Source: Streptomyces xanthii (GTDB lineage: Bacteria; Actinomycetota; Actinomycetes; Streptomycetales; Streptomycetaceae). Taken from it: DNA of 64,000 nt. Below, one piece after another: positions 1 through 64,000 of this stretch. The notes beneath the pieces were generated by a model. That model was not told where the DNA came from. It ran no database searches and saw only the letters and a list, made by a program, of their open reading frames with translations. Position 1 is the first letter of the stretch, and every line of letters begins with the position of its first letter. The stretch covers positions 6,200,001 through 6,264,000 of the forward strand of contig NZ_CP061281.1 of the NCBI RefSeq assembly GCF_014621695.1, written 5' to 3'. The position numbers were made by a program, and so were the translations under genes.

Positions 1-1250
1 ATCGTGCGGTCCACCGCGACCCAGGCCATCACCTTCGAGTGCACGAAGTGCCGGCGCGGGCCGCGCACCTCCCAGATGCCCTCGTCCGGCTCGTCCCAGT
101 GGTCCTCCAGGTACCGGATGAGCTTCAGCTGGAGGATCGACGCGTAGTCGTTGCGGGCCAGGCCCGTCATGTGCGCCAGGTGCAGTGCCTCGGTGACCTC
201 GCCGTAGACGTCGAGCTGGAGCTGGTGCGCCGCCCCGTTGCCGACGCGGACCGGCGCCGAGTTCTCGTACCCCGGGAGCCAGTCCAGCTCCGCCTCGCCG
301 AGCTCGCGCTCGCCCGCGATGCCGTACATGATCTGCAGGTTCTCCGGGTCGCCGGCCACCGCCCGCAGCAACCACTCGCGCCAGGCTCGGGCCTCCTCGC
401 GGTAGCCGGTGCGCAGCAGCGAGGACAGGGTGATCGCCGCGTCCCGCAGCCAGGTGTAGCGGTAGTCCCAGTTCCGTACGCCGCCGATCTCCTCCGGCAG
501 CGAGGTGGTGGGGGCCGCCACGATGCCGCCCGTCGGCGCGTACGTGAGCGCCTTCAGCGTGATCAGCGAGCGGACCACGGCCTCGCGGTAGGGCCCGTGG
601 TACGTGCAGTGCTCGACCCACTCGCGCCAGAACTCCAGCGTCGCGTCCAGGGCGCCGTCCGGGTCCGGCAGGGCCGGCTGCTCCTTGTGCGAGGGCTGCC
701 ACTGGACGGTGAAGGCGAACTTCTCGCCGGGGGAGACGGTGAAGTCGGAGTACGTCGTCAGGTCCTTGCCGTACGTGTCCGCGTCCGTGTCCAGCCACAC
801 CGAGTCCGGGCCCGCCACGGCGACCGTGCGCCCGTCCACCTTGTGCACCCAGGGCACGATCCGCCCGTAGGAGAAGCGCATCCGCAGCGCCGAGCGCATC
901 GGGACGCGCCCGCTCAGGCCCTCCACGATCCGGGTCAGCTGGGGTGCGCCGTCGCGCGGCGGCATGAAGTCGGTCACGCGGACCGTGCCGCGCGGGGTGT
1001 CCCACTCGGAGACGAGGACCAGCGAGTCGCCGCGGTACTCGCGCCGCGTCGCCGCCGGTGGTCGGCCGCCGGCCGCGTAGGCGGGACCCAGCCGCCAGAA
1101 GCCGTGGTCCTCGGTGCCGAGCAGCCCGGCGAAAATGGCGTGCGAGTCGAAGCGGGGCAGGCACAGCCAGTCGACCGTGCCGTCCCGGCAGACCAGGGCG
1201 GCGGTCTGCATGTCTCCGATGAGTGCGTAATCCTCGATGCGCCCGGCCAC
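1..1250 (-). CDS. Glycoside hydrolase family 15 (glucoamylase/trehalase-like), 3' end outside window
   Basis: Cytosolic GH15 enzyme that would hydrolyse an alpha-glucoside such as trehalose or a maltodextrin; the substrate cannot be decided here. The protein begins MAGRIEDYALIGDMQTA, has the N-terminal beta-sandwich typical of the family (DGTVDWLCLPRFDS), then the alpha/alpha-barrel motif NWDYRYTWLRDAA and, near the cut end, PDEGIWEVRG, whose Glu aligns with the GH15 general acid. The general base lies beyond the window edge. I chose GTG at 1250 because the family usually starts just before AGRIEDYALIG; an in-frame GTG at 1274 would add eight residues. The gene is divergent from pyrG across about 490 bp. 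About 416 codons are visible. Family assignment is secure, substrate is not. Confidence 0.9.
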   Translation of the reverse strand, partial: MAGRIEDYALIGDMQTAALVCRDGTVDWLCLPRFDSHAIFAGLLGTEDHGFWRLGPAYAAGGRPPAATRREYRGDSLVLVSEWDTPRGTVRVTDFMPPRDGAPQLTRIVEGLSGRVPMRSALRMRFSYGRIVPWVHKVDGRTVAVAGPDSVWLDTDADTYGKDLTTYSDFTVSPGEKFAFTVQWQPSHKEQPALPDPDGALDATLEFWREWVEHCTYHGPYREAVVRSLITLKALTYAPTGGIVAAPTTSLPEEIGGVRNWDYRYTWLRDAAITLSSLLRTGYREEARAWREWLLRAVAGDPENLQIMYGIAGERELGEAELDWLPGYENSAPVRVGNGAAHQLQLDVYGEVTEALHLAHMTGLARNDYASILQLKLIRYLEDHWDEPDEGIWEVRGPRRHFVHSKVMAWVAVDRT

Positions 1251-1742
1251 GTGCAACTCCAGTCGAACGGCCACGTACGCCCCCGGAAGGTCAGGGGGCT
1301 GGGGTCAGGGGGGAAGGGCCGACGGACAGATGCTGGATACGTCCCGACACGTCGACCTGTATACGGCTGTACGGCGATTTTGGCGTGTTACGGCGTTGTC
1401 AAACGAACTGACGGACCGGTGTTCCGGGAGGGCCAGCCGAGTGTCCGAGCAGGATACGACGCACGTACCCGCTCTGCGTGCCGCTCACGGCAACACCCAT
1501 GGGCCGAACGAGTGACCGCAGGGTGACGAGGCCGTGTACCCCGCCGATACCCCGTCCATGCGGTGGCCACGCGTGTGCGGAGCGTGGCCGGAAGCGGTCT
1601 CGTCCGGTCGCTGATACCCTGGTAGCCCGTGAGCCGGTGGTCATCGAACCCCCGAACCGCAGCGACGGCGCCTCCCCCGGAAGACCTGGTGAGGAAGCCG
1701 GTACGCAGTCCAGACCGCGACCACGGGAGCCCCCCTTTGGCC
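1251..1742. other. Divergent intergenic region between GH15 gene and pyrG
   Basis: About 490 bp that must carry the promoters of both divergent genes. I found no hexamer pair good enough to call and no long inverted repeat. Open frames through it are in-frame leftward extensions of pyrG (a GTG at 1629) or antisense frames and lack family-like sequence. Confidence 0.5.
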
Positions 1743-3425
1743 ATGACGCCCAAATCAACGACGACCAAGCACATCTTCGTCACCGGGGGTGTCGCCTCCT
1801 CCCTCGGCAAGGGCCTCACCGCCTCCAGCCTCGGGATGCTGCTCAAGGCACGGGGCCTCCGCGTCGTCATGCAGAAGCTCGACCCGTACCTGAACGTCGA
1901 CCCGGGCACGATGAACCCCTTCCAGCACGGTGAGGTGTTCGTCACCAACGACGGCGCCGAGACCGACCTGGACATCGGCCACTACGAGCGCTTCCTCGAC
2001 CGCGACCTCGACGGCTCGGCCAACGTGACGACCGGCCAGGTCTACTCGCAGGTCATCGCCAAGGAGCGGCGCGGCGAGTACCTCGGCGACACCGTCCAGG
2101 TCATCCCGCACATCACGAACGAGATCAAGCACCGCATCCGCCGCATGGCGACGGACGAGGTCGACGTCGTGATCACCGAGGTCGGCGGCACCGTCGGCGA
2201 CATCGAGTCGCTGCCGTTCCTGGAGACCGTCCGCCAGGTCCGCCACGAGGTCGGCCGCGACAACGTGTTCGTGGTCCACATCTCGCTGCTGCCCTACATC
2301 GGCCCCTCCGGCGAGCTCAAGACCAAGCCGACCCAGCACTCGGTCGCCGCCCTGCGCAACATCGGTATCCAGCCGGACGCCATCGTGCTGCGCTGCGACC
2401 GCGAGGTCCCCACCGCCATCAAGCGCAAGATCTCGCTGATGTGCGACGTCGACGAGGCCGCCGTCGTGGCCTGCCCCGACGCCCGCTCGATCTACGACAT
2501 CCCGAAGGTCGTGCACGCCGAGGGTCTCGACGCGTACGTCGTGCGCAAGCTCGACCTGCCGTTCCGCGACGTGGACTGGACGACCTGGGACGACCTGCTC
2601 GACCGCGTCCACAACCCCGACCACGAGATCGTCATGGCCCTGGTCGGCAAGTACATCGACCTGCCCGACGCCTACCTGTCGGTGACCGAGGCGCTGCGCG
2701 CCGGCGGCTTCGCCAACAAGGCCCGCGTCAAGATCAAGTGGGTCACCTCGGACGACTGCAAGACCCCGGCCGGCGCCAAGAAGCAGCTCGGCGACGTCGA
2801 CGCGATCTGCATCCCCGGCGGCTTCGGCGACCGCGGTGTCTCCGGCAAGGTCGGCGCGATCCAGTTCGCCCGCGAGAACAAGATCCCGCTGCTCGGCCTC
2901 TGCCTGGGCCTGCAGTGCACCGTGATCGAGGCCGCGCGCAACCTGGCCGACATCCCGGACGCCAACTCCACCGAGTTCGACGCCGCGACCGCCCACCCGG
3001 TCATCTCCACCATGGCCGAGCAGCTCGACATCGTCGCCGGTGAGGGCGACATGGGCGGCACCATGCGGCTCGGCATGTACCCGGCCAAGCTCGCCGAGGG
3101 CTCCATCGTGCGCGAGGTGTACGACGGCAAGGAGTACGTCGAGGAGCGCCACCGTCACCGCTACGAGGTGAACAACGCGTACCGCGCCGAGCTCGAGAAG
3201 AAGGCCGGTCTGCAGTTCTCCGGCCTCTCCCCGGACGGCAAGCTCGTCGAGTACGTCGAGTACCCGCGCGACGTCCACCCCTACCTGGTCGCCACCCAGG
3301 CGCACCCGGAGCTGCGCTCGCGTCCGACGCGTCCGCACCCGCTCTTCGCCGGTCTGGTGAAGGCCGCGGTCGAGCGCAAGGTCGCGGCCGCCGCCGCTGC
3401 CACGGGGGCCAAGAAGGCCAAGTAA
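1743..3425 (+). CDS. pyrG: CTP synthase
   Basis: Converts UTP, ATP and glutamine to CTP, the last step of pyrimidine nucleotide synthesis in the cytosol. The 560-residue protein has the N-terminal synthetase P-loop ([19 protein letters not shown]), the conserved [19 protein letters not shown] segment, and a C-terminal class I glutamine amidotransferase domain with nucleophile Cys in GLCLGLQC and the His/Glu pair in [16 protein letters not shown]. Length matches the family, with a short Ala/Lys-rich tail. ATG 1743 is chosen because the family starts right before the [12 protein letters not shown] strand; the upstream GTG at 1629 adds 38 residues of low-quality sequence. It is followed by a hairpin with a T-rich tail, so it is probably monocistronic. 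Confidence 0.98.
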
Positions 3426-3452
3426 GGCCCGTACGCCGAGCGATGTACGGTT

Positions 3453-3488
3453 ACCGGGGTGCGTGCCGAATGCGGCACGTGCCCCGGT
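3453..3488 (+). terminator. Rho-independent-type terminator after pyrG
   Basis: A 16-bp stem (accggggtgcgtgccg with its partner, containing two G-T pairs) around the loop aatg, followed by tttctttgtg. The stem and T-rich run lie 28 bp after the pyrG stop, so it should end pyrG transcription before the Nudix gene. Confidence 0.8.
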
Positions 3489-3537
3489 TTCTTTGTGTGG
3501 CAAGCGCTTCGCGCGGCAAGTGGGAGGAACGTTCGGC

Positions 3538-4170
3538 ATGACGACGATCAGGGACACCGCCGAGCAGTGGGAGGTCCGGGCGACCGCGACCCCCTTCGTC
3601 GGGAACAAGACCTCCGTGCGGACGGACGAGGTCGTCATGCCCGACGGCGAGGTCGTCCACCGCGACTACCAGGTCCACCCCGGCTCCGTCGCCGTGCTCG
3701 CCCTCGACGACCAGGACCGGGTGCTGATCCTCAAGCAGTACCGCCACCCCGTGCACATGAAGCTCTGGGAGATCCCGGCCGGACTGCTCGACATCCCCGG
3801 TGAGAACCCGCTGCACGCCGCCCAGCGCGAGCTCTACGAGGAGGCGCACGTCAAGGCGGAGGACTGGCGCGTCCTGACCGACGTCTACACGACGCCGGGC
3901 GGCTGCTCCGAGGCCGTGCGCATCTTCCTCGCGCGGGATCTGGCCGAGGCGGAGGGGGAGCGGTTCGAGGTCGAGCACGAGGAGGCCGACATGGAGTTGG
4001 CCCGGGTGCCGCTCGGTGACCTGGTCTCCGGGGTGCTCGCCGGTGACCTGCACAACAACTGCCTGGTCGTGGGCGTGCTCTCGCTCGTCGCAGCGCGTTC
4101 TGTCGAGGGCGGGATCGATGGGCTGAGGCCGGCCGAGGCGCCCTGGCCTGCGCGTCCGTTCGAGGCCTGA
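3538..4170 (+). CDS. Nudix hydrolase, ADP-ribose pyrophosphatase type
   Basis: Predicted cytosolic hydrolase of ADP-ribose (to AMP and ribose-5-phosphate) or a related nucleoside diphosphate sugar. The 210-residue protein carries the Nudix helix as GENPLHAAQRELYEEAHV, which fits E-x7-RE-x2-EE, preceded by the PAGLLDIPGE segment typical of actinobacterial ADP-ribose pyrophosphatases. ATG 3538 follows a good ggagga ribosome binding site at about 3523; an earlier in-frame start at 3463 lies inside the pyrG terminator. The C-terminal 25 residues (after LSLVAARS) look like a variable tail. It is the first of two Nudix proteins in the window; the other (12865) is a regulator-type fusion. Together with the ADP-ribosylglycohydrolase at 13.7 kb it makes ADP-ribose turnover a local theme, although the loci are 9 kb apart. 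Confidence 0.92.
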   Translation: MTTIRDTAEQWEVRATATPFVGNKTSVRTDEVVMPDGEVVHRDYQVHPGSVAVLALDDQDRVLILKQYRHPVHMKLWEIPAGLLDIPGENPLHAAQRELYEEAHVKAEDWRVLTDVYTTPGGCSEAVRIFLARDLAEAEGERFEVEHEEADMELARVPLGDLVSGVLAGDLHNNCLVVGVLSLVAARSVEGGIDGLRPAEAPWPARPFEA

Positions 4171-4195
4171 TCGGTTTCGTCGGCGGGTGCGGGTG

Positions 4196-4355
4196 CGGTG
4201 GGGGCTGGTCGCGCAGTTCCCCGCGCCCCTGGAAGGCATGCGGCTTCGCCGCGCCTTCCCCCGATGAAAGGCGCCCGGCGCCTTTCATCGGAGAGATGCG
4301 GCGCGAAGCGCATGCATCTCAGGGGCGCGGGGAACTGCGCGACCAGCCCCCACCG
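4196..4355. repeat. 160-bp nested palindromic repeat (dispersed Streptomyces-type element)
   Basis: Outer arms 4196-4231 and 4320-4355 are perfect reverse complements over 35 bp plus one more pair (core gcgcagttccccgcgcccct). Inside sits a second perfect 15-bp palindrome, 4261-4275 with 4277-4291 (ccgatgaaaggcgcc), and two partly complementary segments between. There is no open frame for a transposase. One-armed, diverged copies of the outer arm occur at 32377-32408 and 54188-54220. This explains most of the 345-bp gap between the Nudix gene and the STAND gene; the remaining 4356-4515 shows nothing I recognise apart from the likely ribosome binding site. Confidence 0.88.
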
Positions 4356-4515
4356 GCCCGCAGCCCGCGACGAATCCCCGCCCGGTCCCACAATCCGCTG
4401 ATCCGATCAGGGGACTTGTGCGCGCCGCCCGCCCAGGGCACCCGCACCCCCTGAACTAGGCTCGGGATCGCCCCTGCCGACCCCCGGAGGGGATGGGTGA
4501 GACGGAGCGTGGCCC

Positions 4516-6618
4516 GTGACGGATCAGGCGGTCGAGTCGGACGACGTGACGGCGGTCGGGAAGTCGTCCGGACCCGCACCCCGCAGCTCCCGCAAACCCC
4601 GGCCCCGTACGCAGGCGAACCGTCAGTTCCTGGGCCGCCGCCGGGAGTTGGCCGAACTCAGGTCCGACATCGAACGGGCCGGACTCGACACCCTGTCCGG
4701 CCGCAAGGCCCCCCGCGCCCGCGTCCTGCTCATCGCCGGCCGCCCCGGCACCGGCCGCACCGCACTGGCCGGGGAACTGCTGCGCGAGGTCGCCGAGCGG
4801 TACCCGGACGGGGCACTGCGGGTCCGGCTGAGCGGCGCCGACGGCACCCCCGTTCCCACCGAACGCGTGGCCCGTGAGCTGCTCGACGCGCTCGAACTGC
4901 CCGCGCCGCCCGGCGAGTCGGCCGACGACCTCACGGAACGGCTGCGCGAGGGGCTCGCCCTGCGCCGCGTCGTCCTGTTCCTCGACGACGCCCAGGACGC
5001 CGAACAGGTCGACCAGCTGCTGCCCGACACCCCCGACTGTCTGGTCGTCGCCGTCGCCGAAGGCCCCCTCACCGGCATCCCCGACGTACGGCCCTGCACC
5101 CTCGGCGGACTCGACACCAAGTCCGCGCTCGAACTGCTCACCCGCCACACCGGCTCCGTCCGCATCACCTGCGACCCGCGCTCGGCCGAGTCCCTGGTCG
5201 AACTGTGCGGGGCCGAGCCGGCCGCGCTCGAACTCGCCGGCGGCTGGCTCGCCGTACGCCCCAAGGAGTCGGTCGCCGACCTGGCCAAGCAGCTGCACGC
5301 CCAGGACGGGGAGGGCACCGCGCTCGCCCGGGTCTTCCGGCACTCGTACGCCACGCTGCCCGGGCCCGCCGCCCGGATACTGCGCTATCTGTCGCTGGCC
5401 CCCGACGGCTACGTGGACCCGCACACGGCGTCCGCGCTGGCCGGCTGCTCCGTGTCCGCCGCGCAGACCACCCTCGACGACTTCGTGACCCTCGGCCTGG
5501 TCCGCGCCGTGCCCTCCGAGCTGCCCCAGTACGAGGTGCCGGGCTGCCTGGTGCCGCTGCTGCGCGGGCTCACCGAGACCCAGGACCGGCCCGGCGAGGT
5601 GCAGCTGGCCCGCGCCCGCATGCTGGAGCGCACCGTACGGCTGCTCACCTCCTGCCGCGCCGTCACCGAGCCCGACGGGTCCCCGGCCCGCAAGAAGCTG
5701 GCCGGGCTGCCCAGCGCCCTGCGGTTCGCGGACCCCGCGGCCGCCGCCGAGTGGCTGCGCGTCCGGCAGCCCGCGCTGCTCGCCGCGGCCCGCCTGGCCG
5801 TCGCGGACGGCGAGCTCGACACCCTGGCCCGGCGGCTGATGTCGGCGCTGGCCCGGGCCCTGGTCGCCCACCGCGGCACCGAGGCGGCGGCCCCCGAGCT
5901 GTACGGGATCCACCGCATGGTGCTGGACGTCGCCGAGCGCCGTGACCTGCCCCGCGAGAAGGCCGCGGCGCTGCTGAACCTCGCCGACGTGGACGCGCAG
6001 ACCGGCCGGACCCGGGACGCCCTCGCCCGCTACCGGGCCGCGCTGGACGCCGGACGTGAGGCCCGGGACCCGTACGCGACCGGCCGCGCGATGGAATCCG
6101 TAGGCGGCGCGCACCAGGAGCTGGGGGACTGGCAGCGGGCCGCCGACTGGTACGGGCGGGCCCTCGCGCAGCGGCTCGCGCGCGGGGAGCGGGCCGACGC
6201 CGCGCGGTTGCACGGCCGGATCGCCGCCGTGCACACCTACGCGGGCCGGTACGGGGAGGCGCTGCGCAGCTGGCGCTCGGCGGTGGCCGGGTACCGCAAG
6301 CAGGGCGATGTGCCCGCGCAGGCGCGGGCGTTGAGCGAGCTGGCGCGGGTGCAGGAGTATGCGGGGCGGCCCGAGGAGTCGCTGCGCACCTGCCAGGAGG
6401 CGGTCGAATGGGCACGTCAGGCCAAGGACGTCCGGCTGCAGGCCGCGCTCCAGCTGCGGCTGGCCGACACCCTCGAACGACTGGGCGACCCCGCGGCGGC
6501 CAAGCTGCACCGGGGCGCGGCCGAGCGCATGCTGGGGGAGGAGCTCACTCCGGAGGTAAAACCTTCGAAGGAGGCCGCGAACGCCTACGAAATCCGTAGT
6601 GCATCGTCTGAAGATTGA
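4516..6618 (+). CDS. STAND/NB-ARC-type ATPase with C-terminal TPR repeats
   Basis: A 700-residue signal-transduction ATPase of the AfsR/STAND kind but lacking an N-terminal DNA-binding domain. Order: a basic, disordered 35-residue start; NB-ARC-like NTPase about residues 36-270 with Walker A GRPGTGRTAL (about 75-84), Walker B VVLFLDDAQD (about 152-161) and the GxP-like GAEPAALELAGGWLA; a winged-helix-like linker; then helical TPR repeats from about 460 to 660 (for example YATGRAMESVGGAHQELGDW). The invariant Walker A lysine is arginine, which would weaken or abolish ATP hydrolysis if real. Start GTG 4516 has an upstream ggag. It stands alone between the palindrome and ald. Target and ligand are unknown. 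Family fairly sure, function unknown. Confidence 0.82.
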   Translation: MTDQAVESDDVTAVGKSSGPAPRSSRKPRPRTQANRQFLGRRRELAELRSDIERAGLDTLSGRKAPRARVLLIAGRPGTGRTALAGELLREVAERYPDGALRVRLSGADGTPVPTERVARELLDALELPAPPGESADDLTERLREGLALRRVVLFLDDAQDAEQVDQLLPDTPDCLVVAVAEGPLTGIPDVRPCTLGGLDTKSALELLTRHTGSVRITCDPRSAESLVELCGAEPAALELAGGWLAVRPKESVADLAKQLHAQDGEGTALARVFRHSYATLPGPAARILRYLSLAPDGYVDPHTASALAGCSVSAAQTTLDDFVTLGLVRAVPSELPQYEVPGCLVPLLRGLTETQDRPGEVQLARARMLERTVRLLTSCRAVTEPDGSPARKKLAGLPSALRFADPAAAAEWLRVRQPALLAAARLAVADGELDTLARRLMSALARALVAHRGTEAAAPELYGIHRMVLDVAERRDLPREKAAALLNLADVDAQTGRTRDALARYRAALDAGREARDPYATGRAMESVGGAHQELGDWQRAADWYGRALAQRLARGERADAARLHGRIAAVHTYAGRYGEALRSWRSAVAGYRKQGDVPAQARALSELARVQEYAGRPEESLRTCQEAVEWARQAKDVRLQAALQLRLADTLERLGDPAAAKLHRGAAERMLGEELTPEVKPSKEAANAYEIRSASSED

Positions 6619-6631
6619 TGCAACGAAAGGC

Positions 6632-6659
6632 TAGACAGCAAGAAAACCTTCATTAGACT
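6632..6659 (+). promoter_or_regulatory. Candidate sigma-70-type promoter of ald
   Basis: TAGACA (6632-6637), a 16-bp spacer, then TAGACT (6654-6659), close to the HrdB-type consensus. It would give a leader of roughly 100 nt before the ald ATG. It lies in the A/T-richest part of this region, just after the STAND gene stop. Not tested. Confidence 0.45.
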
Positions 6660-6764
6660 GGCTCCACTGCGGTGATTCCGCGGTCTCTCCTGGTGTGTCC
6701 CCCGGCACACTGGTATGTAGTGCATTGCCCGAGAAATCCCCTGAGCCAAGGACCGTGATCGACG

Positions 6765-7880
6765 ATGAAGGTCGGCATCCCCCGCGAGGTCAAGAACAAC
6801 GAGTTCCGGGTGGCCATCACCCCCGCCGGCGTGCATGAGCTCGTGCGCCACGGCCACCAGGTCTTCATCGAGCAGAACGCCGGTGTCGGCTCCTCGATCA
6901 CGGACGACGAGTACGTCTCGGCCGGAGCGCAGATCCTCGGCACCGCCGACGAGGTCTGGGCCACCGCCGACCTGCTCCTGAAGGTCAAGGAGCCGATCGC
7001 GGAGGAGTACCACCGCCTCCGCAAGGACCAGACCCTCTTCACCTACCTGCACCTGGCCGCCTCCAAGGAGTGCACGGACGCGCTCCTCGAGTCCGGCACC
7101 ACCGCCATCGCGTACGAGACGGTCGAGACCGCGAACCGCGCGCTCCCGCTGCTCGCCCCGATGTCCGAGGTCGCGGGCCGTCTGGCCCCGCAGGTCGGCG
7201 CCTACCACCTGATGCGCTCGGTCGGCGGCCGCGGCGTGCTCCCCGGCGGCGTCCCCGGCACCCACGCCGGCAAGGCCGTCGTCATCGGCGGCGGCGTCTC
7301 CGGCTGGAACGCCACGCAGATCGCCGTCGGCATGGGCTTCCACGTGACCCTGCTCGACAAGGACATCAACAAGCTCCGCGAGGCCGACAAGATCTTCGGC
7401 ACCAAGGTGCAGACGATCGTCTCCAACGCCTACGAGCTGGAGAAGGCCGTCGTCGAGGCCGACCTCGTCATCGGCGCCGTCCTCATCCCGGGCGCCAAGG
7501 CCCCGAAGCTGGTCACCAACGAGCTCGTCGCCAAGATGAAGCCCGGAAGTGTCCTTGTCGACATCGCGATCGACCAGGGCGGCTGCTTCGAGGACTCGCA
7601 CCCGACCACGCACGCCGAGCCGACCTTCCAGGTCCACAACTCGGTCTTCTACTGCGTCGCCAACATGCCGGGCGCCGTGCCCAACACGTCGACGTACGCG
7701 CTGACGAACGCCACGCTGCCCTACATCGTGTCGCTGGCCAACAACGGCTGGGTCGAGGCCCTGCGCCGTGACCCCGCGCTCGCCCTGGGCCTCAACACCC
7801 ATGACGGCAAGGTGGTTTACAAGGAGGTCGCCGAGGCGCACGGTCTCGAGCACCTCGAGCTCGAGACGCTCCTCGGCTGA
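6765..7880 (+). CDS. ald: L-alanine dehydrogenase
   Basis: NAD-dependent interconversion of L-alanine with pyruvate and ammonia; used for alanine catabolism and redox or nitrogen balance in the cytosol. The 371-residue protein matches the family end to end: MKVGIPREVKNNEFRVA start, catalytic Lys in LLLKVKEP and His in YLHLA, the Rossmann nucleotide-binding segment GGGVSGWNATQIA, the acid after it (LLDKD) and the active-site Asp in DIAIDQGGC. ATG 6765 has an aagga motif about 13 bp upstream. It is probably transcribed alone, with a candidate promoter at 6632 and a hairpin after the stop. No regulator of the AldR type is adjacent. Confidence 0.98.
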   Translation: MKVGIPREVKNNEFRVAITPAGVHELVRHGHQVFIEQNAGVGSSITDDEYVSAGAQILGTADEVWATADLLLKVKEPIAEEYHRLRKDQTLFTYLHLAASKECTDALLESGTTAIAYETVETANRALPLLAPMSEVAGRLAPQVGAYHLMRSVGGRGVLPGGVPGTHAGKAVVIGGGVSGWNATQIAVGMGFHVTLLDKDINKLREADKIFGTKVQTIVSNAYELEKAVVEADLVIGAVLIPGAKAPKLVTNELVAKMKPGSVLVDIAIDQGGCFEDSHPTTHAEPTFQVHNSVFYCVANMPGAVPNTSTYALTNATLPYIVSLANNGWVEALRRDPALALGLNTHDGKVVYKEVAEAHGLEHLELETLLG

Positions 7881-7910
7881 CGTCAACCGAAGTCGTCAAT
7901 CTCACGCCCA

Positions 7911-7938
7911 CGGCCGGACCTCGTCAGAGGTCCGGCCG
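7911..7938 (+). terminator. Stem-loop terminator after ald
   Basis: Perfect 11-bp stem cggccggacct / aggtccggccg with a 6-nt loop, starting 31 bp after the ald stop. There is no T-run, which is common for Streptomyces terminators. Confidence 0.7.
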
Positions 7939-8195
7939 TACGCGCATGGGTCAGGACATGGTCAACTCGCCTTGAAGGTAACCCTTTAACCGATTCGCTC
8001 CCTCGCGAAACGTGGCGAAGAACCCCCGTACGCCCTTGACATGAGGGTGTTCCATTACCGACACATCGTGCCGGGTCCGGTGGATTGTGTTGCTGCGGAG
8101 CGGTGACACGCCATAGAGTCGCCAACCGTCGGCATGGTGCCACGCTGACCTATCGATAAATGTTCCTGGTCACGTCCAAGGAGGTAAGACGACTT
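7939..8195. promoter_or_regulatory. Leader and promoter region of the parA-scp operon
   Basis: This holds a TTGACA at 8036-8041 without a convincing matching -10, and a strong ribosome binding site aaggaggt at 8178-8185 placed 10 bp before GTG 8196. The ribosome binding site decides the parA start against the longer in-frame ATG at 8160. Confidence 0.55.
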
Positions 8196-9374
8196 GTGAA
8201 TGAGTCGACATTTACTCCCGGAGGTGGCCGGCCGGGCGGGCAGGGACCCGCGGGGCTTCAGGCTGTCGGCTCCGTCGCTGTACGCACCTTCGCGGCCCAC
8301 CAGAGCGGCTACCGGAGCAGCCCCCCGCAGACGCCGACGCAGACAGCACACCAGAGCATGGATGGCCATCACGTGAACGCCATGGCCGGCGACCGAAGCG
8401 GCGACACACACAGCCACTTCGCCGACTACGACGAACTGCCCGAGGGGCACTTCTACGACCCCGACGCCGAGTACGAGCCCGATCCCGAGTACGCGGCCAC
8501 GCTCGCCCCGGACGCTGCCCGTCAGCGCCGCGAGCGCGTCGGCCCGACCGGGCGCCCGCTCCCGTACTTCCCGATCCCAGGACCGCTGACCGACCACGGC
8601 CCGGCGAAGATCATCGCGATGTGCAACCAGAAGGGCGGCGTCGGCAAGACCACGTCGACCATCAACCTGGGTGCCGCGCTCGCCGAGTACGGACGCCGGG
8701 TGCTGCTCGTCGACTTCGACCCGCAGGGTGCCCTGTCGGTCGGCCTCGGCGTCAACCCGATGGAGCTCGACCTCACCGTCTACAACCTGCTCATGGAGCG
8801 GGGCATGTCGGCCGACGAGGTCCTCCTGAAGACCGCGGTCCCGAACATGGACCTGCTGCCGAGCAACATCGACCTCTCGGCCGCCGAGGTCCAGTTGGTG
8901 AGCGAGGTGGCGCGCGAGTCCACGCTGCAGCGCGCCCTGAAGCCGCTGATGTCCGACTACGACTACATCGTGATCGACTGTCAGCCCTCGCTCGGCCTGC
9001 TCACCGTGAACGCGCTGACGGCCGCTCACAAGGTGATCGTGCCGCTGGAGTGCGAGTTCTTCGCGCTGCGCGGTGTGGCCCTGCTGACCGAGACGATCGA
9101 GAAGGTCCAGGAGCGGCTCAACCCCGACCTGGAGCTCGACGGCATCCTCGCCACGATGTACGACTCGCGGACCGTGCACAGCCGTGAGGTCCTCGCGCGC
9201 GTGGTCGAGGCGTTCGACGATCACGTCTACCACACGGTCATCGGCCGCACGGTGCGCTTCCCGGAGACCACGGTCGCCGGCGAGCCCATCACCACGTACG
9301 CCTCGAACTCGGTCGGTGCCGCCGCCTACCGTCAGCTCGCCAGGGAGGTGCTCGCCCGGTGTCACGCCGAGTGA
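8196..9374 (+). CDS. ParA/Soj-family ATPase linked to scpAB
   Basis: Cytosolic deviant-Walker ATPase of the chromosome/plasmid partition family, 392 residues. The first 130 residues are disordered and acidic (ADYDELPEGHFYDPDAEYE); the ATPase follows with CNQKGGVGKTTSTINLG (deviant Walker A, signature Lys present), switch I LLVDFDPQGALSVG, and YIVIDCQPSLGLLT (Walker B). It is first in a tightly coupled run: parA, small basic protein, scpA, scpB. The normal Streptomyces ParA is encoded next to parB at the origin, so this is a second, orphan-type ParA. Context next to the SMC kleisin genes suggests a role in nucleoid organisation or sporulation segregation. That role is inference. Confidence 0.92.
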   Translation: MNESTFTPGGGRPGGQGPAGLQAVGSVAVRTFAAHQSGYRSSPPQTPTQTAHQSMDGHHVNAMAGDRSGDTHSHFADYDELPEGHFYDPDAEYEPDPEYAATLAPDAARQRRERVGPTGRPLPYFPIPGPLTDHGPAKIIAMCNQKGGVGKTTSTINLGAALAEYGRRVLLVDFDPQGALSVGLGVNPMELDLTVYNLLMERGMSADEVLLKTAVPNMDLLPSNIDLSAAEVQLVSEVARESTLQRALKPLMSDYDYIVIDCQPSLGLLTVNALTAAHKVIVPLECEFFALRGVALLTETIEKVQERLNPDLELDGILATMYDSRTVHSREVLARVVEAFDDHVYHTVIGRTVRFPETTVAGEPITTYASNSVGAAAYRQLAREVLARCHAE

Positions 9375-9952
9375 GTCTGCCGGGGGCCGACGAACTGTTC
9401 CGTACGACCGGGGGCATGGCACTGCAGGCGTCGTCGCCGAGGCGCACGGCGAACGCGAACGGTGAACCCCGGGTGCCGAGTCCGGCGGGCGAGAGCGACG
9501 AGGCGGCGTCCTCGTCCCCGGCGGCCAAGGAGGACGGGGCGGACCCGTCGTCCGAGGGCGCCGAGCACGCCGCCGCCGAGGCGGAGTCCGACTCCGGCTC
9601 GCGCAGCCGCGGCGCGGCGGGCGAGGGCGCGGCCGCGTCCGACCGGCGTCCGTCGGGGAGCGCGCAGGAAGGTTCTGGCAGTGGCCGCGGCGCGGCTGCC
9701 GGGGCCCGGCGCCGCTCCCGTGCCGCCAATCGCCGGCCCAGCGGCCGCGAGCGGCACGACGAGAAGATCACCGTCTACGTCTCCGCCGAGGAGCTGATGG
9801 ACCTCGAGCACGCGCGCCTCGTGCTGCGCGGTGAGCACGGGCTCGCCGTCGACCGGGGCCGCATCGTGCGCGAGGCCGTCGCCGTCGTCCTGGCCGACCT
9901 GGAGTCCCGCGGGGACGCGAGCATTCTCGTACGCCGGCTGCGCGGGCGGTAG
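9359..9952 (+). CDS. Small protein between parA and scpA with ribbon-helix-helix-like C-terminus
   Basis: 197 residues. The first 125 are low-complexity Ser/Ala/Gly/Glu then Arg-rich; the last 70 form a compact domain beginning ERHDEKITVYVSAEELMDLE. A strand of alternating residues (KITVYVS) followed by two helices (AEELMDLEHARLVLR and DRGRIVREAVAVVLADLES) resembles ribbon-helix-helix DNA-binding proteins that partner small ParA ATPases. GTG 9359 is preferred over GTG 9371 because gggagg lies 10 bp upstream; it overlaps the parA stop by 16 bp. I know of no assigned function. A centromere- or DNA-binding partner for the upstream ParA is my inference. Confidence 0.75.
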   Translation: MSRRVSLPGADELFRTTGGMALQASSPRRTANANGEPRVPSPAGESDEAASSSPAAKEDGADPSSEGAEHAAAEAESDSGSRSRGAAGEGAAASDRRPSGSAQEGSGSGRGAAAGARRRSRAANRRPSGRERHDEKITVYVSAEELMDLEHARLVLRGEHGLAVDRGRIVREAVAVVLADLESRGDASILVRRLRGR

Positions 9953-9970
9953 CGGTAGCCTCCGGCCTTG

Positions 9971-11017
9971 ATGCCTGAGAACGATCCGAGCCCCGCCCCG
10001 CCCGAGCGCCCGCCCCGACGCGCGCTGGGCCGCGGCGCGGCGGCGGCTCCACCGCGAGAGCCGGAACCCGCACCTGAGCCGGTGGCCGAGGAGCCCGCCC
10101 CCGAGCCTGAGGTGGTCGCGGAGCCGGATGTCGCGGAAGTGGTGGCCGAGGAGCCCGCGTCCGAGCCCGAGCCCGAGGCCGGTGCGGACGACGGGAAGTT
10201 CACCGTCCGGCTGGCGAACTTCGAGGGCCCCTTCGACCTGCTGCTGCAGCTGATCGCCAAGCACAAGCTCGATGTCACCGAGGTCGCGCTGTCCAAGGTG
10301 ACCGACGAGTTCATGGCGCACATCCGCGCCATGGGGCCGGACTGGGACCTGGACCAGACGACCGAGTTCCTGGTCGTCGCCGCGACCCTGCTGGATCTGA
10401 AGGCGGCGCGGCTGCTCCCCACCGCCGAGGTCGAGGACGAGGGCGATCTCGCGCTGCTGGAGGCGCGGGACCTGCTGTTCGCCCGGCTGCTCCAGTACCG
10501 CGCGTACAAGCGGATCGCCGACATCTTCAGCGCCCGCTTCGAGGACGAGGCGCGGCGCCACCCGCGCACGGTGGGCCTGGAGCCGCACCACGCCGAGCTG
10601 CTGCCCGACGTCGTCATCAGCATCGGCCCGGAGGGCTTCGCGAAGCTCGCCGTGAAGGCGATGCAGCCGAAGCCCGAGCCGCAGGTCTACGTGGACCACA
10701 TCCACGCCCCGCTGGTCAGCGTGCAGGAGCAGGCCGGGGTGGTGGTGGCGCGGCTGCGCGAGCTCGGCGAGGCCAGCTTCCAGGACCTCGTGGCCGACAC
10801 CGACGACACGCTCACGGTCGTGGCCCGCTTCCTCGCCCTGCTGGAGCTGTACCGGGAGAAGGCGGTCGCCCTGGACCAGGAGGCCGCGCTCGGCGAGCTC
10901 CTGGTGCGCTGGACCGGCGGCGCGGACGGGGCCCCGCCCGTCGTGACGGACGAGTTCGACCGGGCGCCGGAAAGCCCGGAGGAACCACGCAGAGAGCAGC
11001 AGGAGGAGGCCGTATGA
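9971..11017 (+). CDS. scpA: Segregation and condensation protein A (kleisin)
   Basis: Kleisin subunit that bridges the SMC heads with ScpB for chromosome compaction and segregation. The 348-residue protein has an unusual 75-residue acidic/proline N-terminal extension (repeats of AEEPAPEPE type), then the ScpA domain starting FTVRLANFEGPFDLLLQLI and containing LDVTEVALSKVTDEF, and a C-terminal winged-helix that would contact the SMC head. ATG 9971 follows the previous gene by 18 bp. Its stop overlaps scpB as ATGA, so the two are translationally coupled. The C-terminal tail (from FDRAPESPEEP) is polar and probably disordered. Confidence 0.96.
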   Translation: MPENDPSPAPPERPPRRALGRGAAAAPPREPEPAPEPVAEEPAPEPEVVAEPDVAEVVAEEPASEPEPEAGADDGKFTVRLANFEGPFDLLLQLIAKHKLDVTEVALSKVTDEFMAHIRAMGPDWDLDQTTEFLVVAATLLDLKAARLLPTAEVEDEGDLALLEARDLLFARLLQYRAYKRIADIFSARFEDEARRHPRTVGLEPHHAELLPDVVISIGPEGFAKLAVKAMQPKPEPQVYVDHIHAPLVSVQEQAGVVVARLRELGEASFQDLVADTDDTLTVVARFLALLELYREKAVALDQEAALGELLVRWTGGADGAPPVVTDEFDRAPESPEEPRREQQEEAV

Positions 11018-11646
11018 GTGCCGTACCCGACGACGGCGTGGCCGGGCTCGACCTCAAGCCCGCCCTGGAGGCCGTCCTCATGGTCGTCGACGAGCCCGCC
11101 ACCGAGAAGCACCTGGCGAAGATTCTCCAGCGGCCCGAGCGGGCCGTCGCGGACGCCCTGCGCGCGCTGGCCGACGAGTACACCGTCCAGGGCCGCGGCT
11201 TCGAGCTGCGCTCCGTGGCCGGCGGCTGGCGCTTCTACACCCGGCCGGAGTACGCGGCCGCCGTCGAGGGATTCGTGCTCGACGGGCAGGTCGCGCGGCT
11301 GACCCAGGCCGCCCTGGAGACGCTCGCGGTCGTCGCGTACCGCCAGCCCGTGAGCCGTTCGCGGGTCTCCGCCGTGCGCGGGGTGAACTGTGACGGGGTG
11401 ATGCGGACCCTGCTCCAGCGCGGTCTCGTCGAGGAGGCGGGCGCGGAACCTGAAACAGGTGCGATCCTGTACAGGACGACGAACTACTTCCTGGAGCGGA
11501 TGGGCCTGCGCGGCCTGGACGAGCTCCCGGAGCTCGCGCCCTTCCTCCCCGAGGCGGACGCGATCGAGGCGGACACGCTGGAAGGGGTCCCGTCGTTCGA
11601 CCCGGACGCACCCGATGCGCCGGGGTACGAGGACGCAGACGACTAG
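11014..11646 (+). CDS. scpB: Segregation and condensation protein B
   Basis: Partner of ScpA in the SMC complex. 210 residues with two winged-helix domains: the first at about 10-85 (LEAVLMVVDEPATEKHLAKIL), the second at about 90-165 containing LTQAALETLAVVAYRQPVSR and RGVNCDGVMRTLLQRGLVEE, the ScpB signature. The start ATG 11014 overlaps the scpA stop (ATGA). The C-terminal acidic tail is variable. The pseudouridine synthase begins only 11 bp downstream, so it is likely in the same transcript. Confidence 0.96.
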   Translation: MSAVPDDGVAGLDLKPALEAVLMVVDEPATEKHLAKILQRPERAVADALRALADEYTVQGRGFELRSVAGGWRFYTRPEYAAAVEGFVLDGQVARLTQAALETLAVVAYRQPVSRSRVSAVRGVNCDGVMRTLLQRGLVEEAGAEPETGAILYRTTNYFLERMGLRGLDELPELAPFLPEADAIEADTLEGVPSFDPDAPDAPGYEDADD

Positions 11647-11657
11647 ACGGAAATTTG

Positions 11658-12791
11658 ATGCGAAGCAGCAGCGGCAGGAACAGCAGCGGAAACAACGGCG
11701 GGAGCCGTGGTGGCAACAGCGGCGGCCGCGGCGGGAGCAGCGGTGGCCGCGGTAACTACCGTGGCGCCGGGAACAACCGCGATGACAAGCAGGGCGGCGC
11801 CGGCCGCCCGAAGAAGCCGCGTCCCGAGGAGCGGCGTTACGACGTAGGCCCCGGCGGCACCCAGGACGGCCCGAAGTCGGGCCGCGGCGCGTCCGCGCGC
11901 GGCGGCGCCAAGGGTGGCCCCAAGCGCGGCCAGCAGCCCTCCACGGGCCGTGGCCGCTGGGTCCCGGCGACCTCGCGCGAGTACGAGGCGCGGGCCGAGG
12001 AGCGCAACCGCGAGCGGTACGCGGGCAAGCCGAAGGTGAACCTGCCCAAGACCTTCCCCGGCGCCGAGCAGGAGGGCGAGCGGCTGCAGAAGGTCCTCGC
12101 CCGCGCCGGCTACGGCTCGCGGCGTGCCTGTGAGGAGCTCGTCGAGCAGGCCCGTGTCGAGGTCAACGGCGAGATCGTGCTCGAGCAGGGCATGCGCGTC
12201 GACACCGAGAAGGACGAGATCAAGGTCGACGGGCTGACCGTCGCCACGCAGTCGTACCAGTTCTTCGCGCTCAACAAGCCGGCCGGTGTCGTCTCCACGA
12301 TGGAGGACAACGAGGGCCGGCAGTGCCTCGGGGACTACACGAACAACCGTGAGACGCGGCTGTTCCACGTCGGGCGGCTCGACACCGAGACCGAGGGCGT
12401 CATCCTGCTCACCAACCACGGCGAGCTGGCGCACAGGCTGACCCACCCGAAGTACGGCGTGAAGAAGGTCTACCTCGCGCACATCGTCGGCCCGATCCCG
12501 CGCGACCTGGGCAAGCAGCTCAAGGACGGCATCCAGCTGGAGGACGGGTACGCCAAGGCGGACCACTTCCGCGTCGTGGAGCAGACCGGCAAGAACTACC
12601 TGGTCGAGGTGACCCTGCACGAGGGCCGCAAGCACATCGTGCGCCGCATGCTGGCCGAGGCCGGGTTCCCGGTCGACAAGCTGGTGCGGGTGGCCTTCGG
12701 GCCGATCACCCTCGGCGACCAGAAGTCCGGCTGGCTGCGCCGCCTGTCGAACACGGAGGTCGGCATGCTGATGAAGGAAGTCGACCTGTAG
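11658..12791 (+). CDS. rRNA pseudouridine synthase, RsuA/RluB family
   Basis: Isomerises a uridine in rRNA (RluB-type enzymes act on 23S rRNA; the exact site cannot be read from sequence). Of 377 residues, the first 135 are a Ser/Gly/Asn/Arg-rich basic extension, likely disordered and RNA-binding. An S4 domain follows (RLQKVLARAGYGSRRACEEL), then the catalytic domain with GRLDTETEGVILLTNHG, where the Asp is the nucleophile, and KKVYLAHIVGPI. ATG 11658 sits 11 bp after the scpB stop with ggaa upstream. Association of this enzyme with scpAB is common in Gram-positive bacteria. Confidence 0.95.
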   Translation: MRSSSGRNSSGNNGGSRGGNSGGRGGSSGGRGNYRGAGNNRDDKQGGAGRPKKPRPEERRYDVGPGGTQDGPKSGRGASARGGAKGGPKRGQQPSTGRGRWVPATSREYEARAEERNRERYAGKPKVNLPKTFPGAEQEGERLQKVLARAGYGSRRACEELVEQARVEVNGEIVLEQGMRVDTEKDEIKVDGLTVATQSYQFFALNKPAGVVSTMEDNEGRQCLGDYTNNRETRLFHVGRLDTETEGVILLTNHGELAHRLTHPKYGVKKVYLAHIVGPIPRDLGKQLKDGIQLEDGYAKADHFRVVEQTGKNYLVEVTLHEGRKHIVRRMLAEAGFPVDKLVRVAFGPITLGDQKSGWLRRLSNTEVGMLMKEVDL

Positions 12792-12808
12792 ACCCGCAGG
12801 GCTTGTGA

Positions 12809-12864
12809 GCGGCGACCCTCTCCCTTTAGGGTCAGGTAGACCAATAACGGGAGGGGGTCGCCGC
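12809..12864 (+). promoter_or_regulatory. Inverted repeat that can hide the ribosome binding site of the NrtR-like gene, with a central palindrome
   Basis: Left arm 12809-12823 (gcggcgaccctctcc) pairs with right arm 12850-12864 (ggagggggtcgccgc) over 15 bp with one G-T pair. The right arm contains the ggaggggg ribosome binding site and ends at the base before ATG 12865. The loop holds ggtcaggtagacc (12830-12842), a GGTC-N5-GACC palindrome that could be a repressor operator. Both roles are inference from symmetry and position. Confidence 0.5.
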
Positions 12865-13662
12865 ATGCCCGGCACCGACACACCGGCCGCACCCAGCGCA
12901 CCGGCCCACGCCACACCGGCGTACGACAAGCACGCCTACGAGCCCTTCGCCGTCACCGTCGATCTGGCCGTCTTCACCATCCGCTCCGGCACCCTGCACA
13001 TCCTGCTCGTCGAGCGCGGCCAGGAGCCCTACGCCGGACGCTGGGCCCTGCCCGGCGGCTTCCTGCGGCCCGACGAGTCCGCCGAGGCCGCCGCCCGGCG
13101 CGAGCTCGCCGAGGAGACCGGGCTCGACGACGTGGCCGGCCTGCACCTGGAACAGCTGCGCACCTACAGCGACCCGCGGCGCGACCCCAGGATGCGGGTC
13201 GTCTCCGTCGCCTTCGCCGCGCTCGTCCCCGACGCCCCGCAGGCGCACGGCGGCGGCGACGCGGCCCGCGCCGCCTGGATCCCGTACGGCGGCGAGGACA
13301 CCGGAGCCCACGGGCCCCTCGCCTTCGACCACGACCGGATCCTCGCGGACGCCCACGAGCGGATCGGCGGCAAGCTCGAGTACACCTGCCTCGCCACCGC
13401 GTTCTGCCCGCCCGAGTTCACCCTCGGCGAGCTCCGCCACGTCTACGAGGTCGTCTGGGGCACCGAGCTCGACCCCGCGAACTTCCGGCGCAAGGTACTC
13501 GCGACCCCCGGCTTCGTCGCCCAGATCCCCGGCGCCTCCCGGCTGACCGGCGGCCGCGGCAAGCCCGCAGCCCTCTACCGCGGCGGCGGCGCCGACTCGC
13601 TCCACCCACCGCTGCTGCGCCCCGCACCCGAGCCCGCTCCCACGGAGGGAACCCGCCGATGA
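12865..13662 (+). CDS. NrtR-like regulator: Nudix domain plus winged helix
   Basis: 265 residues. A Nudix domain (about 28-160) carries a complete Nudix box at 65-87, GFLRPDESAEAAARRELAEE followed by TGL. The C-terminal domain (about 165-235, PPEFTLGELRHVYEVVWG then NFRRKVLATPGFV) is the winged helix of NrtR transcription factors, which repress NAD-metabolism genes and respond to ADP-ribose. In many NrtR proteins the catalytic box is degenerate; here it is intact, so hydrolysis may remain. The next gene overlaps by 4 bp (ATGA) and encodes an ADP-ribosylglycohydrolase, so an ADP-ribose signal could be both sensed and produced in the operon. ATG 12865 follows ggaggggg; a GTG at 12805 is possible but would place the repeat inside the coding region. 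Confidence 0.85.
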   Translation: MPGTDTPAAPSAPAHATPAYDKHAYEPFAVTVDLAVFTIRSGTLHILLVERGQEPYAGRWALPGGFLRPDESAEAAARRELAEETGLDDVAGLHLEQLRTYSDPRRDPRMRVVSVAFAALVPDAPQAHGGGDAARAAWIPYGGEDTGAHGPLAFDHDRILADAHERIGGKLEYTCLATAFCPPEFTLGELRHVYEVVWGTELDPANFRRKVLATPGFVAQIPGASRLTGGRGKPAALYRGGGADSLHPPLLRPAPEPAPTEGTRR

Positions 13663-14684
13663 CCGCCCCGACCAAGAACACCGCCACCGGTTCTCTCGTC
13701 GGCCTCGCCCTCGGGGACGCGCTCGGCTTCCCGACCGAGTTCAACGACGTCCCGTCGATCCTCGCCAAGCTCGGCCCCTGGCGGGACATGGACCTGCCCC
13801 GGCCGCTGGCCCACATCACCGACGACACCCAGATGGCACTCGCCGTCGCCCGCGCCCTGCGCACCGGCATGGGGCGCGGCACCCTCGGCCCGAAGCGGTT
13901 CGAGCGGCCGCTGCGCGAGGAGTTCGTCGACTGGTACCACTCGCCCGACAACAACCGCGCGCCCGGCAACACCTGCCTCACCGCCTGCCGCCTCCTCGAC
14001 AGCGACCGCCGCTGGCAGCAGGCCACCCAGATCCACTCCAAGGGCTGCGGCGCCAACATGCGGGTCACCCCTCTCGGCCTCGTCCCAGGCCTGAGCGACG
14101 CGCAGCGCTCCGGCGCCGCCCAGCTGCAGGCCGCGCTCACCCACGGCCACCCCACCGCCCTCGCCGCGAGCGACCTCACCGCGCGGGCCGTCCAGCTCCT
14201 CGCCGAAGGCGTCGACCCCGCCGGACTCGTCGGACAGCTGCGCTCCCACGCCCTGCGCAGCCGCACCGTCTACCGCGAGGACTGGCTCGGCGACCTGTGG
14301 CGCGGCTCCCAGGACCCGGACCCCGAGCACTTCGTCACCCGCGGCTGGGACGAGTGCCTCGCCGTGCTCGAGAAGCTCGAAGCCGCCCTGCGCGACCCCA
14401 ACCCCGAGATCGACCCCTGCCTCGTCACCGGCGCCGGCTGGATCGCCGAAGAGGCCCTCGCCACCGCCCTGTTCTGCTTCCTGCTCTTCGTCGACGAGCC
14501 CGTCCTCGCCCTGCGCCGGGCCGCCTGCACCTCCGGCGACTCCGACTCGATCGCGGCCCTGACCGGCGCCTTCGCGGGCGCCCACCTCGGCACCGACGCC
14601 TGGCCCGAGGACTGGGTCGAGCGCGTCGAGCACCGCGAAGAACTCCTCGCGATCGGCGCCGCCTGGGACGGAGGCACCCTGTGA
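13659..14684 (+). CDS. ADP-ribosylglycohydrolase (DraG/ARH family)
   Basis: Predicted cytosolic Mg-dependent hydrolase that removes ADP-ribose from protein, nucleic acid or a small molecule. 341 residues, all-alpha. The first metal-binding motif is TDDTQMA (Asp55, Asp56) and the second GDSDSIAALTGAFAGAHLG near residue 292, both intact. Start GSLVGLALGDALGFPTEF is the family opening. It overlaps the NrtR-like gene by ATGA and the downstream nucleotidyltransferase by GTGA, so three genes are translationally coupled. The substrate is unknown; the RlaP neighbours point to RNA rather than nitrogenase-type targets. That last point is inference. Confidence 0.92.
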   Translation: MTAPTKNTATGSLVGLALGDALGFPTEFNDVPSILAKLGPWRDMDLPRPLAHITDDTQMALAVARALRTGMGRGTLGPKRFERPLREEFVDWYHSPDNNRAPGNTCLTACRLLDSDRRWQQATQIHSKGCGANMRVTPLGLVPGLSDAQRSGAAQLQAALTHGHPTALAASDLTARAVQLLAEGVDPAGLVGQLRSHALRSRTVYREDWLGDLWRGSQDPDPEHFVTRGWDECLAVLEKLEAALRDPNPEIDPCLVTGAGWIAEEALATALFCFLLFVDEPVLALRRAACTSGDSDSIAALTGAFAGAHLGTDAWPEDWVERVEHREELLAIGAAWDGGTL

Positions 14685-15475
14685 CCGCCCTGACCGACGC
14701 GACCGCCCTCGCCGACGCCGGACTGCCCATGGGCGCCGACCTCGGCGCGATCGTCGCCGACCAGACGGACCCGCTGCTCTTCGCGACCGTCTCCGGCGCC
14801 CACCTGTACGGCTTCCCGTCCCAGGACTCCGACGTCGACCTGCGCGGGGTCCACCTGCTGCCGCCGCGGGCGCTCGTAGGACTGCGCGAACCGGACGAGA
14901 CCCGCTCACGGATGTGGGACAAGGACGGCGTCGAGATGGACCTCGTCACCCACGACCTGCGCAAGTTCGTCCGCCTGATGCTGCGCCGCAACGGCTACGT
15001 CCTGGAGCAGCTGCTCTCGCCGCTCGTCGTGCACACGAGCCCGGCGCACGCCGAACTCGTCGCGCTCGCGCCCGGCGTCCTCACCCGGCACCACGCCCAC
15101 CACTACCGCGGCTTCGCCGGCACCCAGTGGCGGCTCTACGACAGGACGCGCGAACTCAAGCCGCTGCTCTACACCTTCCGCGTCCTGCTCACCGGCATCC
15201 ACCTCATGCGCACCGGCCGCGTCGAGGCCCATCTGCCCACCCTGCTCGACGCCGTCGACGCCCCCGGCTACCTGCCCGGGCTGATCGAGGCGAAGGCCGC
15301 CGCCGAGCACGGCGGCACCGACCTCCCCCACGAGCGGGCCGCCGCCGACGTCGAGACGCTGCACGCGGAGCTCGACGCGGCGCAGGCCGCGAGCACGCTG
15401 CCGGACGAGCCGGGCGCGTACGACGCGCTCGACGACCTGATCGTCCGGGTACGGCTAGCGGGCCTCCAGGGCTGA
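14681..15475 (+). CDS. RlaP-type nucleotidyltransferase (DNA polymerase beta superfamily), copy 1
   Basis: 264-residue predicted nucleotidyltransferase of PF10127 type, called RlaP in comparative work on RNA repair. The nucleotide-binding motif is SGAHLYGFPSQDSDVDLRG (about 38-56), with Asp51 and Asp53 as metal ligands and a later strand EMDLVTHDL giving a candidate third acid. The helical remainder resembles the family (HHYRGFAGTQWRLYDRTREL, LKPLLYTFRVLLTGIHLM). GTG 14681 overlaps the ADP-ribosylglycohydrolase stop. The final 21 bp overlap the end of a second, opposite-strand RlaP gene. No enzymatic role in Streptomyces is known to me. Confidence 0.85.
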   Translation: MTALTDATALADAGLPMGADLGAIVADQTDPLLFATVSGAHLYGFPSQDSDVDLRGVHLLPPRALVGLREPDETRSRMWDKDGVEMDLVTHDLRKFVRLMLRRNGYVLEQLLSPLVVHTSPAHAELVALAPGVLTRHHAHHYRGFAGTQWRLYDRTRELKPLLYTFRVLLTGIHLMRTGRVEAHLPTLLDAVDAPGYLPGLIEAKAAAEHGGTDLPHERAAADVETLHAELDAAQAASTLPDEPGAYDALDDLIVRVRLAGLQG

Positions 15476-16144
15476 GGCCCGCCGGGTCCGGACGAGGAAG
15501 TCCTCGACCCGGGCCCGGTCCGGCTCGGCCGGAAGGGGAGTGCGCTCCGCGGCCTGCTCGGCCTGGGCCGCGAGAGCCGCCATCCGGCGCTCGACCTCCG
15601 GCCACGGCACCTCGCCGCGCTTCACCGCGAGCAGTTCCTCCCGCTGCCCGCTCACGTCGATCATCAGCTCCCCGGTGCGCAGCAGATCCCGGCAGGAGGT
15701 CAGCAGGCGCAGCAGGTGCATGGCGTGCTTCCAGCGCGGGGCGCCGTGCGTGCGCACGTCCGCCTCCAGCTTCTTGCGCTGGCCGAGCGCGTAGCGGGCG
15801 AACGTGTCGTGCGCCTGCCGGGACAGGAAGGCGTCGCGCAGGCCGAGCAGTTCACGCCCCGTGTCCGTGATCCGCTCCACGATCGGCGAGTGCAGACACT
15901 CCAGCACGTTCGGGTTCGCCCGCAGCGCCAGCGAGCAGAACCGCTCCAGCTCCCACGAGAACTGCTCCTCGGCCGGCCCGTCCACATGCGTCGGCGGCTT
16001 CTCGAAGCGCCAGAACAGCGGCGTCGGCGCCAGGAACACGCCCCGCCGGTCCGTGTCGCTGCCCTCCGTGGCCAGCCCGAAGGCGCGCGAACCCATCACG
16101 CACGCGTACACCGTGTGATCACGCACCAGCCGCTCCGGTTCCAT
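15455..16144 (-). CDS. RlaP-type nucleotidyltransferase, copy 2 (convergent)
   Basis: 229 residues, same family as the preceding gene but diverged: MGSRAFGLATEGSDTDRRG (about 17-35) is the canonical GS-x4-G-x6-D-x-D motif and is closer to the family consensus than copy 1. LRANPNVLECLHSP and RKKLEADVRTHGAPRWKHAM are further family segments; the acid strand SWELERF provides a possible third ligand. ATG 16144 has only a weak ribosome binding site. It converges on copy 1 with a 21-bp overlap, so each transcript runs antisense into the other. Two dissimilar family members side by side suggest different RNA or nucleotide substrates. Confidence 0.85.
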   Translation of the reverse strand: MEPERLVRDHTVYACVMGSRAFGLATEGSDTDRRGVFLAPTPLFWRFEKPPTHVDGPAEEQFSWELERFCSLALRANPNVLECLHSPIVERITDTGRELLGLRDAFLSRQAHDTFARYALGQRKKLEADVRTHGAPRWKHAMHLLRLLTSCRDLLRTGELMIDVSGQREELLAVKRGEVPWPEVERRMAALAAQAEQAAERTPLPAEPDRARVEDFLVRTRRASALEAR

Positions 16145-16243
16145 GCCCGGAGCCTACGAGCGCCGGTCGCACCGAGTGGCGGCAGGGGGCGGCCCGGGTG
16201 ACATTGAGGTGGTCGTGTGCGGCACACCGAAAGGCACAAGGTC

Positions 16244-16693
16244 ATGGCAGGAATGGATCTGGGCGGTCTGCTCGGCGGTCTCCTCGGCGGAGGCGGCCGG
16301 AGCGCGGCGGGCGGCGGAGGAGGAGCCGGGGCCGATGTCCTCGGCTCGCTGCTGCAGAGCGTGCTCGCGGGCAGGGCCGGAGGCGGCGCGGCGGGCTCCG
16401 ATCCGCTGGGCGGCCTCATGGACATGATCACGAAGTCGGGCCTCGGCGACCAGCGGCAGCTCGACTCCTGGATCGGCACCGGCGACAACCAGCCGCTCAC
16501 CCCCGAGCAGGTCAAGCAGGCCGTCCCCGACGACACCCTCGACAAGGTCGCCGCCGAGGCGGGCGTGAGCCGCGACGAGGCCGCCCAGCAGGTGGCCCGG
16601 CAGCTCCCGCAGGTCGTCGACCGGCTCACCCCCGACGGCCAGGTGCCCTCCGGCGCCTCCCTGGAGGACCTCGTCAGGGAACAGCGCCTCTGA
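16244..16693 (+). CDS. YidB-like DUF937 family protein
   Basis: 149 residues, function unknown. The first half is Gly/Ala-rich with repeats of GGLLGGLL; the second half is the conserved YidB region, with LTPEQVKQAVPDDTLDKVA and QLPQVVDRLTPDGQVPS. No signal peptide or membrane helix is clear. ATG 16244 is preferred (aaagg upstream); a GTG at 16217 would add nine residues. It is separated from the RlaP gene by about 100 bp and points away from it, and is followed by 120 bp before aroH. Confidence 0.8.
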   Translation: MAGMDLGGLLGGLLGGGGRSAAGGGGGAGADVLGSLLQSVLAGRAGGGAAGSDPLGGLMDMITKSGLGDQRQLDSWIGTGDNQPLTPEQVKQAVPDDTLDKVAAEAGVSRDEAAQQVARQLPQVVDRLTPDGQVPSGASLEDLVREQRL

Positions 16694-16817
16694 TCCCCGT
16701 ACCCGCACCCCCGCACGCGCGGCGGCCGTCTCGACAGACGGGCGCCGCGCGTCCGCTCGCACCGGCGCGATTACGCTGGGCGATGGCAGAACGTACGCGG
16801 GATCAAGGAGTGACACG

Positions 16818-17180
16818 GTGGCGGTACGAGCGGTCCGGGGCGCGGTCCAACTCGAACGGGACGACGCCGGGCACATGGAGGAGCAGGTCAGCGAGCTGCT
16901 CACCGCCGTCCTCGAGCGGAACGGACTGACCGGGGACGACCTGATCTCCATCTGGTTCACCGCCACCCCCGACCTGCACTCCGCCTTCCCCGCGGCCGCA
17001 GCGCGCGGCCTCGGCATCGTGGACGTCCCGCTGATCTGCGCCCAGGAACTCGACATCGCCGGCGCCATGCCGCGCGTCGTCCGCCTCCTCGCGCACGTCG
17101 ACACCGAGCTGCCCAAGTCCGAGGTCGCGCACGTCTACCTCGGCGCCGCGGCCGCCCTGCGCAAGGACATCGCCCAGTGA
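16818..17180 (+). CDS. aroH: Chorismate mutase, AroH class
   Basis: Rearranges chorismate to prephenate. The 120-residue size and sequence (VRAVRGAVQLERDDAGHMEEQ, FTATPDLHSAFPAAAAR, DVPLICAQELDIAG, MPRVVRLL) match the monofunctional AroH trimeric fold, with Arg in VRAVRGA as an active-site residue. GTG 16818 follows aaggag. The stop overlaps tyrA (GTGA), so prephenate is made and used by coupled genes. Confidence 0.96.
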   Translation: MAVRAVRGAVQLERDDAGHMEEQVSELLTAVLERNGLTGDDLISIWFTATPDLHSAFPAAAARGLGIVDVPLICAQELDIAGAMPRVVRLLAHVDTELPKSEVAHVYLGAAAALRKDIAQ

Positions 17181-18262
17181 GAACCGCACTCGTCATCGGC
17201 ACCGGCCTCATCGGCACCTCCGCCGCCCTGGCGCTCGCCTCGCGCGGCGTCACCGTGCACCTGGAGGACCACGACCCCGGCCAGGCCCGCACCGCCGCCG
17301 CCCTCGGCGCCGGCAGCGCCGAGGCCCCCGAGGGCGTCGTCGACCTGTGCGTCGTCGCCGTGCCGCCCGCGCACGTCGCGCAGCAGCTCGCCGACGCCAT
17401 GCGCCGCGGCGTCGCCCGCGGCTACCTCGACGTCGCCAGCGTCAAGGGCGGCCCGCGCCGCGACCTGGAGTCCCTCGGCCTCGACCTCACCGCCTACATC
17501 GGCACGCACCCCATGAGCGGCCGCGAGCGCAGCGGCCCGCTCGCGGCGACCGCCGACCTCTTCGAGGGCCGGCCCTGGGTGCTCACCCCGACCCGGGACA
17601 CCGACACCGAGGTCCTCAACCTCGCCCTGGAACTGGTCGCCCTGTGCCGGGCCGTGCCCGTCGTCATGGACGCCGACGCCCACGACCGGGCCGTCGCCCT
17701 CGTCTCGCACATGCCGCACCTCGTCTCCGGCATGGTCGCCGCCCGCCTGGAGAACGCGGAGGAGGCCGCCGTCCGCCTCTGCGGCCAGGGCATCCGCGAC
17801 GTGACCCGCATCGCCGCCTCCGACCCGCGCATGTGGATCGACATCCTCTCCGCCAACCCGGGCCCCGTCGCCGACCTGCTCACCGACCTCTCCGCCGACC
17901 TCGACGAGACCGTACGGGCCCTGCGCGCCCTGCAGTCCTCCGACGACGACAAGCGCCGCGAGGGCGCCGACGGAGTCGAGACGATGCTGCGCAAGGGCAA
18001 CGCGGGCCAGGCCCGGGTCCCCGGCAAGCACGGCGCCGCCCCCGCCGCGTACGAGGCCGTCGCCGTCCTGATCTCCGACCAGCCGGGTGAGCTCGCTCGC
18101 ATCTTCGCGGACGCCGGCGCCGTCGGGATCAACATCGAGGACGTGCGGATCGAGCACGCGACCGGGCAGCAGGCCGGCTTCATCCAGCTCATGGTGCAGC
18201 CCGCGGCCGCGCCCAAGCTCGCCGCCGCGCTCCGCGAGCGCGGCTGGGCCATGCGGCAGTGA
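17177..18262 (+). CDS. tyrA: Prephenate dehydrogenase with C-terminal ACT-like domain
   Basis: Oxidative decarboxylation of prephenate to 4-hydroxyphenylpyruvate for tyrosine synthesis. 361 residues: Rossmann domain with VIGTGLIGTSAALALASRG, catalytic His and substrate loop in IGTHPMSGRERSGP, a helical dimerisation domain, then an ACT-type regulatory domain from about 290 (AVLISDQPGELARIFADAG). The ACT domain suggests feedback control by an aromatic amino acid. GTG 17177 overlaps the aroH stop. Confidence 0.95.
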   Translation: MRTALVIGTGLIGTSAALALASRGVTVHLEDHDPGQARTAAALGAGSAEAPEGVVDLCVVAVPPAHVAQQLADAMRRGVARGYLDVASVKGGPRRDLESLGLDLTAYIGTHPMSGRERSGPLAATADLFEGRPWVLTPTRDTDTEVLNLALELVALCRAVPVVMDADAHDRAVALVSHMPHLVSGMVAARLENAEEAAVRLCGQGIRDVTRIAASDPRMWIDILSANPGPVADLLTDLSADLDETVRALRALQSSDDDKRREGADGVETMLRKGNAGQARVPGKHGAAPAAYEAVAVLISDQPGELARIFADAGAVGINIEDVRIEHATGQQAGFIQLMVQPAAAPKLAAALRERGWAMRQ

Positions 18263-18378
18263 GAGGCGGCCGTCAGAGGTGCCAGTAAGAGTCGCTTCTC
18301 AGAGCCAGTAACCTTGTGCGGGGCGTGTCCGCGCCCCGTCCGCATGCCCCCGTGCACTGAGAAAGGTGTCCGTCACCC

Positions 18379-19059
18379 ATGGAAACCCCGGCAGCCGTGA
18401 TCGTCGCCATCGACGGACCCTCCGGCACGGGCAAGTCGAGCACCTCGAAGGCCGTCGCCGCCCAGCTCGGACTGAGCTACCTGGACACCGGCGCCCAGTA
18501 CCGGGCGATCACCTGGTGGATGGTGAACAACGGCATCGACCTGTCCGACGCGTCCGCCATCGCCGCGGTGGCGGGCAAGGCCGACATCGTCTCCGGCACC
18601 GACCCGTCCGGCCCCACCATCACGGTGGACGGCACCGACGTGGCCGGTCCCATCCGCACGACCGAGGTCACCTCCCAGGTCAGCGCCGTCAGCGCCGTCC
18701 CCGAGGTGCGGGCCCGGATCACCGAGCTGCAGCGCTCCATCGCCGCCTCGGCCGAGAAGGGCATCGTCGTCGAGGGCCGCGACATCGGTACGACGGTGCT
18801 GCCCGACGCCGACCTCAAGATCTTCCTGACCGCCTCGCCCGAGGCCCGCGCCGCCCGCCGCTCCGGCGAGCTCAAGGGCTCCGACGTCAAGGCGACGCAG
18901 GAGGCCCTCGTGGCGCGCGACAAGGCCGACTCCAGCCGCAAGACGTCGCCGCTCGCCAAGGCGGGCGACGCCGTCGAGGTCGACACCACCGACCTCACGC
19001 TGCAGCAGGTCATCGAGTGCGTCGTCACGCTGGTCGAGGAGAAGCGGGCCTCCCGGTGA
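18379..19059 (+). CDS. cmk: Cytidylate kinase
   Basis: Phosphorylates CMP and dCMP. 226 residues with P-loop IDGPSGTGKSSTSKAVA, the GLSYLDTGAQYRA substrate segment, VVEGRDIGTTVLPDADLKIF and lid residues ARRSGEL. ATG 18379 with an upstream ggtgtc. It overlaps the acyltransferase gene by GTGA. The order cmk, acyltransferase, der is frequently seen in actinobacteria. With pyrG it is the second pyrimidine nucleotide gene in the window, but not in the same operon. Confidence 0.97.
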   Translation: METPAAVIVAIDGPSGTGKSSTSKAVAAQLGLSYLDTGAQYRAITWWMVNNGIDLSDASAIAAVAGKADIVSGTDPSGPTITVDGTDVAGPIRTTEVTSQVSAVSAVPEVRARITELQRSIAASAEKGIVVEGRDIGTTVLPDADLKIFLTASPEARAARRSGELKGSDVKATQEALVARDKADSSRKTSPLAKAGDAVEVDTTDLTLQQVIECVVTLVEEKRASR

Positions 19060-19703
19060 GCGACGCTCCCTCCGAGCGCGGCGCCGAGGTCGGACGGCGC
19101 ATCGGCGTCGGTCTGATGTACGGGCTGTGGAAGCCGCGCGTGCTGGGATCCTGGCGGGTCCCCGCGAGCGGCCCGGTGATCCTCGCCGTGAACCACGCCC
19201 ACAACATCGACGGGCCCATGGTCATGGGCGTCGCCCCGCGGCCGGCGCACTTCCTGATCAAGCAGGAGGCGTTCGTCGGACCACTCGGCCGCTTCCTCGA
19301 CGGGATCGGCCAGGTGAAGGTGGACCGGACCGGCACGGACCGTACCGCCGTCACCCGCGCCCTCGACGTGCTGAGGAACGACGGCGTCCTCGGGATCTTC
19401 CCCGAGGGCACCCGCGGCGAGGGCGACTTCGCCTCGCTGCGGGCCGGGCTCGCGTACTTCGCGGTGCGCTCCGGCGCGCCGATCGTCCCGGTCGCGGTGC
19501 TGGGAAGCACGGACCGGCCCGGACGGTTGATAAAGGGGCTGCCCCCGCTGCGCAGCCGGGTCGACGTCGTCTTCGGCGACCCCTTCGAGGCGGGCGACGG
19601 CAGCGGCCGCCGCACGCGCAAGGCGCTGGACGAGGCGACCGTGCGCATCCAGGACCGGCTCACCGCCCACCTGGAGAACGCCAGGCGCCTGACCGGGCGC
19701 TGA
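19056..19703 (+). CDS. 1-acyl-glycerol-3-phosphate acyltransferase (PlsC-like)
   Basis: Predicted membrane-associated acyltransferase of phospholipid synthesis. 215 residues with the catalytic NHAHNIDGP (H-x4-D), the substrate-binding FPEGTRGEG, and the PIVPVAVLGS strand. There is no strong transmembrane helix, so it is probably peripheral. GTG 19056 overlaps the cmk stop, which couples translation. Acyl donor and acceptor are not readable from sequence. Confidence 0.93.
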   Translation: MSDAPSERGAEVGRRIGVGLMYGLWKPRVLGSWRVPASGPVILAVNHAHNIDGPMVMGVAPRPAHFLIKQEAFVGPLGRFLDGIGQVKVDRTGTDRTAVTRALDVLRNDGVLGIFPEGTRGEGDFASLRAGLAYFAVRSGAPIVPVAVLGSTDRPGRLIKGLPPLRSRVDVVFGDPFEAGDGSGRRTRKALDEATVRIQDRLTAHLENARRLTGR

Positions 19704-19781
19704 GCGAGACTTTCAGTAGTGCGCGCGCCCCGAACGGGTGCGGGCACCGATCACCACGATGAACGACGAGGTACGGACTTC

Positions 19782-21257
19782 ATGAACGACCAGATCCAGC
19801 CCGAGGGCGGCGCGGAGCACGATCACGGCGCGCTCGGCGACGCTGAGTACGCCCGGTTCATGGAGCTCGCGGCCGAGGAGGGCTTCGACCTCGAGGACGT
19901 CGAGGGCGCGATCGAGGAGGCGGGCCACGGCCCGCTGCCCGTCCTCGCCGTCGTCGGCCGGCCCAACGTCGGCAAGTCGACCCTGGTAAACCGCATCATC
20001 GGCCGCCGCGAGGCCGTCGTCGAGGACAAGCCGGGCGTCACCCGCGACCGCGTCACGTACGAGGCCGAGTGGGCGGGCCGCCGCTTCAAGGTCGTCGACA
20101 CCGGCGGCTGGGAGCAGGACGTCCTCGGCATCGACGCCTCGGTCGCCGCGCAGGCCGAGTACGCGATCGAGACCGCCGACGCCGTCGTCTTCGTCGTCGA
20201 CTCCAAGGTCGGCGTCACCGACACCGACGAGGCCGTCGTCCGCCTCCTGCGCAAGGCCAAGAAGCCCGTCGTGCTGTGCGCCAACAAGGTCGACGGCCCC
20301 AGCGGCGAGGCCGACGCCACCGCCCTGTGGTCCCTCGGCATCGGCGAGCCGCACCCCGTCTCCTCGCTGCACGGCCGCGGCACCGGCGACATGCTCGACG
20401 CCGTCCTGGAGGCGCTGCCCGAGGCGCCCGCGCAGACCTTCGGCGCCGCCGGCGTCGGCGGCCCGCGCCGCATCGCCCTGATCGGCCGCCCGAACGTCGG
20501 CAAGTCCTCGCTCCTGAACAAGGTCGCGAACGAGGAGCGCGTCGTCGTCAACGAGTTGGCGGGCACCACCCGTGACCCGGTCGACGAGCTCATCGAACTC
20601 GGCGGAGTCACCTGGAAGTTCGTCGACACGGCGGGCATCCGCAAGCGCGTCCACCTCCAGCAGGGCGCCGACTACTACGCCTCGCTGCGCACCGCCGCCG
20701 CCGTCGAGAAGGCGGAGGTCGCGGTCATCCTGATCGACGCGTCCGAGTCCATCTCCATCCAGGACCAGCGGATCGTGACGATGGCCGTCGAGGCCGGCCG
20801 CGCGGTCGTCGTCGCCTTCAACAAGTGGGACACCCTCGACGAGGAGCGCCGCTACTACCTGGAGCGCGAGATCGAGACCGAGCTGGGCCAGATCGCCTGG
20901 GCCCCGCGGGTCAACGTGTCGGCGCGGACCGGCCGCCACATGGAGAAGCTCGTCCCGGCGATCGAGACGGCGCTGGCCGGCTGGGAGACCCGCGTCCCCA
21001 CGGGCCGGCTCAACGCCTTCCTCGGCGAGCTCGTCGCCTCCCACCCGCACCCGGTGCGCGGCGGCAAGCAGCCCCGCATCCTGTTCGGCACGCAGGCCGG
21101 CACCAAGCCGCCGCGGTTCGTGCTGTTCGCCTCCGGCTTCATCGAGGCGGGCTACCGGCGCTTCGTGGAGCGGCGTCTGCGCGAGGAGTTCGGGTTCGAG
21201 GGGACGCCGATCCACATTTCCGTGCGGGTGCGGGAGAAGCGCGGCAAGAAGAAGTAA
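19782..21257 (+). CDS. der: Ribosome biogenesis GTPase Der (EngA)
   Basis: Tandem-GTPase needed for 50S ribosome maturation. 491 residues: an acidic N-terminal extension of about 50 residues, GTPase 1 with [14 protein letters not shown] and DTGGWEQ, GTPase 2 with [14 protein letters not shown] and [12 protein letters not shown] as G4 of the second domain, and a C-terminal KH-like domain ending in KRGKKK. ATG 19782 was chosen for gaggt upstream and family start; a frame extension to 19719 is unlikely. The gap to the preceding acyltransferase is 78 bp. Confidence 0.97.
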
Positions 21258-21286
21258 GCGCGCGAGCTAGCGGCGCGCCGGGGACC

Positions 21287-21619
21287 TCAGTGGTGCTCGC
21301 GGCGCGGAGCGGGCGGCAGGGCGGCCGGGAGCGATGCTCCCGGACCGGCGTGCCGCCCGCTGCTCGTCTGCCACAACTGCGGCGGCGTGTGGTGCCGCGA
21401 GCCGTACAGGCCCGCCCCGAACGAGGTGAACCCCAGCTCCTCCTCGCCGCTGCGATCGCCCGGCAGGGCCCGGAAGGAGCGGCGGTACTCCGCGTACAGC
21501 GCGTCGTAGATCGGGGTGGCCGAGCGGCCGCCCGCCGGGGGCTGCGAGGGCCGCATCGACGGGATCGGCGTCGGGTACGGCTGACGCCGCGGGGCTGAGG
21601 TGAGGTCGTATGGGTGCAC
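21287..21619 (-). CDS. Conserved hypothetical protein
   Basis: 110 residues, not recognised as a characterised family. The middle part (RSATPIYDALYAEYRRSFRALPGDRSGEEEL) is a plausible conserved helix-rich core with Tyr and Arg, flanked by proline-rich ends. I recall similar short proteins downstream of der in streptomycetes, which supports it being real; that is memory, not a search. GTG 21619 is the longest reasonable start; an internal ATG at 21556 is possible. It converges on der with a 29-bp gap and no clear hairpin. Confidence 0.55.
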   Translation of the reverse strand: MHPYDLTSAPRRQPYPTPIPSMRPSQPPAGGRSATPIYDALYAEYRRSFRALPGDRSGEEELGFTSFGAGLYGSRHHTPPQLWQTSSGRHAGPGASLPAALPPAPRREHH

Positions 21620-21803
21620 ATACGTGCAAACGACCCGGACCCCCCGTCGGATGCGCCCTTGGCCTCGGCTTTTGCGGGGCGTCAGGGGCGTGACCGGCGG
21701 ATTCGGCGGGGCCCGGGTCGGGCGTCGGTCCTACGAGACCCACGCGTACTGCGCGTCGTCCTGTACTGCGTGTCGTCCTGCGGGGAGTGCGCGGCCGGTC
21801 GGC

Positions 21804-22595
21804 TCAGGTGCCCGCGAGCGGCATCGCGGCGGCGACCAGCCGGCCGTTCGCCGCGGCCTTGTCGAGCGCGTCGCGCAGCAGGTCCTCGCGCGGCTGGCGG
21901 CCGATCGAGCCGACCGGGGCGGCGAAGACGAGCACGGTCTGCGTCTTGTTCGCCGCGGCCCGCCAGCCCTCCGTCACCACGAGCGGCTGGTGCGCCTGCC
22001 ACCAGGCGACCTGAGCGGGCGCGCCGCCGGTGCCGGGCTGCAGGACCGCGTGCAGCTGGCCCATGGCGAGCAGCACCGACCAGCCGGGCAGCGAGCGCGG
22101 CGCCTGCGCCAGCTCCGGCACCGGCATGAAGCCCTGCTCGATCAGGAGCGGCAGGAAGTCGTCGCCGCCGGACTGCACGCCCGGACGGGAGATCGGGCCG
22201 GTCGGCTCGACGACGAGCGCGGGGTGCAGATCGCCGTTGATCAGGATCAGGCCGCTGGTCACGCCGAGCACGGCCTGCGCGGGCGGCGCCTCGGCCGACG
22301 GGGCCGCCGCGTCCGCGCCGGGCGCGCCGAGCGACTGGACGGCGCCCTGCAACTGGTCCTCGTTGACCTGGACGACCTGCGAGGGCAGGCAGGCGGCGTG
22401 GGCGAAGGCGAGCACGGCGGTCTCGTCGCCGACGAACAGGACGGTGCTGGTCCGTTCCTGTTCCGTGTCGCCCGGGGTGCGGCAGGACGTGCAGTCGTAG
22501 CTGCCCGGGGCGTTGTCCCCGGCGAGCAGCCGGTCGGCTTCTTCGTCGCCGATCTCGGCGCGTACGTCGTCACTGACGTCGAGCAAGCGCGGCAC
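21804..22595 (-). CDS. Conserved hypothetical protein (263 aa)
   Basis: 263 residues without a motif I can name. It starts MPRLLDVSDDVRAEIGDEEADRLL, has CTSCRTPGD (a possible CxxC site) near residue 36, then alternating strand and helix segments such as TAVLAFAHAACLPSQVVQV and LLAMGQLHAVLQPGTGG, and ends in a helix (LLRDALDKAAANGRLVAAA). There is no signal peptide or membrane helix, so it is probably cytosolic. GTG 22595 follows gaggag closely, which supports the start. It is divergent from the Rpf-LysM gene. Confidence 0.7.
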   Translation of the reverse strand: MPRLLDVSDDVRAEIGDEEADRLLAGDNAPGSYDCTSCRTPGDTEQERTSTVLFVGDETAVLAFAHAACLPSQVVQVNEDQLQGAVQSLGAPGADAAAPSAEAPPAQAVLGVTSGLILINGDLHPALVVEPTGPISRPGVQSGGDDFLPLLIEQGFMPVPELAQAPRSLPGWSVLLAMGQLHAVLQPGTGGAPAQVAWWQAHQPLVVTEGWRAAANKTQTVLVFAAPVGSIGRQPREDLLRDALDKAAANGRLVAAAMPLAGT

Positions 22596-22758
22596 GGGTG
22601 GCTCCTCAGGATCGGTCTCGCTGTGAGTGCTGATGAAGGGACAACGGGTGACCGGCCGCCTGGGTCACGCATCCCGCACAAAAGCGCAGGTGCGCCGACC
22701 GGGTGGGGCCGCGCCGGGCGCGGCGCGGCACGACCGCGCCCGGCGGGGCGCTGCGTAG

Positions 22759-23334
<576 letters not shown>

Positions 23335-23455
23335 CCGTCCCGGGGGCCGCCGTGGGGGCCGCGCGCCGTCGTGGCCGGCCGCGCCCCGCGGCGACGTCGC
23401 TGAACGGCACTGCCCCGCCCCCCTGGTGGGGGCGCGTGTGCAGGGGTTTCGGCGC

Positions 23456-24118
23456 TCAGGCTTCGCTCGCCTCGCCGCTGAAGGTGACGGCGCCCCGACC
23501 GAGGCCGTACACGAGCACCGGGAGCCCGGGCCGGGCCGGCAGGTGGCGCAGGGGCTGTGGCAGTCGTTGCTCGGCGAGGACCACGCACGCGTCGAGGCCG
23601 CGCAGCAGGTCGTACGTACGGGCCGCAACCCGGGGCGACATGCCCTGGGTCGGCTCGTCGAGGAGGAGGACGCGGGGGCGGGCGAGCAGGGCGCGGGCCA
23701 GGGCCAGCATGCGCTGTTCGCCGCCGGAGAGGGTGCCGGCGCGGCGGTCGAGCAGGGGGCGCAGCTCCGGGTAGGCGTCGAGGGCAGGGGCGAGGTCGCC
23801 GTCCGGGGCGGCGAGGCGGAGGTTGTCCGTCACGCCGAGCCCCGCGTGCACGGCCTGGCGGTCCGGGACGAAGCGCAGGCCCGCCGCCGCGCGGGCCCGC
23901 GCGGTGCGGCCGGTCATGTCCCGCCCGTCCCACAGCGCGGCCCCGCCGGACAGCGGCACCGTGCCGGCGAGCGCGCGCAGCACGGTGGTGCGGCCCGAGC
24001 CGTTGCGTCCGAGGAGCACGGTGAGCGTGCCCGCGGGGGCCGCGAGGGTGACGCCGTGCAGGGCCTCCAGGGGGCCGTAGTGGACGCGGGCGCCCCGCAG
24101 TTCGACGCCGCGCCTCAT
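23456..24118 (-). CDS. Branched-chain amino acid-type ABC transporter ATPase (LivF-like)
   Basis: 220-residue ABC ATPase of the LivF subgroup, cytosolic side of the importer encoded by the overlapping upstream gene. Walker A is GRNGSGRTTVL (about 37-47) with arginine in place of the invariant lysine; the ABC signature is LSGGEQRM and Walker B is VLLLDEPTQGMSP. The C-terminus is shorter than usual and ends GRGAVTFSGEASEA. Its start overlaps the LivHMG stop (ATGA). If the Arg is real, this half-site may bind but hydrolyse ATP poorly. Confidence 0.9.
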   Translation of the reverse strand: MRRGVELRGARVHYGPLEALHGVTLAAPAGTLTVLLGRNGSGRTTVLRALAGTVPLSGGAALWDGRDMTGRTARARAAAGLRFVPDRQAVHAGLGVTDNLRLAAPDGDLAPALDAYPELRPLLDRRAGTLSGGEQRMLALARALLARPRVLLLDEPTQGMSPRVAARTYDLLRGLDACVVLAEQRLPQPLRHLPARPGLPVLVYGLGRGAVTFSGEASEA

Positions 24119-27003
24119 CGGCCGGCCCTCGCGGGGAGCACCTCGCCGGGCGGTCCGGACGCGACGATCCGCCCGCCCTCCAGTACGTGCACGGTGCCGG
24201 CCAGCGCGGCCACCAGTTCCAGGTCGTGCTCGATGATCAGCAGAGCCGTGCCGTCGGCGGCCAGGGCCCGCAACAGCCGGGTCAGCTCGGCCACTTCGGC
24301 GTCGTCCAGGCCGGCGGTGGGTTCGTCGAGGAGCAGGACGTGCGGACGGCCGGCGAGGGCGCGGGCCAGTTCGACCCGGCGTAGCGTCCCGGTGGACAGG
24401 TCGTCGGTGCGCCGACCGTCGGGCACCCGGAGCAGGCGCAGCAGGCGTGCGACGGCCCCGGGATCACGGACGTGGCCCTGCTCCGCGCCGACCCGGATGT
24501 TGTCCCCGACGCTGAGCGAGGGGAACACGACGAGCTGCTGGAACGTCCGCGCCACCCCGAGCCGCGTCCGCGCGTGCGCCGCCGTCCGCGTCACGTCCCG
24601 GTCCCCGAACGACACGCGGCCGGCATCCGGCCGCAGCGTGCCGGCGAGACAGTGGAACAGGGTGCTCTTCCCGGCCCCGTTGTCCCCCACGACAGCGGTC
24701 ACCCGCCCCGCCTCCACCCGCACCCCGACCCCGTCCAGCACCACCCGCCCCCCGAACCGCACCACGATCCCGGAACAGGCCAGCACGGGGGCCCTGCCGG
24801 GCGGTCCGGCGGCGGCGCGCGGAGCCGGGGGAGGGGAGGGCGGGGCGCCGCCCGGCCCGGACCCCGCGCCGGGGACGTGTGCCGACGGCTCGGCCGGGCG
24901 ACCCGCGTCGGCTTCGGGTCCGGCCGGTGCGTGCAGCGCTGCCCGGGGCGTGAGCGTGGCCGGCGTGTGCGGCCCCGCCGAGCCGGACGGCCTGCCTTCC
25001 GGGGCGGGCGACGCCTTCCGCCCCGCCGAGCGGGAGGGGGCGAGATCCGGGCCGGACGCCGTGCGGCCGTGCGGGCGGCCCGTGCGGGGGGCGGGCCCGG
25101 CCGGCCCACCGTCCCGCAGGTCCCGTGCCGCCGACTCCCCGTCCGCCCCTGTGCCGACCCGACCCAGCCGGACCCGCACCGCGTCCCCCCGCTCGGTCAG
25201 CCGACCGCGCCCCCGTGCCCGTACCGACAGCGAGCGCACCGCCTCGTACGGGCCCTCCGGGAAGCGGCCGACCAGGACGGCCAGGAGGCCGACCGTGGCC
25301 GCGGCCACGCCGCCGCGGGCGCCCGCGTCCAGGCCGACCAGGAGAGCCGCGCCCAGGAGGGCCGAGAGGGGGCCGTCCGCGCCGAGGACGACGATCGCGG
25401 CGAACCAGAGCAGGCCGCGGACCGGGTCGAAGGAGGCCGGGTCGAAGGAGCGCAGGCCGAAGGAGAGGAGAGCGCCGCCCAGGGCCGCCAGGGCGGCGGC
25501 CAGGACGAAGGCCGCGACCTTCAGCGCGGCCACCGGGACCCCCGCCGCGGCCGCCCCCGCCTCGTCGTCCCGGAGCGCGGCGAGCGCCCGCCCGGACCGG
25601 CCCTGCCGCACCTGGCGGACCACGAGCAGGGCCCCGCACAGCAGGACCAGTTCGAGGGCGTAGAACGCGCGGTCGTCGGCGAGGCCCGCCGGGCGGGGCG
25701 GGGCCAGGCCCGCCGCGTACGGCTGGGCGAGCACGAAGCGGCTCACCCCGACCCCGACCGCGAACGTGGCCAGCGCGAGCGCCAGACCGTGCCGCCGGAT
25801 CGCCGGCAGCGCGGTGAGCAGGCCGAGCGGCGCCACCAGGAGCACCGCGAGCACCAGCGCGGCCGGACCCGGCAGTTGGGGCAGTCCCGGGAAGCGGCCC
25901 AGCGAGAGGAGCACCGCGAACAGCGCCCCGAGCCCCGCGAACGCCCCCTGGCCCAGCGCGAGCTGTCCCGCCCGGCCGGTCACCACGACCAGCGACAGCA
26001 GGATCAGCGCGAGCGCCGGCACCTGGACGGCCGTGTGCAGGTCCGACCCCGCGAACCCGAGCGGCAGCAGGAACAGCACCCCGGCCACCGGCCACGCCCC
26101 CGGCGGCGCCGGCACCACCCGCCGCGTCGCCGCCTGCGACAACGCGCCCGCCCCGCCCACCGCGGGCAGCACGAGCGCGGCGACGAGCAGCGCCACCACG
26201 AACAGGTTCGCCCCCACCGCCTGGAGCAGGGGCTGCGCCCAGCCGCCCGGATGCAGTCGCGTCAGCTGGCTCTGCGCCACGCCGACGGCGAGCGCCACCC
26301 CGACCGCGACCGACAGATACCGCATCCGCGCCGCCACCGCGACGGCCACGACCTCCATCACCAGGAGCGGCAGCCCGTACGGGTCGAGCCGCACGTACGG
26401 GGCGAGCAGCACTCCGGTCAGGCCCGCCGTGCACGCGCCGAACGCCCAGCCCACGGCCGCCACCCGGTCCGCGTCGACCCCGCCCAGCACCGCCAGCCGC
26501 CGGTCGTCGACCACCGCCCGCAGCTCACCCCCGAACCGGGTCAGCCGGGTCACCGCCCACACCGCCACCGCGACCGCGCACACCACCGCGAGCTGCCCCC
26601 ACGGGTCGGCCGAGATCAGCACCGGGGCGTCCTCCTGCGCGCCCGTGCCCCACAGCAGCGCCGCCGCACCCACCAGAAGGACGAACACGCCGATCGACGC
26701 GACCAGCGTCCGGGCCGGATCGTTCCCGGACACCGCGAGCGGCCGGAACACCCCGCGTTCCAGGGCGAGTCCGAGCGCGGGCGCCACCCCGAGCAGCACC
26801 AGCGCGGCGCCCGCCCACAGCGGCCAGTCCCACACCACGACGAACTGCCGCAGCAGGTAGGCGCAGAACACGGCGATGGCCCCGTGCGCGAAGTTGAGCA
26901 CGCCCGTCGCCCGGTACGTGACGACGAGCCCGACCCCGGTCAGCGCCGCTGCCGCGCCCACCGACAGGCCGGCGAGCGTCAGTTCGTACGTCAGCGAGGC
27001 CAC
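24115..27003 (-). CDS. Fused LivH-LivM-LivG: two permease domains and one ATPase in one polypeptide
   Basis: 962 residues joining three normally separate importer subunits. Residues about 1-290 are LivH-like (LTGVGLVVTYRATGVLNFAHG is the family opening); 300-595 LivM-like (LALGQGAFAGLGALF and the DDEAGAAAAGVPV loop); 600-752 a Pro/Gly/Ala-rich linker; 753-962 a LivG ATPase with GDNGAGKSTLFHC (about 772), Walker B VLLLDEPTAGLDD and a degenerate signature LSTGT instead of LSGGQ. It belongs in the membrane and would import a branched-chain amino acid or similar compound with the LivF-like ATPase. GTG 27003 starts 3 bp after the preceding stop. The three-part fusion is unusual. Confidence 0.88.
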   Translation of the reverse strand: MASLTYELTLAGLSVGAAAALTGVGLVVTYRATGVLNFAHGAIAVFCAYLLRQFVVVWDWPLWAGAALVLLGVAPALGLALERGVFRPLAVSGNDPARTLVASIGVFVLLVGAAALLWGTGAQEDAPVLISADPWGQLAVVCAVAVAVWAVTRLTRFGGELRAVVDDRRLAVLGGVDADRVAAVGWAFGACTAGLTGVLLAPYVRLDPYGLPLLVMEVVAVAVAARMRYLSVAVGVALAVGVAQSQLTRLHPGGWAQPLLQAVGANLFVVALLVAALVLPAVGGAGALSQAATRRVVPAPPGAWPVAGVLFLLPLGFAGSDLHTAVQVPALALILLSLVVVTGRAGQLALGQGAFAGLGALFAVLLSLGRFPGLPQLPGPAALVLAVLLVAPLGLLTALPAIRRHGLALALATFAVGVGVSRFVLAQPYAAGLAPPRPAGLADDRAFYALELVLLCGALLVVRQVRQGRSGRALAALRDDEAGAAAAGVPVAALKVAAFVLAAALAALGGALLSFGLRSFDPASFDPVRGLLWFAAIVVLGADGPLSALLGAALLVGLDAGARGGVAAATVGLLAVLVGRFPEGPYEAVRSLSVRARGRGRLTERGDAVRVRLGRVGTGADGESAARDLRDGGPAGPAPRTGRPHGRTASGPDLAPSRSAGRKASPAPEGRPSGSAGPHTPATLTPRAALHAPAGPEADAGRPAEPSAHVPGAGSGPGGAPPSPPPAPRAAAGPPGRAPVLACSGIVVRFGGRVVLDGVGVRVEAGRVTAVVGDNGAGKSTLFHCLAGTLRPDAGRVSFGDRDVTRTAAHARTRLGVARTFQQLVVFPSLSVGDNIRVGAEQGHVRDPGAVARLLRLLRVPDGRRTDDLSTGTLRRVELARALAGRPHVLLLDEPTAGLDDAEVAELTRLLRALAADGTALLIIEHDLELVAALAGTVHVLEGGRIVASGPPGEVLPARAGR

Positions 27004-27006
27004 GCC

Positions 27007-27471
27007 TCAGCTCCCGGCGGGAGGCTCGCACAGCGGGCACGGGGCGAGCCCCCGCTCCGCGGCACCGGCCGCGTCGACGGGCACCGCGTCGGCCCGGCCC
27101 TCGACGAGCGGGCAGTCGGCCCGGTGCCACAGCGTGCCGCCCGGCACCGTCCGCAGCTCGTCACCGGTGGCGAGCGGACCGGCGACCGTCTCCGCGCGCG
27201 CAGGCGTCCCGGTCGCCACGAGCAGCTCGTACAGCCGCTCCACCCGCGACGCGGCGAGCACGCTCCGGCCGTACGTGAGGAGCACCGCGCCCGCGACGAT
27301 CAGGGCCGCGCCCGGCACCGTGCACGAGGCGAGATACGGCAGCTGCCGCTCGGCGAACCGCTCGCCCGACACCCCGTACCAGCCGATCGCGCAGAGCACC
27401 GCCCCCGCGGCGAGCGCGGCGAGCCCCGCCCACGCCGCCGGGTGCACCGAGCGTGGTCCGACCGTCCGCAT
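27007..27471 (-). CDS. Two-TM membrane protein with C-terminal His/Cys cluster
   Basis: 154 residues, first gene of the liv-type operon. Two hydrophobic helices (about 13-32, WAGLAALAAGAVLCAIGWYG, and about 48-66, VPGAALIVAGAVLLTYG) are followed by a cytosolic-type domain ending in HRADCPL ... APCPLCEPP, i.e. H-x3-C then about 28 residues and C-x2-C. This spacing resembles small metal-binding motifs of the Ada-like kind. No function is known to me. ATG 27471 follows gggggag. Only 3 bp separate it from the LivHMG fusion, so a role in the transporter is likely but unproven. Confidence 0.72.
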   Translation of the reverse strand: MRTVGPRSVHPAAWAGLAALAAGAVLCAIGWYGVSGERFAERQLPYLASCTVPGAALIVAGAVLLTYGRSVLAASRVERLYELLVATGTPARAETVAGPLATGDELRTVPGGTLWHRADCPLVEGRADAVPVDAAGAAERGLAPCPLCEPPAGS

Positions 27472-27607
27472 CGTGGCTCCCCCGTCGTCGCGTGGTCCTG
27501 GGCGCGTGCAGGTGTCTGGTCTTGTCCGGCGATCGCTTGCACTATGCCTCCTGGAAGCCGACCCTGAAAGCACCGGGCGCAGGACAGGCCCGGACCGACA
27601 CCCGGTG

Positions 27608-28144
27608 GTGAGCCAGATGGTTCTCGGGAGCAGGATCAGGACGGGCCGCGGGCGCGGCGCCGCGCTCGCCCTCGCCGGTGCGCTGATGCTCGGGCCGGCC
27701 CTCGCGGCGTGCGGCGACGACAGCGGGGGAGCGGACACCAACCCGCCGACCCCCGCCTCGCGGACCCCCTCGGCGACGGCCCCGGCCGACCAGGCCGCGG
27801 CGCAGAAGGAGATCAAGGAGAACTGGAAGAAGTTCTTCGACCCCTCCGTCTCCATCAAGGAGAAGGAGGCCGTCCTGGAGAACGGGCAGCAGATGCGGCA
27901 GGTCCTCCAGGGCTTCAACGGCGACCAGCGAGGCCAGCAGGTCTCCGCCGAGGTCACGAAGGTCACCTTCACCTCGCCGACCGGCGCCGACGTGACGTAC
28001 TCGCTGTCGCTCAAGGGCGCCACCGTGCTGCCCGACGCCAAGGGCACCTCCGTCGAGCAGGACGGCACCTGGAAGGTGTCGGTCAAGACACTGTGCGCCC
28101 TGGTGCAGCTGAGCGAGAATGCGTCGGCCGCGCCGGGCTGCTGA
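27608..28144 (+). CDS. Secreted lipoprotein of unknown function
   Basis: About 178 residues with a lipoprotein signal (GAALALAGALMLGPALAAC, lipobox LAAC). After a Thr/Pro/Ala linker the domain (AAQKEIKENWKKFFDPSVSI, MRQVLQGFNGDQRGQQVSAE, TGADVTYSLSLKGATVL) resembles small cystatin- or NTF2-like folds, but I cannot name the family. The start is uncertain: GTG 27605, GTG 27608 or ATG 27617. It is divergent from the liv-type operon and its 3' end overlaps the binding-protein gene by 26 bp, so it is probably an accessory extracytoplasmic protein of the same system. Confidence 0.72.
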   Translation: MSQMVLGSRIRTGRGRGAALALAGALMLGPALAACGDDSGGADTNPPTPASRTPSATAPADQAAAQKEIKENWKKFFDPSVSIKEKEAVLENGQQMRQVLQGFNGDQRGQQVSAEVTKVTFTSPTGADVTYSLSLKGATVLPDAKGTSVEQDGTWKVSVKTLCALVQLSENASAAPGC

Positions 28145-29417
28145 GGCCCTCGCCCTCACCGCGGCGCTGCTCGCGGTCGCGGCCTGCGGCTCCCGGCTAC
28201 CCGAGAGCGCCTTCGAGGACGGCCGCACGAGCCGCGCCCCGGCGGACGCCTCCGCCCCGATCCGCGTCGGCATCATCACCAGCGCCACCAGCCCCGTCGG
28301 CGGCGCCACCTTCACCGACACCCGCGACGGCGCGCGGGCCTACTTCGCGCACCTGAACGCGCACGGCGGCATCGACGGCCGCCGCGTCGAAGCGCACCTG
28401 TGCGACGACGGCGGCAGCGGCGTCGGCAACAACACGTGCGTCCACCGCCTCGTCGACGAGGAGAAGGTCGTCGCCCTGGTCGCCACCACCTCGCTCGACT
28501 ATGCGGGCGCGGCCCGGGTCTCCCGCGCCGGCGTCCCCGACATCGGCGGCCAGCCCATCGGCGCCGCCTACGACACCTACCCGCACCTGTACGGGATCTA
28601 CGGCAGCTCCGCGCCCCGCGACGGCACCCCCGGCTGGAACGGCACGCTGTACGGCGGCACCGAGGTCTACCGCTACTTCAAGCGCGAGAAGGGCGCCCGC
28701 ACCGCCGCCGTCGTCTCCTACAACCAGGCCGCCTCGGCCGCGTACGCCCGGCTCGTGACGCGCGGTCTGGAGGCCGAGGGCTACAAGGTGGTGCCCGAGG
28801 AGGTCGACTTCGCGCTGCCCAACTTCCGCGCCGTCGCCGCCGATCTGAAGAGCCAGAAGACGGACCTCGTCTTCGACGCGATCGACGCGCACGGCAACGC
28901 CCGGCTGTGCGAGGCGATGGACCGGGCCGGGGTCCGTGTCACCGCGAAGGTCACCAACGTCCAGAACTGGTCCTCGACCGTCGCCGCCGACTACAAGGAC
29001 GCCCCGCACTGCCGCGACTCCCTGTGGGTCACCGGCTCCAGCCGCAACTACGAGGACACCGGGCACCCGGCCGTCCGCGCCTTCCGCGACGGCACCGAGA
29101 ACCTGAAGACGCACTCCCAGTGGCAACTGGAGGGCTGGGCGGCCGCGTTGTGGTTCACCGACGCCGCCCGGTCCTGCGCGGCGCACGGCGACGGCGTCAC
29201 GCGCGCGTGCGTGGACCGCTTCATGAACCGCGACGAGCCCTACACCGCCCGCGGACTGCTGCTGCCGGTCACCTACCGCCCCCTGCCGGAGCCGCCGGCG
29301 ACGCGCCGCACGTGTCTGTCGGTCGCCCGCTGGGTCGACGGACGTGGCTGGGTCACCCAGAACGGTGACATGACGCGAACCTGCTTCGACGTCCCGCAGC
29401 TCGCCTACCAGCCATAA
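28119..29417 (+). CDS. Branched-chain amino acid-type ABC substrate-binding lipoprotein
   Basis: 432 residues. Lipoprotein signal with lipobox VAAC at about 20-23 (ALTAALLAVAACGS), then a type-1 periplasmic-binding fold of the LivJ/LivK class: IRVGIITSATSPVGG, GARAYFAHLNAHGGIDGRRV, VVALVATTSLDYAGAARV and FRAVAADLKSQKTDLVFDAI are matching segments. Extra Cys pairs in the C-terminal lobe (CAAHGDGVTRACVDR, TCLSVARW, TCFDV) suggest disulfides. It probably feeds the LivHMG/LivF importer on the other strand; the ligand is unknown. ATG 28119 lies inside the preceding gene. Confidence 0.88.
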   Translation: MRRPRRAAEALALTAALLAVAACGSRLPESAFEDGRTSRAPADASAPIRVGIITSATSPVGGATFTDTRDGARAYFAHLNAHGGIDGRRVEAHLCDDGGSGVGNNTCVHRLVDEEKVVALVATTSLDYAGAARVSRAGVPDIGGQPIGAAYDTYPHLYGIYGSSAPRDGTPGWNGTLYGGTEVYRYFKREKGARTAAVVSYNQAASAAYARLVTRGLEAEGYKVVPEEVDFALPNFRAVAADLKSQKTDLVFDAIDAHGNARLCEAMDRAGVRVTAKVTNVQNWSSTVAADYKDAPHCRDSLWVTGSSRNYEDTGHPAVRAFRDGTENLKTHSQWQLEGWAAALWFTDAARSCAAHGDGVTRACVDRFMNRDEPYTARGLLLPVTYRPLPEPPATRRTCLSVARWVDGRGWVTQNGDMTRTCFDVPQLAYQP

Positions 29418-29628
29418 CGTCCTCCTAATGGATGGATTGACGAAAAGGTTCCCGATGTCGGCTTCCGATCCGGCAACTCTTCTGGAACAAGATGATGATG
29501 AAGAACAACCCTCGTCGGGGCATCCCTGTCTAACCATGCGGTAGGCGGAGGACCCGGGCTGTTCAGACTGATGTGACTGTTGGGACTGACCGGTGCTGAC
29601 CGCGAGGAATGGTGGGATACGGGGACGC

Positions 29629-30876
29629 ATGCAGATTTCTTTCCTGATTCACAATGCGTACGGGATCGGAGGGACGATCCGCACCACGTACAACCTCGCC
29701 AACACCCTGGCCGAGCAGCACGACGTCGAGGTCGTGTCCGTCTTCCGGCACCGCGACCGGCCGGTGTTCGCCACCGACCCGCGCGTGCGGGTGCGCCATC
29801 TCGTCGACATCCGCAAGGACGGCCCCGGCTACGAGGGCGACGACCCCGACTACCACCGCCCCGCGAGCTTCTTCCCGCGCGCCGAGGGCCGCTACGCGCA
29901 GTACAGCGCGCTCACCGACCGGCGCATCGCCCAGCACCTGGGCAGCGTCGAGGCGGACGTCGTCGTCGGCACCCGCCCGGGGCTGAACGTGCACCTGGCC
30001 CGGCAGACCCGGCGCGGCCCGCTGCGCATCGGCCAGGAGCACCTGACCCTCGACACGCACTCGCCCGCCCTCGTACGGCAGTTGCGCGCCGTGTACCCGA
30101 GGCTCGACGCCCTCACGACGACCACCGAGGCCGACGCGCGCGCCTACCGCGAGCGGATGCGGCTGCCCGGCGTCCGGATCGCGGCCCTGCCCAACCCGGT
30201 GCCCGCGCCCGGCGTCGCCCCCGCCGACGGCAACGGCAAGTGGGTCGTCGCGGCCGGCCGCCTCGCCCCGGTCAAGCGCTACGACCTCCTCATCAAGGCC
30301 TTCGACACCGTGCGCGCCGAGCGCCCCGACTGGCGGCTGCGCATCTACGGCGGCGGCAAGCAGAAGGACAAGCTGCGCCGCCTCATCGACCAACTCGGCC
30401 TGTACAACCACGTGTTCCTCATGGGTCCCGCCAACCCCATCGAGCCGGAGTGGGCGAAAGGTTCCGTCGCCGCGGTGACGTCGACCTTCGAGTCCTTCGG
30501 CATGACGATCGTCGAGGCCATGCGCTGCGGCCTGCCCGTGGTCGCCACCGACTGTCCGCACGGCCCCGGCGAGATCATCGACAACGGTGTCGACGGCCGC
30601 CTCGTCGAGGTCGGCAACGTCGACGCGATCGCGCGCGGCCTGCTCGAACTCATCAACGACGACGAGCTGCGGCGCCGGATGGCCGCCCGCGCGCTCACCG
30701 ACTCCGAGCGCTTCGACCCGGCCCGGATCGCCGAGCGCTACGAGACCCTGTTCGGCTCGCTCACCGCGCGCGGCGGCCGGATCGGCCTGCTGCAGCGGGC
30801 CCGCGGCTCCCTCCTCGACGGCGCCTACGCCGTACGGAACGCGTTCACCTCACAGGCGAAGGGGCGCACCGCATGA
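29629..30876 (+). CDS. GT4-family glycosyltransferase
   Basis: 415 residues, GT-B fold retaining glycosyltransferase, cytosolic or membrane-associated. The N-lobe starts MQISFLIHNAYGIGGTIRTT with the glycine loop of the acceptor site; the C-lobe has VAAGRLAPVKRYDLLIKAF and the E-x7-E donor motif in FESFGMTIVEAMRCGLPVV. Donor and acceptor cannot be inferred. ATG 29629 has gggga upstream. It overlaps the next gene by ATGA, which suggests a shared pathway, perhaps a wall polysaccharide or teichoic-type polymer. Confidence 0.9.
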   Translation: MQISFLIHNAYGIGGTIRTTYNLANTLAEQHDVEVVSVFRHRDRPVFATDPRVRVRHLVDIRKDGPGYEGDDPDYHRPASFFPRAEGRYAQYSALTDRRIAQHLGSVEADVVVGTRPGLNVHLARQTRRGPLRIGQEHLTLDTHSPALVRQLRAVYPRLDALTTTTEADARAYRERMRLPGVRIAALPNPVPAPGVAPADGNGKWVVAAGRLAPVKRYDLLIKAFDTVRAERPDWRLRIYGGGKQKDKLRRLIDQLGLYNHVFLMGPANPIEPEWAKGSVAAVTSTFESFGMTIVEAMRCGLPVVATDCPHGPGEIIDNGVDGRLVEVGNVDAIARGLLELINDDELRRRMAARALTDSERFDPARIAERYETLFGSLTARGGRIGLLQRARGSLLDGAYAVRNAFTSQAKGRTA

Positions 30877-31706
30877 CTCCGCTGGCCGTACCCGCACCCA
30901 CCTCCGGTTCCGACGACAGGACCGCGGCCGCCGCGGCGCCGCGCGCCGACTGCATCGCCGACTCGGCCGGCGGCCTCACCTTCGACGTCCTGGACCACGG
31001 GGCGCACGACCCGGCGCACCTCGTGCTCATCGACCGCGCGGGAGGCGAGGAGGTGCGGCTGCCCCTCGCCCCCGCCGGGGACGGCCGGCTGCGCGCCTCG
31101 CTCCCCATAGGCGTCGGGCTGCCCGAGGGCCGCTGGGACGCGTACGCGCAGGTTTCCGGGGAGCAGCCGGTGCGGCTGATGCCCGGAGTGAACGATCTGC
31201 GCTCCCTCGTCGACCGGGCGCCGAGCGGCTCGCGCGGCCACGTCGCCGTCCGCATCCCGTACGCCACCAAGCACGGCAACCTCACGGTCCGCAGCTGGCT
31301 GCGCACCCCGCACGCCGAGGCCGGCGAGCTGCTCATCGCGGACGGCGCGCTGACCGTGCACGGCCGGCTCTACGGGACCGCCTTCGCGGCCGGGGCCCGC
31401 GCCGAGCTGCGCTCCCGTGAGGCGGCCGGGCAGGTCAGGACGGGGGAGCTGTCCGCGGACGGGAGCGCGTTCACCCTGCGGATCGGCTACGCGGACCTGG
31501 ACGCGGGACGCTGGGACGTGTGGCTGCGGCCGGCCGGTCCGCAGGGCTCCGAGGTGCGGGTGGCCCGGCTCCTCGACGACGTCGCCGACAAGAAGCCGAT
31601 CTTCACCTATCCGGCCGCGCGGGTGAGCGCCGCCGGCCGTGAGCTGACGGCGAGCCCGTACTACACGGCGGACAACGACCTGTCGGTTCTGGTCGCCGCG
31701 GCCTGA
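30873..31706 (+). CDS. Hypothetical protein coupled to the glycosyltransferase
   Basis: 277 residues with no recognised family. Predicted mostly beta: repeated short strands such as TFDVLDHGAHDPAHLVLIDR, RWDAYAQVSGEQPVRL, LTVRSWLRTPHAEAGEL and RWDVWLRPAGPQGSEV. The two occurrences of GRWDxxxQ/RP-type strands point to an internal duplication of an Ig- or beta-sandwich-like unit. No signal peptide. It shares an ATGA overlap with the GT4 gene, so it may be part of the same glycan pathway. Function unknown. Confidence 0.72.
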   Translation: MTPLAVPAPTSGSDDRTAAAAAPRADCIADSAGGLTFDVLDHGAHDPAHLVLIDRAGGEEVRLPLAPAGDGRLRASLPIGVGLPEGRWDAYAQVSGEQPVRLMPGVNDLRSLVDRAPSGSRGHVAVRIPYATKHGNLTVRSWLRTPHAEAGELLIADGALTVHGRLYGTAFAAGARAELRSREAAGQVRTGELSADGSAFTLRIGYADLDAGRWDVWLRPAGPQGSEVRVARLLDDVADKKPIFTYPAARVSAAGRELTASPYYTADNDLSVLVAAA

Positions 31707-31735
31707 CCGCCCCATTCCGCGCCGGGCAATTCTCG

Positions 31736-31762
31736 CGGGCCTCAACTCGCCCACGAGGCCCG
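31736..31762 (+). terminator. Hairpin terminator after the glycosyltransferase pair
   Basis: 8-bp perfect stem cgggcctc / gaggcccg with an 11-nt loop, followed by tccctt, 30 bp after the stop of the coupled gene. Confidence 0.6.
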
Positions 31763-32060
31763 TCCCTTCGGTAATCCCGGAATGCGGGAGGGGCGGCCGG
31801 AAATGCGTGCCGGGAGCCCGTCCAGAATTCATGGTTCCGGCCGCCGGGGAATTCATCGGGGAGCTCGTGGAATTCCCGATTCCGGTCGTTGTGAAGTCCT
31901 GATAAGAATCGTTCCGGTCGTGCGGAACCGCCCGATCGTGTGAGGAAGTTCGACGTACGAGGCTGTCGTGATCTTGTGACGAAAGCGTGACCGTACGAAC
32001 CGGGAGAGGGGGCGGCGGCCGGGCCTGGCGCCGTCCGGGCGAACCGCCTACGGTGGCCGC
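31763..32060. other. Intergenic region before the I78 gene
   Basis: About 300 bp, less G+C-rich than the coding DNA. It contains three gaattc words and the 10-bp direct repeat ttccggtcgt at 31880 and 31912 (32 bp apart). I cannot assign a promoter or gene to it. Confidence 0.4.
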
Positions 32061-32276
32061 ATGGCACCCGTTCCGACCCCGCCCGCAGATCCGCAGGACA
32101 GCCCCGACGCGTATGTCGGACTCGACGCCCAGGAGGCCGAGCGCCAGGCGCGCGGCCGCGGCTGGTCCACCGTCCGGCAGCTGCCGCCCGGCGCGATCAT
32201 CACCATGGAGTACCTCGCAGGACGCCTGAACCTGGAGGTCACGGACGGCACCGTGACCCGCTCCTGGAAGGGCTGA
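32061..32276 (+). CDS. I78-family peptidase inhibitor
   Basis: 71 residues, small inhibitor of serine peptidases by family. The conserved core is YVGLDAQEAERQARGRGW followed by VRQLPPGAIITMEYLAGRLN and ending RSWKG. There is no signal peptide, so it is probably cytosolic, where it might protect against misdirected proteases. Two secreted S1 proteases are encoded 21 kb downstream but nothing links them directly. ATG 32061; a perfect bidirectional terminator follows. Confidence 0.88.
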   Translation: MAPVPTPPADPQDSPDAYVGLDAQEAERQARGRGWSTVRQLPPGAIITMEYLAGRLNLEVTDGTVTRSWKG

Positions 32277-32291
32277 CCCGGACCGCCAGGA

Positions 32292-32337
32292 CAGCCGAAG
32301 GGCCCCGGAACCGTGAGGTTCCGGGGCCCTTCGGCTG
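32292..32337. terminator. Perfect 21-bp stem terminator with GTGA loop
   Basis: cagccgaagggccccggaac plus c (32292-32312) is exactly complementary to 32317-32337 around the tetraloop gtga. It lies between the convergent I78 and PAP2 genes, so it can serve both strands. Confidence 0.9.
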
Positions 32338-32372
32338 CGGGCCGGCTGTGCGTACCGGGGCCCGCCGTCCTG

Positions 32373-33407
32373 TCACTGGGGCTGCTCGCGCAGCTCCCCT
32401 CGTCCCTTCAGTGCGCCGACCCGGGGCACCCGCTCCGTCGTCGGCCGGCGGCTGCCCGCCGGCGTGGCCGGGGTGCGCTCGCCGCGCGGGGTGTGCGGGC
32501 CCGGCGGCAGCAGCGTGCCGTGCCGGCCCGGACGCGCGGTGACCGGCTCGTGGGTGCGGACCTCGTCGGCGGGCGCCGGGGCCCGGGCGGGCTCCATCGC
32601 GGCGACCGGGACGGGCTGCGGCACCGGCACCGGCGCCGTGGAGCCCCGGCCGGACCGCAGCCGGTCCCGCAGGGCCAGAATGACCGCCTCGACCCGGGCG
32701 ACCGGCGGCTCGCACCAGGGGAGGGCGAGCAGGATCAGCAGGCCCGCGGCCCAGCCCAGCAGGACGTCGCTCAGCCAGTGCGTACCGAGATAGACCGTCG
32801 TGAGGCCGACGCTGAGGGAGATCACCGCGGAGACCGCGGACAACCAGCGGCGGGCCCGCGGCGTGGAGGCCAGATAGGCCAGGATGCCCCAGGTCACCAC
32901 CGCGTTCGCCGTGTGGCCGGACGGAAATATATCGCCGCCCTGCCACATCTCGTTCGAGCCGATCACGGTGGCGTAGTGCGGGCCGAGGCGGCCCATGCCG
33001 AGCTTGGCCGCGCCCACCGTCAGGTTGAGCAGCAGCAGTGCGGCACCGAACATCAGCAGCGGACGCAGTGTGTGCTGGCGCCACGAGCGCCAGCCCAGCC
33101 AGGCCGTCACCATCACGGCGGTCGGGCCGCGCTGGCCCAGGACCACCCAGTAGTCGAGGAACGCGTGCACCTCCGGCCACTGCTGGTACGGCCGGAAGAA
33201 CATGACCTCCCAGTCGAACTCCACCAGGCGGGTGGTGGCCAGGACGGCGACCACGATGGCCAGGTAGAACGCCAGGGTCAGCCCGAAGAGCACGACCCGG
33301 TGCCGGCTCATCCTGGGTGGGTCCAGGATGACCGGCCGTTCGGGCTCGCGGTCGAGCCGGGCGAAGACCCGCTCGACGCGCCGGGTCAGGTTTCGTTCGG
33401 TACGCAC
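32373..33407 (-). CDS. PAP2-superfamily membrane phosphatase
   Basis: 344 residues, membrane phosphatase of the PAP2 fold, acting on lipid phosphates such as phosphatidate or undecaprenyl pyrophosphate. About six TM helices. Motif 2 is GGDIFPSGHTAN (PSGH intact) and motif 3 VYLGTHWLSD keeps the catalytic His and Asp. Motif 1 is KLGMGRLGPH, lacking the Arg of K-x6-RP, and motif 3 has Thr where SR is usual, so two phosphate-binding arginines are not in the canonical places. A 90-residue Pro/Ala-rich cytosolic tail follows the last helix and ends GRGELREQPQ, encoded by the dispersed repeat at 32377. GTG 33407 is the chosen start. A Streptomyces lipid phosphatase of this type (Lpp-beta) has been reported; I cannot confirm orthology. 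Confidence 0.85.
   Translation of the reverse strand: MRTERNLTRRVERVFARLDREPERPVILDPPRMSRHRVVLFGLTLAFYLAIVVAVLATTRLVEFDWEVMFFRPYQQWPEVHAFLDYWVVLGQRGPTAVMVTAWLGWRSWRQHTLRPLLMFGAALLLLNLTVGAAKLGMGRLGPHYATVIGSNEMWQGGDIFPSGHTANAVVTWGILAYLASTPRARRWLSAVSAVISLSVGLTTVYLGTHWLSDVLLGWAAGLLILLALPWCEPPVARVEAVILALRDRLRSGRGSTAPVPVPQPVPVAAMEPARAPAPADEVRTHEPVTARPGRHGTLLPPGPHTPRGERTPATPAGSRRPTTERVPRVGALKGRGELREQPQ
32377..32408. repeat. Diverged single arm of the dispersed palindromic repeat, inside the PAP2 3' end
   Basis: tggggctgctcgcgcagctc and the next 12 bases match the arm at 4200-4230 with about four differences. Read on the minus strand it encodes the last dozen residues of the PAP2 protein, including [11 protein letters not shown]. 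Confidence 0.75.
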
Positions 33408-33666
33408 CCAATCGACGCTACAGCGGGCGCGCGGCGGACCAGGTCGAAACAGTGGCTTTGTGATGACGATGTGATGTGGGATTGATCTCAGGATGCCGCC
33501 TATTCCACGGATTCCGGTAACCGCGGAGAGAAGGCCCACAGAATTCAGTGATCGTTTTCCGCGGCTCGTTCTGGGGTGATTATGAAAGTGTTCACCGGTT
33601 GCTGGCACGGAATTCTCTGTCCGCTCATCGGGCCCGTCGGAGCCGGTCGGGGACGGTCGGGGACGG

Positions 33667-34803
33667 TCACGGAGGACCGGAACCGTTCAGCCAGAACGCC
33701 CCGTACACCGCCGAGACCAGGGTCAGTGCCCCAAGGATCACCGCCGACCTGCCGGTCCGCCACCGGGACAGGCCCACCGCGAGCGGCAGCAGCAGCGGGA
33801 ACGCGGGCAGCAGCAGCCGCGGCTTCGAACCGAAGTACCCCGAGGCGCACAGCGCGAGCGCCACGACGATCCCCGTGTAGACGAGCAGCGGCGCCGGCTG
33901 GCCCTGCCGCACCCCGGCCACGTACAGCCGGATCACCAGCGCGACCCCGACGACCAGCCCGATCCCGGCGAGCGCGCCCAGGGGGGAGGTGAACTTGTCG
34001 GCGACGAAGCGGGCGAAGGCCACGCCCCCGTCGAATCCGTTCCCCCACTGCTCCTGCACGTCCAGATAGCCGAGCAGGCCGCCGCCCGTGCGCCGGCCCA
34101 CCCACAGCACGTACCCCGCCGCGCCCGCCGGGGCGAGCAGCACCCCCAGCACCAGGCGCCACGGCACCCGCCGCTCCCGCCGGACCCACAGCGCGGCCGC
34201 CACCCACACCGCCGCGACCACCGCCGCGCCGATCGGCCGGGTCAGACCGGCCGCCGCCGCGAGCAGCCCGGCGCTCACCCAGTGCTCCCGCAGCACCGAG
34301 TACAGACCCCACGCCGCGAGCGCCGTGAACAGGGCCTCGCTGTACGCCATCGACGCCACGATCCCGACCGGCAGCGCCCCCCACAGCACCGCCAGACACA
34401 CTCCGGCGCGGCGCCCGTACAGCCGGTCACCGACCGCGAAGATCCCCCAGGCCGCGCCGAGCGAGGCGAGCCAGCTCACCAGCAGTCCCGCGTCCGCGTA
34501 CGAGAGAGGGGAGAGCGCCGCGACGCCCCGCTCCAGCCAGGGCAGCAGCGGGAAGAACGCCAGATTGGAGTGGACGCTCCCGTCGGGCAGCGTCACCGAC
34601 CAGCCGTAGCCGTGCTCGGCGACCCGGGTGTACCAGAGCGAGTCCCAGCGCGCGGTCAGCAGCGTGTGCGGGCTCTTGCCCGCCGCGGCGCTCCACAGGG
34701 CGAGGGCCAGCAGGCCGGCCGCGCGTACGCCCGCGTAGGCGAGCAGCGCCGGGGCGGCCCGGCGCGGCGGCGAGGGCCGGCTTCGTCGATCATCGTCCGT
34801 CAC
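33667..34803 (-). CDS. Multispanning mannosyltransferase, PIG-V-like
   Basis: 378 residues with about ten TM helices, a GT-C type polyprenyl-sugar-dependent glycosyltransferase. The luminal catalytic loop is ARWDSLWYTRVAEHGYG, where WD is the family's acidic motif, followed by SNLAFFPLLPWLERGVA, as in PIG-V-type mannosyltransferases. It would act on the outer face of the membrane in protein or lipid mannosylation; acceptor unknown. GTG 34803 is preferred because the alternative upstream starts add non-hydrophobic sequence and run into the next promoter region. About 260 bp without a gene separates it from PAP2 (33408-33666). Confidence 0.82.
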   Translation of the reverse strand: MTDDDRRSRPSPPRRAAPALLAYAGVRAAGLLALALWSAAAGKSPHTLLTARWDSLWYTRVAEHGYGWSVTLPDGSVHSNLAFFPLLPWLERGVAALSPLSYADAGLLVSWLASLGAAWGIFAVGDRLYGRRAGVCLAVLWGALPVGIVASMAYSEALFTALAAWGLYSVLREHWVSAGLLAAAAGLTRPIGAAVVAAVWVAAALWVRRERRVPWRLVLGVLLAPAGAAGYVLWVGRRTGGGLLGYLDVQEQWGNGFDGGVAFARFVADKFTSPLGALAGIGLVVGVALVIRLYVAGVRQGQPAPLLVYTGIVVALALCASGYFGSKPRLLLPAFPLLLPLAVGLSRWRTGRSAVILGALTLVSAVYGAFWLNGSGPP

Positions 34804-35059
34804 GGCCCCGATTATCGGCGCCCGGACCCCGGTCGCCGCAGGCCGGGCCCGGTCCGCGCCCCACCCGGAAGTGGCGTACGCCACACCCGCTCCCCGACTC
34901 CATGAGAGGTCCGCCACGTGTCACCCGCTCGAACTCGCGTACTCTGACGGCTCACTCGCCTTTCGCCGCGGGGCCGGGAGACCGCTCCTCCCGAGCCGGA
35001 GACCGTGGGCAGTCCCCGCCCCCGGATCCGCCGAACGCGAGGACCACTGGGAGGTACGC

Positions 35060-36718
35060 ATGTCCGGGACGAGCACGTCCACCGGGCGCCTGCGCCATCG
35101 GCTGACCGCCACCGGGGCCCGCACCAATCGCTGGATCGTCCTCGTCGTCCTGTGCACGAGTCTGCTCCTGGTCGCGCTCGACTCGACCATCCTCTACGTG
35201 GCCCTGCCCTCGGTCACCGAGGACCTGAAGCCCACCTCGGTCGAACTGCTGTGGATCGGCGACGCCTATCCACTGGTCTGCGCCTCCCTGCTGATCCTCT
35301 TCGGCACCCTCGGCGACCGCGTCGGTCGCCGCCGGATCCTGCTGCTCGGCTACGCCCTGTTCGGCGTCGCCTCCGCGCTCGCCGTGGTCTCCGACAGCGC
35401 CCAGGTGCTGATCGCGGCGCGGGCGCTGCTCGGCATCGGCGGCGCGATGATCATGCCTGCGACCCTGTCGATCCTGCGGGACGTCTTCCCCGACCGGCAC
35501 GAGCGGGCCGTCGCCATCGGCGTGTGGACCGCGGTCTCCGCCGTCGGCGCCGCCACCGGCCCGGTCCTCGGCGGCTTCCTCGTCGAGCACTTCTGGTGGG
35601 GCTCGGTCTTCCTGATCAACATCCCGCTGATGGCCGTCATGCTCCCGCTGTGCCGGCTCCTGGTGCCCGAGTCCAAGGGGCGCTCGGACGGCCCCTGGGA
35701 CCTCTTCGGCGCCCTCCTCGCCGCCCTCGGCGTGCTCGGCGTCGTCTACGGCATCAAGGAACTCGGCATCGAGCGGGACCTCCTCGACGCGGGCGCCGTG
35801 CTGCCCTTCCTCGGGGGCGTCGCGCTGCTCCTGCTGTTCGTCCGGCGCCAGCGCCGGCGCGAGCACCCGCTGATCGACATGCGGCTGTTCTCCAACGCCG
35901 CGTTCTCCTCCTCCGTCGGCTGCATCGTCATCGCGATGCTGGCGCTCGTCGGCCTGGAGCTGATCGCCGTCCAGTACCTCCAGCTGGTGCTCGACCTCAG
36001 CCCGCTGGAGACCGGCGTGCGCATGCTGCCGCTGACCTTCGCGGCGATGACCGCGGGCGTCCTCGGCTCGGCGAACCTGCGCCGCCTCGGCCCGCGCCGC
36101 ATGGTCGCGTACGGCTTCGCGCTGACCGCCTGCGCGGTGCTGCTGCTCGTCCTGATGGGCGAGAACGACCGGCCGTGGCTGCTCGGCACCGGCTTCGTCC
36201 TGCTCGGCCTGGGCTTCCAGAGCACCCTCTTCGGTGCCTACGAGTCGATGCTCACGGAGGCGCCGGCCGACGACGCCGGGGGCGCGGCCGCGATCGGCGA
36301 GACCTCGTACCAGCTCGGCGCGGGCATGGGCATCGCGCTGCTCGGCTCGGTGATGAACGCGGCGTACGCGCCGGGGCTCGCCCGGGTCACCGGGGTGTCG
36401 GCCTCCGACAGCGAGGCCGCGGGGCACTCGCTCGGCGAGGCGTACCAGATCGCCGCGCGGCTCGGGAGCTCGGCCGAGGCCTCGCTGCGTGACGCGGCGC
36501 GGGCGGCGTTCGTGCACGGACTGCACGTGACGTTGATCGTCAGCGCGGTGCTGCTGCTGCTCGGCGCGCTGGCCGCGCTGAAGCTGCCGCGCCGGATGGA
36601 GTGCGAGGCGCCGGCGGCGCAGTGCGCGCCGGACGCGGAGGGCGTGGAGAGCGCCGGGAGCGCGGAGGTCGCCGCCCAGCGGCGTCCCTCGTCCCGGGCC
36701 GAGTCGCCCGTCGTCTGA
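35060..36718 (+). CDS. MFS drug exporter, DHA2 (14-TM) family
   Basis: 552 residues, proton-driven multidrug or metabolite exporter. It has 14 predicted TM helices; motif A is LGDRVGRRRILLLGY after TM2 and the motif C-like helix in TM5 is VSAVGAATGPVLGGFLVE, both typical for antiporters. LDSTILYVALPSVTEDL in TM1 is the DHA2 motif D1-like segment. The last 40 residues form a polar tail. ATG 35060 has a good ggaggt site. No TetR or MarR regulator is adjacent. Substrate unknown. Confidence 0.92.
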   Translation: MSGTSTSTGRLRHRLTATGARTNRWIVLVVLCTSLLLVALDSTILYVALPSVTEDLKPTSVELLWIGDAYPLVCASLLILFGTLGDRVGRRRILLLGYALFGVASALAVVSDSAQVLIAARALLGIGGAMIMPATLSILRDVFPDRHERAVAIGVWTAVSAVGAATGPVLGGFLVEHFWWGSVFLINIPLMAVMLPLCRLLVPESKGRSDGPWDLFGALLAALGVLGVVYGIKELGIERDLLDAGAVLPFLGGVALLLLFVRRQRRREHPLIDMRLFSNAAFSSSVGCIVIAMLALVGLELIAVQYLQLVLDLSPLETGVRMLPLTFAAMTAGVLGSANLRRLGPRRMVAYGFALTACAVLLLVLMGENDRPWLLGTGFVLLGLGFQSTLFGAYESMLTEAPADDAGGAAAIGETSYQLGAGMGIALLGSVMNAAYAPGLARVTGVSASDSEAAGHSLGEAYQIAARLGSSAEASLRDAARAAFVHGLHVTLIVSAVLLLLGALAALKLPRRMECEAPAAQCAPDAEGVESAGSAEVAAQRRPSSRAESPVV

Positions 36719-36742
36719 CCGACGCCGCGGGGACAGGGCGGG

Positions 36743-36764
36743 CGCCCGGCCGTGCGGCCGGGCG
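36743..36764. terminator. Convergent terminator between MFS and SepF-like genes
   Basis: 10-bp perfect stem cgcccggccg / cggccgggcg with a 2-nt centre (functionally a larger loop), placed between two convergent stops. Confidence 0.6.
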
Positions 36765-36798
36765 GTGCACCCCTTCCCGTCGCCCCCGTCGGAGCCGG

Positions 36799-37236
36799 TC
36801 AGCTCTGGTTGAAGAACCCGTCGGGCTGTACGGCCGCCTCGCGCCCGGAGACGATCTGCGTGTCCGCCGGGGTCAGCAGGAAAACCCGGGTGGCGACCCG
36901 GTCGATCGAACCGCGCAGACCGAAGATGAGACCGGCCGCGAAGTCGACGACGCGCTTGGCGTCGGTGGGGTCCATCGAGGTGAGATTCATGATCACCGGG
37001 ACACCGTCCCGGAACATCTCGCCGATCCGGCGCGCGTCCCGGAAGCTGTCCGGGGTCACGGTGCCGATCCGGCGGCCCTTCTCCTCGGCCTCCTCGCTGG
37101 CGACCTTCACCCGCGGGTCCGTCACCCAGGCGTCTCCGGGCTCGGACCCCTCGGCGTAGTCGTCGTCGTAGTAACGCTCGTCATCATTGTCGTCGACGAG
37201 GCCAAGCCAGGCACTCGCCTTGCGCACCGATCCCAT
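36799..37236 (-). CDS. sflA: SepF-like cell division protein
   Basis: 145 residues of the SepF family, which binds FtsZ and tethers it to the membrane. The conserved SepF core is [20 protein letters not shown] followed by [24 protein letters not shown]. The N-terminal 60 residues are acidic and Tyr-rich ([18 protein letters not shown]); there is a short amphipathic start [14 protein letters not shown] that could bind membrane. Streptomycetes have a main SepF next to ftsZ plus SepF-like SflA and SflB, which influence where FtsZ and DivIVA assemble. The symbol rests on remembered synteny (SCO1749) and is tentative. A strong aggagg precedes ATG 37236. Confidence 0.88.
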
Positions 37237-37603
37237 GGACGCCTCCTCTCACAGCGGTCCCTCTGTGTTCCGCATGTCGTGCATCCCCAATGTTCGTCCA
37301 TGATGCAGATGCGGCGCCAAGTGGATAGTCGCCGCGCGGGGTTTTCGTGACGGTACTGGTGCACAGTCAACCCGGCGTGATCCCGGCATTCCCAAGGGGT
37401 GCACGGGGTACCGCTGCTGACAGTGAGTGAAATATGATTCTTCACGGCGTTTGGGTGAGTTGCGGTGCGTACGGGTGAACGAACCCGGGGCCGGATCCGC
37501 TCGGTACGATGCCGTCGTTCCGGGATCGCCGGGATTCATCACGCGGTGACGGTGCGTGGCGCCTCAGTTGACGCATCGTCATCCGGCGCACGGGGGAGTC
37601 GCC
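37237..37603. other. Divergent intergenic region, sflA-like / DUF5685
   Basis: About 367 bp with relatively low G+C stretches (gtgagtgaaatatgattctt near 37423). It must hold both promoters. I see no recognisable sigma-factor or WhiA/BldD site that I would defend, and no hairpin. Confidence 0.45.
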
Positions 37604-38872
37604 TTGTTCGGAATTGTCAGGCCCTGCAGCCATCGGCTCGGCGAGGGGCTCAAGACGCAGTGGATGGCCCACCTGTGCGGGCTCTGCCTGGCGCTGCGCG
37701 GCGATCACGGGCAGTTCGCCAGAATTGTCACGAACTATGACGGTTTGCTGGTCTCGGTCCTGACGGAGGCTCAGGCCGAGCGCACCCAGGCCGGAGGGTG
37801 GCGCCGCCAGGCGGGACCCTGCCCCCTGCGCGGCATGCGCACCGCCTCCGTCGCCCAGGGCGAGGGAGCCCGGCTCGCCGCCGCCGTCTCGCTCGTCCTC
37901 GCCTCCGCCAAGGTCCGCGACCACGTCGACGACCGGGACGGCGTCTTCGCCCGCAGGCCCGTCGCCGCCGCGGCCCGCAAGGTCGCCGCGAGCTGGGGAA
38001 AGGCGGGCGCGCGCACGGGATCTGACGTCGGGTTCGACACCGCCGTGCTGATCGACGCCGTCGAGCGGCAGGCCGGCGTCGAGTCCCTCGCCGGACCCGG
38101 CACCTCCGTGCTCACCGTCACCGAACCGACCGAGACCGCGACCGCCGCCGCGTTCGCGCACACCGCCGTGCTCGCCGGACGCCCGCACAACGCGGAGCCG
38201 CTCGCCGAGGCCGGCCGGCTCTTCGGCCGGCTCGCCCACCTCCTCGACGCCGTCGAGGACCAGGGCGCCGACGCCGAGACCGGTGCCTGGAACCCGCTGA
38301 CCGCCACCGGCACCCCGCTGCCCGAGGCCCGCCGGCTCGCCGACGACGCCGTGCACGGCATCCGGCTCGCCCTGCGCGAGGTCGACTTCGTCGACGGCCG
38401 GCTCGCGCACCTGCTGCTCGCGCACGAGCTCGGCCGCTCCGTGGACCGCGCCTTCGGCACGACCACCTGCTCCACCGGCCACGGCCACCCGCAGCAGCCC
38501 GGCCCCTACGGCCCGGCCGGCCACGGCTCCTTCACCCCGGATCAGGCCTACGGCTCCAACAACCCCTACGGCGGCGGCCCGCAGGGACCCGGCGGACCGT
38601 ACGGCCCCGGCGGCGGGGGCGGCGGCGACGGATCCGGCGGCTTCGGGGGAGACCCGGCCAAGCCGCCCCGGCCCGAGAAGCGCGGCTTCTTCGCCGGCTG
38701 CTTCGCCGCGATCGGCCTCTGCTGCACCTGCAAGGTCTGCTGCGCCGACGAGTACGAGGGCGCCTGGTCCCGCAAGAAGCGCGAGGGCTGCTGCAGCAAC
38801 TGCGACGGCTCGTGCTGCGAGGCATGCTCCTGCTGCCAGTGCTGCGAGTGCCTCTCCTGCTGCGACTGCTGA
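37604..38872 (+). CDS. DUF5685 protein with 20-cysteine C-terminal tail
   Basis: 422 residues, function unknown. The N-terminal domain starts with TTG 37604 as LFGIVRPCSHRLGEGLKTQW and has HLCGLCLAL and CPLRGMR, a likely Cys metal site (C ... C-x2-C ... C) conserved in the family as I remember it. A helical middle part runs to about residue 300, followed by a Gly/Pro linker (about 310-360). The last 57 residues hold 20 cysteines, many as CC pairs (EACSCCQCCECLSCCDC at the end), with no TM helix. Metal binding or lipid/palmitoyl-like modification are possibilities, not conclusions. The TTG has gggggag upstream. Confidence 0.82.
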   Translation: MFGIVRPCSHRLGEGLKTQWMAHLCGLCLALRGDHGQFARIVTNYDGLLVSVLTEAQAERTQAGGWRRQAGPCPLRGMRTASVAQGEGARLAAAVSLVLASAKVRDHVDDRDGVFARRPVAAAARKVAASWGKAGARTGSDVGFDTAVLIDAVERQAGVESLAGPGTSVLTVTEPTETATAAAFAHTAVLAGRPHNAEPLAEAGRLFGRLAHLLDAVEDQGADAETGAWNPLTATGTPLPEARRLADDAVHGIRLALREVDFVDGRLAHLLLAHELGRSVDRAFGTTTCSTGHGHPQQPGPYGPAGHGSFTPDQAYGSNNPYGGGPQGPGGPYGPGGGGGGDGSGGFGGDPAKPPRPEKRGFFAGCFAAIGLCCTCKVCCADEYEGAWSRKKREGCCSNCDGSCCEACSCCQCCECLSCCDC

Positions 38873-39085
38873 GCGCCGCCCCTCACCCCTGGGAGTGGCC
38901 CACCGCCCCTGTGTTCGGCTCCGCCGGGACAGGGGCGGATCCCTGTATGGACCCGGAATCAAGGCGATTCATGTTGTGTCCATATAAAACCCCGGCCGGA
39001 CGGGTGACCTGAGGTCCCGAGGGTCGTTGACCGTGCACAGAAACCCGCACGTTTCGACAACTCGCCCTCTCTATAAGGCCATTAC

Positions 39086-41488
39086 GTGGATCTTGCATCG
39101 CCCCCCGCACCGGCGACGTCGGTGAAGGACGCCGTCGCCCGCTCCGTGAAACCCCGGACCATCCGGTCCCGCCTGCTCCGCATCCTCGGCATCTGTCTCG
39201 CCGGACTGCTCGCCCTCCTCGGCGTCATCGCGGCCGGACACGTCTCCGACTACCGCAACGCGGCCCACGGCGCCGCCAACGCCAGGCTCGAGATCACCCT
39301 CCAGGCCTTCGTCCACGAGCTGCAGAAGGAACGCGGACTCACGCTCGGCTACGTCGGCGGCGTGACCTCGTTCCGCGCCCCGATGACCGCGCAGCGCAAG
39401 ACCACCGACGCCGCGCGCACCACCCTCGAGAACACGCTCACCGAGCACGACGACGAGGCCGCCGACACGGTGCGGGCCACGATGGGCCGGCTGGACGCCC
39501 TCACCGGCATCCGCCAGTCCGCCGACAACGGCACCGCCAAGGTCGAACCCACCTTCAACTGGTTCACCAGCACCCTGATCGCCCTGGACCGCCCCGACCT
39601 GGGTCTCGAGGACGTCCAGGACGAGCAGCTGCGCGACGCGTTCCGCACCCTCCAGGTCATCGGCAACGCCAAGGAGTTCACCGGCGAGGAGCGCGCCATC
39701 GTGCTCGGCTCCCTCGACGCCGGCGGCCGCTTCAGGGGCGACGACTACAGCCGCTTCATGCAGATGCGGGCCGGCCGGCTCGCCGCCCTCGACGCCGTGC
39801 CGCGCACCGCCACCCCGGGCGAGCGCCGGCGCCTCGCCGACGCCCTGAGCACCCCCGAGGCGCAGCGCACCTTCGACTACGAGGACAACGCCGTGCGCGG
39901 CGCCGGCAAGCTCTCCGCCCGCGACATCCCGCCCATGTCCTGGTACCAGTCGATCACCGCGACCATCGACGGCCTGCGCGGCGTCCAGGTCTCCATCGGC
40001 GACGACATCCAGGCCCGCGCCGTCGAACTGGAACGCCGGGCGGGCCTCGACCTGCTGCTCTTCCTGGTGTTCGCCCTCGTCATGGCCGCCGCCGTCGGCG
40101 CGCTCGCCCGCAACTGCGTCCGCTCCGTGTCCGGCCCCCTCAGCCGGCTCGCCGACCAGGCCCGCGACGTCGCCGGGGTCCGGCTGCCCAAGGCCGTCGC
40201 CGCCGTGCAGGCCGCGGACGGCGAACAGCCCGACCCGCCCGAGCCGCTCACCCCGGACGCCCACGCGGGCGCCGAGGTCCGTGACGTGGCGGAGGCCTTC
40301 GACCGGGTGCAGCGCGCCGCGTTCGACCTCGCCACCGAGCAGGCCGTGCTGCGCCGCAACGCCACCGAGTCGCTGGTCAGCCTCGGCCGCCGCAACCAGA
40401 ACCTGGTCCGCCGTCAGATCAGCTTCATCAACCGGCTGGAGCACGAGGACGCCGACCCGGACACCCTCGCCAACCTCTTCGAGCTCGACCACCTCGCGAC
40501 CCGCATGCGCCGCAACGCCGAGTCACTGCTCGTGCTCGCGGGCGAGTCCAGCCCGCGCACCTGGTCCACCGCGCTCTCCATGACCGACGTCCTGCGCGCC
40601 TCGCTCTCCGAGGTCGAGGAGTACCGCCGCGTCACGCTGCGCCGCGTCGACACCGCGCACATCAGCGGACTGCACGTCGCCGAGGTCGCCCACCTGTTCG
40701 CCGAGCTGGTGGAGAACGCGCTGAGCTTCTCGCCGCCCGAGTCCGAGGTCGAGATCGAGGGCCGGCGCACCAGCGAGGGCTACCTCGTCGCCATCGTCGA
40801 CCACGGCCACGGCATGGACAGCAAGGCGCTCGCCGAGGCCAACGTACGACTGTCCGGCGCGGCCGGGTTCATGGCCGAACCCACCCGGTTCCTCGGCCAC
40901 TTCGTGGTCGGCGCCCTCGCCCGCCGGTGCGGCATCGAGGTACGGCTCGGCGAGGCCCCCGCCGCCGGTGTCGTCGCGCGGGTCCTCATCCCGGCGACGC
41001 TCCTCACCGAGCCCACCGCCAAGGACAAGAAGAAGGCCGCCAAGGCCGCCGCGGCCGGGAGGAAGTCCGCCGACGGCGGGCGCCGCCCCGTCGACCTGCC
41101 GGCCCCGCGCGCCGAGCGCGAGCCCGCGGCGCACGGCGCGGGCGCGGACGCCGCCCCGGAGCCGGGCCCGGCCAGGGAACCCGCCGCCGTGAGCGCCGCC
41201 GCGCCGTCCGCCGCCCGCACCCGCAACGGCCTGGTCAAGCGCCCCCAGCGCAGCGCCATCGCCAAGGTCGTGCGGGAGAGCGGGGAGCCGGAGCGCCCCG
41301 CGCCCCCGGCACCGGCCGTCGAGCGCGGCCCCGACCAGGTGTCGGGCATGCTCTCCAGCCTCCGCAGCGCCCATATGCGCGGCGCCATCAGCGTGGAGCG
41401 GGAGCGGGCCGCCGCCGAGCAGTCGAAGACCTCGGGCACCACCTCGGGCACCTCCGGGACCGAAGCCGAAGGGAAGGGCGAGAAGTGA
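39086..41488 (+). CDS. Conservon sensor protein (CvnA-type), nitrate-sensor-like histidine kinase
   Basis: 800 residues, first gene of a four-gene conservon. TM1 at about 30-52, an extracytoplasmic NIT-like domain about 55-315 containing LQKERGLTLGYVGG, TM2 about 318-340 (LDLLLFLVFALVMAAAVGAL), HAMP-like region, a helical pair with FELDHLATRMRRNAESLLVL, and a HATPase domain (N-box ELVENALSFSPP about 540, DHGHGMD). The C-terminal 150 residues are basic, Ala/Pro-rich. CvnA-D proteins of Streptomyces are thought to form a membrane-associated complex resembling eukaryotic G-protein receptors. GTG 39086. Its stop overlaps cvnB by GTGA. Confidence 0.92.
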   Translation: MDLASPPAPATSVKDAVARSVKPRTIRSRLLRILGICLAGLLALLGVIAAGHVSDYRNAAHGAANARLEITLQAFVHELQKERGLTLGYVGGVTSFRAPMTAQRKTTDAARTTLENTLTEHDDEAADTVRATMGRLDALTGIRQSADNGTAKVEPTFNWFTSTLIALDRPDLGLEDVQDEQLRDAFRTLQVIGNAKEFTGEERAIVLGSLDAGGRFRGDDYSRFMQMRAGRLAALDAVPRTATPGERRRLADALSTPEAQRTFDYEDNAVRGAGKLSARDIPPMSWYQSITATIDGLRGVQVSIGDDIQARAVELERRAGLDLLLFLVFALVMAAAVGALARNCVRSVSGPLSRLADQARDVAGVRLPKAVAAVQAADGEQPDPPEPLTPDAHAGAEVRDVAEAFDRVQRAAFDLATEQAVLRRNATESLVSLGRRNQNLVRRQISFINRLEHEDADPDTLANLFELDHLATRMRRNAESLLVLAGESSPRTWSTALSMTDVLRASLSEVEEYRRVTLRRVDTAHISGLHVAEVAHLFAELVENALSFSPPESEVEIEGRRTSEGYLVAIVDHGHGMDSKALAEANVRLSGAAGFMAEPTRFLGHFVVGALARRCGIEVRLGEAPAAGVVARVLIPATLLTEPTAKDKKKAAKAAAAGRKSADGGRRPVDLPAPRAEREPAAHGAGADAAPEPGPAREPAAVSAAAPSAARTRNGLVKRPQRSAIAKVVRESGEPERPAPPAPAVERGPDQVSGMLSSLRSAHMRGAISVERERAAAEQSKTSGTTSGTSGTEAEGKGEK

Positions 41489-41913
41489 GCACCGTCGACA
41501 CGCGAGGCGACTCGCAGACCTTCAACTGGCTCCTCGCCAACTTCGTCCGCAACACGGACGGGGTCCGCGACGCCGTGGCCGTCTCCTCCGACGGACTGCT
41601 CATCGCGGTCTCCGACGGACTGGGCCGCACCGAGGCCGACCATCTGTCCGCGATCGTGTCGGGCCTGTCCAGCCTCGCCCGCAGCGCCTCCAAGCGCTAC
41701 GGCTTCGACGGGGTCAAACTCATCATGATCGAGATGGGCCGCGGCTTCCTGCTCGTCTCCGCGATCCGGGACGGCTCCTGCCTCGGCGTGCTCGCCGACA
41801 GCAGCGGCGAACTCGGCCTCGTCGGCTACGAGATGGCCGTCCTCGCCGAGCGGGCCGGTGACCTGCTCAACCCGATGCTCATCGCCGACCTGCGGGAGAC
41901 GCTGCCGCGATGA
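41485..41913 (+). CDS. Conservon CvnB-type roadblock/LC7 protein
   Basis: 142 residues of the roadblock/LC7 (MglB-like) fold, usually a regulator or GAP-like partner of small GTPases. FNWLLANFVRNTDGVRDAVAV and LIAVSDGLGRTEADHLSAIV are the core, followed by FLLVSAIRDGSCLGVLAD. Overlaps with cvnA (GTGA) and cvnC (ATGA) show tight coupling. It probably acts on the CvnD GTPase encoded two genes downstream. Confidence 0.94.
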   Translation: MSTVDTRGDSQTFNWLLANFVRNTDGVRDAVAVSSDGLLIAVSDGLGRTEADHLSAIVSGLSSLARSASKRYGFDGVKLIMIEMGRGFLLVSAIRDGSCLGVLADSSGELGLVGYEMAVLAERAGDLLNPMLIADLRETLPR

Positions 41914-42278
41914 GCACCGACCGACCCCGTGGGGCGGAGGACGACGACGCCGCGGACACCCAGTTCGTCCGTCCCTTCATCATCACCGGCGGCCGCGCGC
42001 TGCCCGCCCAGGCCGATCTGCGCCTGGAGACGCTCGTGGTCGCCACCGACCCGGTGGAGGGGGCCGCGCCCCTCGCCTTCGAGCGCCGGCGGATCGTGGC
42101 GCTGTGCGCGCAGGCCACCACCGTCGCCCAGATCGCGGAGGCGGTGGAGGTGCCGCTCGGCGTCGCCAAGGTGCTCGTCTCCGACCTCGTCGTCAGCGGT
42201 CACCTGACCTGTTCGCAACCCGCGGAGCTTCCGCTCCACACCCTCGAAAGGATCAGAGACCATGTCAGGGCGCTCTGA
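41910..42278 (+). CDS. Conservon CvnC-type DUF742 protein
   Basis: 122 residues with the DUF742 winged-helix-like fold: VRPFIITGGRALPAQADLRL, FERRRIVALCAQATTVAQIA and GVAKVLVSDLVVSGHL. Its biochemical role is not established to my knowledge; in conservons it bridges the sensor and the GTPase. The start overlaps the CvnB stop and its end overlaps cvnD by 17 bp. Confidence 0.93.
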   Translation: MSTDRPRGAEDDDAADTQFVRPFIITGGRALPAQADLRLETLVVATDPVEGAAPLAFERRRIVALCAQATTVAQIAEAVEVPLGVAKVLVSDLVVSGHLTCSQPAELPLHTLERIRDHVRAL

Positions 42279-42852
42279 ACGCCGCGCGCCGCTGGCCGTG
42301 AAGATCGTGGTCAGCGGTGGACTCGGCGTCGGCAAGACCACGTTCATCGGTGCGGTCTCCGAGATCGAACCCCTGGACACCGAGGCCGCGATCACCCAGG
42401 TGTCGCTGGGTGTCGACTCGCTCGACGGCGTCGAGGGCAAGACGACCACGACCGTGGCCCTGGACTTCGGCCGGATCACCCTCGACGCCTCCCTCGCCCT
42501 CTACCTGTTCGGCACCCCGGGACAGGACCGGTTCTCCTTCCTCTGGGACGACCTGGTGGAGGGCGCGATCGGCACCATCGTGCTGGTCGACACGCGACGC
42601 ATCGAGGACTGCTTCCCCGCGCTCGACTACTTCGAGGCGCAGGGCACGCCGTTCGTGCTCGCCGTGAACCGGTTCGACGGTGCCGAGCGCTTCGAGCTCG
42701 CCGAGATCCGCGAGGCGCTCGGCGTCGGCGACGAGGTCCCGGTCGTCGAGTGCGACGCGCGGGCCCGCGCCTCCGTCCGTGACGTCCTCGGGGCGCTCAT
42801 GGACCAGGTCATCGGCGTCCGCACCCGCGGCCGCCGCCCGGTCGGGGTCTGA
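42262..42852 (+). CDS. Conservon CvnD-type small GTPase
   Basis: 196 residues, Ras-like/MglA-type GTPase and output element of the conservon. G1 is SGGLGVGKTTFIGAVS, G3 FGTPGQDRFSFLW, and NRFD is the G4-like motif. G2 falls around LGVDSLDGVEGKTTT. ATG 42262, inside the cvnC end, has aaagga upstream. A small gap and an opposite-strand binding-protein gene follow. Confidence 0.95.
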   Translation: MSGRSERRAPLAVKIVVSGGLGVGKTTFIGAVSEIEPLDTEAAITQVSLGVDSLDGVEGKTTTTVALDFGRITLDASLALYLFGTPGQDRFSFLWDDLVEGAIGTIVLVDTRRIEDCFPALDYFEAQGTPFVLAVNRFDGAERFELAEIREALGVGDEVPVVECDARARASVRDVLGALMDQVIGVRTRGRRPVGV

Positions 42853-42870
42853 CCTCCGGCCCGGCCCGGC

Positions 42871-43812
42871 TCAGTCCTTGATCTCCGGAGGCGAGATCCG
42901 GGACCGCTCGATCGCGGACGGCCCCGTACCCCACTTCTTCAGGATGCGGGTGTACGTGCCGTCCGCGATCAGCTTGTTCACCGCAGCCTGGAAGGCCGGC
43001 GCGAGCGGGGTGCCCTTCTTGAACGCGAAGCCCACGTCGAGCCGGTGGAACTCGTTGAGGAAGCGCAGCCCCTCCTGGTGCTCCACCGCGTAGCGCAGCC
43101 CGTTGATCGTGCTCATCACGACGTCCGAGCGGCCCTGCTGCAGCGACGACCAGACCGCGCTCGACTCCGCGTACGTCTTCACGCTGTACGCCTTCTCGCC
43201 CGCGTCCGCGCAGACGCCCTTGTTCTCCTCCAGCGTCGCCTCGAACGTCGTGCCCGCGCCCGTCGCCACGTTCAGCCCGCACAACTGCTTCAGGTCGGTG
43301 ACCTTCTTGAGGTCGCTGTCCTCGCGGACGGCGAAGCCCTGACCGTCGTTGATGTAGGTGACGAAGTCGATGGTCCTGCGGCGTTCGTCGGTGACGCCGA
43401 AGTTGCCCGTGCCCAGGTCGTACTTGCCGCTGCCGAGCGCCGGCAGGATCGCCTCGAAGCTCGCGACCTCCTGGTGCAGCTCGATGCCGAGCACCTTGGC
43501 GACGGCCCGTGCGAAGTCCACGTCCTGGCCGGCGATCGTCTTCCCGTCCGGCAGGTAGGACGAACCCGGCGGTGTGCCGCCCACGGTCGCCGCGAGTCTC
43601 AGGCTGCCCTTCTTCCGTACGGAGGAGGGCAGGAGTTTCGCGGCGGCGGGGTCTTCCTTCACGGACGAGGTCACGTCCTGGGTGGGGATCTTGTCGCTCT
43701 TCGCTGCGCCCGCGGGCGCCGCGTCCGTGGCGTCGCCGGAACCGCACGCGGTCAGTCCGAGGGCCGCGACGGTGATCAGCGCGAAGGCGGAGGTCAGGGT
43801 GGAGGAGCGCAT
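42871..43812 (-). CDS. Polar-amino-acid-type ABC substrate-binding lipoprotein
   Basis: 313 residues, extracytoplasmic binding protein of the family-3 (glutamine/cystine) class. Signal with lipobox LTAC at about 20-23, then SLRLAATVGGTPPGSSYLP, the ligand-binding arginine region TDERRRTIDFVTYI, and a C-terminal IADGTYTRILKKWGTG, the family ending. It is divergent from the two-permease operon that starts at 44314 and encodes another binding protein of the same class; the two are probably alternative receptors for the same permease. ATG 43812 has a weak ribosome binding site. Confidence 0.93.
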   Translation of the reverse strand: MRSSTLTSAFALITVAALGLTACGSGDATDAAPAGAAKSDKIPTQDVTSSVKEDPAAAKLLPSSVRKKGSLRLAATVGGTPPGSSYLPDGKTIAGQDVDFARAVAKVLGIELHQEVASFEAILPALGSGKYDLGTGNFGVTDERRRTIDFVTYINDGQGFAVREDSDLKKVTDLKQLCGLNVATGAGTTFEATLEENKGVCADAGEKAYSVKTYAESSAVWSSLQQGRSDVVMSTINGLRYAVEHQEGLRFLNEFHRLDVGFAFKKGTPLAPAFQAAVNKLIADGTYTRILKKWGTGPSAIERSRISPPEIKD

Positions 43813-44313
43813 GGCGAGGTGGATGCCCTTCTACGGCGGTGCGGAAGCAGGGTGGAGCGAGGGGAGGGGAGGGTGCAGCGAGGTGAAGGCGCGAAGGGGC
43901 GCACGGCACGGGTGCCGCGCGTACGGACGCGTGAGTGCTGCGGATCCGAGGGATCCGTCGCATGAAGAGGTGGAGCGAGAAGGGCGTGACGCGCGCGGGG
44001 TGAGCGCGGGCGTCAGCGGGCGTCGCGAAGAGGACGCCGGAAGGGCATCAACAAGACGCGGACCACACTCGACCGAAGTCGATGTGGGAGCGCGTGACCA
44101 GCCACTGCTGCGGATGCATGGGCCAAGTGGAACAGGCATCCGTTTCCGCGTCAACTCGCTTGAGACGTACGGCTCACAGTGTGGACACCCTTGACAGGGG
44201 ACGTGAACGGCCCCTTACTCTCGGTGCGGTACCGCTGCTGAGGGGCTCGGTGCCGGCAAGACCGCAGACGTGAAGGCAAGACCGTGCCGGAGTTCCGGCC
44301 ATCGGAGCCTGCC
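43813..44313. promoter_or_regulatory. Divergent control region of the uptake/monooxygenase locus
   Basis: About 500 bp. On the plus strand TTGACA (44191-44196), 18 bp, TTACTC (44215-44220) is a plausible promoter; immediately upstream lies gtgtggacac (44179-44188), a GTGT-GG-ACAC palindrome that could be an operator. The direct repeat ggcaagaccg occurs at 44255 and 44275. A G-rich run at 43850-43873 (four runs of 3-4 G) lies just before the minus-strand binding-protein gene. No coding potential. Confidence 0.5.
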
Positions 44314-45162
44314 ATGTCCTCACAGACCCTCACCAAGTCACCGCCCCGGCGGGCCGAATCCGGCCCCGCGCTGCCCCGCATCGTCCCGCGGCGCCGCACC
44401 GGCCAGTGGCTCGCCGCCGCCCTCGTGCTCACCCTGCTCGGCCTCGCCGTGAACTCGGTGCTGCGCAACGAGGCCTTCCAATGGGGCGTCGTCGCCGACT
44501 ACTTCACCACCACGGCCGTGCTGCGCGGCCTCGGCCTCACCCTGTGGCTCACCGCCCTCGTGATGGCCCTCGGCTTCGCCCTCGGCACCCTGCTCGCCGT
44601 GCTGCGCCTGTCCGCCAACCCCGTGCTCCGCGCGGTCAGTTGGGGCTACGTGTGGCTGTTCCGCTCCATGCCGATCCTGGTCCAGCTGCTGTTCTGGTTC
44701 AACATCGGCGCCCTGTACCCGCACATCCTCGGCATCAGGACCGTCGACCTGTTCGGCCCGGTCACCGTCGCCGTCGTCGGACTGACCCTGCACGAGGCCG
44801 CGTACGCCGCCGAAGTCGTGCGCGGCGGCATCCTCTCCGTCGACCGCGGCCAGATCGAGGCCGCCCAGGCGCTGGGACTCGGCCGCGCCCGGCGCCTGCG
44901 CCGCATCGTGCTGCCGCAGGCGATGCGCTCCATCGTCCCGCCCGCCGGGAACATGCTGATCGGCACCCTCAAGGGCACCTCCATCGTCAGCGTCATCGCC
45001 GTGCAGGACCTGCTGTACTCCGTGCAGCTCGTCTACCACCGCACCTACCAGGTCATCCCGCTGCTCCTGGTCGCCACGCTCTGGTACGTCGTCGTCACCT
45101 CCCTGCTCAGCGTCGGCCAGTACTACGTCGAGCGGCACTACGCGCGCGGAGCCGGCCGATGA
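44314..45162 (+). CDS. Polar-amino-acid-type ABC permease 1
   Basis: 282 residues with about five TM helices, HisM/ArtQ class. The ATPase-contact EAA loop is IEAAQALGLGRARRLRRIVL followed by [25 protein letters not shown] and [19 protein letters not shown] are family segments. ATG 44314 is preferred over GTG 44284 (cggagc upstream). The stop overlaps the FAD protein gene by ATGA. First gene of an eight-gene run to 52903. Confidence 0.93.
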   Translation: MSSQTLTKSPPRRAESGPALPRIVPRRRTGQWLAAALVLTLLGLAVNSVLRNEAFQWGVVADYFTTTAVLRGLGLTLWLTALVMALGFALGTLLAVLRLSANPVLRAVSWGYVWLFRSMPILVQLLFWFNIGALYPHILGIRTVDLFGPVTVAVVGLTLHEAAYAAEVVRGGILSVDRGQIEAAQALGLGRARRLRRIVLPQAMRSIVPPAGNMLIGTLKGTSIVSVIAVQDLLYSVQLVYHRTYQVIPLLLVATLWYVVVTSLLSVGQYYVERHYARGAGR

Positions 45163-46949
45163 GCGCCGCGCGGCCGCCGCGCCACTCGCTCGTCGTCGTC
45201 GGCGCCGGGCCGCGGGGGACCGGTGTCCTGGAGCGGATCGCCGCCAACGCCCAGGAGAACGAAGGGCCCTGGCGGCTCGACATCCACCTCGTCGACCCGT
45301 ACCCGCCGGGCGGCGGCCGCATCTGGCGCCAGGACCAGTCCCCGCTGCTCTGGATGAACTCGCAGGCCCAGGACGTCACCATGTTCACCGACGACACCGT
45401 GGAGCTCGACGGGCCCGTGCTGCCCGGCCCCGCCCTGCACGCCTGGGCCGGACTCGACGGCCGCGCCTTCCCCGACCGCCGGCGTCAGGGCGGCTATCTG
45501 CGCTGGGTGTACGAGAAGGCCGTCGCCGCCCTGCCCGAGGGCGTCGTCGTCCACCACCACGCACGGCGCGCCCTGCGCCTGGCCGGCACCCGGCACGGCC
45601 GCCAGCAGGTGTGGCTGGAGGACCGGCCGCGCCCCCTGCTCGCCGACGCCGTCGTCCTCACCCAGGGTCACCTCGACGCCGAACTCGACGCGGAGCAGCG
45701 CGAGTTGAGCGCGTACGCGGCACGCCACGGGCTCGTCCACCTGCCGCCGGACTTCACCGCCGACTCCGACCTGAGCGCCCTCGCGCCCGGACAGGACGTC
45801 ATCGTGCGCGGCTTCGGGCTCGCCTTCGTCGACCTGATGGTGCTGCTCACCGAGGGGCGCGGCGGCCGCTTCGAGGGCGACCGCTACCTCCCCTCGGGCC
45901 GCGAACCGGTCCTGCACGTCGGCTCCCGGCGCGGCGTCCCGTACCACTCCAAGATCGGCTACGACTGGGACGACGCCCTGGGCGCGCGGCCGCCGCTGCC
46001 CCGCTTCCTCGGACCCGCGCAGATCGACGAACTCCTCGCCAGAGAGGGCGGGTTCGACTTCCGGCGCGACGCGTGGCCGCTCATCGACAAGGAGCTGGGC
46101 TTCGCGCACTACCACCGGCTGTTCACCGCGCACCCCGAGCGCACCGCCGTCGCCTGGACCGACTTCGAGGAGAAGTACGCCGCCGCCGACCCGCTCGGCG
46201 CCGAACTCCAGGCCCTCGTCGCCGCCTCCGTCCCCGACCCCGCCGACCGGCTCGACCTCACCGCCCTCGACCACCCCCTCGACGGCATCCGCCACCGCTC
46301 GCCCGAGGAACTCCAGGAGGCCCTGCGCGGCTACATCACCGCCGACCTGGAACGCCGGCACGACCCCGCGCACGACCAGGACCTCGCCGTCTTCCTCGGC
46401 CTGCTCTCCGTGTACGGACAGCTCGTCCGGCTCGGCGACCTCGGCCCCTGGTGGCACGGCTTCTTCAGCTACCTGGCCTCCGGGCCGCCCGGACCGCGCC
46501 TGCGCCAACTGCTCGCCCTGTCCCGCGCGGGCGTCGTCCGCTTCCTCGGCGCCGGCGTGCGGGTGAGCACGGAGGACGGCGTCTTCCGGGCCACCGGCGA
46601 CACCGTGCCCGGAGCCGTCGTCGAGGCCCGCGCCCTCGTCGAGGCCCGCCTCCCGCAGCCCACCCTCGCCCGCACCCGGGACCGCCTGCTGCGCGCACTG
46701 CACGCCGAGGGCGCCGCCGCCACACCCACCGGGCTGCTCGCCGTCGACCCCGCCGACGGCCGGATCCTGCACCGCGACGGCAGCGCCCACCCGCGCCGCT
46801 TCGCGCTCGGCCCGCACACGAACGCGCGCGGCGCCGGCGCCTTCACCCGGCCGCGCACCAACAGCCCCTCGTTCCGGCAGAACGACGCCACCGCGCGGGC
46901 CGTGCTCGACCTCCTGCGCGACCTGGACTGTCGCGCCGCCGCGGCCTGA
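45159..46949 (+). CDS. FAD/NAD(P)-binding protein (NAD_binding_9 type)
   Basis: 596 residues, soluble flavoprotein-like. The N-terminal FAD site is LVVVGAGPRGTGVLERIA (about residues 10-27), with LDIHLVDPYPPGGGRIW as the end of the nucleotide fold and LWMNSQAQDVTMFTDD next. The DVIVRGFGLAFVDLMVLL and GRGGRFEGDRYLPSGREP blocks are typical of the large FAD-NAD(P)-binding domain proteins. The catalytic reaction is unknown; an oxidation or reductant-supply role for the two monooxygenases downstream is my guess. Coupled to permease 1 by ATGA. Confidence 0.85.
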   Translation: MSAARPPRHSLVVVGAGPRGTGVLERIAANAQENEGPWRLDIHLVDPYPPGGGRIWRQDQSPLLWMNSQAQDVTMFTDDTVELDGPVLPGPALHAWAGLDGRAFPDRRRQGGYLRWVYEKAVAALPEGVVVHHHARRALRLAGTRHGRQQVWLEDRPRPLLADAVVLTQGHLDAELDAEQRELSAYAARHGLVHLPPDFTADSDLSALAPGQDVIVRGFGLAFVDLMVLLTEGRGGRFEGDRYLPSGREPVLHVGSRRGVPYHSKIGYDWDDALGARPPLPRFLGPAQIDELLAREGGFDFRRDAWPLIDKELGFAHYHRLFTAHPERTAVAWTDFEEKYAAADPLGAELQALVAASVPDPADRLDLTALDHPLDGIRHRSPEELQEALRGYITADLERRHDPAHDQDLAVFLGLLSVYGQLVRLGDLGPWWHGFFSYLASGPPGPRLRQLLALSRAGVVRFLGAGVRVSTEDGVFRATGDTVPGAVVEARALVEARLPQPTLARTRDRLLRALHAEGAAATPTGLLAVDPADGRILHRDGSAHPRRFALGPHTNARGAGAFTRPRTNSPSFRQNDATARAVLDLLRDLDCRAAAA

Positions 46950-46987
46950 TCCCCGTACGACCCCCGCCTCCTTTCCTTAGGACCCCC

Positions 46988-47896
46988 ATGTCTCTGACCA
47001 GCGATCCACCCCTCAAGACCTCCGCCGACACGGAGGTGAAGGCCGTCGAGGCGTCCGCCGCCGACGACCCGGGCCGGCTGAAGATCGTGCCCGTGCGGCA
47101 CCCCTGGCGCTGGGTCGCCATCGCCGTGACCGCCGTGCTGCTCGCCCAGTTCGTGCACGGGCTCGTCACCAACCCCGGCTGGGAATGGGAGGTGTTCGGC
47201 GAGTTCTTCACCGCCGACGTCGTCCTCAAGGCCGTCTGGACGACGCTCCAGCTCACCTTCTACGGCACGGCCCTCGGCTTCGCGCTCGGCATCGTGCTCG
47301 CCTTCATGCGCCTGTCGCGCAGCCGCTTCCTGCGGACCGTCGCGTTCGGCTACATCTGGGCCTTCCGCTCGATCCCGCTCATCGTGCAGCTGCTCTTCTG
47401 GTTCAACCTGGCCTACCTCTACAAGGAGCTGCAGTTCGGCATCCCCTTCGGGCCCGGATTCTTCTCCTTCGACACCATGGGGCTGGTCGGCGCGATGAGC
47501 GCCGCCGTCCTCGGCCTCGCCCTGCACCAGGCCGCGTACGCCGCCGAGATCGTGCGCGGCGGAGTGCTCGCCGTAGACGGCGGCCAGCTGGAGGCCGCGG
47601 CCGCGCTCGGCATCCCGCGCCTGCGGCAGATCCGCCGCATCGTGCTGCCGCAGGCCATGCGCTCGATCCTGCCCAACGCCGCCAACGAGGTCATCTCCCT
47701 CTTCAAGGGCACCTCGATCGTCTCCGTCATGGCGATCGGCGAACTCTTCTACCAGGTGCAGGTCATCTACGGCCGCAACGGGCGCGTCGTCCCCCTGCTC
47801 ATGGTCGCCACCGCCTGGTACATCCTCCTGACCAGCGCGCTCTCCGTACTCCAGCACTACGTCGAACGTCACTACGCGAAAGGCACCACCCGATGA
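46988..47896 (+). CDS. Polar-amino-acid-type ABC permease 2
   Basis: 302 residues, related to permease 1 (EAA loop [20 protein letters not shown]). It has a longer polar N-terminus before TM1 and about five TM helices ([38 protein letters not shown]). [19 protein letters not shown] aligns with the matching segment of permease 1, so the two can form a heterodimer. ttagga lies before ATG 46988. The stop overlaps the ATPase gene by ATGA. Confidence 0.93.
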
Positions 47897-48681
47897 GCGC
47901 CGCCACGCCGACCCCTGCAGCCGCCCCCATGGTCGACATCAAGTCCGTGCACAAGAGCTTCGGCCCGCTGGAGGTGCTGCGCGGCATCGACCTCCAGGTC
48001 CGCACCGGCGAGGTCACCGTCGTCCTCGGCCCGTCCGGCTCCGGCAAGTCGACGCTGCTGCGCACCATCAACCACCTGGAGAAGGTCGACAGCGGCTGGA
48101 TCAGCGTCGACGGAGCCCTCGTCGGCTACCGCAGGTCCGGCGACAAGCTGTACGAGCTGCGCGAGCGCGAGGTCCTCAAGCAGCGCACCCACATCGGCTT
48201 CGTCTTCCAGAACTTCAACCTGTTCCCGCACCTGACCGTCCTGGAGAACGTCATCGAGGCGCCGGTCTCCGCCCTGAAGCGGCCCCGCGCCGAGACCCTC
48301 GAGTCCGCCCGCCGGCTGCTCGACCGGGTCGGGCTCGGCGACAAGGCGGACGCCTACCCCCGCCAGCTCTCCGGCGGCCAGCAGCAGCGCGTCGCCATCG
48401 CCCGCGCCCTCGCCCTGGAACCCAAGCTGCTCCTGTTCGACGAGCCGACCTCCGCGCTCGACCCCGAACTCGTCGGCGAGGTCCTCGACGTCATCAAGGA
48501 CCTCGCCCACCAGGGCACCACGATGATCGTCGTGACGCACGAGATCGGCTTCGCCCGCGAGGTCGCGGACACCGTCGTCTTCATGGACGAGGGCCGCATC
48601 GTCGAGCAGGGCGCCCCCGCCGAGGTCCTGGACGCGCCCCGCGAGGACCGCACCAAGGCCTTCCTGTCGAAGGTCCTCTGA
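47893..48681 (+). CDS. Polar-amino-acid-type ABC ATPase
   Basis: 262 residues, canonical: Walker [14 protein letters not shown]-loop [13 protein letters not shown], signature [15 protein letters not shown], Walker [14 protein letters not shown] and H-loop VVTHEIGF. All catalytic residues are intact, unlike the LivF-like ATPase at 23.5 kb. The only ATPase in the locus, so it must serve the permease pair. ATGA overlap with permease 2. Confidence 0.96.
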
Positions 48682-48725
48682 ACTCCCCTTCCTTTCCGAT
48701 CGCTTCACCGCTGAGGAGAACTCCC

Positions 48726-49706
48726 GTGCTGAACCGCCGTGCCCTCGTCGCCTCCTTCGCCGCCCTCGCCGCGGCGCCCCTGCTCGCCGCCTGCGGAGGT
48801 GACAGCGACGCCGCCACCCGCACGGGCGGAGCGGGCGCCGCGGGCGCCAAGAAGGTCGGGAACGTCAACATCGGCCCCGACCAGAACCGAATCCGCGGCA
48901 AGAAGGTCGACGCCATCGCCGCGCTGCTCCCCGAGTCCGTGCGCAGGCGCGGCACGCTCCGGCTCGGCGGCAGCGCCGACGCCTCGCCACCGCTCGGCTT
49001 CTTCGCCACCGACGACAAGACCCGGATCGGCTCCGAGATCGACCTCGCCACCCTCGTCGCCGACACGCTCGGCCTCAAGCTCCAGCCCGAACAGGTCAGT
49101 TGGGAGAACCTCTTCGTCGGCCTCGACAGCGGAAAGTTCGACGCCGTCTTCTCCAACGTCACGGTCACCGAGGAGCGCAAGGAGAAGTACGACTTCGCCA
49201 CCTACCGGCTCGACAACATCGCCTTCGAGGCCAAGAAGGGCACCGACTGGCGGGTCGAGGGCCCCAAGGACGTGGCGGGGAAGACCATCGCCGTCTCCTC
49301 CGGGACCAACCAGGAGAAGATCCTCGTCGACTGGAGCGAGCAGAACGAGAAGGCCGGCCGCAAGCCCGTCGCCATCAAGTACTTCCAGAAGGACACCGAC
49401 TACTACCTGGCGCTCCAGTCCGGACGCATCGACGCCTACCTCGGCCCGAGCCCCGCCTCCGCCTACCACGTCGCCTCCGCGGGCCAGTCGCAGATCATCG
49501 GCACCATCTCCGGCGGCGGCGACCTCGTCCAGGGCAAGATCGCCGCGACCACGAAGAAGGACAGCGGCCTCGTCGACGCGTACGCCGCCGCGCTCGACCA
49601 CGTGATCGAGAACGGCTCCTACGCGCGTGTGCTCAAGCGCTGGGGTCTGTCGAGCGAGGCGGTGCCGAAGTCCGAGATCAACCCGCCGGGCCTGCCCAAG
49701 CCGTGA
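48726..49706 (+). CDS. Polar-amino-acid-type ABC substrate-binding lipoprotein, second copy
   Basis: 326 residues, family-3 binding protein. Lipoprotein signal with lipobox LAAC (about 19-22) after SFAALAAAPL; a long disordered stretch follows, then RGTLRLGGSADASPPLGFFA, FSNVTVTEERKEKYDFATY and VIENGSYARVLKRWGLSSEA. It differs clearly from the divergent copy at 42.9 kb, so they probably recognise different ligands. GTG 48726 has a good ggaga site. Confidence 0.93.
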   Translation: MLNRRALVASFAALAAAPLLAACGGDSDAATRTGGAGAAGAKKVGNVNIGPDQNRIRGKKVDAIAALLPESVRRRGTLRLGGSADASPPLGFFATDDKTRIGSEIDLATLVADTLGLKLQPEQVSWENLFVGLDSGKFDAVFSNVTVTEERKEKYDFATYRLDNIAFEAKKGTDWRVEGPKDVAGKTIAVSSGTNQEKILVDWSEQNEKAGRKPVAIKYFQKDTDYYLALQSGRIDAYLGPSPASAYHVASAGQSQIIGTISGGGDLVQGKIAATTKKDSGLVDAYAAALDHVIENGSYARVLKRWGLSSEAVPKSEINPPGLPKP

Positions 49707-49746
49707 CCGCCCCCGCCACCGGTTCTCCCAGAGAGGTCCGCCACCC

Positions 49747-50826
49747 ATGACCACCCGTCCCGCCGGACGCCGGTCGCTGCACCTCGCCGCGGCCGTCGAC
49801 CTCCCGGACACCTACGAGGCCGAGCCGTACGAGCGCGCGGTCCGGCTCGCCGAGCACGGCGCGCTCGACTTCGTGACGCTGCACGACTCGTTCGCCGCAC
49901 CGGGCCCCGACGGACTCGCCGTCCTGTCCCGGCTCGCGCCCCGCACCACCCGGATCGGACTCGTGCCGACCGTCACCACCACCCACACCGAGCCGTTCCA
50001 CGTGCAGGCCGCGGTCGCCACCCTCGACTGGGTGAGCCGCGGCCGGGCCGGCTGGCGGCCCGACGTCTCCACCGGCGCCGCCGAGGCCCGGCTCTTCGGA
50101 CGCCGGGACCCGGCCGACCCCGCCGCCCTGTGGGAGGAGGCCGGCGACGTCGTCGACGCGGCCCGCAAGCTGTGGGACAGCTGGGAGGACGACGCCGAGA
50201 TCCGGGACGTCGCCACCGGCCGCTTCGTCGACCGCGACAGGCTCCACCACGTCGACCACGAGGGACCGACCTTCTCCGTGCGCGGCCCGTCCATCGTGCC
50301 GCGCCCGCCGCAGGGCCACCCCGTGGTCGTCGTCGACGCCGGCTCGCCCCACGCCGCCGAGGCCGCCGCCCGGCACGCCGACGTCGCGCTCGTCGCCGAG
50401 GCCGAACCGGACCGGCTCGCCGCCGCCCGGACCGCGCTGCGCCGCCGCGCCGCCGAACTCGGGCGCGACCCCGACGCCCTGCGGGTCCTCGCGGCGCTGC
50501 GCATCGACCTCAGTGCGGGGGAGCGCGCCGCGCGGCCCGGCCACGGCGGCGGCCCGCTGCCCACCGAGGACGGCCCGCTGTACCGCGGCGGGCCCGTCGA
50601 CCTCGCCGACCTCATCGCCGACCGGCACCGGGACGGCGCCGCCGACGGCTTCCACCTCACGCCGCTCGACCCGCGCCGCGACCTGGAACGCCTCGTCAAC
50701 GCAACGGTGCCGCTGCTCCAGCACCGAGGCCTGTTCCGCACCTTCTATCCGGGCAGCACCCTGCGCGAACACCTGGGGCTCGCCCGGCCCGTCAACCAGT
50801 ACGCCACCGCGGGGGAGCGGCGATGA
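49747..50826 (+). CDS. Luciferase-like flavin monooxygenase (LLM class) 1
   Basis: 359 residues, flavin-dependent TIM-barrel monooxygenase family. AVRLAEHGALDFVTLHDSFA, AVATLDWVSRGRAGW and HVDHEGPTFSVRGPS are family blocks; STGAAEARLFGR replaces the longer insertion of the NtaA/SnaA branch. It needs reduced FMN from a reductase not visible here. ATG 49747 after gagaggt. Overlap with the second LLM gene by ATGA suggests a stepwise or joint oxidation. Confidence 0.9.
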   Translation: MTTRPAGRRSLHLAAAVDLPDTYEAEPYERAVRLAEHGALDFVTLHDSFAAPGPDGLAVLSRLAPRTTRIGLVPTVTTTHTEPFHVQAAVATLDWVSRGRAGWRPDVSTGAAEARLFGRRDPADPAALWEEAGDVVDAARKLWDSWEDDAEIRDVATGRFVDRDRLHHVDHEGPTFSVRGPSIVPRPPQGHPVVVVDAGSPHAAEAAARHADVALVAEAEPDRLAAARTALRRRAAELGRDPDALRVLAALRIDLSAGERAARPGHGGGPLPTEDGPLYRGGPVDLADLIADRHRDGAADGFHLTPLDPRRDLERLVNATVPLLQHRGLFRTFYPGSTLREHLGLARPVNQYATAGERR

Positions 50827-52145
50827 CATCCACCTCGTCTGATGAGACGCCCCGGCAGGTGCACCTCGCCGCGCACTTCCCGGGCGTCAACAACACCACC
50901 GTCTGGGCCGACCCCCGGTCGCGCTCCCAGATCGACTTCACGTCCTTCGAGCACCTGGCCCGCACCGCCGAACGCGGCCTGTTCGACTTCTTCTTCCTCG
51001 CGGAGGGGCTGCGGCTGCGCGAGCACAAGGGCCGCATCCACGACCTCGACGTCGTCGGCCGCCCCGAGTCGATCACCGTCCTGAACGCCCTCGCGGCCGT
51101 CACGGACCGGCTCGGGCTCGCCGCCACGGTCAACGCCACCTTCAACGAGCCGTACGAGACCGCGCGCCGCTTCGCCACCCTGGACCACCTGAGCCGGGGC
51201 CGCGCCGCGTGGAACGTGGTGACCTCCTCCGACGCGTTCACCGGGGAGAACTTCCGGCGCGGCGGCTTCCTCGACCGCGCGGACCGGTACACCCGGGCCG
51301 CCGAGTTCGTGGACGTGGCCCGGCAGGTGTGGGACGCCGGCGCCGAGCGCGCGTTTCGCCACGCGGGACAGCACTTCACCGTCGAGGGCGACCTCGGGCC
51401 GGCGCGCCCGCCGCAGGGACACCCGGTCGTGATCCAGGCCGGCGACTCCGACGAGGGCCGCGAGTTCGCCGCGTCCGCCGCCGACGTCATCTTCACGCGC
51501 CACGGGACGCTGGAGGCGGGCCGCGCCTTCTCCGCCGACGTGAAGGGCCGCCTCGCCCGCTACGGACGTGCCCAGGGCGACCTCAAGATCATGCCGGGCG
51601 TCACCTTCGTGCTCGGCGACACCGCGGAGGAGGCCCAGGAGAAGGCCGCCGAGATCCGCCGGCAGCAGGTCTCCCCGCAGAACGCGCTCCTCACCCTCGA
51701 ACAGGTCTGGGGCGTCGACCTCTCCGCGTACGACCCGGACGGACCGCTGCCCGACATCGACCCGGTGCCCGGCACCGGGCTCTCCCAGGGGCGCACCCAC
51801 CGCGGCGACGTGTTCGAACTGGCCGAGAAGTGGCGGGCGCTCTCCCGCGACAAGGGCCTGTCCATCCGGCAGACCGTCATCGAGACCACGCGCCGTCAGT
51901 CCTTCATCGGCACCCCGGCCGCGGTCGCCGCCGAGATCGACACCTTCGTGCAGGCCGGGGCCGCCGACGGCTTCATCCTCGTCCCGCACCTCACCCCGGG
52001 CGGCCTCGACGAGTTCGTCGACCAGGTCGTCCCCCTCCTCCAGGAGCGCGGCGTCTTCCGCACGGAATACACCGGCACGACCCTGCGCTCCCACCTCGGG
52101 CTGCCCGTCCCGGCACCGTGCCACGAAAGGATCCCCACCGCATGA
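50823..52145 (+). CDS. NtaA/SnaA/DszA-type FMN-dependent monooxygenase 2
   Basis: 440 residues, closest by pattern to the nitrilotriacetate/dibenzothiophene-sulfone/SnaA branch, which oxidises C-S or C-N bonded substrates with FMNH2 and O2. Diagnostic segments: HFPGVNNTTVWADPRSRSQ, ARTAERGLFDFFFLAEGLR, TLDHLSRGRAAWNVVTS, GYRRGGF-like NFRRGGFLDRADRY and PVVIQAGDSDEGREFAA. The substrate is unknown, but a sulfur- or nitrogen-containing molecule imported by the neighbouring ABC system is the obvious candidate. Overlaps both neighbours by ATGA. Confidence 0.92.
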   Translation: MTSTSSDETPRQVHLAAHFPGVNNTTVWADPRSRSQIDFTSFEHLARTAERGLFDFFFLAEGLRLREHKGRIHDLDVVGRPESITVLNALAAVTDRLGLAATVNATFNEPYETARRFATLDHLSRGRAAWNVVTSSDAFTGENFRRGGFLDRADRYTRAAEFVDVARQVWDAGAERAFRHAGQHFTVEGDLGPARPPQGHPVVIQAGDSDEGREFAASAADVIFTRHGTLEAGRAFSADVKGRLARYGRAQGDLKIMPGVTFVLGDTAEEAQEKAAEIRRQQVSPQNALLTLEQVWGVDLSAYDPDGPLPDIDPVPGTGLSQGRTHRGDVFELAEKWRALSRDKGLSIRQTVIETTRRQSFIGTPAAVAAEIDTFVQAGAADGFILVPHLTPGGLDEFVDQVVPLLQERGVFRTEYTGTTLRSHLGLPVPAPCHERIPTA

Positions 52146-52903
52146 CCGACGCCGCCGACCTCCGGAAGCAGTGGCACGAGGAGCGCACCGCCGCCGTCCG
52201 TGCCCCGCACGGCCCGCTCGCCCTCGCCGGCACCCACTGGCTCGCCGACCATCCGGAAGGGCAACTTCCGGCCATCCCCGGGCGGTGGCGCGCCGACGGC
52301 GACGCCGTCGTCCTCACCGCGGGCCCGGGCGACGGATACGCGACGACGGGCGAGCTCAGACTGGCCGCCGACACCACCGTGCCGCTCGGCGAGCGCCGGC
52401 TCGTCGTCATCGTCCGTGAAGGCCTGTGGGCGGTACGGGACTTCGACCCCGCCGCCCCCACCCGCACCGCCTTCACCGGGATCGACATCGCGCCCCACGA
52501 CCCGCGCTGGACCCTCCCCGCACAGTTCACGCCGTACGACGAGGCCCGCGAGATCCGGGTCGGGAACGCGGACGGAGTGGAGCGCGGGCTCGGGCTCGCC
52601 GGGGAGCTGTCCTTCACGCTCGACGGCAGCCGTCACACCCTGCGCGTGACGGGGCTGCCCGACGGCCGGCTCTGGGCCGTGTTCGCCGACGCCACCAGCG
52701 GGAAGAGCACGTACCGCTTCCGCTTCCTGTACGCGGACGCCCCCGGCGCCGAAGGCCGCACGACCGTCGATCTGAACCGCGCCGTGCTGCCCAACTGCGC
52801 CTTGGCCGACCACTTCGTCTGCCCCTTCCCGCCCCCGGGCAACACCCTGCCGGTGGCCGTCGACGCGGGCGAACGGAACCTGACCGCACCCCTCGCCGTC
52901 TGA
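52142..52903 (+). CDS. DUF1684 family protein
   Basis: 253 residues, function unknown. The hallmark of the family is in the C-terminal half: DLNRAVLPNCALADHFVCPF followed by PPPGNTLPVAVDAGE. Near the start, LAGTHWLADHPEGQLP also fits. No signal peptide. It closes the operon, coupled by ATGA to monooxygenase 2, so it may process or handle the oxidation product. Confidence 0.9.
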   Translation: MTDAADLRKQWHEERTAAVRAPHGPLALAGTHWLADHPEGQLPAIPGRWRADGDAVVLTAGPGDGYATTGELRLAADTTVPLGERRLVVIVREGLWAVRDFDPAAPTRTAFTGIDIAPHDPRWTLPAQFTPYDEAREIRVGNADGVERGLGLAGELSFTLDGSRHTLRVTGLPDGRLWAVFADATSGKSTYRFRFLYADAPGAEGRTTVDLNRAVLPNCALADHFVCPFPPPGNTLPVAVDAGERNLTAPLAV

Positions 52904-52916
52904 CAGGGCGAGCCGG

Positions 52917-52943
52917 GCCCCGGCGGCGTGAAGCCGTCGGGGC
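52917..52943 (+). terminator. Terminator of the uptake/monooxygenase operon
   Basis: 11-bp stem gccccggcggc / gccgtcggggc (one G-T pair) with a 5-nt loop, 14 bp after the DUF1684 stop. The 200 bp from here to the protease gene show nothing else I recognise. Confidence 0.7.
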
Positions 52944-53144
52944 ATGCCGTCGTGCTTGCGGAGAACCGGTGGAAGGCCGAAAGGCACCCTTGTGCCGGGT
53001 AGTTGAGAACCCGAATACTCCCGATCAGCGCTTGTCAGGGTCACGTCGCGTTCGGAATCCGGACCGCGGGCCGGGGTCCTGGCTGCGCCTCACCGGGCCC
53101 CGACCCCACGCGGGCCCCCGACTTCCCTACGGGAGGAACGACCA

Positions 53145-54050
53145 GTGAGGATCAAGCGCACCACCCCCCTCAGCGGCACGGCGAGACGGACCCGGCTGAT
53201 CGCCGCGGGCACCGGGCTGCTGGCCGCTGCGGCGTTCGCCGTACCCAGCGCGCACGCCGCCGAGACCCCGCAGACCTTCACGGCCGCCGAACTCGCGCAG
53301 ACCACCGACGCGGTGCGGGGCGCCGATGTCGCCGGTACCGCGTGGGCCGTCGACGCGAAGACCAAGCAGGTCGTCGTGACCGTCGACAGCACGGTCTCGC
53401 AGGCGGAGATCAACAAGATCCGTCAGGAGGCCGGCGCCAACGCGGGCGCGCTCAAGATCGAGCGCACACCGGGCACCTTCAAGAAGCTGATCTCCGGCGG
53501 CGACGCCATCTACGCGAGCAGCTGGCGGTGCTCGCTCGGCTTCAACGTCCAGGACAGCAGCGGCAACTACTACTTCCTGACCGCCGGTCACTGCACCGAC
53601 GGCGCGGGCACCTGGTGGTCGAACTCGTCGCACTCGACGACCCTCGGCTCCACCGCCGGGTCCAGCTTCCCGGGCAACGACTACGGCATCGTGCGCTACA
53701 CGAACAGCTCCGTGACCAAGTCCGGCACCGTCGGCAGCCAGGACATCACGAGTGCCGCCACGCCGTCCGTGGGCACCACGGTCTACCGGCGCGGCTCCAC
53801 CACCGGCACGCACAGCGGCCGGGTCACCGCCCTCAACGCCACCGTGAACTACGGCGGCGGCGACATCGTCTCCGGCCTCATCCAGACCACGGTCTGCGCC
53901 GAGCCCGGTGACTCCGGCGGTCCGCTCTACGGTGGCACCAAGGCGTACGGGCTGACCTCCGGCGGCAGCGGCAACTGCTCCTCCGGCGGTACGACGTTCT
54001 TCCAGCCGGTCACGGAGGCGCTCAGCGCGTACGGGGTGCACGTGTACTGA
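53145..54050 (+). CDS. Secreted S1 serine protease, streptogrisin A/B-like
   Basis: 301 residues, extracellular alpha-lytic-type endopeptidase made as a pre-pro-protein. Signal peptide to about 39 ([20 protein letters not shown]), pro-domain about 40-118, mature start near [20 protein letters not shown]. Catalytic triad: His in [11 protein letters not shown], Asp in GNDYGIVRY, Ser in [12 protein letters not shown], with the usual two disulfides. GTG 53145 has a strong gggaggaac site. Paired in tandem with another family member, so the two likely share a secretion or development programme. Confidence 0.95.
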
Positions 54051-54101
54051 CCTGACTCCGGTTCAGGTGCGTCTTGTGCGTAGCAGCAGCCAGTAGTGGG
54101 G

Positions 54102-54133
54102 AGCCCCCGTCCGGCGTTCGCCGGGCGGGGGCT
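54102..54133 (+). terminator. Terminator after first protease gene
   Basis: 15-bp stem agcccccgtccggcg / cgccgggcgggggct with one G-T pair around ttcg-type loop sequence, 50 bp after the stop, followed by tctcg. Confidence 0.7.
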
Positions 54134-54187
54134 TCTCGTGTCCGCCTGCCCGCCGTCGGGAGATCGGTCGTGTGCGGCCGCGCGCCC

Positions 54188-54220
54188 GGTGGGGCTTCTC
54201 GCGCAGTTCCCCGCGCCCCT
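54188..54220. repeat. Copy of one arm of the dispersed palindromic repeat
   Basis: ggtggggcttctcgcgcagt continues into tccccgcgcccct; 20 bases of its core (gcgcagttccccgcgcccct) are identical to the arm at 4196-4231. There is no second arm within 200 bp, but a shorter ggggcttctcgcgc unit follows directly. Confidence 0.8.
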
Positions 54221-54378
54221 TTCGGGGCTTCTCGCGCCGCTTGTCTTCTCCTTGGCGGGTCTTGAATTCGGGGTTGTGTGCGAGTGGGGTCCGTGGGAAT
54301 AGTGGGGCGCGTCAGCCTCACGGAGCCGGTCCACCCCCACATCGGGCCGGTTCCCGACCCCCCACAGGAGGACGAGAG

Positions 54379-55461
54379 TTGAAGCACCGACGCATGTCCA
54401 AGCGGCGTGCCGCGATCGCCGGAGGCGGAATACTCGCCCTGGCCGCCGCGGGCATCACCTTCCAGACCGCGAACGCCAGCACCGAGACCCCGGTCCAGAC
54501 GCCCCGTACGCTCTCCGTCGCCAAGGCCGGGGATCTCGCCTCGGCCCTGACGAAGGATCTGGGCGCCGACTCGGCGGGCAGCTACTACGACGCCCGCACC
54601 AAGCAGCTCGTGATGAACGTGCTGAGCGAGGACGCCGTCAAGACCGTCGAGGCGGTCGGCGCCAAGGCCAGAATCGTGCAGAACTCGCTCGCCGCGCTGA
54701 AGAGCGCCCGCACCACCCTGAAGAACGACGCCACCATCCCGGGCACCTCCTGGGCCACCGACCCGGCCACCAACAAGGTCGTCGTCACCGCCGACCGCAC
54801 GGTCGAGGGCGCGGCCTGGGCCAAGCTGAGCAAGGTCGTCGACGGGCTCGGCGGCAAGGCCGAACTCAAGCGCACCCAGGGCGAGTTCAAGCCCTTCGTC
54901 GCGGGCGGCGACGCCATCACCGGGGGCGGCGGCCGCTGTTCCCTCGGGTTCAACGTGGTCAAGGGCGGTGAGCCGTACTTCATCACCGCGGGCCACTGCA
55001 CCGAGGCGATCTCCACCTGGTCGGACTCCAGCGGCCAGGAGATCGGTACGAACGAGCAGTCCAGCTTCCCGGACAACGACTTCGGGCTCGTGAAGTACAC
55101 CGCGGACGTGCCGCACCCCAGCGAGGTGAACCTCTACAACGGTTCCGCGCAGCAGATCACCGGGGCCGCCGACGCGACCGTGGGCATGAAGGTCACCCGC
55201 TCCGGCTCCACCACCCAGGTCCACGACGGCACGGTGACCGGCCTGGACGCCACCGTGAACTACGGCAACGGCGACATCGTCAACGGCCTGATCCAGACCG
55301 ACGTGTGCGCCGAGCCCGGTGACAGCGGCGGCTCGCTGTTCTCCGGCGACAAGGCGATCGGCCTCACCTCCGGCGGCAGCGGCGACTGCACGTCGGGCGG
55401 CGAGACGTTCTTCCAGCCGGTGACCGAGGCGCTCTCCGCCACGGGCACGCAGATCGGCTGA
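54379..55461 (+). CDS. Secreted S1 serine protease, streptogrisin family, second copy
   Basis: 360 residues, same pre-pro-protease layout as the first gene but with a longer pro-region (about 35-185). Signal peptide in [20 protein letters not shown]; mature start near [19 protein letters not shown]; triad His in [11 protein letters not shown], Asp in DNDFGLVKY, Ser in [13 protein letters not shown]. The change GDSGGPL to GDSGGSL and the acidic surroundings suggest a different specificity, not predicted here. TTG 54379 is chosen because aggagga sits 7-8 bp upstream; ATG 54394 is the alternative. The two genes probably arose by duplication. Confidence 0.93.
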
Positions 55462-55484
55462 CCGAACACCGGAACAGAACGACG

Positions 55485-55516
55485 AAGGGGCACCCCGCGT
55501 GTGCGGGGTGCCCCTT
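55485..55516. terminator. Terminator between second protease gene and the ABC-2-like gene
   Basis: 14-bp perfect stem aaggggcaccccgc / gcggggtgcccctt with loop gtgt and cttcctg after it, between two convergent genes, 24 bp after the protease stop. Confidence 0.85.
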
Positions 55517-55532
55517 CTTCCTGTTCGTCGGG

Positions 55533-56552
55533 CTAGCTCTGCGCGGGCCGGTGCTTGCGTTCGCGCAGGGCCGCCACCAGCAGGGTGACCGCGACGCCCA
55601 GGACCGCCCAGGCGGAGAGGACCAGGAGGGACTTCGTCAGGGCGTTGCCCTCGAAGTAGGCGATCGAACGGGCCGCCCAGGTGCCGGCGCCCGGTGGCAG
55701 CCACGGTCCGATCGCCTGCCAGAACGGGGGCAGCATCGGCAGCGGGAAGGCGCCGCCCGCGCTCGGGTTGCCGGCCACGACGACGAGCAGCACGGCGAGG
55801 CCGATGCCGACGACGCCCGTCAGCTCCTGGAGGGCCAGGGTGATCGCGCCGACCGCGAAGGTGACCAGCGCGCCGAGCCCGGTGAGCCCCCAGAAGGAGC
55901 CCGGCAGCGCGCCCAGGATGGTGTCGCCGACGATGAGCGCGCCGCCGATGCCGCCGACGACCGAGACCAGCGCCATGGCCCCGATCCGGATGCCCGCGCG
56001 CTGCGGGCTCGCGCGCAGCGCCCCGGCGCTGATCGACATGATCGAGGCGCACAGGTAGCCGCCGACGCACCAGCCGATGACGAGGTAGAACGACGACAGC
56101 CCGTTGAAGTCCTCGGACGAGGCGGGGGCCACGTCGATCGTGCGCACGGTGCGCTGCTCGGCGGCCTCGATCCGGACGGTCAGGACCTGCAGGACGTTCG
56201 AGAGGGCCGCGCCGCCGCCGGACGCGACGAGCAGGGTGTCGGTGGTGCCCCGGGGGTCGATGATCAGGGCGCCGTCGATCTTCCGGTCCATGATCTGCTG
56301 CCGTGCCGTCTCCCGGTCGGCGACCACCCGTGGATCGAGCGGCGACCCGGGCAGCTGGTCGAGCCGCTGCTCGGCCTGCTGGGCGACGGCCGGCACGGGG
56401 GCCACGACGCCGTACGGCACGTCCTTCGGCTCGGGGCTGTGCAGCGCCCCCACGTAGGAGGTGATGAACAGGAGCTGCAGGGCGAGCACCCCGATGACGA
56501 GCAGCGCGGCTCGTGGGGTGACGGCGGCCTTGAACTCGTCGGCGAACTTCAT
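55533..56552 (-). CDS. ABC-2-like membrane protein (YhgE/DUF3533 type)
   Basis: 339 residues. One N-terminal TM helix (ALLVIGVLALQLLFITSYVG) is followed by an extracytoplasmic domain of about 130 residues containing the family block DVPYGVVAPVPAVAQQAEQR, RKIDGALIIDPRGTTDTLLV and LVASGGGAALSNVL, and then about five C-terminal TM helices. This layout matches YhgE/Pip-like or ABC-2-type permeases without their own ATPase. Role unknown; no ATPase is adjacent. ATG 56552 after gtgggggc. The gene is divergent from dnaE2 (175-bp gap). Confidence 0.8.
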   Translation of the reverse strand: MKFADEFKAAVTPRAALLVIGVLALQLLFITSYVGALHSPEPKDVPYGVVAPVPAVAQQAEQRLDQLPGSPLDPRVVADRETARQQIMDRKIDGALIIDPRGTTDTLLVASGGGAALSNVLQVLTVRIEAAEQRTVRTIDVAPASSEDFNGLSSFYLVIGWCVGGYLCASIMSISAGALRASPQRAGIRIGAMALVSVVGGIGGALIVGDTILGALPGSFWGLTGLGALVTFAVGAITLALQELTGVVGIGLAVLLVVVAGNPSAGGAFPLPMLPPFWQAIGPWLPPGAGTWAARSIAYFEGNALTKSLLVLSAWAVLGVAVTLLVAALRERKHRPAQS

Positions 56553-56647
56553 GCCCCCACGGTCCGGTGGGCCCCGCCCGCGTGCAGTCGGGGAGGGCCG
56601 AACGGGTGCAGCGGGGAGCGGGTCCGCACGAGTATTCGCACAGATAT

Positions 56648-56663
56648 TCGAACATGGTTTATG
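56648..56663 (+). promoter_or_regulatory. Possible LexA (SOS) half-site upstream of dnaE2
   Basis: tcgaacatggtttatg has a perfect left half of the actinobacterial SOS box (TCGAAC-N4-GTTCGA) but only two of six matches on the right. A tattcg word is repeated 12 bp upstream. It lies 65 bp before GTG 56728. Weak evidence; placement ahead of an SOS-type polymerase is what makes it worth noting. Confidence 0.3.
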
Positions 56664-56727
56664 GTGAGGAGAGCGGGCCCGATGGGGCACGCGTGGCAGG
56701 TCAGGCAGGAGGGGGCAGGGTAGCGAG

Positions 56728-59700
56728 GTGGTTCGGATGCGGGGCTTCACGCATCTCCACACCGCCTCCGGGTTCTCCCTGCGGTACGGCGCCTCGCACC
56801 CCGACGCGCTCGCCGAGCGGGCCGCCGAGCGGGAGATGGACGCGCTCGCGCTGACCGACCGGGACACCCTCGGCGGCGCCGTCCGCTTCGCCAAGGCGGC
56901 GAGCCGGGCCGGCATCCGCCCCCTGTTCGGCGTCGACCTCGCGGTCGCCGCACCGCAGGAGGCCGCGGGCCGCACCGAGCGCCGGCGCACCCCGGCCCGC
57001 GGTGGTGCCTTCGTCGACGAGTCGGCCCAGCGCGCCGTGTTCCTCGCCCGCGACGGCGCGGCCGGCTGGGCCGCCCTGTGCGACCTCGTCACCGCCGCCC
57101 ACCGGGACCTCCCCGACGGCGCGCGCCCCCTGCTGCCCTGGGACACCACCGTCGGCGACCACGTCACCGTGCTGCTCGGCCCCGACTCCGACGTCGGCCG
57201 CGCCCTGGCCGCCGGACGCCCCGACCGCGCGGCCCGGCTGCTCGCCCCCTGGCGGGAGCGGTACGGGGACGCGGCGCTGCGCATCGAGGCGGTCCACCAC
57301 GGGCGCGGCGGGACCGGACCCGGCTCGCTGCGGCTCGCCGCCCGCGCCCTCGGCTTCGCCGTCGAACAGAAGATCATGCCGGTCCTGACCAACGCCGTGC
57401 GCTACGCCGACCCCGGCCAGGGCGAGGTCGCCGACGTCCTCGACTCGGCGCGCCGGCTCGTCCCGATCGACCCGCGCGCCGGGCTCGACGGCGGCGAGCG
57501 CTGGCTCAAGCCCGGAGACGACATGGCGGACCTCGCCCTGCGCGTCGCCGAGGCCGCCGGCTACCGCGCGAACACCGCCCGCCGCCTCCTCGACGTCACC
57601 GAGCAGACCGCCGCCGCCTGCCGCGTCGACCCCGAGGACGACCTGGGCCTCGGCCGCGTCCACTTCCCCGAACCGGACCTCGTCGGCGCCGCCCGGCGCA
57701 CCCCCGAGCGGGTGCTGCGCTCGCGCTGCGCCGCCGCGATGCTCGCCCGCCGCTACGACCGGCAGCCGGAGTACTGGAGTCGTCTGGAGGAGGAGCTCGG
57801 CCTGATCGAACGGCTCGGCTACGCCGCTTACTTCCTCACCGTCGCCCAGGTGGTCGCCGACACCCGGGACCTCGGCATCCGGGTGGCCGCCCGCGGCTCC
57901 GGCGCCGGATCCCTGGTCAGCCACCTGCTCGGCATCGCCACCGCCGACCCGGTCGAGCACGGACTGCTCATGGAGCGGTTCCTGTCCGAGCGGCGCACCG
58001 AACTGCCCGACATCGACATCGACGTGGAGTCCGCCCGCCGGCTCGAGGTCTACCGCGCGATCCTGGAGCGCTTCGGCCCCGAGCGGGTGGCCACCGTCTC
58101 CATGCCCGAGACCTACCGGGTGCGGCACGCCGTGCGCGACGTCGGCCTCGCCCTCGGACTGAACCCGGGCGAGGTCGACCGGCTCGCCAAGTCCTTCCCG
58201 CACATCCGCGCCCGCGACGCCCGCGCCGCCCTCCAGGAACTGCCGGAACTGCGCGGCATCGACCCGCAGGCGTACGGGCCGCGGCTGTGGGACCTGGTCG
58301 AGGCGCTCGACGGTCTGCCGCGCGGCATCGCCATGCACCCGTGCGGGGTGCTGCTCTCCGACACCGCGCTGCTGCGCCGCACCCCCGTCGTGCCGACCAG
58401 CACCGAGGGCTTCCCCATGTCCCAGTTCGACAAGGAGGACGTGGAGGACCTCGGGCTGCTCAAGCTCGACGTGCTCGGGGTGCGCATGCAGTCGGCGATG
58501 GCGCACGCCGTCGCCGAGATCGAACGGACCACCGGGCGGCACATCGACCTCGACGACCCCGCGCAGGTGCCGCCGGGCGACCCGAAGACGTACGCGCTCA
58601 TCAAGAGCTCCCAGACGCTCGGCTGCTTCCAGACCGAGTCGCCCGGCCAGCGGGACCTCATCGCGCGGCTGCAGCCCGAGACCTTCCACGACCTCGTCGT
58701 GGACATCTCGCTGTTCCGCCCCGGACCGGTCGCGGCGAACATGGTCGACCCGTTCATCAAGGCGCGGCACGGCCGGCAGGCGCCCCGGTACCCGCACGAG
58801 GACCTGAAGCCCGTACTGGAGGACACGTACGGAGTGGTCGTCTTCCACGAGCAGATCATCCGCATCCTGGACGTGATGACCGGCTGCGGTCTCGCCTTCG
58901 GCGACTACACGCGGCGGGCCCTGTCGAACCCCGGACAGGTGGGCCGGGTGAAGGCCTGGTTCGCCGAGCGGGCGCGCGGACGCGGCTACGCGAAGGAGGT
59001 CGTCGAGCGGACCTGGGAGATCGTCGAGGCGTTCGGCGCGTACGGGTTCTGCAAGGCGCACGCCGTCGCGTTCGCCGTGCCCTCGTACCAGTCGGCCTGG
59101 CTCAAGGCGCACCGCCCCGCCGCCTTCTACGCGGGGCTGCTCACGCACGACCCCGGCATGTACCCGAAGCGGCTGCTGCTCGCGGACGCGCGGCGGCGGG
59201 GGGTGCCGCTGCTTCCGCTGGATGTCAACGCGTCGGACGCGGCCTATCGAATCGAACTGGTGTCTGAGCGAGGGGTTCCGGAGTACGGGCTCCGGCTCGC
59301 GCTCGGTGATGTGCGCGGCATGAGCGAGGACGAGGCCGCCCGGATCGTCGCTGGCCGCCCCTACGTCTCGCTCCAGGACTTCCTCTCCCGGGCCCGCCCC
59401 TCCCGCCCCGTCGCCGAACGGCTCGCCCAGGTCGGCGCGTTGGACGCCTTCGGGCGCAACCGGCGCGACCTGATGCTGCACATCGCCGAACTGCACCGCT
59501 CCCGACTCCGCTCGGGCAGTGGTCAGTTGGCGCTCGGCGAGACCGGCGACGCCCCCGACACGGTCGCCCCCGCCCACCTGCCCGACCTCGACGACGCCGA
59601 ACGGCTCGGCGCCGAGCTCGGCGTGCTCGGCATGGACACCTCCCGCCATCTCCTCGGCGACCAGCGGGAGTTGCTCGACGAGCTCGGCGTGGTGCCCGCG

Positions 59701-60204
59701 CAGCGGCTGCGGGATCTGCCGCACGGGCAGGTCGTGCTCGTCGCCGGCGCGAAGGGCGCCGTCCAGACCCCGCCGGTCCGCTCCGGCAAACGCGTCATCT
59801 TCGCCACGCTCGACGACACGACGGGCCTGGTCGACTGCGCGTTCTTCGAGGACAGCCACGAGGCCAGCGCGCACACCGTCTTCCACTCCTGGCTGCTGCT
59901 CGTGCGCGGCGTGGTGCAGCGCCGCGGCGGCGGCAGCGGCAAGGCCCTCTCGGTCACCGGGTCCGCCGCCTGGGACCTGACCGAACTGGCCGAACTGCGC
60001 CGCACCGGCGGCCTGTCCGCCGTCACCGAGCGGCTCACCGAACGCGGGCTGCCGGCGGCGGACGGCGACTTCGGGACCGGCGGCCGCACCATCCACCTGG
60101 AGACCGGTTACGACCTGCACCCGTGGGCGGACCTCCAGCCGCCCGGCGCATCCGTCAAGCAGAGCCGCAAGCTGTGGCACCAGAGCCCGGGGAGCGCGGG
60201 ATGA
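56728..60204 (+). CDS. dnaE2: Error-prone DNA polymerase DnaE2
   Basis: 1158 residues, C-family polymerase III alpha subunit of the translesion DnaE2 branch. PHP domain at about 5-210 with a degenerate metal site (FTHLHTASGFSLRYGAS). Polymerase active-site aspartates are in ELPDIDIDVES (about 426-432) and LLKLDVLGVRMQ (about 578). A helix-hairpin-helix region follows, then an OB-fold (VLVAGAKGAVQTPPV, VIFATLDDTTGLVDCAFFED). It lacks the C-terminal tau-binding part of the replicative DnaE1. GTG 56728, with ATG 56737 as an alternative. Its stop overlaps the downstream Y-family gene by ATGA, as in mutasome operons. Confidence 0.92.
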   Translation: MVRMRGFTHLHTASGFSLRYGASHPDALAERAAEREMDALALTDRDTLGGAVRFAKAASRAGIRPLFGVDLAVAAPQEAAGRTERRRTPARGGAFVDESAQRAVFLARDGAAGWAALCDLVTAAHRDLPDGARPLLPWDTTVGDHVTVLLGPDSDVGRALAAGRPDRAARLLAPWRERYGDAALRIEAVHHGRGGTGPGSLRLAARALGFAVEQKIMPVLTNAVRYADPGQGEVADVLDSARRLVPIDPRAGLDGGERWLKPGDDMADLALRVAEAAGYRANTARRLLDVTEQTAAACRVDPEDDLGLGRVHFPEPDLVGAARRTPERVLRSRCAAAMLARRYDRQPEYWSRLEEELGLIERLGYAAYFLTVAQVVADTRDLGIRVAARGSGAGSLVSHLLGIATADPVEHGLLMERFLSERRTELPDIDIDVESARRLEVYRAILERFGPERVATVSMPETYRVRHAVRDVGLALGLNPGEVDRLAKSFPHIRARDARAALQELPELRGIDPQAYGPRLWDLVEALDGLPRGIAMHPCGVLLSDTALLRRTPVVPTSTEGFPMSQFDKEDVEDLGLLKLDVLGVRMQSAMAHAVAEIERTTGRHIDLDDPAQVPPGDPKTYALIKSSQTLGCFQTESPGQRDLIARLQPETFHDLVVDISLFRPGPVAANMVDPFIKARHGRQAPRYPHEDLKPVLEDTYGVVVFHEQIIRILDVMTGCGLAFGDYTRRALSNPGQVGRVKAWFAERARGRGYAKEVVERTWEIVEAFGAYGFCKAHAVAFAVPSYQSAWLKAHRPAAFYAGLLTHDPGMYPKRLLLADARRRGVPLLPLDVNASDAAYRIELVSERGVPEYGLRLALGDVRGMSEDEAARIVAGRPYVSLQDFLSRARPSRPVAERLAQVGALDAFGRNRRDLMLHIAELHRSRLRSGSGQLALGETGDAPDTVAPAHLPDLDDAERLGAELGVLGMDTSRHLLGDQRELLDELGVVPAQRLRDLPHGQVVLVAGAKGAVQTPPVRSGKRVIFATLDDTTGLVDCAFFEDSHEASAHTVFHSWLLLVRGVVQRRGGGSGKALSVTGSAAWDLTELAELRRTGGLSAVTERLTERGLPAADGDFGTGGRTIHLETGYDLHPWADLQPPGASVKQSRKLWHQSPGSAG

Positions 60205-61226
60205 ACGAGAAGACGACGTACGGAAAGGATCCGGAGGACCCGCACGGGATGCACGTCCTGTACATCCACTTCCACGAGCTGACGGACGAGCCGCTCTACC
60301 ACCGGCTGCTCGACCTCCTCGCCGAGTTCACCCCGCAGGTGCAGGCCCTGCCGCCGGACGCCGCGCTCGCCGACGTCTCCGGCAGCCTGCGCTACTTCGG
60401 CACCGACGCCCTCGCCCTCGCCGAACGCGTCCGCGCCCGCACCGGCGGCCTCTACGGGCTGCGCTCGACCGTCGGCGTCGCCGCGAACCCCATGCTGGCC
60501 CGCATGGTCGCCGCCGACGGGCCGCCCTCCGCGGTGCGCGCGCTGCCCGACGACGTGGACGCCGTCGCCGCCTTCCTCGCGCACAAGCCCGCCGCCGCCC
60601 TGCACGGGGTCGGCCCCGCGACCGCCCGCACCCTGTCCTCGTACGGACTGGACAGCGTCGGAAAGATCGCCGCCGCGCCGCTCGGCACCCTCCAGCGGAT
60701 CCTCGGCGCCGGTGCGGGGCGGCGGCTGCACGACGCGGCGCACGGGCTGGACCCGACCCGGGTGGTCCCCGCGGCCCCGGCCCGCTCGCTGCGCGTCGAA
60801 CACCGCTTCCCACAGGACGAGTTGGACCCGGACGTGCGGCGCGCCGCCCTGCTCGCCCTCGCCGACCGGCTCGGGCTGCGGCTGCGCGCCGAGCGGCAGG
60901 CCACCCGCTCCCTCGCCCTCACCGTCCGCTACGCCGACCGCACCGGGTACACGACGATCACGCGCAGCCGCACCCTGCGCGAGGCCACGTCCCACACCCC
61001 GCCGCTCACCGCGCTGGCCCGCGAGCTCCACGATCGGCTCGCGCTGCAGCGGGCCCGGGTCCGCTCCCTCGCCCTGCGCGCGGAGGATCTGATCCCGGCC
61101 GAACAGGCCCCGCGCCAGCTCCTGTTCGACCCCGTCGACGAGCGGGCCCGCCGCATCGAGGCCGTCGTCGACCGGGCCCGCCGCAAGTACGGCCCCGACG
61201 CGGTCCGCCCGGCGGGAGCCGGCTGA
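60201..61226 (+). CDS. Y-family polymerase-like protein without fingers domain or active site (ImuB-like)
   Basis: 341 residues. Later domains match DinB/Dpo4: palm strand LRSTVGVAANPMLARMVAAD, helix-hairpin-helix GVGPATARTLSSYGL, and the little-finger domain from about 190. The first catalytic motif (DMDAF-type) is IHFHEL and the S-I-D-E-A-x-L-D motif is PPDAALADVSG, so the metal-binding Asp and Glu are absent. Only about 35 residues separate the two motifs where Dpo4 has about 95, so the fingers domain is missing. RQLLFDP near 305 could be a beta-clamp-binding motif. ATGA overlap with dnaE2. By analogy with ImuB it would be a non-catalytic adaptor that brings DnaE2 to the clamp; this is inference. 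Confidence 0.85.
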   Translation: MNEKTTYGKDPEDPHGMHVLYIHFHELTDEPLYHRLLDLLAEFTPQVQALPPDAALADVSGSLRYFGTDALALAERVRARTGGLYGLRSTVGVAANPMLARMVAADGPPSAVRALPDDVDAVAAFLAHKPAAALHGVGPATARTLSSYGLDSVGKIAAAPLGTLQRILGAGAGRRLHDAAHGLDPTRVVPAAPARSLRVEHRFPQDELDPDVRRAALLALADRLGLRLRAERQATRSLALTVRYADRTGYTTITRSRTLREATSHTPPLTALARELHDRLALQRARVRSLALRAEDLIPAEQAPRQLLFDPVDERARRIEAVVDRARRKYGPDAVRPAGAG

Positions 61227-61309
61227 ACCGCCGAACGCCGTCGCCGGCCTCCGCGTCGTCGTGGCTGATCGCGCCCCGTGGCGGAGCCGCTGACCGATAC
61301 AGCCCCGCG

Positions 61310-61684
61310 TCAGTTTGCCCAGGGCGGTGCGATCCGGGTCCCGTCCTGCAGCGTCGCCTCCAGGCCCACCGACGTGGTCACCCAGATCGACGCGGGGGAG
61401 TCCGTCGGGTTCTCCACCGAGAGTTCCGCGCCCGCGTTCACGATCGCCGTGTCGCCCGCGGTCAGGGCATGGGCCGTGCCGTCGAGCGTCAGGTGCAGTG
61501 AGCCGGACAGCACGTGCAGGATCTCCTCCCGCGTCACGGTGTGCGGGGTCGCCTTCGTGCCCGCCGGGATCTCGCCCCGCCAGGCCGCCAGCTCCTTGCT
61601 GCCGCTGCGGGGGGTGGCGTACGAGACGAAGCGGACGCCGTGCAGGTCGTGGACGACGGCCTCTGACGCGCGGACTACGGGCAT
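61310..61684 (-). CDS. Cupin-domain protein
   Basis: 124 residues, single beta-barrel cupin. TPHTVTREEILHVLSGSLHL is motif 1 (a His and Glu present) and GDTAIVNAGAELSVENPTDS motif 2. Probably a small-molecule or metal binding protein, perhaps an enzyme. ATG 61684. It is divergent from a MarR gene with a shared 92-bp operator region, so the MarR protein probably represses it. Confidence 0.88.
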   Translation of the reverse strand: MPVVRASEAVVHDLHGVRFVSYATPRSGSKELAAWRGEIPAGTKATPHTVTREEILHVLSGSLHLTLDGTAHALTAGDTAIVNAGAELSVENPTDSPASIWVTTSVGLEATLQDGTRIAPPWAN

Positions 61685-61712
61685 GGTGGGTCCTTCCGAC
61701 GAGGTGAATTGG

Positions 61713-61759
61713 TCAAGCTTCTTGACTAGATGGTCAAGCAGCTTGACCGAATAGTCAAG
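61713..61759. promoter_or_regulatory. MarR operator: three TCAAG units at exact 21-bp spacing
   Basis: TCAAG at 61713, 61734 and 61755. The first two are completed by CTTGA to give TCAAGcttCTTGA (61713-61725) and the longer perfect palindrome GGTCAAGcagCTTGACC (61732-61748). The third has only its left half. Centres lie two DNA turns apart, on one face of the helix, between the cupin and MarR starts. Confidence 0.8.
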
Positions 61760-61776
61760 GGTGTTTCAATGGGGCC

Positions 61777-62223
61777 GTGCAGAACTCCGACGCCCTCGCC
61801 CTGTCCACCGCCCTGCTCGCCGCGGCCGGGGACCTGACCCAGCGCATCCACGAGGGCGTCCTGGCCAGGGGTTTCGAGGGGGTGCGGCCCGCGCACGGCT
61901 TCGCGTTCGTACGGATCTCCGCCGGGGACGCCACGGTCACCGATGTCGCCGCGCACCTCGGTGTCACCAAGCAGGCGGCCAGTCAGCTCGTCGACGAGCT
62001 GGAGCGCAAGGGGTACGTGGAGCGCCGCCCGCACCCGAGGGACGCACGCGCCCGGCTCGTCGTGCTCACCGAGCACGGCCGCGCCTGCACCCGCGCCGCC
62101 GACGCGGCCGCCGCCGACGCGGTGCGGCCCTGGGTGGAGCGGCTGGGGGAGCGGCAGGCCGCCGCACTCGTACGACAATTGCTGGCCATCGCGCCGAACG
62201 GACCGATCAGGCCCATCTGGTGA
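61777..62223 (+). CDS. MarR-family transcriptional regulator
   Basis: 148 residues, dimeric winged-helix repressor. The DNA-recognition region is VTDVAAHLGVTKQAASQLVDEL followed by the wing ERRPHPRDARARLVVLTEHG; DARARL replaces the usual DRR wing. A ligand pocket is likely but not predictable. GTG 61777 is chosen because the shared operator ends just upstream. It probably controls the divergent cupin gene and itself. Confidence 0.93.
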   Translation: MQNSDALALSTALLAAAGDLTQRIHEGVLARGFEGVRPAHGFAFVRISAGDATVTDVAAHLGVTKQAASQLVDELERKGYVERRPHPRDARARLVVLTEHGRACTRAADAAAADAVRPWVERLGERQAAALVRQLLAIAPNGPIRPIW

Positions 62224-62364
62224 CACCCTGTCAGCGGAGTGATCCACAAGTGCACCGGGAATTCTTTACCGACGCGTAACTTCACGTCTGCACTACTCGC
62301 GCGTAACTTGTCTGGGCAACCGCACAGCTCACTCCTGCAACTCCCTTGAGCCGCAAGGAGATCC

Positions 62365-63246
62365 ATGAAGCTGCCCAGAAGCCCACGGCCCGTACGGTCC
62401 GCATGGCGGCGGACACTGCGCGCCGCGACCGTCACCGCCGCGCTCCTCGCCGCCACCGTCACCCCCCTCGGTGCCGCCCACGCGAGCACCGCGCCCGACC
62501 GCGGCTGGAACGACTGGTCCTGCCGCCCCTCGGCCGCGCACCCCCGCCCCGTCGTCCTCGTCCACGGCACCTTCGGCAACTCCGTGGACAACTGGCTCGT
62601 CCTCGCGCCGTACCTGGTGAAGCGCGGCTACTGCGTCTTCTCGCTCGACTACGGGCAGCTGCCCGGCGTCCCGCTCTTCAACGGCCTCGGCCCGATCGCC
62701 AAGTCCGCCGAACAGCTCGACGCCTTCGTCGACAAGGTGCGCGGCACCACCGGCACCGCGAAGGTCGACCTCGTCGGCCACTCGCAGGGCGGCATGATGC
62801 CGCGCTACTACCTGAAGTTCCTCGGCGGCGCCGCCGAGGTGAACTCCCTCGTCGGACTCGCCCCCGACAACCACGGCACCACCCTCAACGGGCTCACCAA
62901 GCTGCTGCCCTACTTCCCGGGCGCCGGCGACCTGCTCACCCTCGCCACCCCGGGCCTGGCCGACCAGGTCGCGGGCTCGGACTTCATCACCCGGCTCAAC
63001 GCGGGCGGAGACACCGTGCCCGGCGTCCACTACACCGTCATCGCGACCAAGTACGACGAGGTCGTGACCCCGTACCGCAGCCAGTTCCTGGACGGGCCCG
63101 ACGTGCGCAACGTACTCCTCCAGGACCTGTGCCCCGTCGACCTCTCCGAGCACGTGACGATCGGCACCGTCGACCTCGTCGCGTACCACGAGGTCGCCAA
63201 CGCCCTCGACCCCGCCCACGCCACCCCGACCGACTGCTTCAACTGA
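62365..63246 (+). CDS. Secreted lipase/esterase (class 2 lipase type)
   Basis: 293 residues, extracellular alpha/beta hydrolase. Signal peptide to about 41 (TVTAALLAATVTPLGAAHAS). HPRPVVLVHGTFGNSVDNW supplies the oxyanion hole (HGTFG), VDLVGHSQGGMMPRYY the nucleophile Ser near 140, the Asp is likely in TKYDEVVTP and the His in SEHVTIGTVDLVAYHEV. Three Cys may form disulfides. ATG 62365 has a strong aaggag. The 140-bp upstream region holds cgcgtaactt twice, 27 bp apart (62273 and 62300). A convergent terminator follows. Confidence 0.93.
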   Translation: MKLPRSPRPVRSAWRRTLRAATVTAALLAATVTPLGAAHASTAPDRGWNDWSCRPSAAHPRPVVLVHGTFGNSVDNWLVLAPYLVKRGYCVFSLDYGQLPGVPLFNGLGPIAKSAEQLDAFVDKVRGTTGTAKVDLVGHSQGGMMPRYYLKFLGGAAEVNSLVGLAPDNHGTTLNGLTKLLPYFPGAGDLLTLATPGLADQVAGSDFITRLNAGGDTVPGVHYTVIATKYDEVVTPYRSQFLDGPDVRNVLLQDLCPVDLSEHVTIGTVDLVAYHEVANALDPAHATPTDCFN

Positions 63247-63263
63247 CCCACCCCCCACGCGAA

Positions 63264-63314
63264 CGGCCCGGTCCTCGCCCTCCCCGCTCCGGAGGAGGGC
63301 GACCGACCGGGCCG
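63264..63314. terminator. Convergent terminator between lipase and LPMO genes
   Basis: Long imperfect stem: cggcccggtc-c-tcgccctcc on the left and ggagggcgaccgaccgggccg on the right, with a small bulge and a loop around ccgctccgga. It sits 18 bp after the lipase stop. Confidence 0.8.
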
Positions 63315-63331
63315 CTTCGCGCGTGAACGGG

Positions 63332-64000
63332 TCAGCGGCCGTGGCGCGCGCCCGCCGTCGCCCGGCGCCGCGCCGAGGCGAACACGCCCGCCGCGCCGAG
63401 CGCCAGCGCCGCCGCGCCGCCCATCGCGAGGTACGGGGTGGTCGAGTCGCCGCCGGTCTCGGCGAGGCCCTCGGAACTCCCGTCGGCCTTCGGCGCGTTG
63501 GCGGAAGCGGCCGCCGGGGCGGGGGACTCCGTGGCACCCGAGTGACCCTTGTGCCCGCCACCCGCACGGTCACCGGCGCCGTCGCTCATGTCCATCCCGC
63601 CGTGGTCGATCGTCGACTTGTCGGCATCCTTCGCGATCTGCTCGTCCGAAGGCTCCGCGGGCTCCGAGGTCTTCGGGGCCGCCGCGCCGCCCGACGCCGC
63701 GTCACCCCCGTACGTCACGTCCGAGCAGGAGTAGAACGCCTCCGGGCTGTCCGAACGCTGCCAGATCCCGTAGACCAGCTGGCGGCCCGTACGCTCGGGC
63801 AGCGTGCCCGAGAAGGTGTAGTAGCCGCCCTCGGCCACCGGGTCCGTCTTCGTCGCCACCGGGTGCTCCAGGTCCAGGTCGGACCAGGCCAGCGGCTTCG
63901 ACGCGTCGTAGCCCTGCTTCGTCATGTACAGCTTGAAGGTGCCCTTGTGCGGGGCCGTCACCTTGTACTTGAACGTGTACGAGCCCGCCGAGACCTTCGT
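63332..64000 (-). CDS. AA10 lytic polysaccharide monooxygenase with LAXTG anchor, 5' end outside window
   Basis: C-terminal part of a secreted copper-dependent AA10 LPMO that cleaves cellulose or chitin. The catalytic domain's end is visible: YMTKQGYDASKPLAWSDLDL, YGIWQRSDSPEAFYSCSDV, the last being the family's C-terminal signature with the active-site Phe. The N-terminal copper His lies beyond position 64000. It continues into a Ser/Ala/Glu linker with DHGGMDMSDGAGDRAGGGHKG, then LAETGGDS (LAXTG sortase motif), a TM helix and a basic RRRATAGARHGR tail, so the protein should be covalently attached to the wall by a class E sortase. Confidence 0.9.
   Translation of the reverse strand, partial: TKVSAGSYTFKYKVTAPHKGTFKLYMTKQGYDASKPLAWSDLDLEHPVATKTDPVAEGGYYTFSGTLPERTGRQLVYGIWQRSDSPEAFYSCSDVTYGGDAASGGAAAPKTSEPAEPSDEQIAKDADKSTIDHGGMDMSDGAGDRAGGGHKGHSGATESPAPAAASANAPKADGSSEGLAETGGDSTTPYLAMGGAAALALGAAGVFASARRRATAGARHGR

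What the first reader, a model, noticed from the sequence alone, without database searches (positions are those of the whole stretch)
12809..16144. Nudix regulator, ADP-ribosylglycohydrolase and two RlaP nucleotidyltransferases as one locus
Three coupled genes (ATGA and GTGA overlaps) encode an NrtR-like Nudix/winged-helix protein with an intact catalytic box, an ADP-ribosylglycohydrolase and an RlaP-type nucleotidyltransferase. A second, diverged RlaP gene converges on the first with a 21-bp overlap. RlaP (PF10127) was proposed from comparative genomics to belong to RNA repair, and NrtR proteins sense ADP-ribose. This gives a candidate NAD/ADP-ribose-linked RNA or nucleotide repair system: damage or ADP-ribosylation removed, an end re-extended, and the cluster switched by its product. 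The function is inference; I know of no experiment on it in Streptomyces.
Basis: partly seen in the sequence, partly recalled or inferred. Interest (0 to 1): 0.78.

Follow-up and report, generated by a model that had tools for sequence, protein, structure and literature searches.

The report
ADP-ribose operon with RNA-repair enzymes
A soil bacterium carries a small self-regulated gene cluster that joins an enzyme for removing ADP-ribose tags with a matched pair of enzymes that belong to a known broken-RNA repair machine, hinting that cells may tie RNA repair to their NAD/ADP-ribose state.

Summary
Three coupled genes (Nudix/winged-helix regulator 12865-13662, ADP-ribosylglycohydrolase 13659-14684, RlaP-A 14681-15475) face a convergent RlaP-B (15455-16144). 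Three things are added. (1) A palindrome, TTTATAGTC-N5-GACTATTAA, overlaps the operon's -10 box. It is the only such site in the genome and is absent from all 14 examined relatives that lack the regulator. In 8 of 80 relatives it also precedes the NAD-salvage gene nadR (pnuC in 7). The regulator is therefore best read as a local NrtR-type autorepressor. (2) The two RlaPs are not a recent duplication. They match (55% and 51%) the two RlaPs of Deinococcus hen1-rlaP-rlaP-pnkp operons. The window's genome has Pnkp-Hen1 elsewhere, and RlaP and Hen1 co-occur across 246 actinomycete genomes (59 both, 14 RlaP only, 16 Hen1 only, 157 neither). (3) Linkage to this ADP-ribosylglycohydrolase was seen only in Streptomyces and is partly dispensable. 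The RNA-repair and NAD-control halves are each well supported. That they form one pathway (uncapping ADP-ribosylated RNA, re-extending it, then sealing by Pnkp-Hen1) is inference. The glycohydrolase + Nudix-regulator pairing is already in print; the coupling to RlaP was not found in the papers searched.

The parts
12803..12808 (+). -35 hexamer TTGTGA of the nrtR promoter (proposed)
   Evidence: 48 of 57 operator-bearing loci (window included) have as best -35 a TTG-type hexamer 15-20 nt upstream of the -10
12825..12847 (+). NrtR-type operator TTTAGGGTCAGGTAGACCAATAA, overlapping the -10 (TAGGGT, 12827-12832)
   Evidence: only site in the 8.35-Mb genome at up to 2 mismatches from an IUPAC pattern, reversed control 0; consensus TTTATAGTCN5GACTATTAA in relatives; of 77 loci, 61 of 63 with NrtR have it and 0 of 14 without NrtR
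12865..13662 (+). NrtR-like Nudix/winged-helix regulator, Nudix box intact
13659..14684 (+). ADP-ribosylglycohydrolase (ARH/DraG family); DDT55-57 and DSDS294-297 each kept in over 97% of 77 aligned sequences
14681..15475 (+). RlaP-A nucleotidyltransferase (SGAH...DSDVD; counterpart of Deinococcus RlaP2)
15455..16144 (-). RlaP-B nucleotidyltransferase (GSRA...SDTD; counterpart of Deinococcus RlaP1), convergent, so a separate transcription unit

Best explanation
An ADP-ribose/NAD-responsive operon that supplies accessory enzymes to the cell's Pnkp-Hen1 RNA-repair machine, encoded elsewhere in the genome. NrtR binds the palindrome over the -10 box and represses nrtR-arh-rlaPA (strongly supported by comparative evidence; binding itself untested). 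An NAD-derived ligand, most likely ADP-ribose, lifts repression, and the intact Nudix box may then hydrolyse it (inferred from the family). ARH strips ADP-ribose from a macromolecule, plausibly phosphate-ended RNA (inferred). RlaP-A and RlaP-B act as a matched pair that re-extends or edits damaged RNA 3' ends before Pnkp-Hen1 methylates and seals them (pairing with Pnkp-Hen1 supported by orthology and co-occurrence; the chemistry is inferred). My estimates: NrtR autorepression 0.9; ligand in the NAD/ADP-ribose family 0.7; RlaP-A/B working with Pnkp-Hen1 0.75; ARH in the same RNA pathway 0.3-0.4.
For: RlaP-A is 55% identical to D. ficus RlaP2 and RlaP-B 51% to RlaP1, while A vs B is 26-29%. In three Deinococcus plasmids (of four with a hit) the pair lies directly downstream of hen1, with full pnkp after it in two and only a pnkp-like 59-aa match in the third. 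The own genome has adjacent Pnkp (PNKP_ligase 560 bits) and Hen1 (Hen1_L 380 bits) genes. RlaP (any PF10127 type) and Hen1 over cut-off in 246 actinomycete genomes: both 59, RlaP only 14, Hen1 only 16, neither 157; without Streptomyces 39/13/16/154. In 121 Streptomyces: both 100, RlaP only 4, Hen1 only 10, neither 7. An RlaP-A start codon lies 3 or 4 nt after the ARH stop in 69 of 78 loci and overlaps it in 2 more; ATGA/GTGA at the NrtR stop in 52 of 64. Of 77 loci the operator is there with NrtR in 61 of 63 and without it in 0 of 14. nadR (8 of 80) and pnuC (7 of 80) lie between operator and nrtR. An unrelated ARH (29%) sits divergently next to an RlaP-B-A tandem in G051. In print: S. coelicolor KptA (SCO3953) was used to ADP-ribosylate RNA 5'-phosphates and the ARH-like SCO5809 reversed phosphate-end RNA ADP-ribosylation in vitro (PMC11833690 section 18); the own genome has a KptA-family gene (PF01885, 164 bits).
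Against: ARH is not among the annotated neighbours of the Deinococcus cassettes, and in none of 10 other actinomycete genomes with A/B-type RlaPs is a PF03747 gene near them (same contig closest about 98 kb). 19 of 100 ARH-bearing Streptomyces have neither RlaP-A nor RlaP-B, and 54 of 100 lack RlaP-A. RlaP-B lies outside the operon. The cluster sits in a conserved core block (rluB...aroH-tyrA-cmk), so adjacency may persist by synteny. Pnkp-Hen1 is 4.4 Mb away in this genome, and only 2 of the 59 genomes with both have RlaP and Hen1 close together (G346, G350). RlaP-A has GA where Pol-beta nucleotidyltransferases usually have GS (motif recalled). Structure models have low confidence in the catalytic half. 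Fisher values ignore shared ancestry. SCO5809 was not shown here to be this ARH's orthologue.
Confidence: 0.4

Rival explanations
1. Two independent modules share one core locus. NrtR-ARH handles ADP-ribose/NAD turnover (recycling ADP-ribose from endogenous modification), and the RlaP pair, a Pnkp-Hen1 accessory, merely landed beside it in a Streptomyces ancestor and is kept by synteny and read-through.
For: 19 of 100 ARH genomes lack RlaP-A and RlaP-B; A/B-type RlaPs in 10 of 10 other actinomycete genomes have no ARH nearby; RlaP-B persists without ARH at the same slot in G118, G092 and G079; pnuC/nadR tie NrtR to NAD, not to RNA.
Against: An RlaP-A start lies +3/+4 nt after the ARH stop in 69 of 78 loci; RlaP-A occurs with ARH in 46 of 48 genomes; an unrelated ARH sits beside the pair in G051.
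Confidence: 0.32
2. It is an ARG-centric counter-conflict system of the kind predicted by Iyer and co-workers: silent until an invading virus or toxin ADP-ribosylates host molecules, then ADP-ribose released by ARH derepresses the operon; RlaP mends RNA damaged in the same attack.
For: That paper predicts widespread ARG systems with Nudix-HTH regulators, in actinobacteria too, and the same derepression logic (PMC9503650 section 31 in the tool's numbering). Remnants of cluster genes in several genomes (G007, G012, G059, G103, G108, G110) fit a dispensable defence.
Against: No phosphatase, chaperone or REase among the family-searched genes from scpA to cmk; no PADLOC hit for ARH or RlaP, only a weak Nudix hit; a stable chromosomal core position rather than a mobile island; nadR/pnuC in the regulon of some relatives suggest metabolism.
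Confidence: 0.18
3. RlaP-A/B are not RNA repair enzymes but nucleotidylate proteins or make a signalling nucleotide (as minimal nucleotidyltransferases of MNT-HEPN pairs or HalB do; recalled), with ARH/NrtR setting NAD-linked control.
Against: Counterparts lie inside hen1 operons; strong co-occurrence with Hen1.
Confidence: 0.1

Closest known systems
ARG-centric Nudix/WYL-regulated systems (Iyer et al. 2022, PMC9503650, section 3.8; that section read in full, other parts as passages)
   Same: ARH-family hydrolase without a neighbouring ADP-ribosyltransferase, with a Nudix-HTH regulator; actinobacteria included
   Different: that section names phosphatases, chaperones, REases, Macro/NADAR and ARPP as partners and no RlaP ('RlaP' occurs 0 times in the main text); here the partner is an RlaP pair and, in some relatives, pnuC-nadR
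Pnkp-Hen1 RNA repair cassette with two RlaPs (Deinococcus plasmids; biochemistry of the related Pnkp1-Rnl-Hen1 complex in PMC4411300, passages seen)
   Same: RlaP-A and RlaP-B match the two RlaPs one to one; Pnkp and Hen1 are present in the same genome
   Different: in Streptomyces the pair is outside the ligase operon and sits with NrtR-ARH, in convergent rather than tandem order
NrtR regulators of NAD metabolism (MsNrtR, PMC6800001, passages seen)
   Same: Nudix + winged helix, palindrome at its own promoter, NAD genes in some relatives
   Different: the operator differs from the mycobacterial GTTTTCGA-N7-TCGAAAAC; the Nudix box is intact here whereas MsNrtR showed no detectable hydrolase activity; the downstream genes are arh-rlaPA
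D. radiodurans ligase-PARG-kinase operon (DRB0100-0098, described in a discussion passage of PMC11833690)
   Same: an ADP-ribosylhydrolase coupled to nucleic-acid end-healing enzymes
   Different: macrodomain PARG rather than ARH; no RlaP or NrtR in the passage seen

Membership tests
NrtR regulator family | Nudix domain followed by NrtR winged-helix domain | tested here: met
   PF00293 74.6 bits and PF21906 51.5 bits, both over cut-off; AraR and SoNrtR-type structures score alike
NrtR regulator family | palindromic operator at its own promoter | tested here: met
   (sequence evidence; no binding assay)
NrtR regulator family | control of NAD biosynthesis or salvage genes | tested here: inconclusive
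   nadR in 8 and pnuC in 7 of 80 relatives, no hit in the window
NrtR regulator family | ADP-ribose as ligand | not testable with these tools
   family knowledge (passages)
NCBIfam equivalog NF050029 (ADPR-responsive repressor) | score over curated cut-off | tested here: not met
   131.9 bits against 400: related, not that equivalog
ARH/DraG ADP-ribosylglycohydrolase | PF03747 over cut-off with both metal-site motifs (motifs recalled) | tested here: met
   220 bits; DDT and DSDS each kept in over 97% of 77 sequences
ARH/DraG ADP-ribosylglycohydrolase | hydrolase activity and substrate | not testable with these tools
   -
RlaP (PF10127) | profile over cut-off | tested here: met
   180 and 113 bits against 23
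RlaP (PF10127) | Pol-beta motif: G-S, D-x-D, third carboxylate (recalled) | tested here: inconclusive
   RlaP-B GSRA, D30/D32, E65; RlaP-A D51/D53, D87/D92, all invariant in A1-A4, but RlaP-A has GA for GS
RlaP (PF10127) | nucleotidyltransferase fold | tested here: inconclusive
Pnkp-Hen1 RNA repair system component | Pnkp and Hen1 in the genome | tested here: met
   L158
Pnkp-Hen1 RNA repair system component | same operon as Pnkp-Hen1 | tested here: not met
   4.4 Mb apart in the window's genome; linked in Deinococcus
ARG-centric counter-conflict system | ARH plus Nudix or WYL regulator without an ADP-ribosyltransferase neighbour | tested here: met
   genes from scpA to cmk family-searched
ARG-centric counter-conflict system | frequent partners (phosphatase, chaperone, REase) | tested here: not met
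   none among the genes family-searched from scpA to cmk

The most novel reading that the evidence does not exclude
Bacterial RNA repair under ADP-ribose control: ADP-ribosylated or NAD-derived blocks on broken RNA ends are removed by this ARH, the freed ADP-ribose relieves NrtR, and the induced RlaP-A, with RlaP-B, rebuilds the 3' end so that Pnkp-Hen1 can seal it. This would be a feedback loop linking NAD status, RNA uncapping and RNA re-synthesis.
Probability: 0.2. Interest if true: 0.85.

Novelty: new variant of a known kind. Interest (0 to 1): 0.56.

Why it matters
RlaP has been placed in RNA repair by comparative genomics; the passages I could see cite no experiment on it. This locus gives a concrete two-protein RlaP pair with counterparts inside hen1-pnkp operons, a predicted partner machine in the same genome, and a single-site regulator through which its expression could be switched. 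If the ARH link is real, removal of RNA ADP-ribosylation and RNA re-ligation, two fields now studied apart, become one pathway testable in laboratory Streptomyces.

Tried and rejected

RlaP-B as a recent duplicate of RlaP-A: rejected; each is closer to its Deinococcus counterpart than to the other.

Second ARH beside RlaP in G057 and G103: rejected as independent cases. In G057 the piece is a C-terminal remnant that resembles the canonical ARH tail, and in G103 a remnant at the canonical slot. Only G051 remains.

The 60% NrtR paralogue (L111) as part of the same regulon: not supported; it lies beside a glycogen-debranching-type gene and no further operator match was found in the genome.

Viral origin of A/B-type RlaP: one partial relative in IMG/VR for A, none for B, by pattern-limited scans; phage records hold only distant RlaPs, at most 36% identity to RlaP-A.

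RlaP-B promoter: no consensus promoter found in the region; the same scan also misses the nrtR promoter.

Long GC-rich arms around the operator: 12-base arms match 5.5 of 12 on average against 4.6 in shuffles, so the larger palindrome is not claimed.

Structure prediction with a Streptomyces-only alignment gave low confidence in the catalytic part; Foldseek gave nothing at E<=0.001. A deeper alignment was not sent because of the tool's stated sequence rule. No VIA look was made for RlaP-B.

Literature: Burroughs and Aravind 2016 (RNA repair) and Rodionov et al. 2008 (NrtR) were not held, so whether either already lists an ARH-RlaP or Streptomyces NrtR operon is unknown; what I say of them is recalled. 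Novelty searches: 30 of 102 papers listed; 15 of 24 listed.

Rows and caveats: RlaP-A and RlaP-B were told apart by profile score and place. There two truncated RlaP-A pieces (G108, G110) were entered with the B list, and G059's hit is largely an RlaP-A remnant, so RlaP-B genomes are 88 as counted, 87 without G059. The listing was cut, so the third RlaP type is undercounted. One search used 59 of 93 collected RlaP-A: 34 were lost because the script stopped at the in-frame ARH stop just upstream of RlaP-A; searches show the same invariant residues. One search counted 77 of 80 loci (rluB and ARH both found). One search used a stricter operator pattern and found sites in 55 of 80. In one search the convergent-overlap lengths were misparsed for many loci and are not used; 3 of 64 NrtR lack the Nudix pattern (two natural variants, one hit that begins after the box). 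Hen1 hits below the curated cut-off (such as G315, 325 bits) were not counted. One of four Deinococcus plasmids with a hit (H8) was not opened.


Full report
Observation. The window (a Streptomyces-type chromosome; all 80 loci kept by the relative search are titled Streptomyces) carries scpA, scpB and a pseudouridine synthase gene (here rluB), then nrtR (12865-13662), arh (13659-14684) and rlaPA (14681-15475), a convergent rlaPB (15455-16144, minus), then a YidB-like gene, aroH, tyrA and cmk (Pfam; order in relatives). Overlaps are ATGA, GTGA and 21 bp as reported. Pfam scores are far over cut-off for all four. The regulator misses the NCBIfam NrtR equivalog cut-off (131.9 of 400 bits) and is best called NrtR-like.

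Regulation. The short gap upstream of nrtR holds TTTAGGGTCAGGTAGACCAATAA. Relatives show the consensus TTTATAGTC-N5-GACTATTAA at the same place. The own genome has exactly one such site at up to two mismatches, with none for the reversed control. Of 77 relatives with rluB and arh, 61 have NrtR and operator, 2 have NrtR without a pattern match (one of them, L087, has a one-base variant visible), 14 have neither, and none has the operator without NrtR. The -10 (TATAGT in 52 of 57 loci, TAGGGT in the window) lies inside the operator, and the best -35 is TTG-type in 48 of 57 loci, window included. Promoter occlusion by NrtR follows as the likely mode. In 8 of 80 relatives nadR (and in 7 also pnuC) lies between the operator and nrtR, which ties the regulator to NAD salvage. 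The Nudix box is intact in the window and in 61 of 64 relatives, unlike MsNrtR, which showed no detectable hydrolase activity (PMC6800001, passages seen).

ARH link. In 121 Streptomyces genomes ARH is found in 100, NrtR beside it in 81, RlaP-A beside it in 44 (RlaP-A in 48 in all), and an RlaP-B-type gene in 88. Full clusters number 36. Several genomes lacking pieces hold remnants (G007, G012, G059, G103, G108, G110), so the full cluster looks ancestral for much of the genus and has decayed piecemeal. In the 80 named relatives, which were chosen by their RlaP-A, an RlaP-A start codon lies 3 or 4 nt after the ARH stop in 69 of 78 loci and overlaps it in 2 more, and ATGA/GTGA marks the NrtR stop in 52 of 64. 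RlaP-A occurs with ARH in 46 of 48 genomes. One genome without this ARH (G051) has an unrelated ARH (29%, PF03747 202 bits) divergent from an RlaP-B-A tandem. Against this, 19 of 100 ARH genomes lack both RlaPs, ARH is absent from the annotated Deinococcus cassettes, in 10 of 10 other actinomycete genomes with A/B-type RlaPs no PF03747 gene is near them, and the slot lies in a conserved core block. This ARH subfamily is nearly confined to Streptomyces: 25 of 246 genomes at E<=1e-40, 4 of them outside the genus.

Mechanism. Shown by sequence: operon structure, one operator, intact ARH metal motifs, intact Nudix box, match of the RlaP pair to RNA-repair cassettes. Inferred: ADP-ribose as inducer, ARH acting on RNA, RlaP adding nucleotides. 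Published precedent for the ARH step is that S. coelicolor KptA ADP-ribosylates RNA 5'-phosphates and that ARH-like SCO5809 removes phosphate-end ADP-ribose from RNA (PMC11833690, outline, passages and section 18 seen). The window's genome has a KptA-family gene. Whether SCO5809 is this ARH's orthologue was not tested.

What is known. Section 3.8 of PMC9503650 (read in full) already proposes ARG-centric systems with Nudix regulators and the same derepression logic; the paper's main text does not mention RlaP. RlaP as a ligase-associated nucleotidyltransferase is described in passages of PMC7824862 and PMC6514570. The two most relevant older papers were not held. The ARH-RlaP-Hen1 connection was not found in the searches listed under Tried and rejected.

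Verdict. A real, widely conserved Streptomyces locus; a new variant that joins two known kinds. The RNA-repair and NAD-control halves are each well supported; their union into one pathway is a good, testable hypothesis.

Noticed in passing
L029 1489-2178, L023 1447-2187, L024 1447-2172 (G013, G017, G034): A third RlaP type (about 60-70 bits) is the only RlaP in 13 of the 30 Streptomyces genomes without RlaP-A/B and was seen in few with A/B (listing cut), as if it displaces the pair.
   Followed up: partly
L111 8695-9537 (minus), G000:C1:1888685-1889458: A second NrtR-like Nudix regulator (60% identical) with an intact Nudix box lies beside a glycogen-debranching-type gene; about 60%-identical copies are listed for many of the 121 Streptomyces (listing cut). 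Its ligand may be a sugar derivative rather than ADP-ribose.
   Followed up: partly
L144 6036-6989 and 7765-8475: Deinococcus RlaP1 carries an extra N-terminal region of about 85 residues, and a 237-aa protein without Pfam match lies between rlaP2 and pnkp.
   Followed up: no
L143 2994-3773: A Thg1-type tRNA-His guanylyltransferase gene lies near hen1-rlaP-rlaP on the D. taeanensis plasmid, where pnkp is reduced to a 59-aa match.
   Followed up: no
L081 6488-8238, L102 7047-8225: pnuC and nadR (NMN transporter and NadR-like enzyme) inserted between the operator and nrtR in 7-8 of 80 relatives; L102 gave a match to nadR only.
   Followed up: yes
L162 5445-6389: An unrelated ARH divergent from an RlaP-B-A tandem in a Streptomyces lacking the usual cluster.
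   Followed up: partly

What the first reader, a model, noticed from the sequence alone, without database searches (positions are those of the whole stretch)
12809..16144. Nudix regulator, ADP-ribosylglycohydrolase and two RlaP nucleotidyltransferases as one locus
Three coupled genes (ATGA and GTGA overlaps) encode an NrtR-like Nudix/winged-helix protein with an intact catalytic box, an ADP-ribosylglycohydrolase and an RlaP-type nucleotidyltransferase. A second, diverged RlaP gene converges on the first with a 21-bp overlap. RlaP (PF10127) was proposed from comparative genomics to belong to RNA repair, and NrtR proteins sense ADP-ribose. This gives a candidate NAD/ADP-ribose-linked RNA or nucleotide repair system: damage or ADP-ribosylation removed, an end re-extended, and the cluster switched by its product. 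The function is inference; I know of no experiment on it in Streptomyces.
Basis: partly seen in the sequence, partly recalled or inferred. Interest (0 to 1): 0.78.

Follow-up and report, generated by a model that had tools for sequence, protein, structure and literature searches.

The report
NrtR-type operon with paired nucleotidyltransferases
In this probable Streptomyces, a likely ADP-ribose-sensing switch gene, an ADP-ribose-removing enzyme and a nucleotidyltransferase share one operon beside a second nucleotidyltransferase; comparing genomes suggests a salvage operon that picked up part of an older, independent pair of nucleotidyltransferases whose chemistry is not known.

Summary
The four genes and their 4-, 4- and 21-bp overlaps are real. 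They look like two modules, not one system.

Module 1: a Nudix/winged-helix regulator (NUD, complete Nudix box) paired with an ADP-ribosylglycohydrolase (ARH) in 58 of 58 fetched Streptomyces loci with intact NUD. In 29 of 80 loci pnuC-nadR (nicotinamide riboside salvage) precede NUD. A palindrome, overlapping a -10-like box in the window, precedes the first operon gene in 65 of 66 loci examined; in the window it lies at 12825-12847. Where NUD is missing, 8 of 9 loci keep a palindrome, with the half-site bases seen before a NUD paralogue elsewhere.

Module 2: RLA and RLB, two separate PF10127 clades. In 55 of 68 non-Streptomyces loci RLB lies directly upstream of RLA; 0 of 68 have NUD, ARH, PnuC or NadR relatives in the fetched stretch. 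Both have acidic catalytic residues and confident nucleotidyltransferase models; Hailong HalB is among the nearest solved folds.

RNA repair is not supported: no ligase match lies within 97 kb on the same contig in 12 genomes, and both clades lie outside the one holding the repair-adjacent proteins tested. It is not excluded. Best reading: an autoregulated ADP-ribose/NAD salvage operon that captured RLA of a nucleotidyltransferase pair.

The parts
12803..12808 (+). TTGTGA, candidate -35 box, 18 bp before a -10-like hexamer at 12827-12832
   Evidence: sequence; TTGTG-type boxes at similar spacing are visible in many upstream regions printed (read by eye, not counted)
12825..12847 (+). Palindrome TTTAGGGTCAGGTAGACCAATAA, candidate NUD operator overlapping the -10 region
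   Evidence: 2 mismatches to the 15 fixed positions of TTTATNGTCNNNNNGACNATNAA; apart from its own reverse-strand reading (3 mismatches) every other position on both strands of the 64-kb window has 5 or more. 65 of 66 Streptomyces loci carry a site within 2 mismatches upstream of the first operon gene
12865..13662 (+). NUD: NrtR-like Nudix + winged-helix regulator, 265 aa, complete Nudix box
   Evidence: PF00293, PF21906; nearest solved relatives AraR 5bs6 and Nudix protein 3gz5; box residues at least 97% identical in 59 sequences
13659..14684 (+). ARH: DraG/ARH-type ADP-ribosylglycohydrolase, 341 aa
   Evidence: PF03747 220 bits; DraG 2woe and ARH3 relatives; D55, D56, D294, D296 at least 97% identical in 67 sequences
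14681..15475 (+). RLA: PF10127 nucleotidyltransferase, 264 aa; D51, D53, D87
   Evidence: PF10127 180 bits; D51, D53 and D87 invariant in alignment A1 (38 sequences); AF2 pLDDT 91.6
15455..16144 (-). RLB: second PF10127 nucleotidyltransferase, 229 aa, convergent; D30, D32, E60
   Evidence: PF10127 113 bits; D30, D32, E60 at least 97% identical in 86 sequences; AF2 pLDDT 93.7

Best explanation
A two-module locus. Module 1 (12803-14684) is an autoregulated ADP-ribose/NAD salvage operon. NUD binds the palindrome over the -10 box and represses transcription. ADP-ribose, from ARH acting on ADP-ribosylated macromolecules or from NAD breakdown, binds the Nudix domain and lifts repression. Because its Nudix box is intact, NUD may also hydrolyse its own inducer and reset the switch. 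In many Streptomyces the same transcript carries pnuC and nadR, so the output is NAD rebuilding plus ADP-ribose removal. Module 2 is RLA/RLB, an older pair of Pol-beta-type nucleotidyltransferases that work together, probably as a complex or in consecutive steps, adding nucleotides to nucleic-acid or nucleotide ends. In the Streptomyces lineage RLA came under the NUD promoter while RLB stayed separately transcribed. Shown by computation: gene content, gene spacing, conservation of the palindrome and its base change where NUD is missing, acidic residues, predicted folds, pairing. Inferred: repression, ADP-ribose as inducer, hydrolysis by NUD, an RLA/RLB complex, their substrate, and the order of events.
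For: Operon: NUD-ARH 4-bp overlap in 46 of 58 loci, pnuC-nadR in 29 of 29, nadR-NUD in 25 of 32; ARH-RLA gap of 3 nt in 29 of 38. PnuC of L034 passes its NCBIfam equivalog cut-off (99.3 vs 42.45 bits); PF04973 in 3 of 3 tested. Palindrome: 65 of 66 loci within 2 mismatches of 15 fixed positions; for those 65 none of 50 mononucleotide shuffles did as well. In 28 whole genomes a stricter form with up to 3 mismatches matched in 25, 49 strand-wise matches against 5 for the backwards control; by coordinates all lie at or just upstream of this operon except one in G044. Regulator-palindrome link: 57 of 57 NUD loci have A or G at position 6; the 8 NUD-less loci that keep a site have T or C there and G or A at position 18, as in the TTTATCGTC-N5-GACGA site within 60 bp before 33 of 34 NUD paralogues; all 27 exact matches of that pattern are at paralogues. 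Pairing: 55 of 68 non-Streptomyces loci have RLB directly upstream of RLA, 40 with a 4-bp overlap. Folds.
Against: No binding, expression or enzyme data. RLA is not intact in 28 of 66 ARH-bearing loci, so module 1 does not need it. The window's own genome had no match at the stricter setting: its palindrome is a weaker copy. One of 57 NUD loci has G at position 18 like the NUD-less class. The base switch rests on 4 changes on the ARH tree (3 supported independent pairs, all concordant; sign test p 0.25, cannot reach 0.05). The paralogue pattern with 1 mismatch also matches elsewhere (91 strand-wise matches in 34 genomes, 33 of them at paralogues). NadR scores 194 bits against a 341-bit cut-off. 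The window lacks pnuC-nadR here; whether nadR lies elsewhere in its genome was not searched.
Confidence: 0.58

Rival explanations
1. RNA repair: ARH or the Nudix domain cleans ADP-ribosylated RNA ends, RLA/RLB restore lost nucleotides, a ligase reseals; the operon is switched by released ADP-ribose.
For: Family name and published prediction for RlaP in phages (passages of PMC7824862). RLB matches 177 phage records by tblastn; of three contexts read, Gordonia phage Daredevil gp89 sits beside an RNA ligase and Streptomyces phage BRock gp110 beside a polynucleotide kinase. RtcB is present in 12 of 12 genomes searched, PF09414 ligase above cut-off in 7 of 12, so a ligase in trans is possible.
Against: The three phage proteins group (97/95) with a third actinobacterial subfamily, not with RLA or RLB; a member of that subfamily, in L131, overlaps a PNKP-type gene. 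In the 12 genomes no ligase match lies within 97 kb of RLA/RLB on the same contig. Ten proteins near five pairs gave no RNA-ligase hit. The third phage read, Satis, has no annotated repair gene within 4 kb.
Confidence: 0.2
2. Counter-ADP-ribosylation immunity: an ARG-centred system with a Nudix transcription factor, as predicted in Viruses 2022, that strips ADP-ribose placed on host molecules by phage enzymes; RLA/RLB would be accessory.
For: PMC9503650 section 3.8 (read whole) describes ARG-domain loci in actinobacteria and other lineages with Nudix or WYL repressors, no linked ADP-ribosyltransferase, and variable extra genes. NUD+ARH fit that core.
Against: That section names phosphatases, chaperones, nucleases and ARPP, none recognised in the neighbours that I scanned, and no nucleotidyltransferase (its figure 7 is not held). 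The window locus sits between scpB/pseudouridine synthase and chorismate mutase/prephenate dehydrogenase/cytidylate kinase genes, a placing kept in most loci, and in relatives it is tied to pnuC-nadR. PADLOC (2023) gave one Nudix hit (PDC-S07, 27.8 bits) and nothing for the other three.
Confidence: 0.25
3. Independent neighbours: RLA was captured into the operon as a passenger and has no functional tie to ADP-ribose; RLA/RLB do one job, NUD-ARH another.
For: 0 of 68 non-Streptomyces loci have a NUD, ARH, PnuC or NadR relative in the stretch; NUD and ARH are intact without intact RLA in 25 of 58 NUD loci and adjacent in 8 of 23 further genomes without RLA/RLB-type hits; RLB is on the other strand in 39 of 40 Streptomyces pairs.
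Against: RLA follows ARH with a 3-nt gap in 29 of 38 loci, so it is probably co-transcribed under the same switch across the genus.
Confidence: 0.3

Closest known systems
NrtR (Nudix-related transcriptional regulator of NAD metabolism)
   Same: Nudix domain + NrtR winged helix (PF21906); palindrome at its own promoter; linked to NAD genes in relatives; M. smegmatis NrtR is called an auto-repressor (abstract start and passages of PMC6800001)
   Different: Palindrome TTTATAGTC-N5-GACTATTAA, not the mycobacterial GTTTTCGA-N7-TCGAAAAC quoted in PMC6800001; Nudix box complete, whereas the M. smegmatis protein has changes in the box and no ADP-ribose hydrolase activity; NCBIfam NtrR model 131.9 bits vs cut-off 400
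ARG-centred systems with Nudix/WYL regulators (PMC9503650, Viruses 2022)
   Same: ARH plus Nudix-HTH regulator in actinobacteria
   Different: Here PF10127 genes and, in relatives, pnuC-nadR are linked; the phosphatases, chaperones and effectors of that description were not recognised in the neighbours scanned
RlaP (RNA ligase-associated Pol-beta, PF10127)
   Same: Pfam family; acidic catalytic residues
   Different: No ligase match near RLA/RLB in 12 genomes; RLA and RLB are two separate clades outside the one that holds the phage proteins tested; they occur as a pair
Hailong HalB (PDB 9dbh/9dbi/9dbj)
   Different: About 11% identity; no sequence-profile match; for RLA Foldseek ranks kanamycin nucleotidyltransferases first; two different NTases instead of one; superfamily-level likeness only

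Membership tests
NrtR family | Nudix domain fused to NrtR-type winged helix | tested here: met
   PF00293 74.6 bits and PF21906 51.5 bits, both over cut-off
NrtR family | Conserved palindrome at its own operon | tested here: met
   57 of 57 NUD loci within 2 mismatches; binding itself untested
NrtR family | Linked to NAD synthesis or salvage genes | tested here: met
   Met in relatives: PnuC in 29 and NadR in 32 of 80 loci; not at the window itself
NrtR family | ADP-ribose relieves DNA binding | not testable with these tools
   needs binding assays
NrtR family (NCBIfam NF050029 equivalog) | score over the equivalog cut-off | tested here: not met
   131.9 bits vs 400: in the wider family, not that equivalog
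ADP-ribosylglycohydrolase (DraG/ARH) | PF03747 over cut-off with both acidic motifs | tested here: met
   220 bits vs 26.2; D55, D56 and D294, D296 at least 97% identical; that these are metal ligands is recalled family knowledge
RlaP (PF10127) | Pfam score over cut-off and acidic catalytic residues | tested here: met
RlaP as RNA-repair enzyme | association with an RNA ligase gene | tested here: not met
   In 12 genomes (11 with both genes, G059 with RLB only) none of 21 PF09414 and 17 RtcB match places checked lies within 97 kb on the same contig (draft contigs limit this); no ligase among 10 proteins near five pairs
RlaP as RNA-repair enzyme | groups with repair-adjacent members | tested here: not met
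   three phage proteins and the PNKP-adjacent L131 protein form one clade (97/95) with L158 and L159; RLA and RLB lie apart; order between subfamilies unresolved (80/14)
RlaP as RNA-repair enzyme | adds nucleotides to RNA 3' ends | not testable with these tools
   needs enzymology
Hailong | HalB-like nucleotidyltransferase | tested here: inconclusive
   among the nearest solved folds but about 11% identity and no sequence-profile match
Hailong | partner effector gene beside the NTase (recalled) | tested here: inconclusive
   apart from the PF10127 proteins no neighbour cluster recurs under more than 6 of 24 genus labels (rough gene calls); HalA itself was not searched for
ARG-centred immunity (Viruses 2022) | ARG domain with Nudix (or WYL) regulator | tested here: met
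ARG-centred immunity (Viruses 2022) | no linked ADP-ribosyltransferase | tested here: inconclusive
   none among the genes that I scanned; most neighbours were not scanned
ARG-centred immunity (Viruses 2022) | linked phosphatase, chaperone or effector genes (a phosphatase in a little over 55% of loci, by that paper) | tested here: inconclusive
   not recognised among the scanned neighbours; most neighbours were not scanned

The most novel reading that the evidence does not exclude
RLA and RLB form a two-subunit, template-independent nucleotidyltransferase, HalB-like in fold, that makes or extends an oligonucleotide (a signal, or a tail on ADP-ribosylated or NAD-capped RNA ends). In Streptomyces this enzyme is placed under an ADP-ribose-sensing repressor, so that NAD breakdown switches on oligonucleotide synthesis together with NAD salvage and removal of ADP-ribose.
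Probability: 0.15. Interest if true: 0.85.

Novelty: new variant of a known kind. Interest (0 to 1): 0.52.

Why it matters
It gives a concrete, testable regulatory unit for ADP-ribose in Streptomyces, where DraG-like hydrolases (SCO1766 among them) are listed as uncharacterised (passages of PMC5087735 and PMC9411070). The apparent takeover of the palindrome by a paralogous regulator where the local one is missing would be a natural experiment in regulator-site specificity. The RLA/RLB pair recurs under many actinobacterial genus names and is filed under an RNA-repair name that its context, where tested, does not support.

Tried and rejected
RNA repair as the single explanation: not supported (see rivals). 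'RLB is a recent diverged copy of RLA': rejected, separate clades. Chance neighbours for NUD-ARH: rejected (58 of 58 loci). A large regulon for NUD: the strict palindrome occurs about once per genome, so a local switch is more likely. Known defence system: PADLOC gave nothing for ARH, RLA or RLB and one Nudix hit for NUD. A solved relative of RLA or RLB by sequence: none credible (RLA alone, profiles). The viral-contig scan with A1 gave 36 distant loci (23-30% identity), listed but not analysed. In 23 Streptomyces genomes without RLA/RLB-type hits (16 with no PF10127 match, 7 with weak ones only) a NUD relative of 72% identity or more occurs in 8 and an ARH relative of 67% or more in 12; in all 8 with NUD the two are adjacent; a ninth, G008, has a partial NUD at a contig end.

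Rows dropped or special: of the 85 genomes, the window's own and 5 with only weak PF10127 hits (G013, G026, G062, G087, G099) were not fetched (G087 later as L159). Among the 75 RLB of the 80 stretches, L057, L066 and L072 lie away from this locus and L051 is a tandem pair elsewhere; L032 is an RLA alone elsewhere; L089 and L090 hold only distant relatives. Three stretches (L088, L089, L090) have no gene passing my filter (45% identity, 80% coverage and length). The palindrome table uses 66 loci with RluB and a downstream match; L056 there has only an ARH fragment; the tree test uses 64 with intact ARH. The first RLB-adjacency count let weak hits through and was replaced. My note gave wrong coordinates; 12825-12847 is right.

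Literature: statements that something was not found rest on searches (search listings). Burroughs and Aravind 2016 and Tan et al. 2025 (Hailong) are known to me only through citing papers, PDB titles and recall; Rodionov 2008 and Huang 2009 could not be read.

Full report
What is there. The four genes are at 12865-13662 (+, NUD), 13659-14684 (+, ARH), 14681-15475 (+, RLA) and 15455-16144 (-, RLB), with 4-, 4- and 21-bp overlaps. Pfam places them as Nudix + NrtR winged helix, ADP-ribosylglycohydrolase, and twice PF10127. The genome of 8.35 Mb has only these two PF10127 matches but nine PF03747 matches. Flanking genes by Pfam: ScpB and a pseudouridine synthase upstream; a YidB-like protein, chorismate mutase, prephenate dehydrogenase and cytidylate kinase downstream; short names such as RluB, AroH, TyrA, Cmk are mine.

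Conservation in Streptomyces. Of 101 genomes of the genus, 85 have a PF10127 match. I fetched 80 stretches from 79 of those genomes. The locus lies between RluB and TyrA in most. By my intactness filter 75 of 80 have RLB, 66 ARH, 58 NUD, 42 RLA, 32 NadR, 29 PnuC. All 58 with NUD have ARH. Of the 66 with ARH, 38 have intact RLA; 7 loci show RLA only in pieces or part (L054, L063, L071, L078, L080, L083, L088). Spacing supports an operon: 4-bp overlaps for pnuC-nadR (29 of 29), nadR-NUD (25 of 32) and NUD-ARH (46 of 58), and a 3-nt gap for ARH-RLA in 29 of 38. RLB runs the other way in 39 of 40 Streptomyces pairs.

The NAD link. Upstream genes in relatives are PnuC (PF04973 in 3 of 3 tested; NCBIfam equivalog over cut-off for the one tested) and a NadR-like protein (AAA_28 over cut-off in 3 of 3 and CTP_transf_like in 2 of 3; TIGR01526 over its whole length but below the curated cut-off in 2 of 2). 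The window lacks both here; its genome's only PF04973 match lies about 400 kb away, and NadR was not searched for genome-wide. The NAD part of the idea is therefore better supported by relatives than by the window itself.

The palindrome. TTTATNGTC-N5-GACNATNAA lies before the first operon gene, whether that gene is PnuC, NadR, NUD or ARH, in 65 of 66 loci within 2 mismatches of 15 fixed positions; the miss is L023. None of 50 mononucleotide shuffles per locus did as well for those 65. In 28 whole genomes a stricter form with up to 3 mismatches matched in 25 (49 strand-wise matches; backwards control 5); by their coordinates all lie at or just upstream of this operon except one in G044. The window's genome was one of the three without a match at that setting. 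The window's own site has 2 mismatches to the looser form, and no other position in 64 kb, apart from its own reverse reading, has fewer than 5.

A paralogous regulator. A second NrtR-like gene 59-62% identical to NUD occurs in 34 of the 37 genomes searched. In 33 of those 34 a site TTTATCGTC-N5-GACGA (up to 1 mismatch) lies within 60 bp upstream of it. All 27 exact matches of that pattern are at paralogues, but with 1 mismatch it also matches elsewhere (91 strand-wise matches, control 3). Of the 9 NUD-less loci in the table 8 keep a palindrome (one of them, L056, with only an ARH fragment); all 8 carry T or C at position 6 and G or A at position 18. The 57 NUD loci carry A or G at position 6, and T (42), C (14) or G (1) at position 18. 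On the ARH tree both traits need 4 changes; 3 supported independent pairs all agree, too few for significance. The reading, a takeover by the paralogue, is attractive but not proven.

The nucleotidyltransferase pair. Outside Streptomyces the pair stands alone. In the other 68, RLB is directly upstream of RLA on the same strand in 55, with a 4-bp overlap in 40; downstream in 1; about 2.4 kb upstream in 3; not found in 9, one of these (L251) beginning near a contig end. None of the 68 has a NUD, ARH, PnuC or NadR relative (45% identity, 60% coverage) in the stretch of up to 6 kb on each side. Besides the PF10127 proteins no neighbour cluster recurs under more than 6 of 24 genus labels. In a class-wide sample of 296 genomes, 78 with a PF10127 match, I fetched 40 stretches (39 of them from other genera); 8 hold both genes on one strand, RLB first, 7 of them within 82 bp and one 1.8 kb apart, and 2 hold RLB alone.

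RNA repair. RLB matches 177 phage records and RLA 23. I read three phage contexts: an RNA ligase neighbour (Daredevil), a polynucleotide kinase neighbour (BRock) and none annotated (Satis). In a tree of 35 proteins those phage proteins group with a third actinobacterial subfamily (L131, L158, L159; 97/95), of which the L131 gene overlaps a gene with PNKP kinase and phosphatase domains. RLA and RLB are each a supported clade elsewhere. In G065 a PF09414 match lies about 430 bp before a weak PF10127 match far from this locus (its subfamily was not placed in the tree). RtcB occurs in 12 of 12 and PF09414 over cut-off in 7 of 12 genomes searched; none of these matches is within 97 kb of RLA/RLB on the same contig. 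So RNA repair is possible in trans, not indicated by context.

Comparison with print. PMC9503650 (section 3.8 read whole; other passages; figures not held) predicts ARG-centred immune loci with Nudix or WYL repressors; the word RlaP has no occurrence in its main text. PMC7824862 (passages) gives the RlaP repair prediction in jumbo phages. PMC5087735 and PMC9411070 (passages) list DraG-like SCO1766 as uncharacterised; that SCO1766 is the orthologue of this ARH is my recollection of gene order and was not tested. No paper found combines these genes.

Verdict. Real, conserved, and more interesting as a regulatory and evolutionary case than as the proposed repair system. Interest 0.52; new variant of a known kind.

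Noticed in passing
G000:C1:1888685-1889458 (locus L160, 8195-8956): A second NrtR-like gene, about 60% identical to NUD, with its own palindrome TTTATCGTCAGGCAGACGACTAT just upstream.
   Followed up: yes
L054, L063, L071, L078, L080, L083, L088: RLA is found only in pieces or in part at the usual place, suggesting repeated decay of this gene in Streptomyces.
   Followed up: partly
L011:2082-5047 and L013:10113-13232: A sigma-70 family factor, a small gene and an MFS transporter lie between the pseudouridine synthase gene and NUD, where others have pnuC-nadR or nothing.
   Followed up: partly
G000:C1:5873569-5878454: Four ADP-ribosylglycohydrolase matches in a row on one strand, outside the window.
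   Followed up: no
G065:C1:7532422-7533849: An RNA-ligase-family match about 430 bp before a weak PF10127 match: a possible repair-type RlaP in Streptomyces.
   Followed up: partly
L045:7844-8242 and L026:8019-8282: A Rieske-type [2Fe-2S] protein gene lies next to RLB in these two relatives.
   Followed up: no
L131:5194-6779: A third-subfamily PF10127 gene overlaps by 4 bp a gene with PNKP phosphatase and P-loop kinase domains, in a genome of another family of the class.
   Followed up: partly
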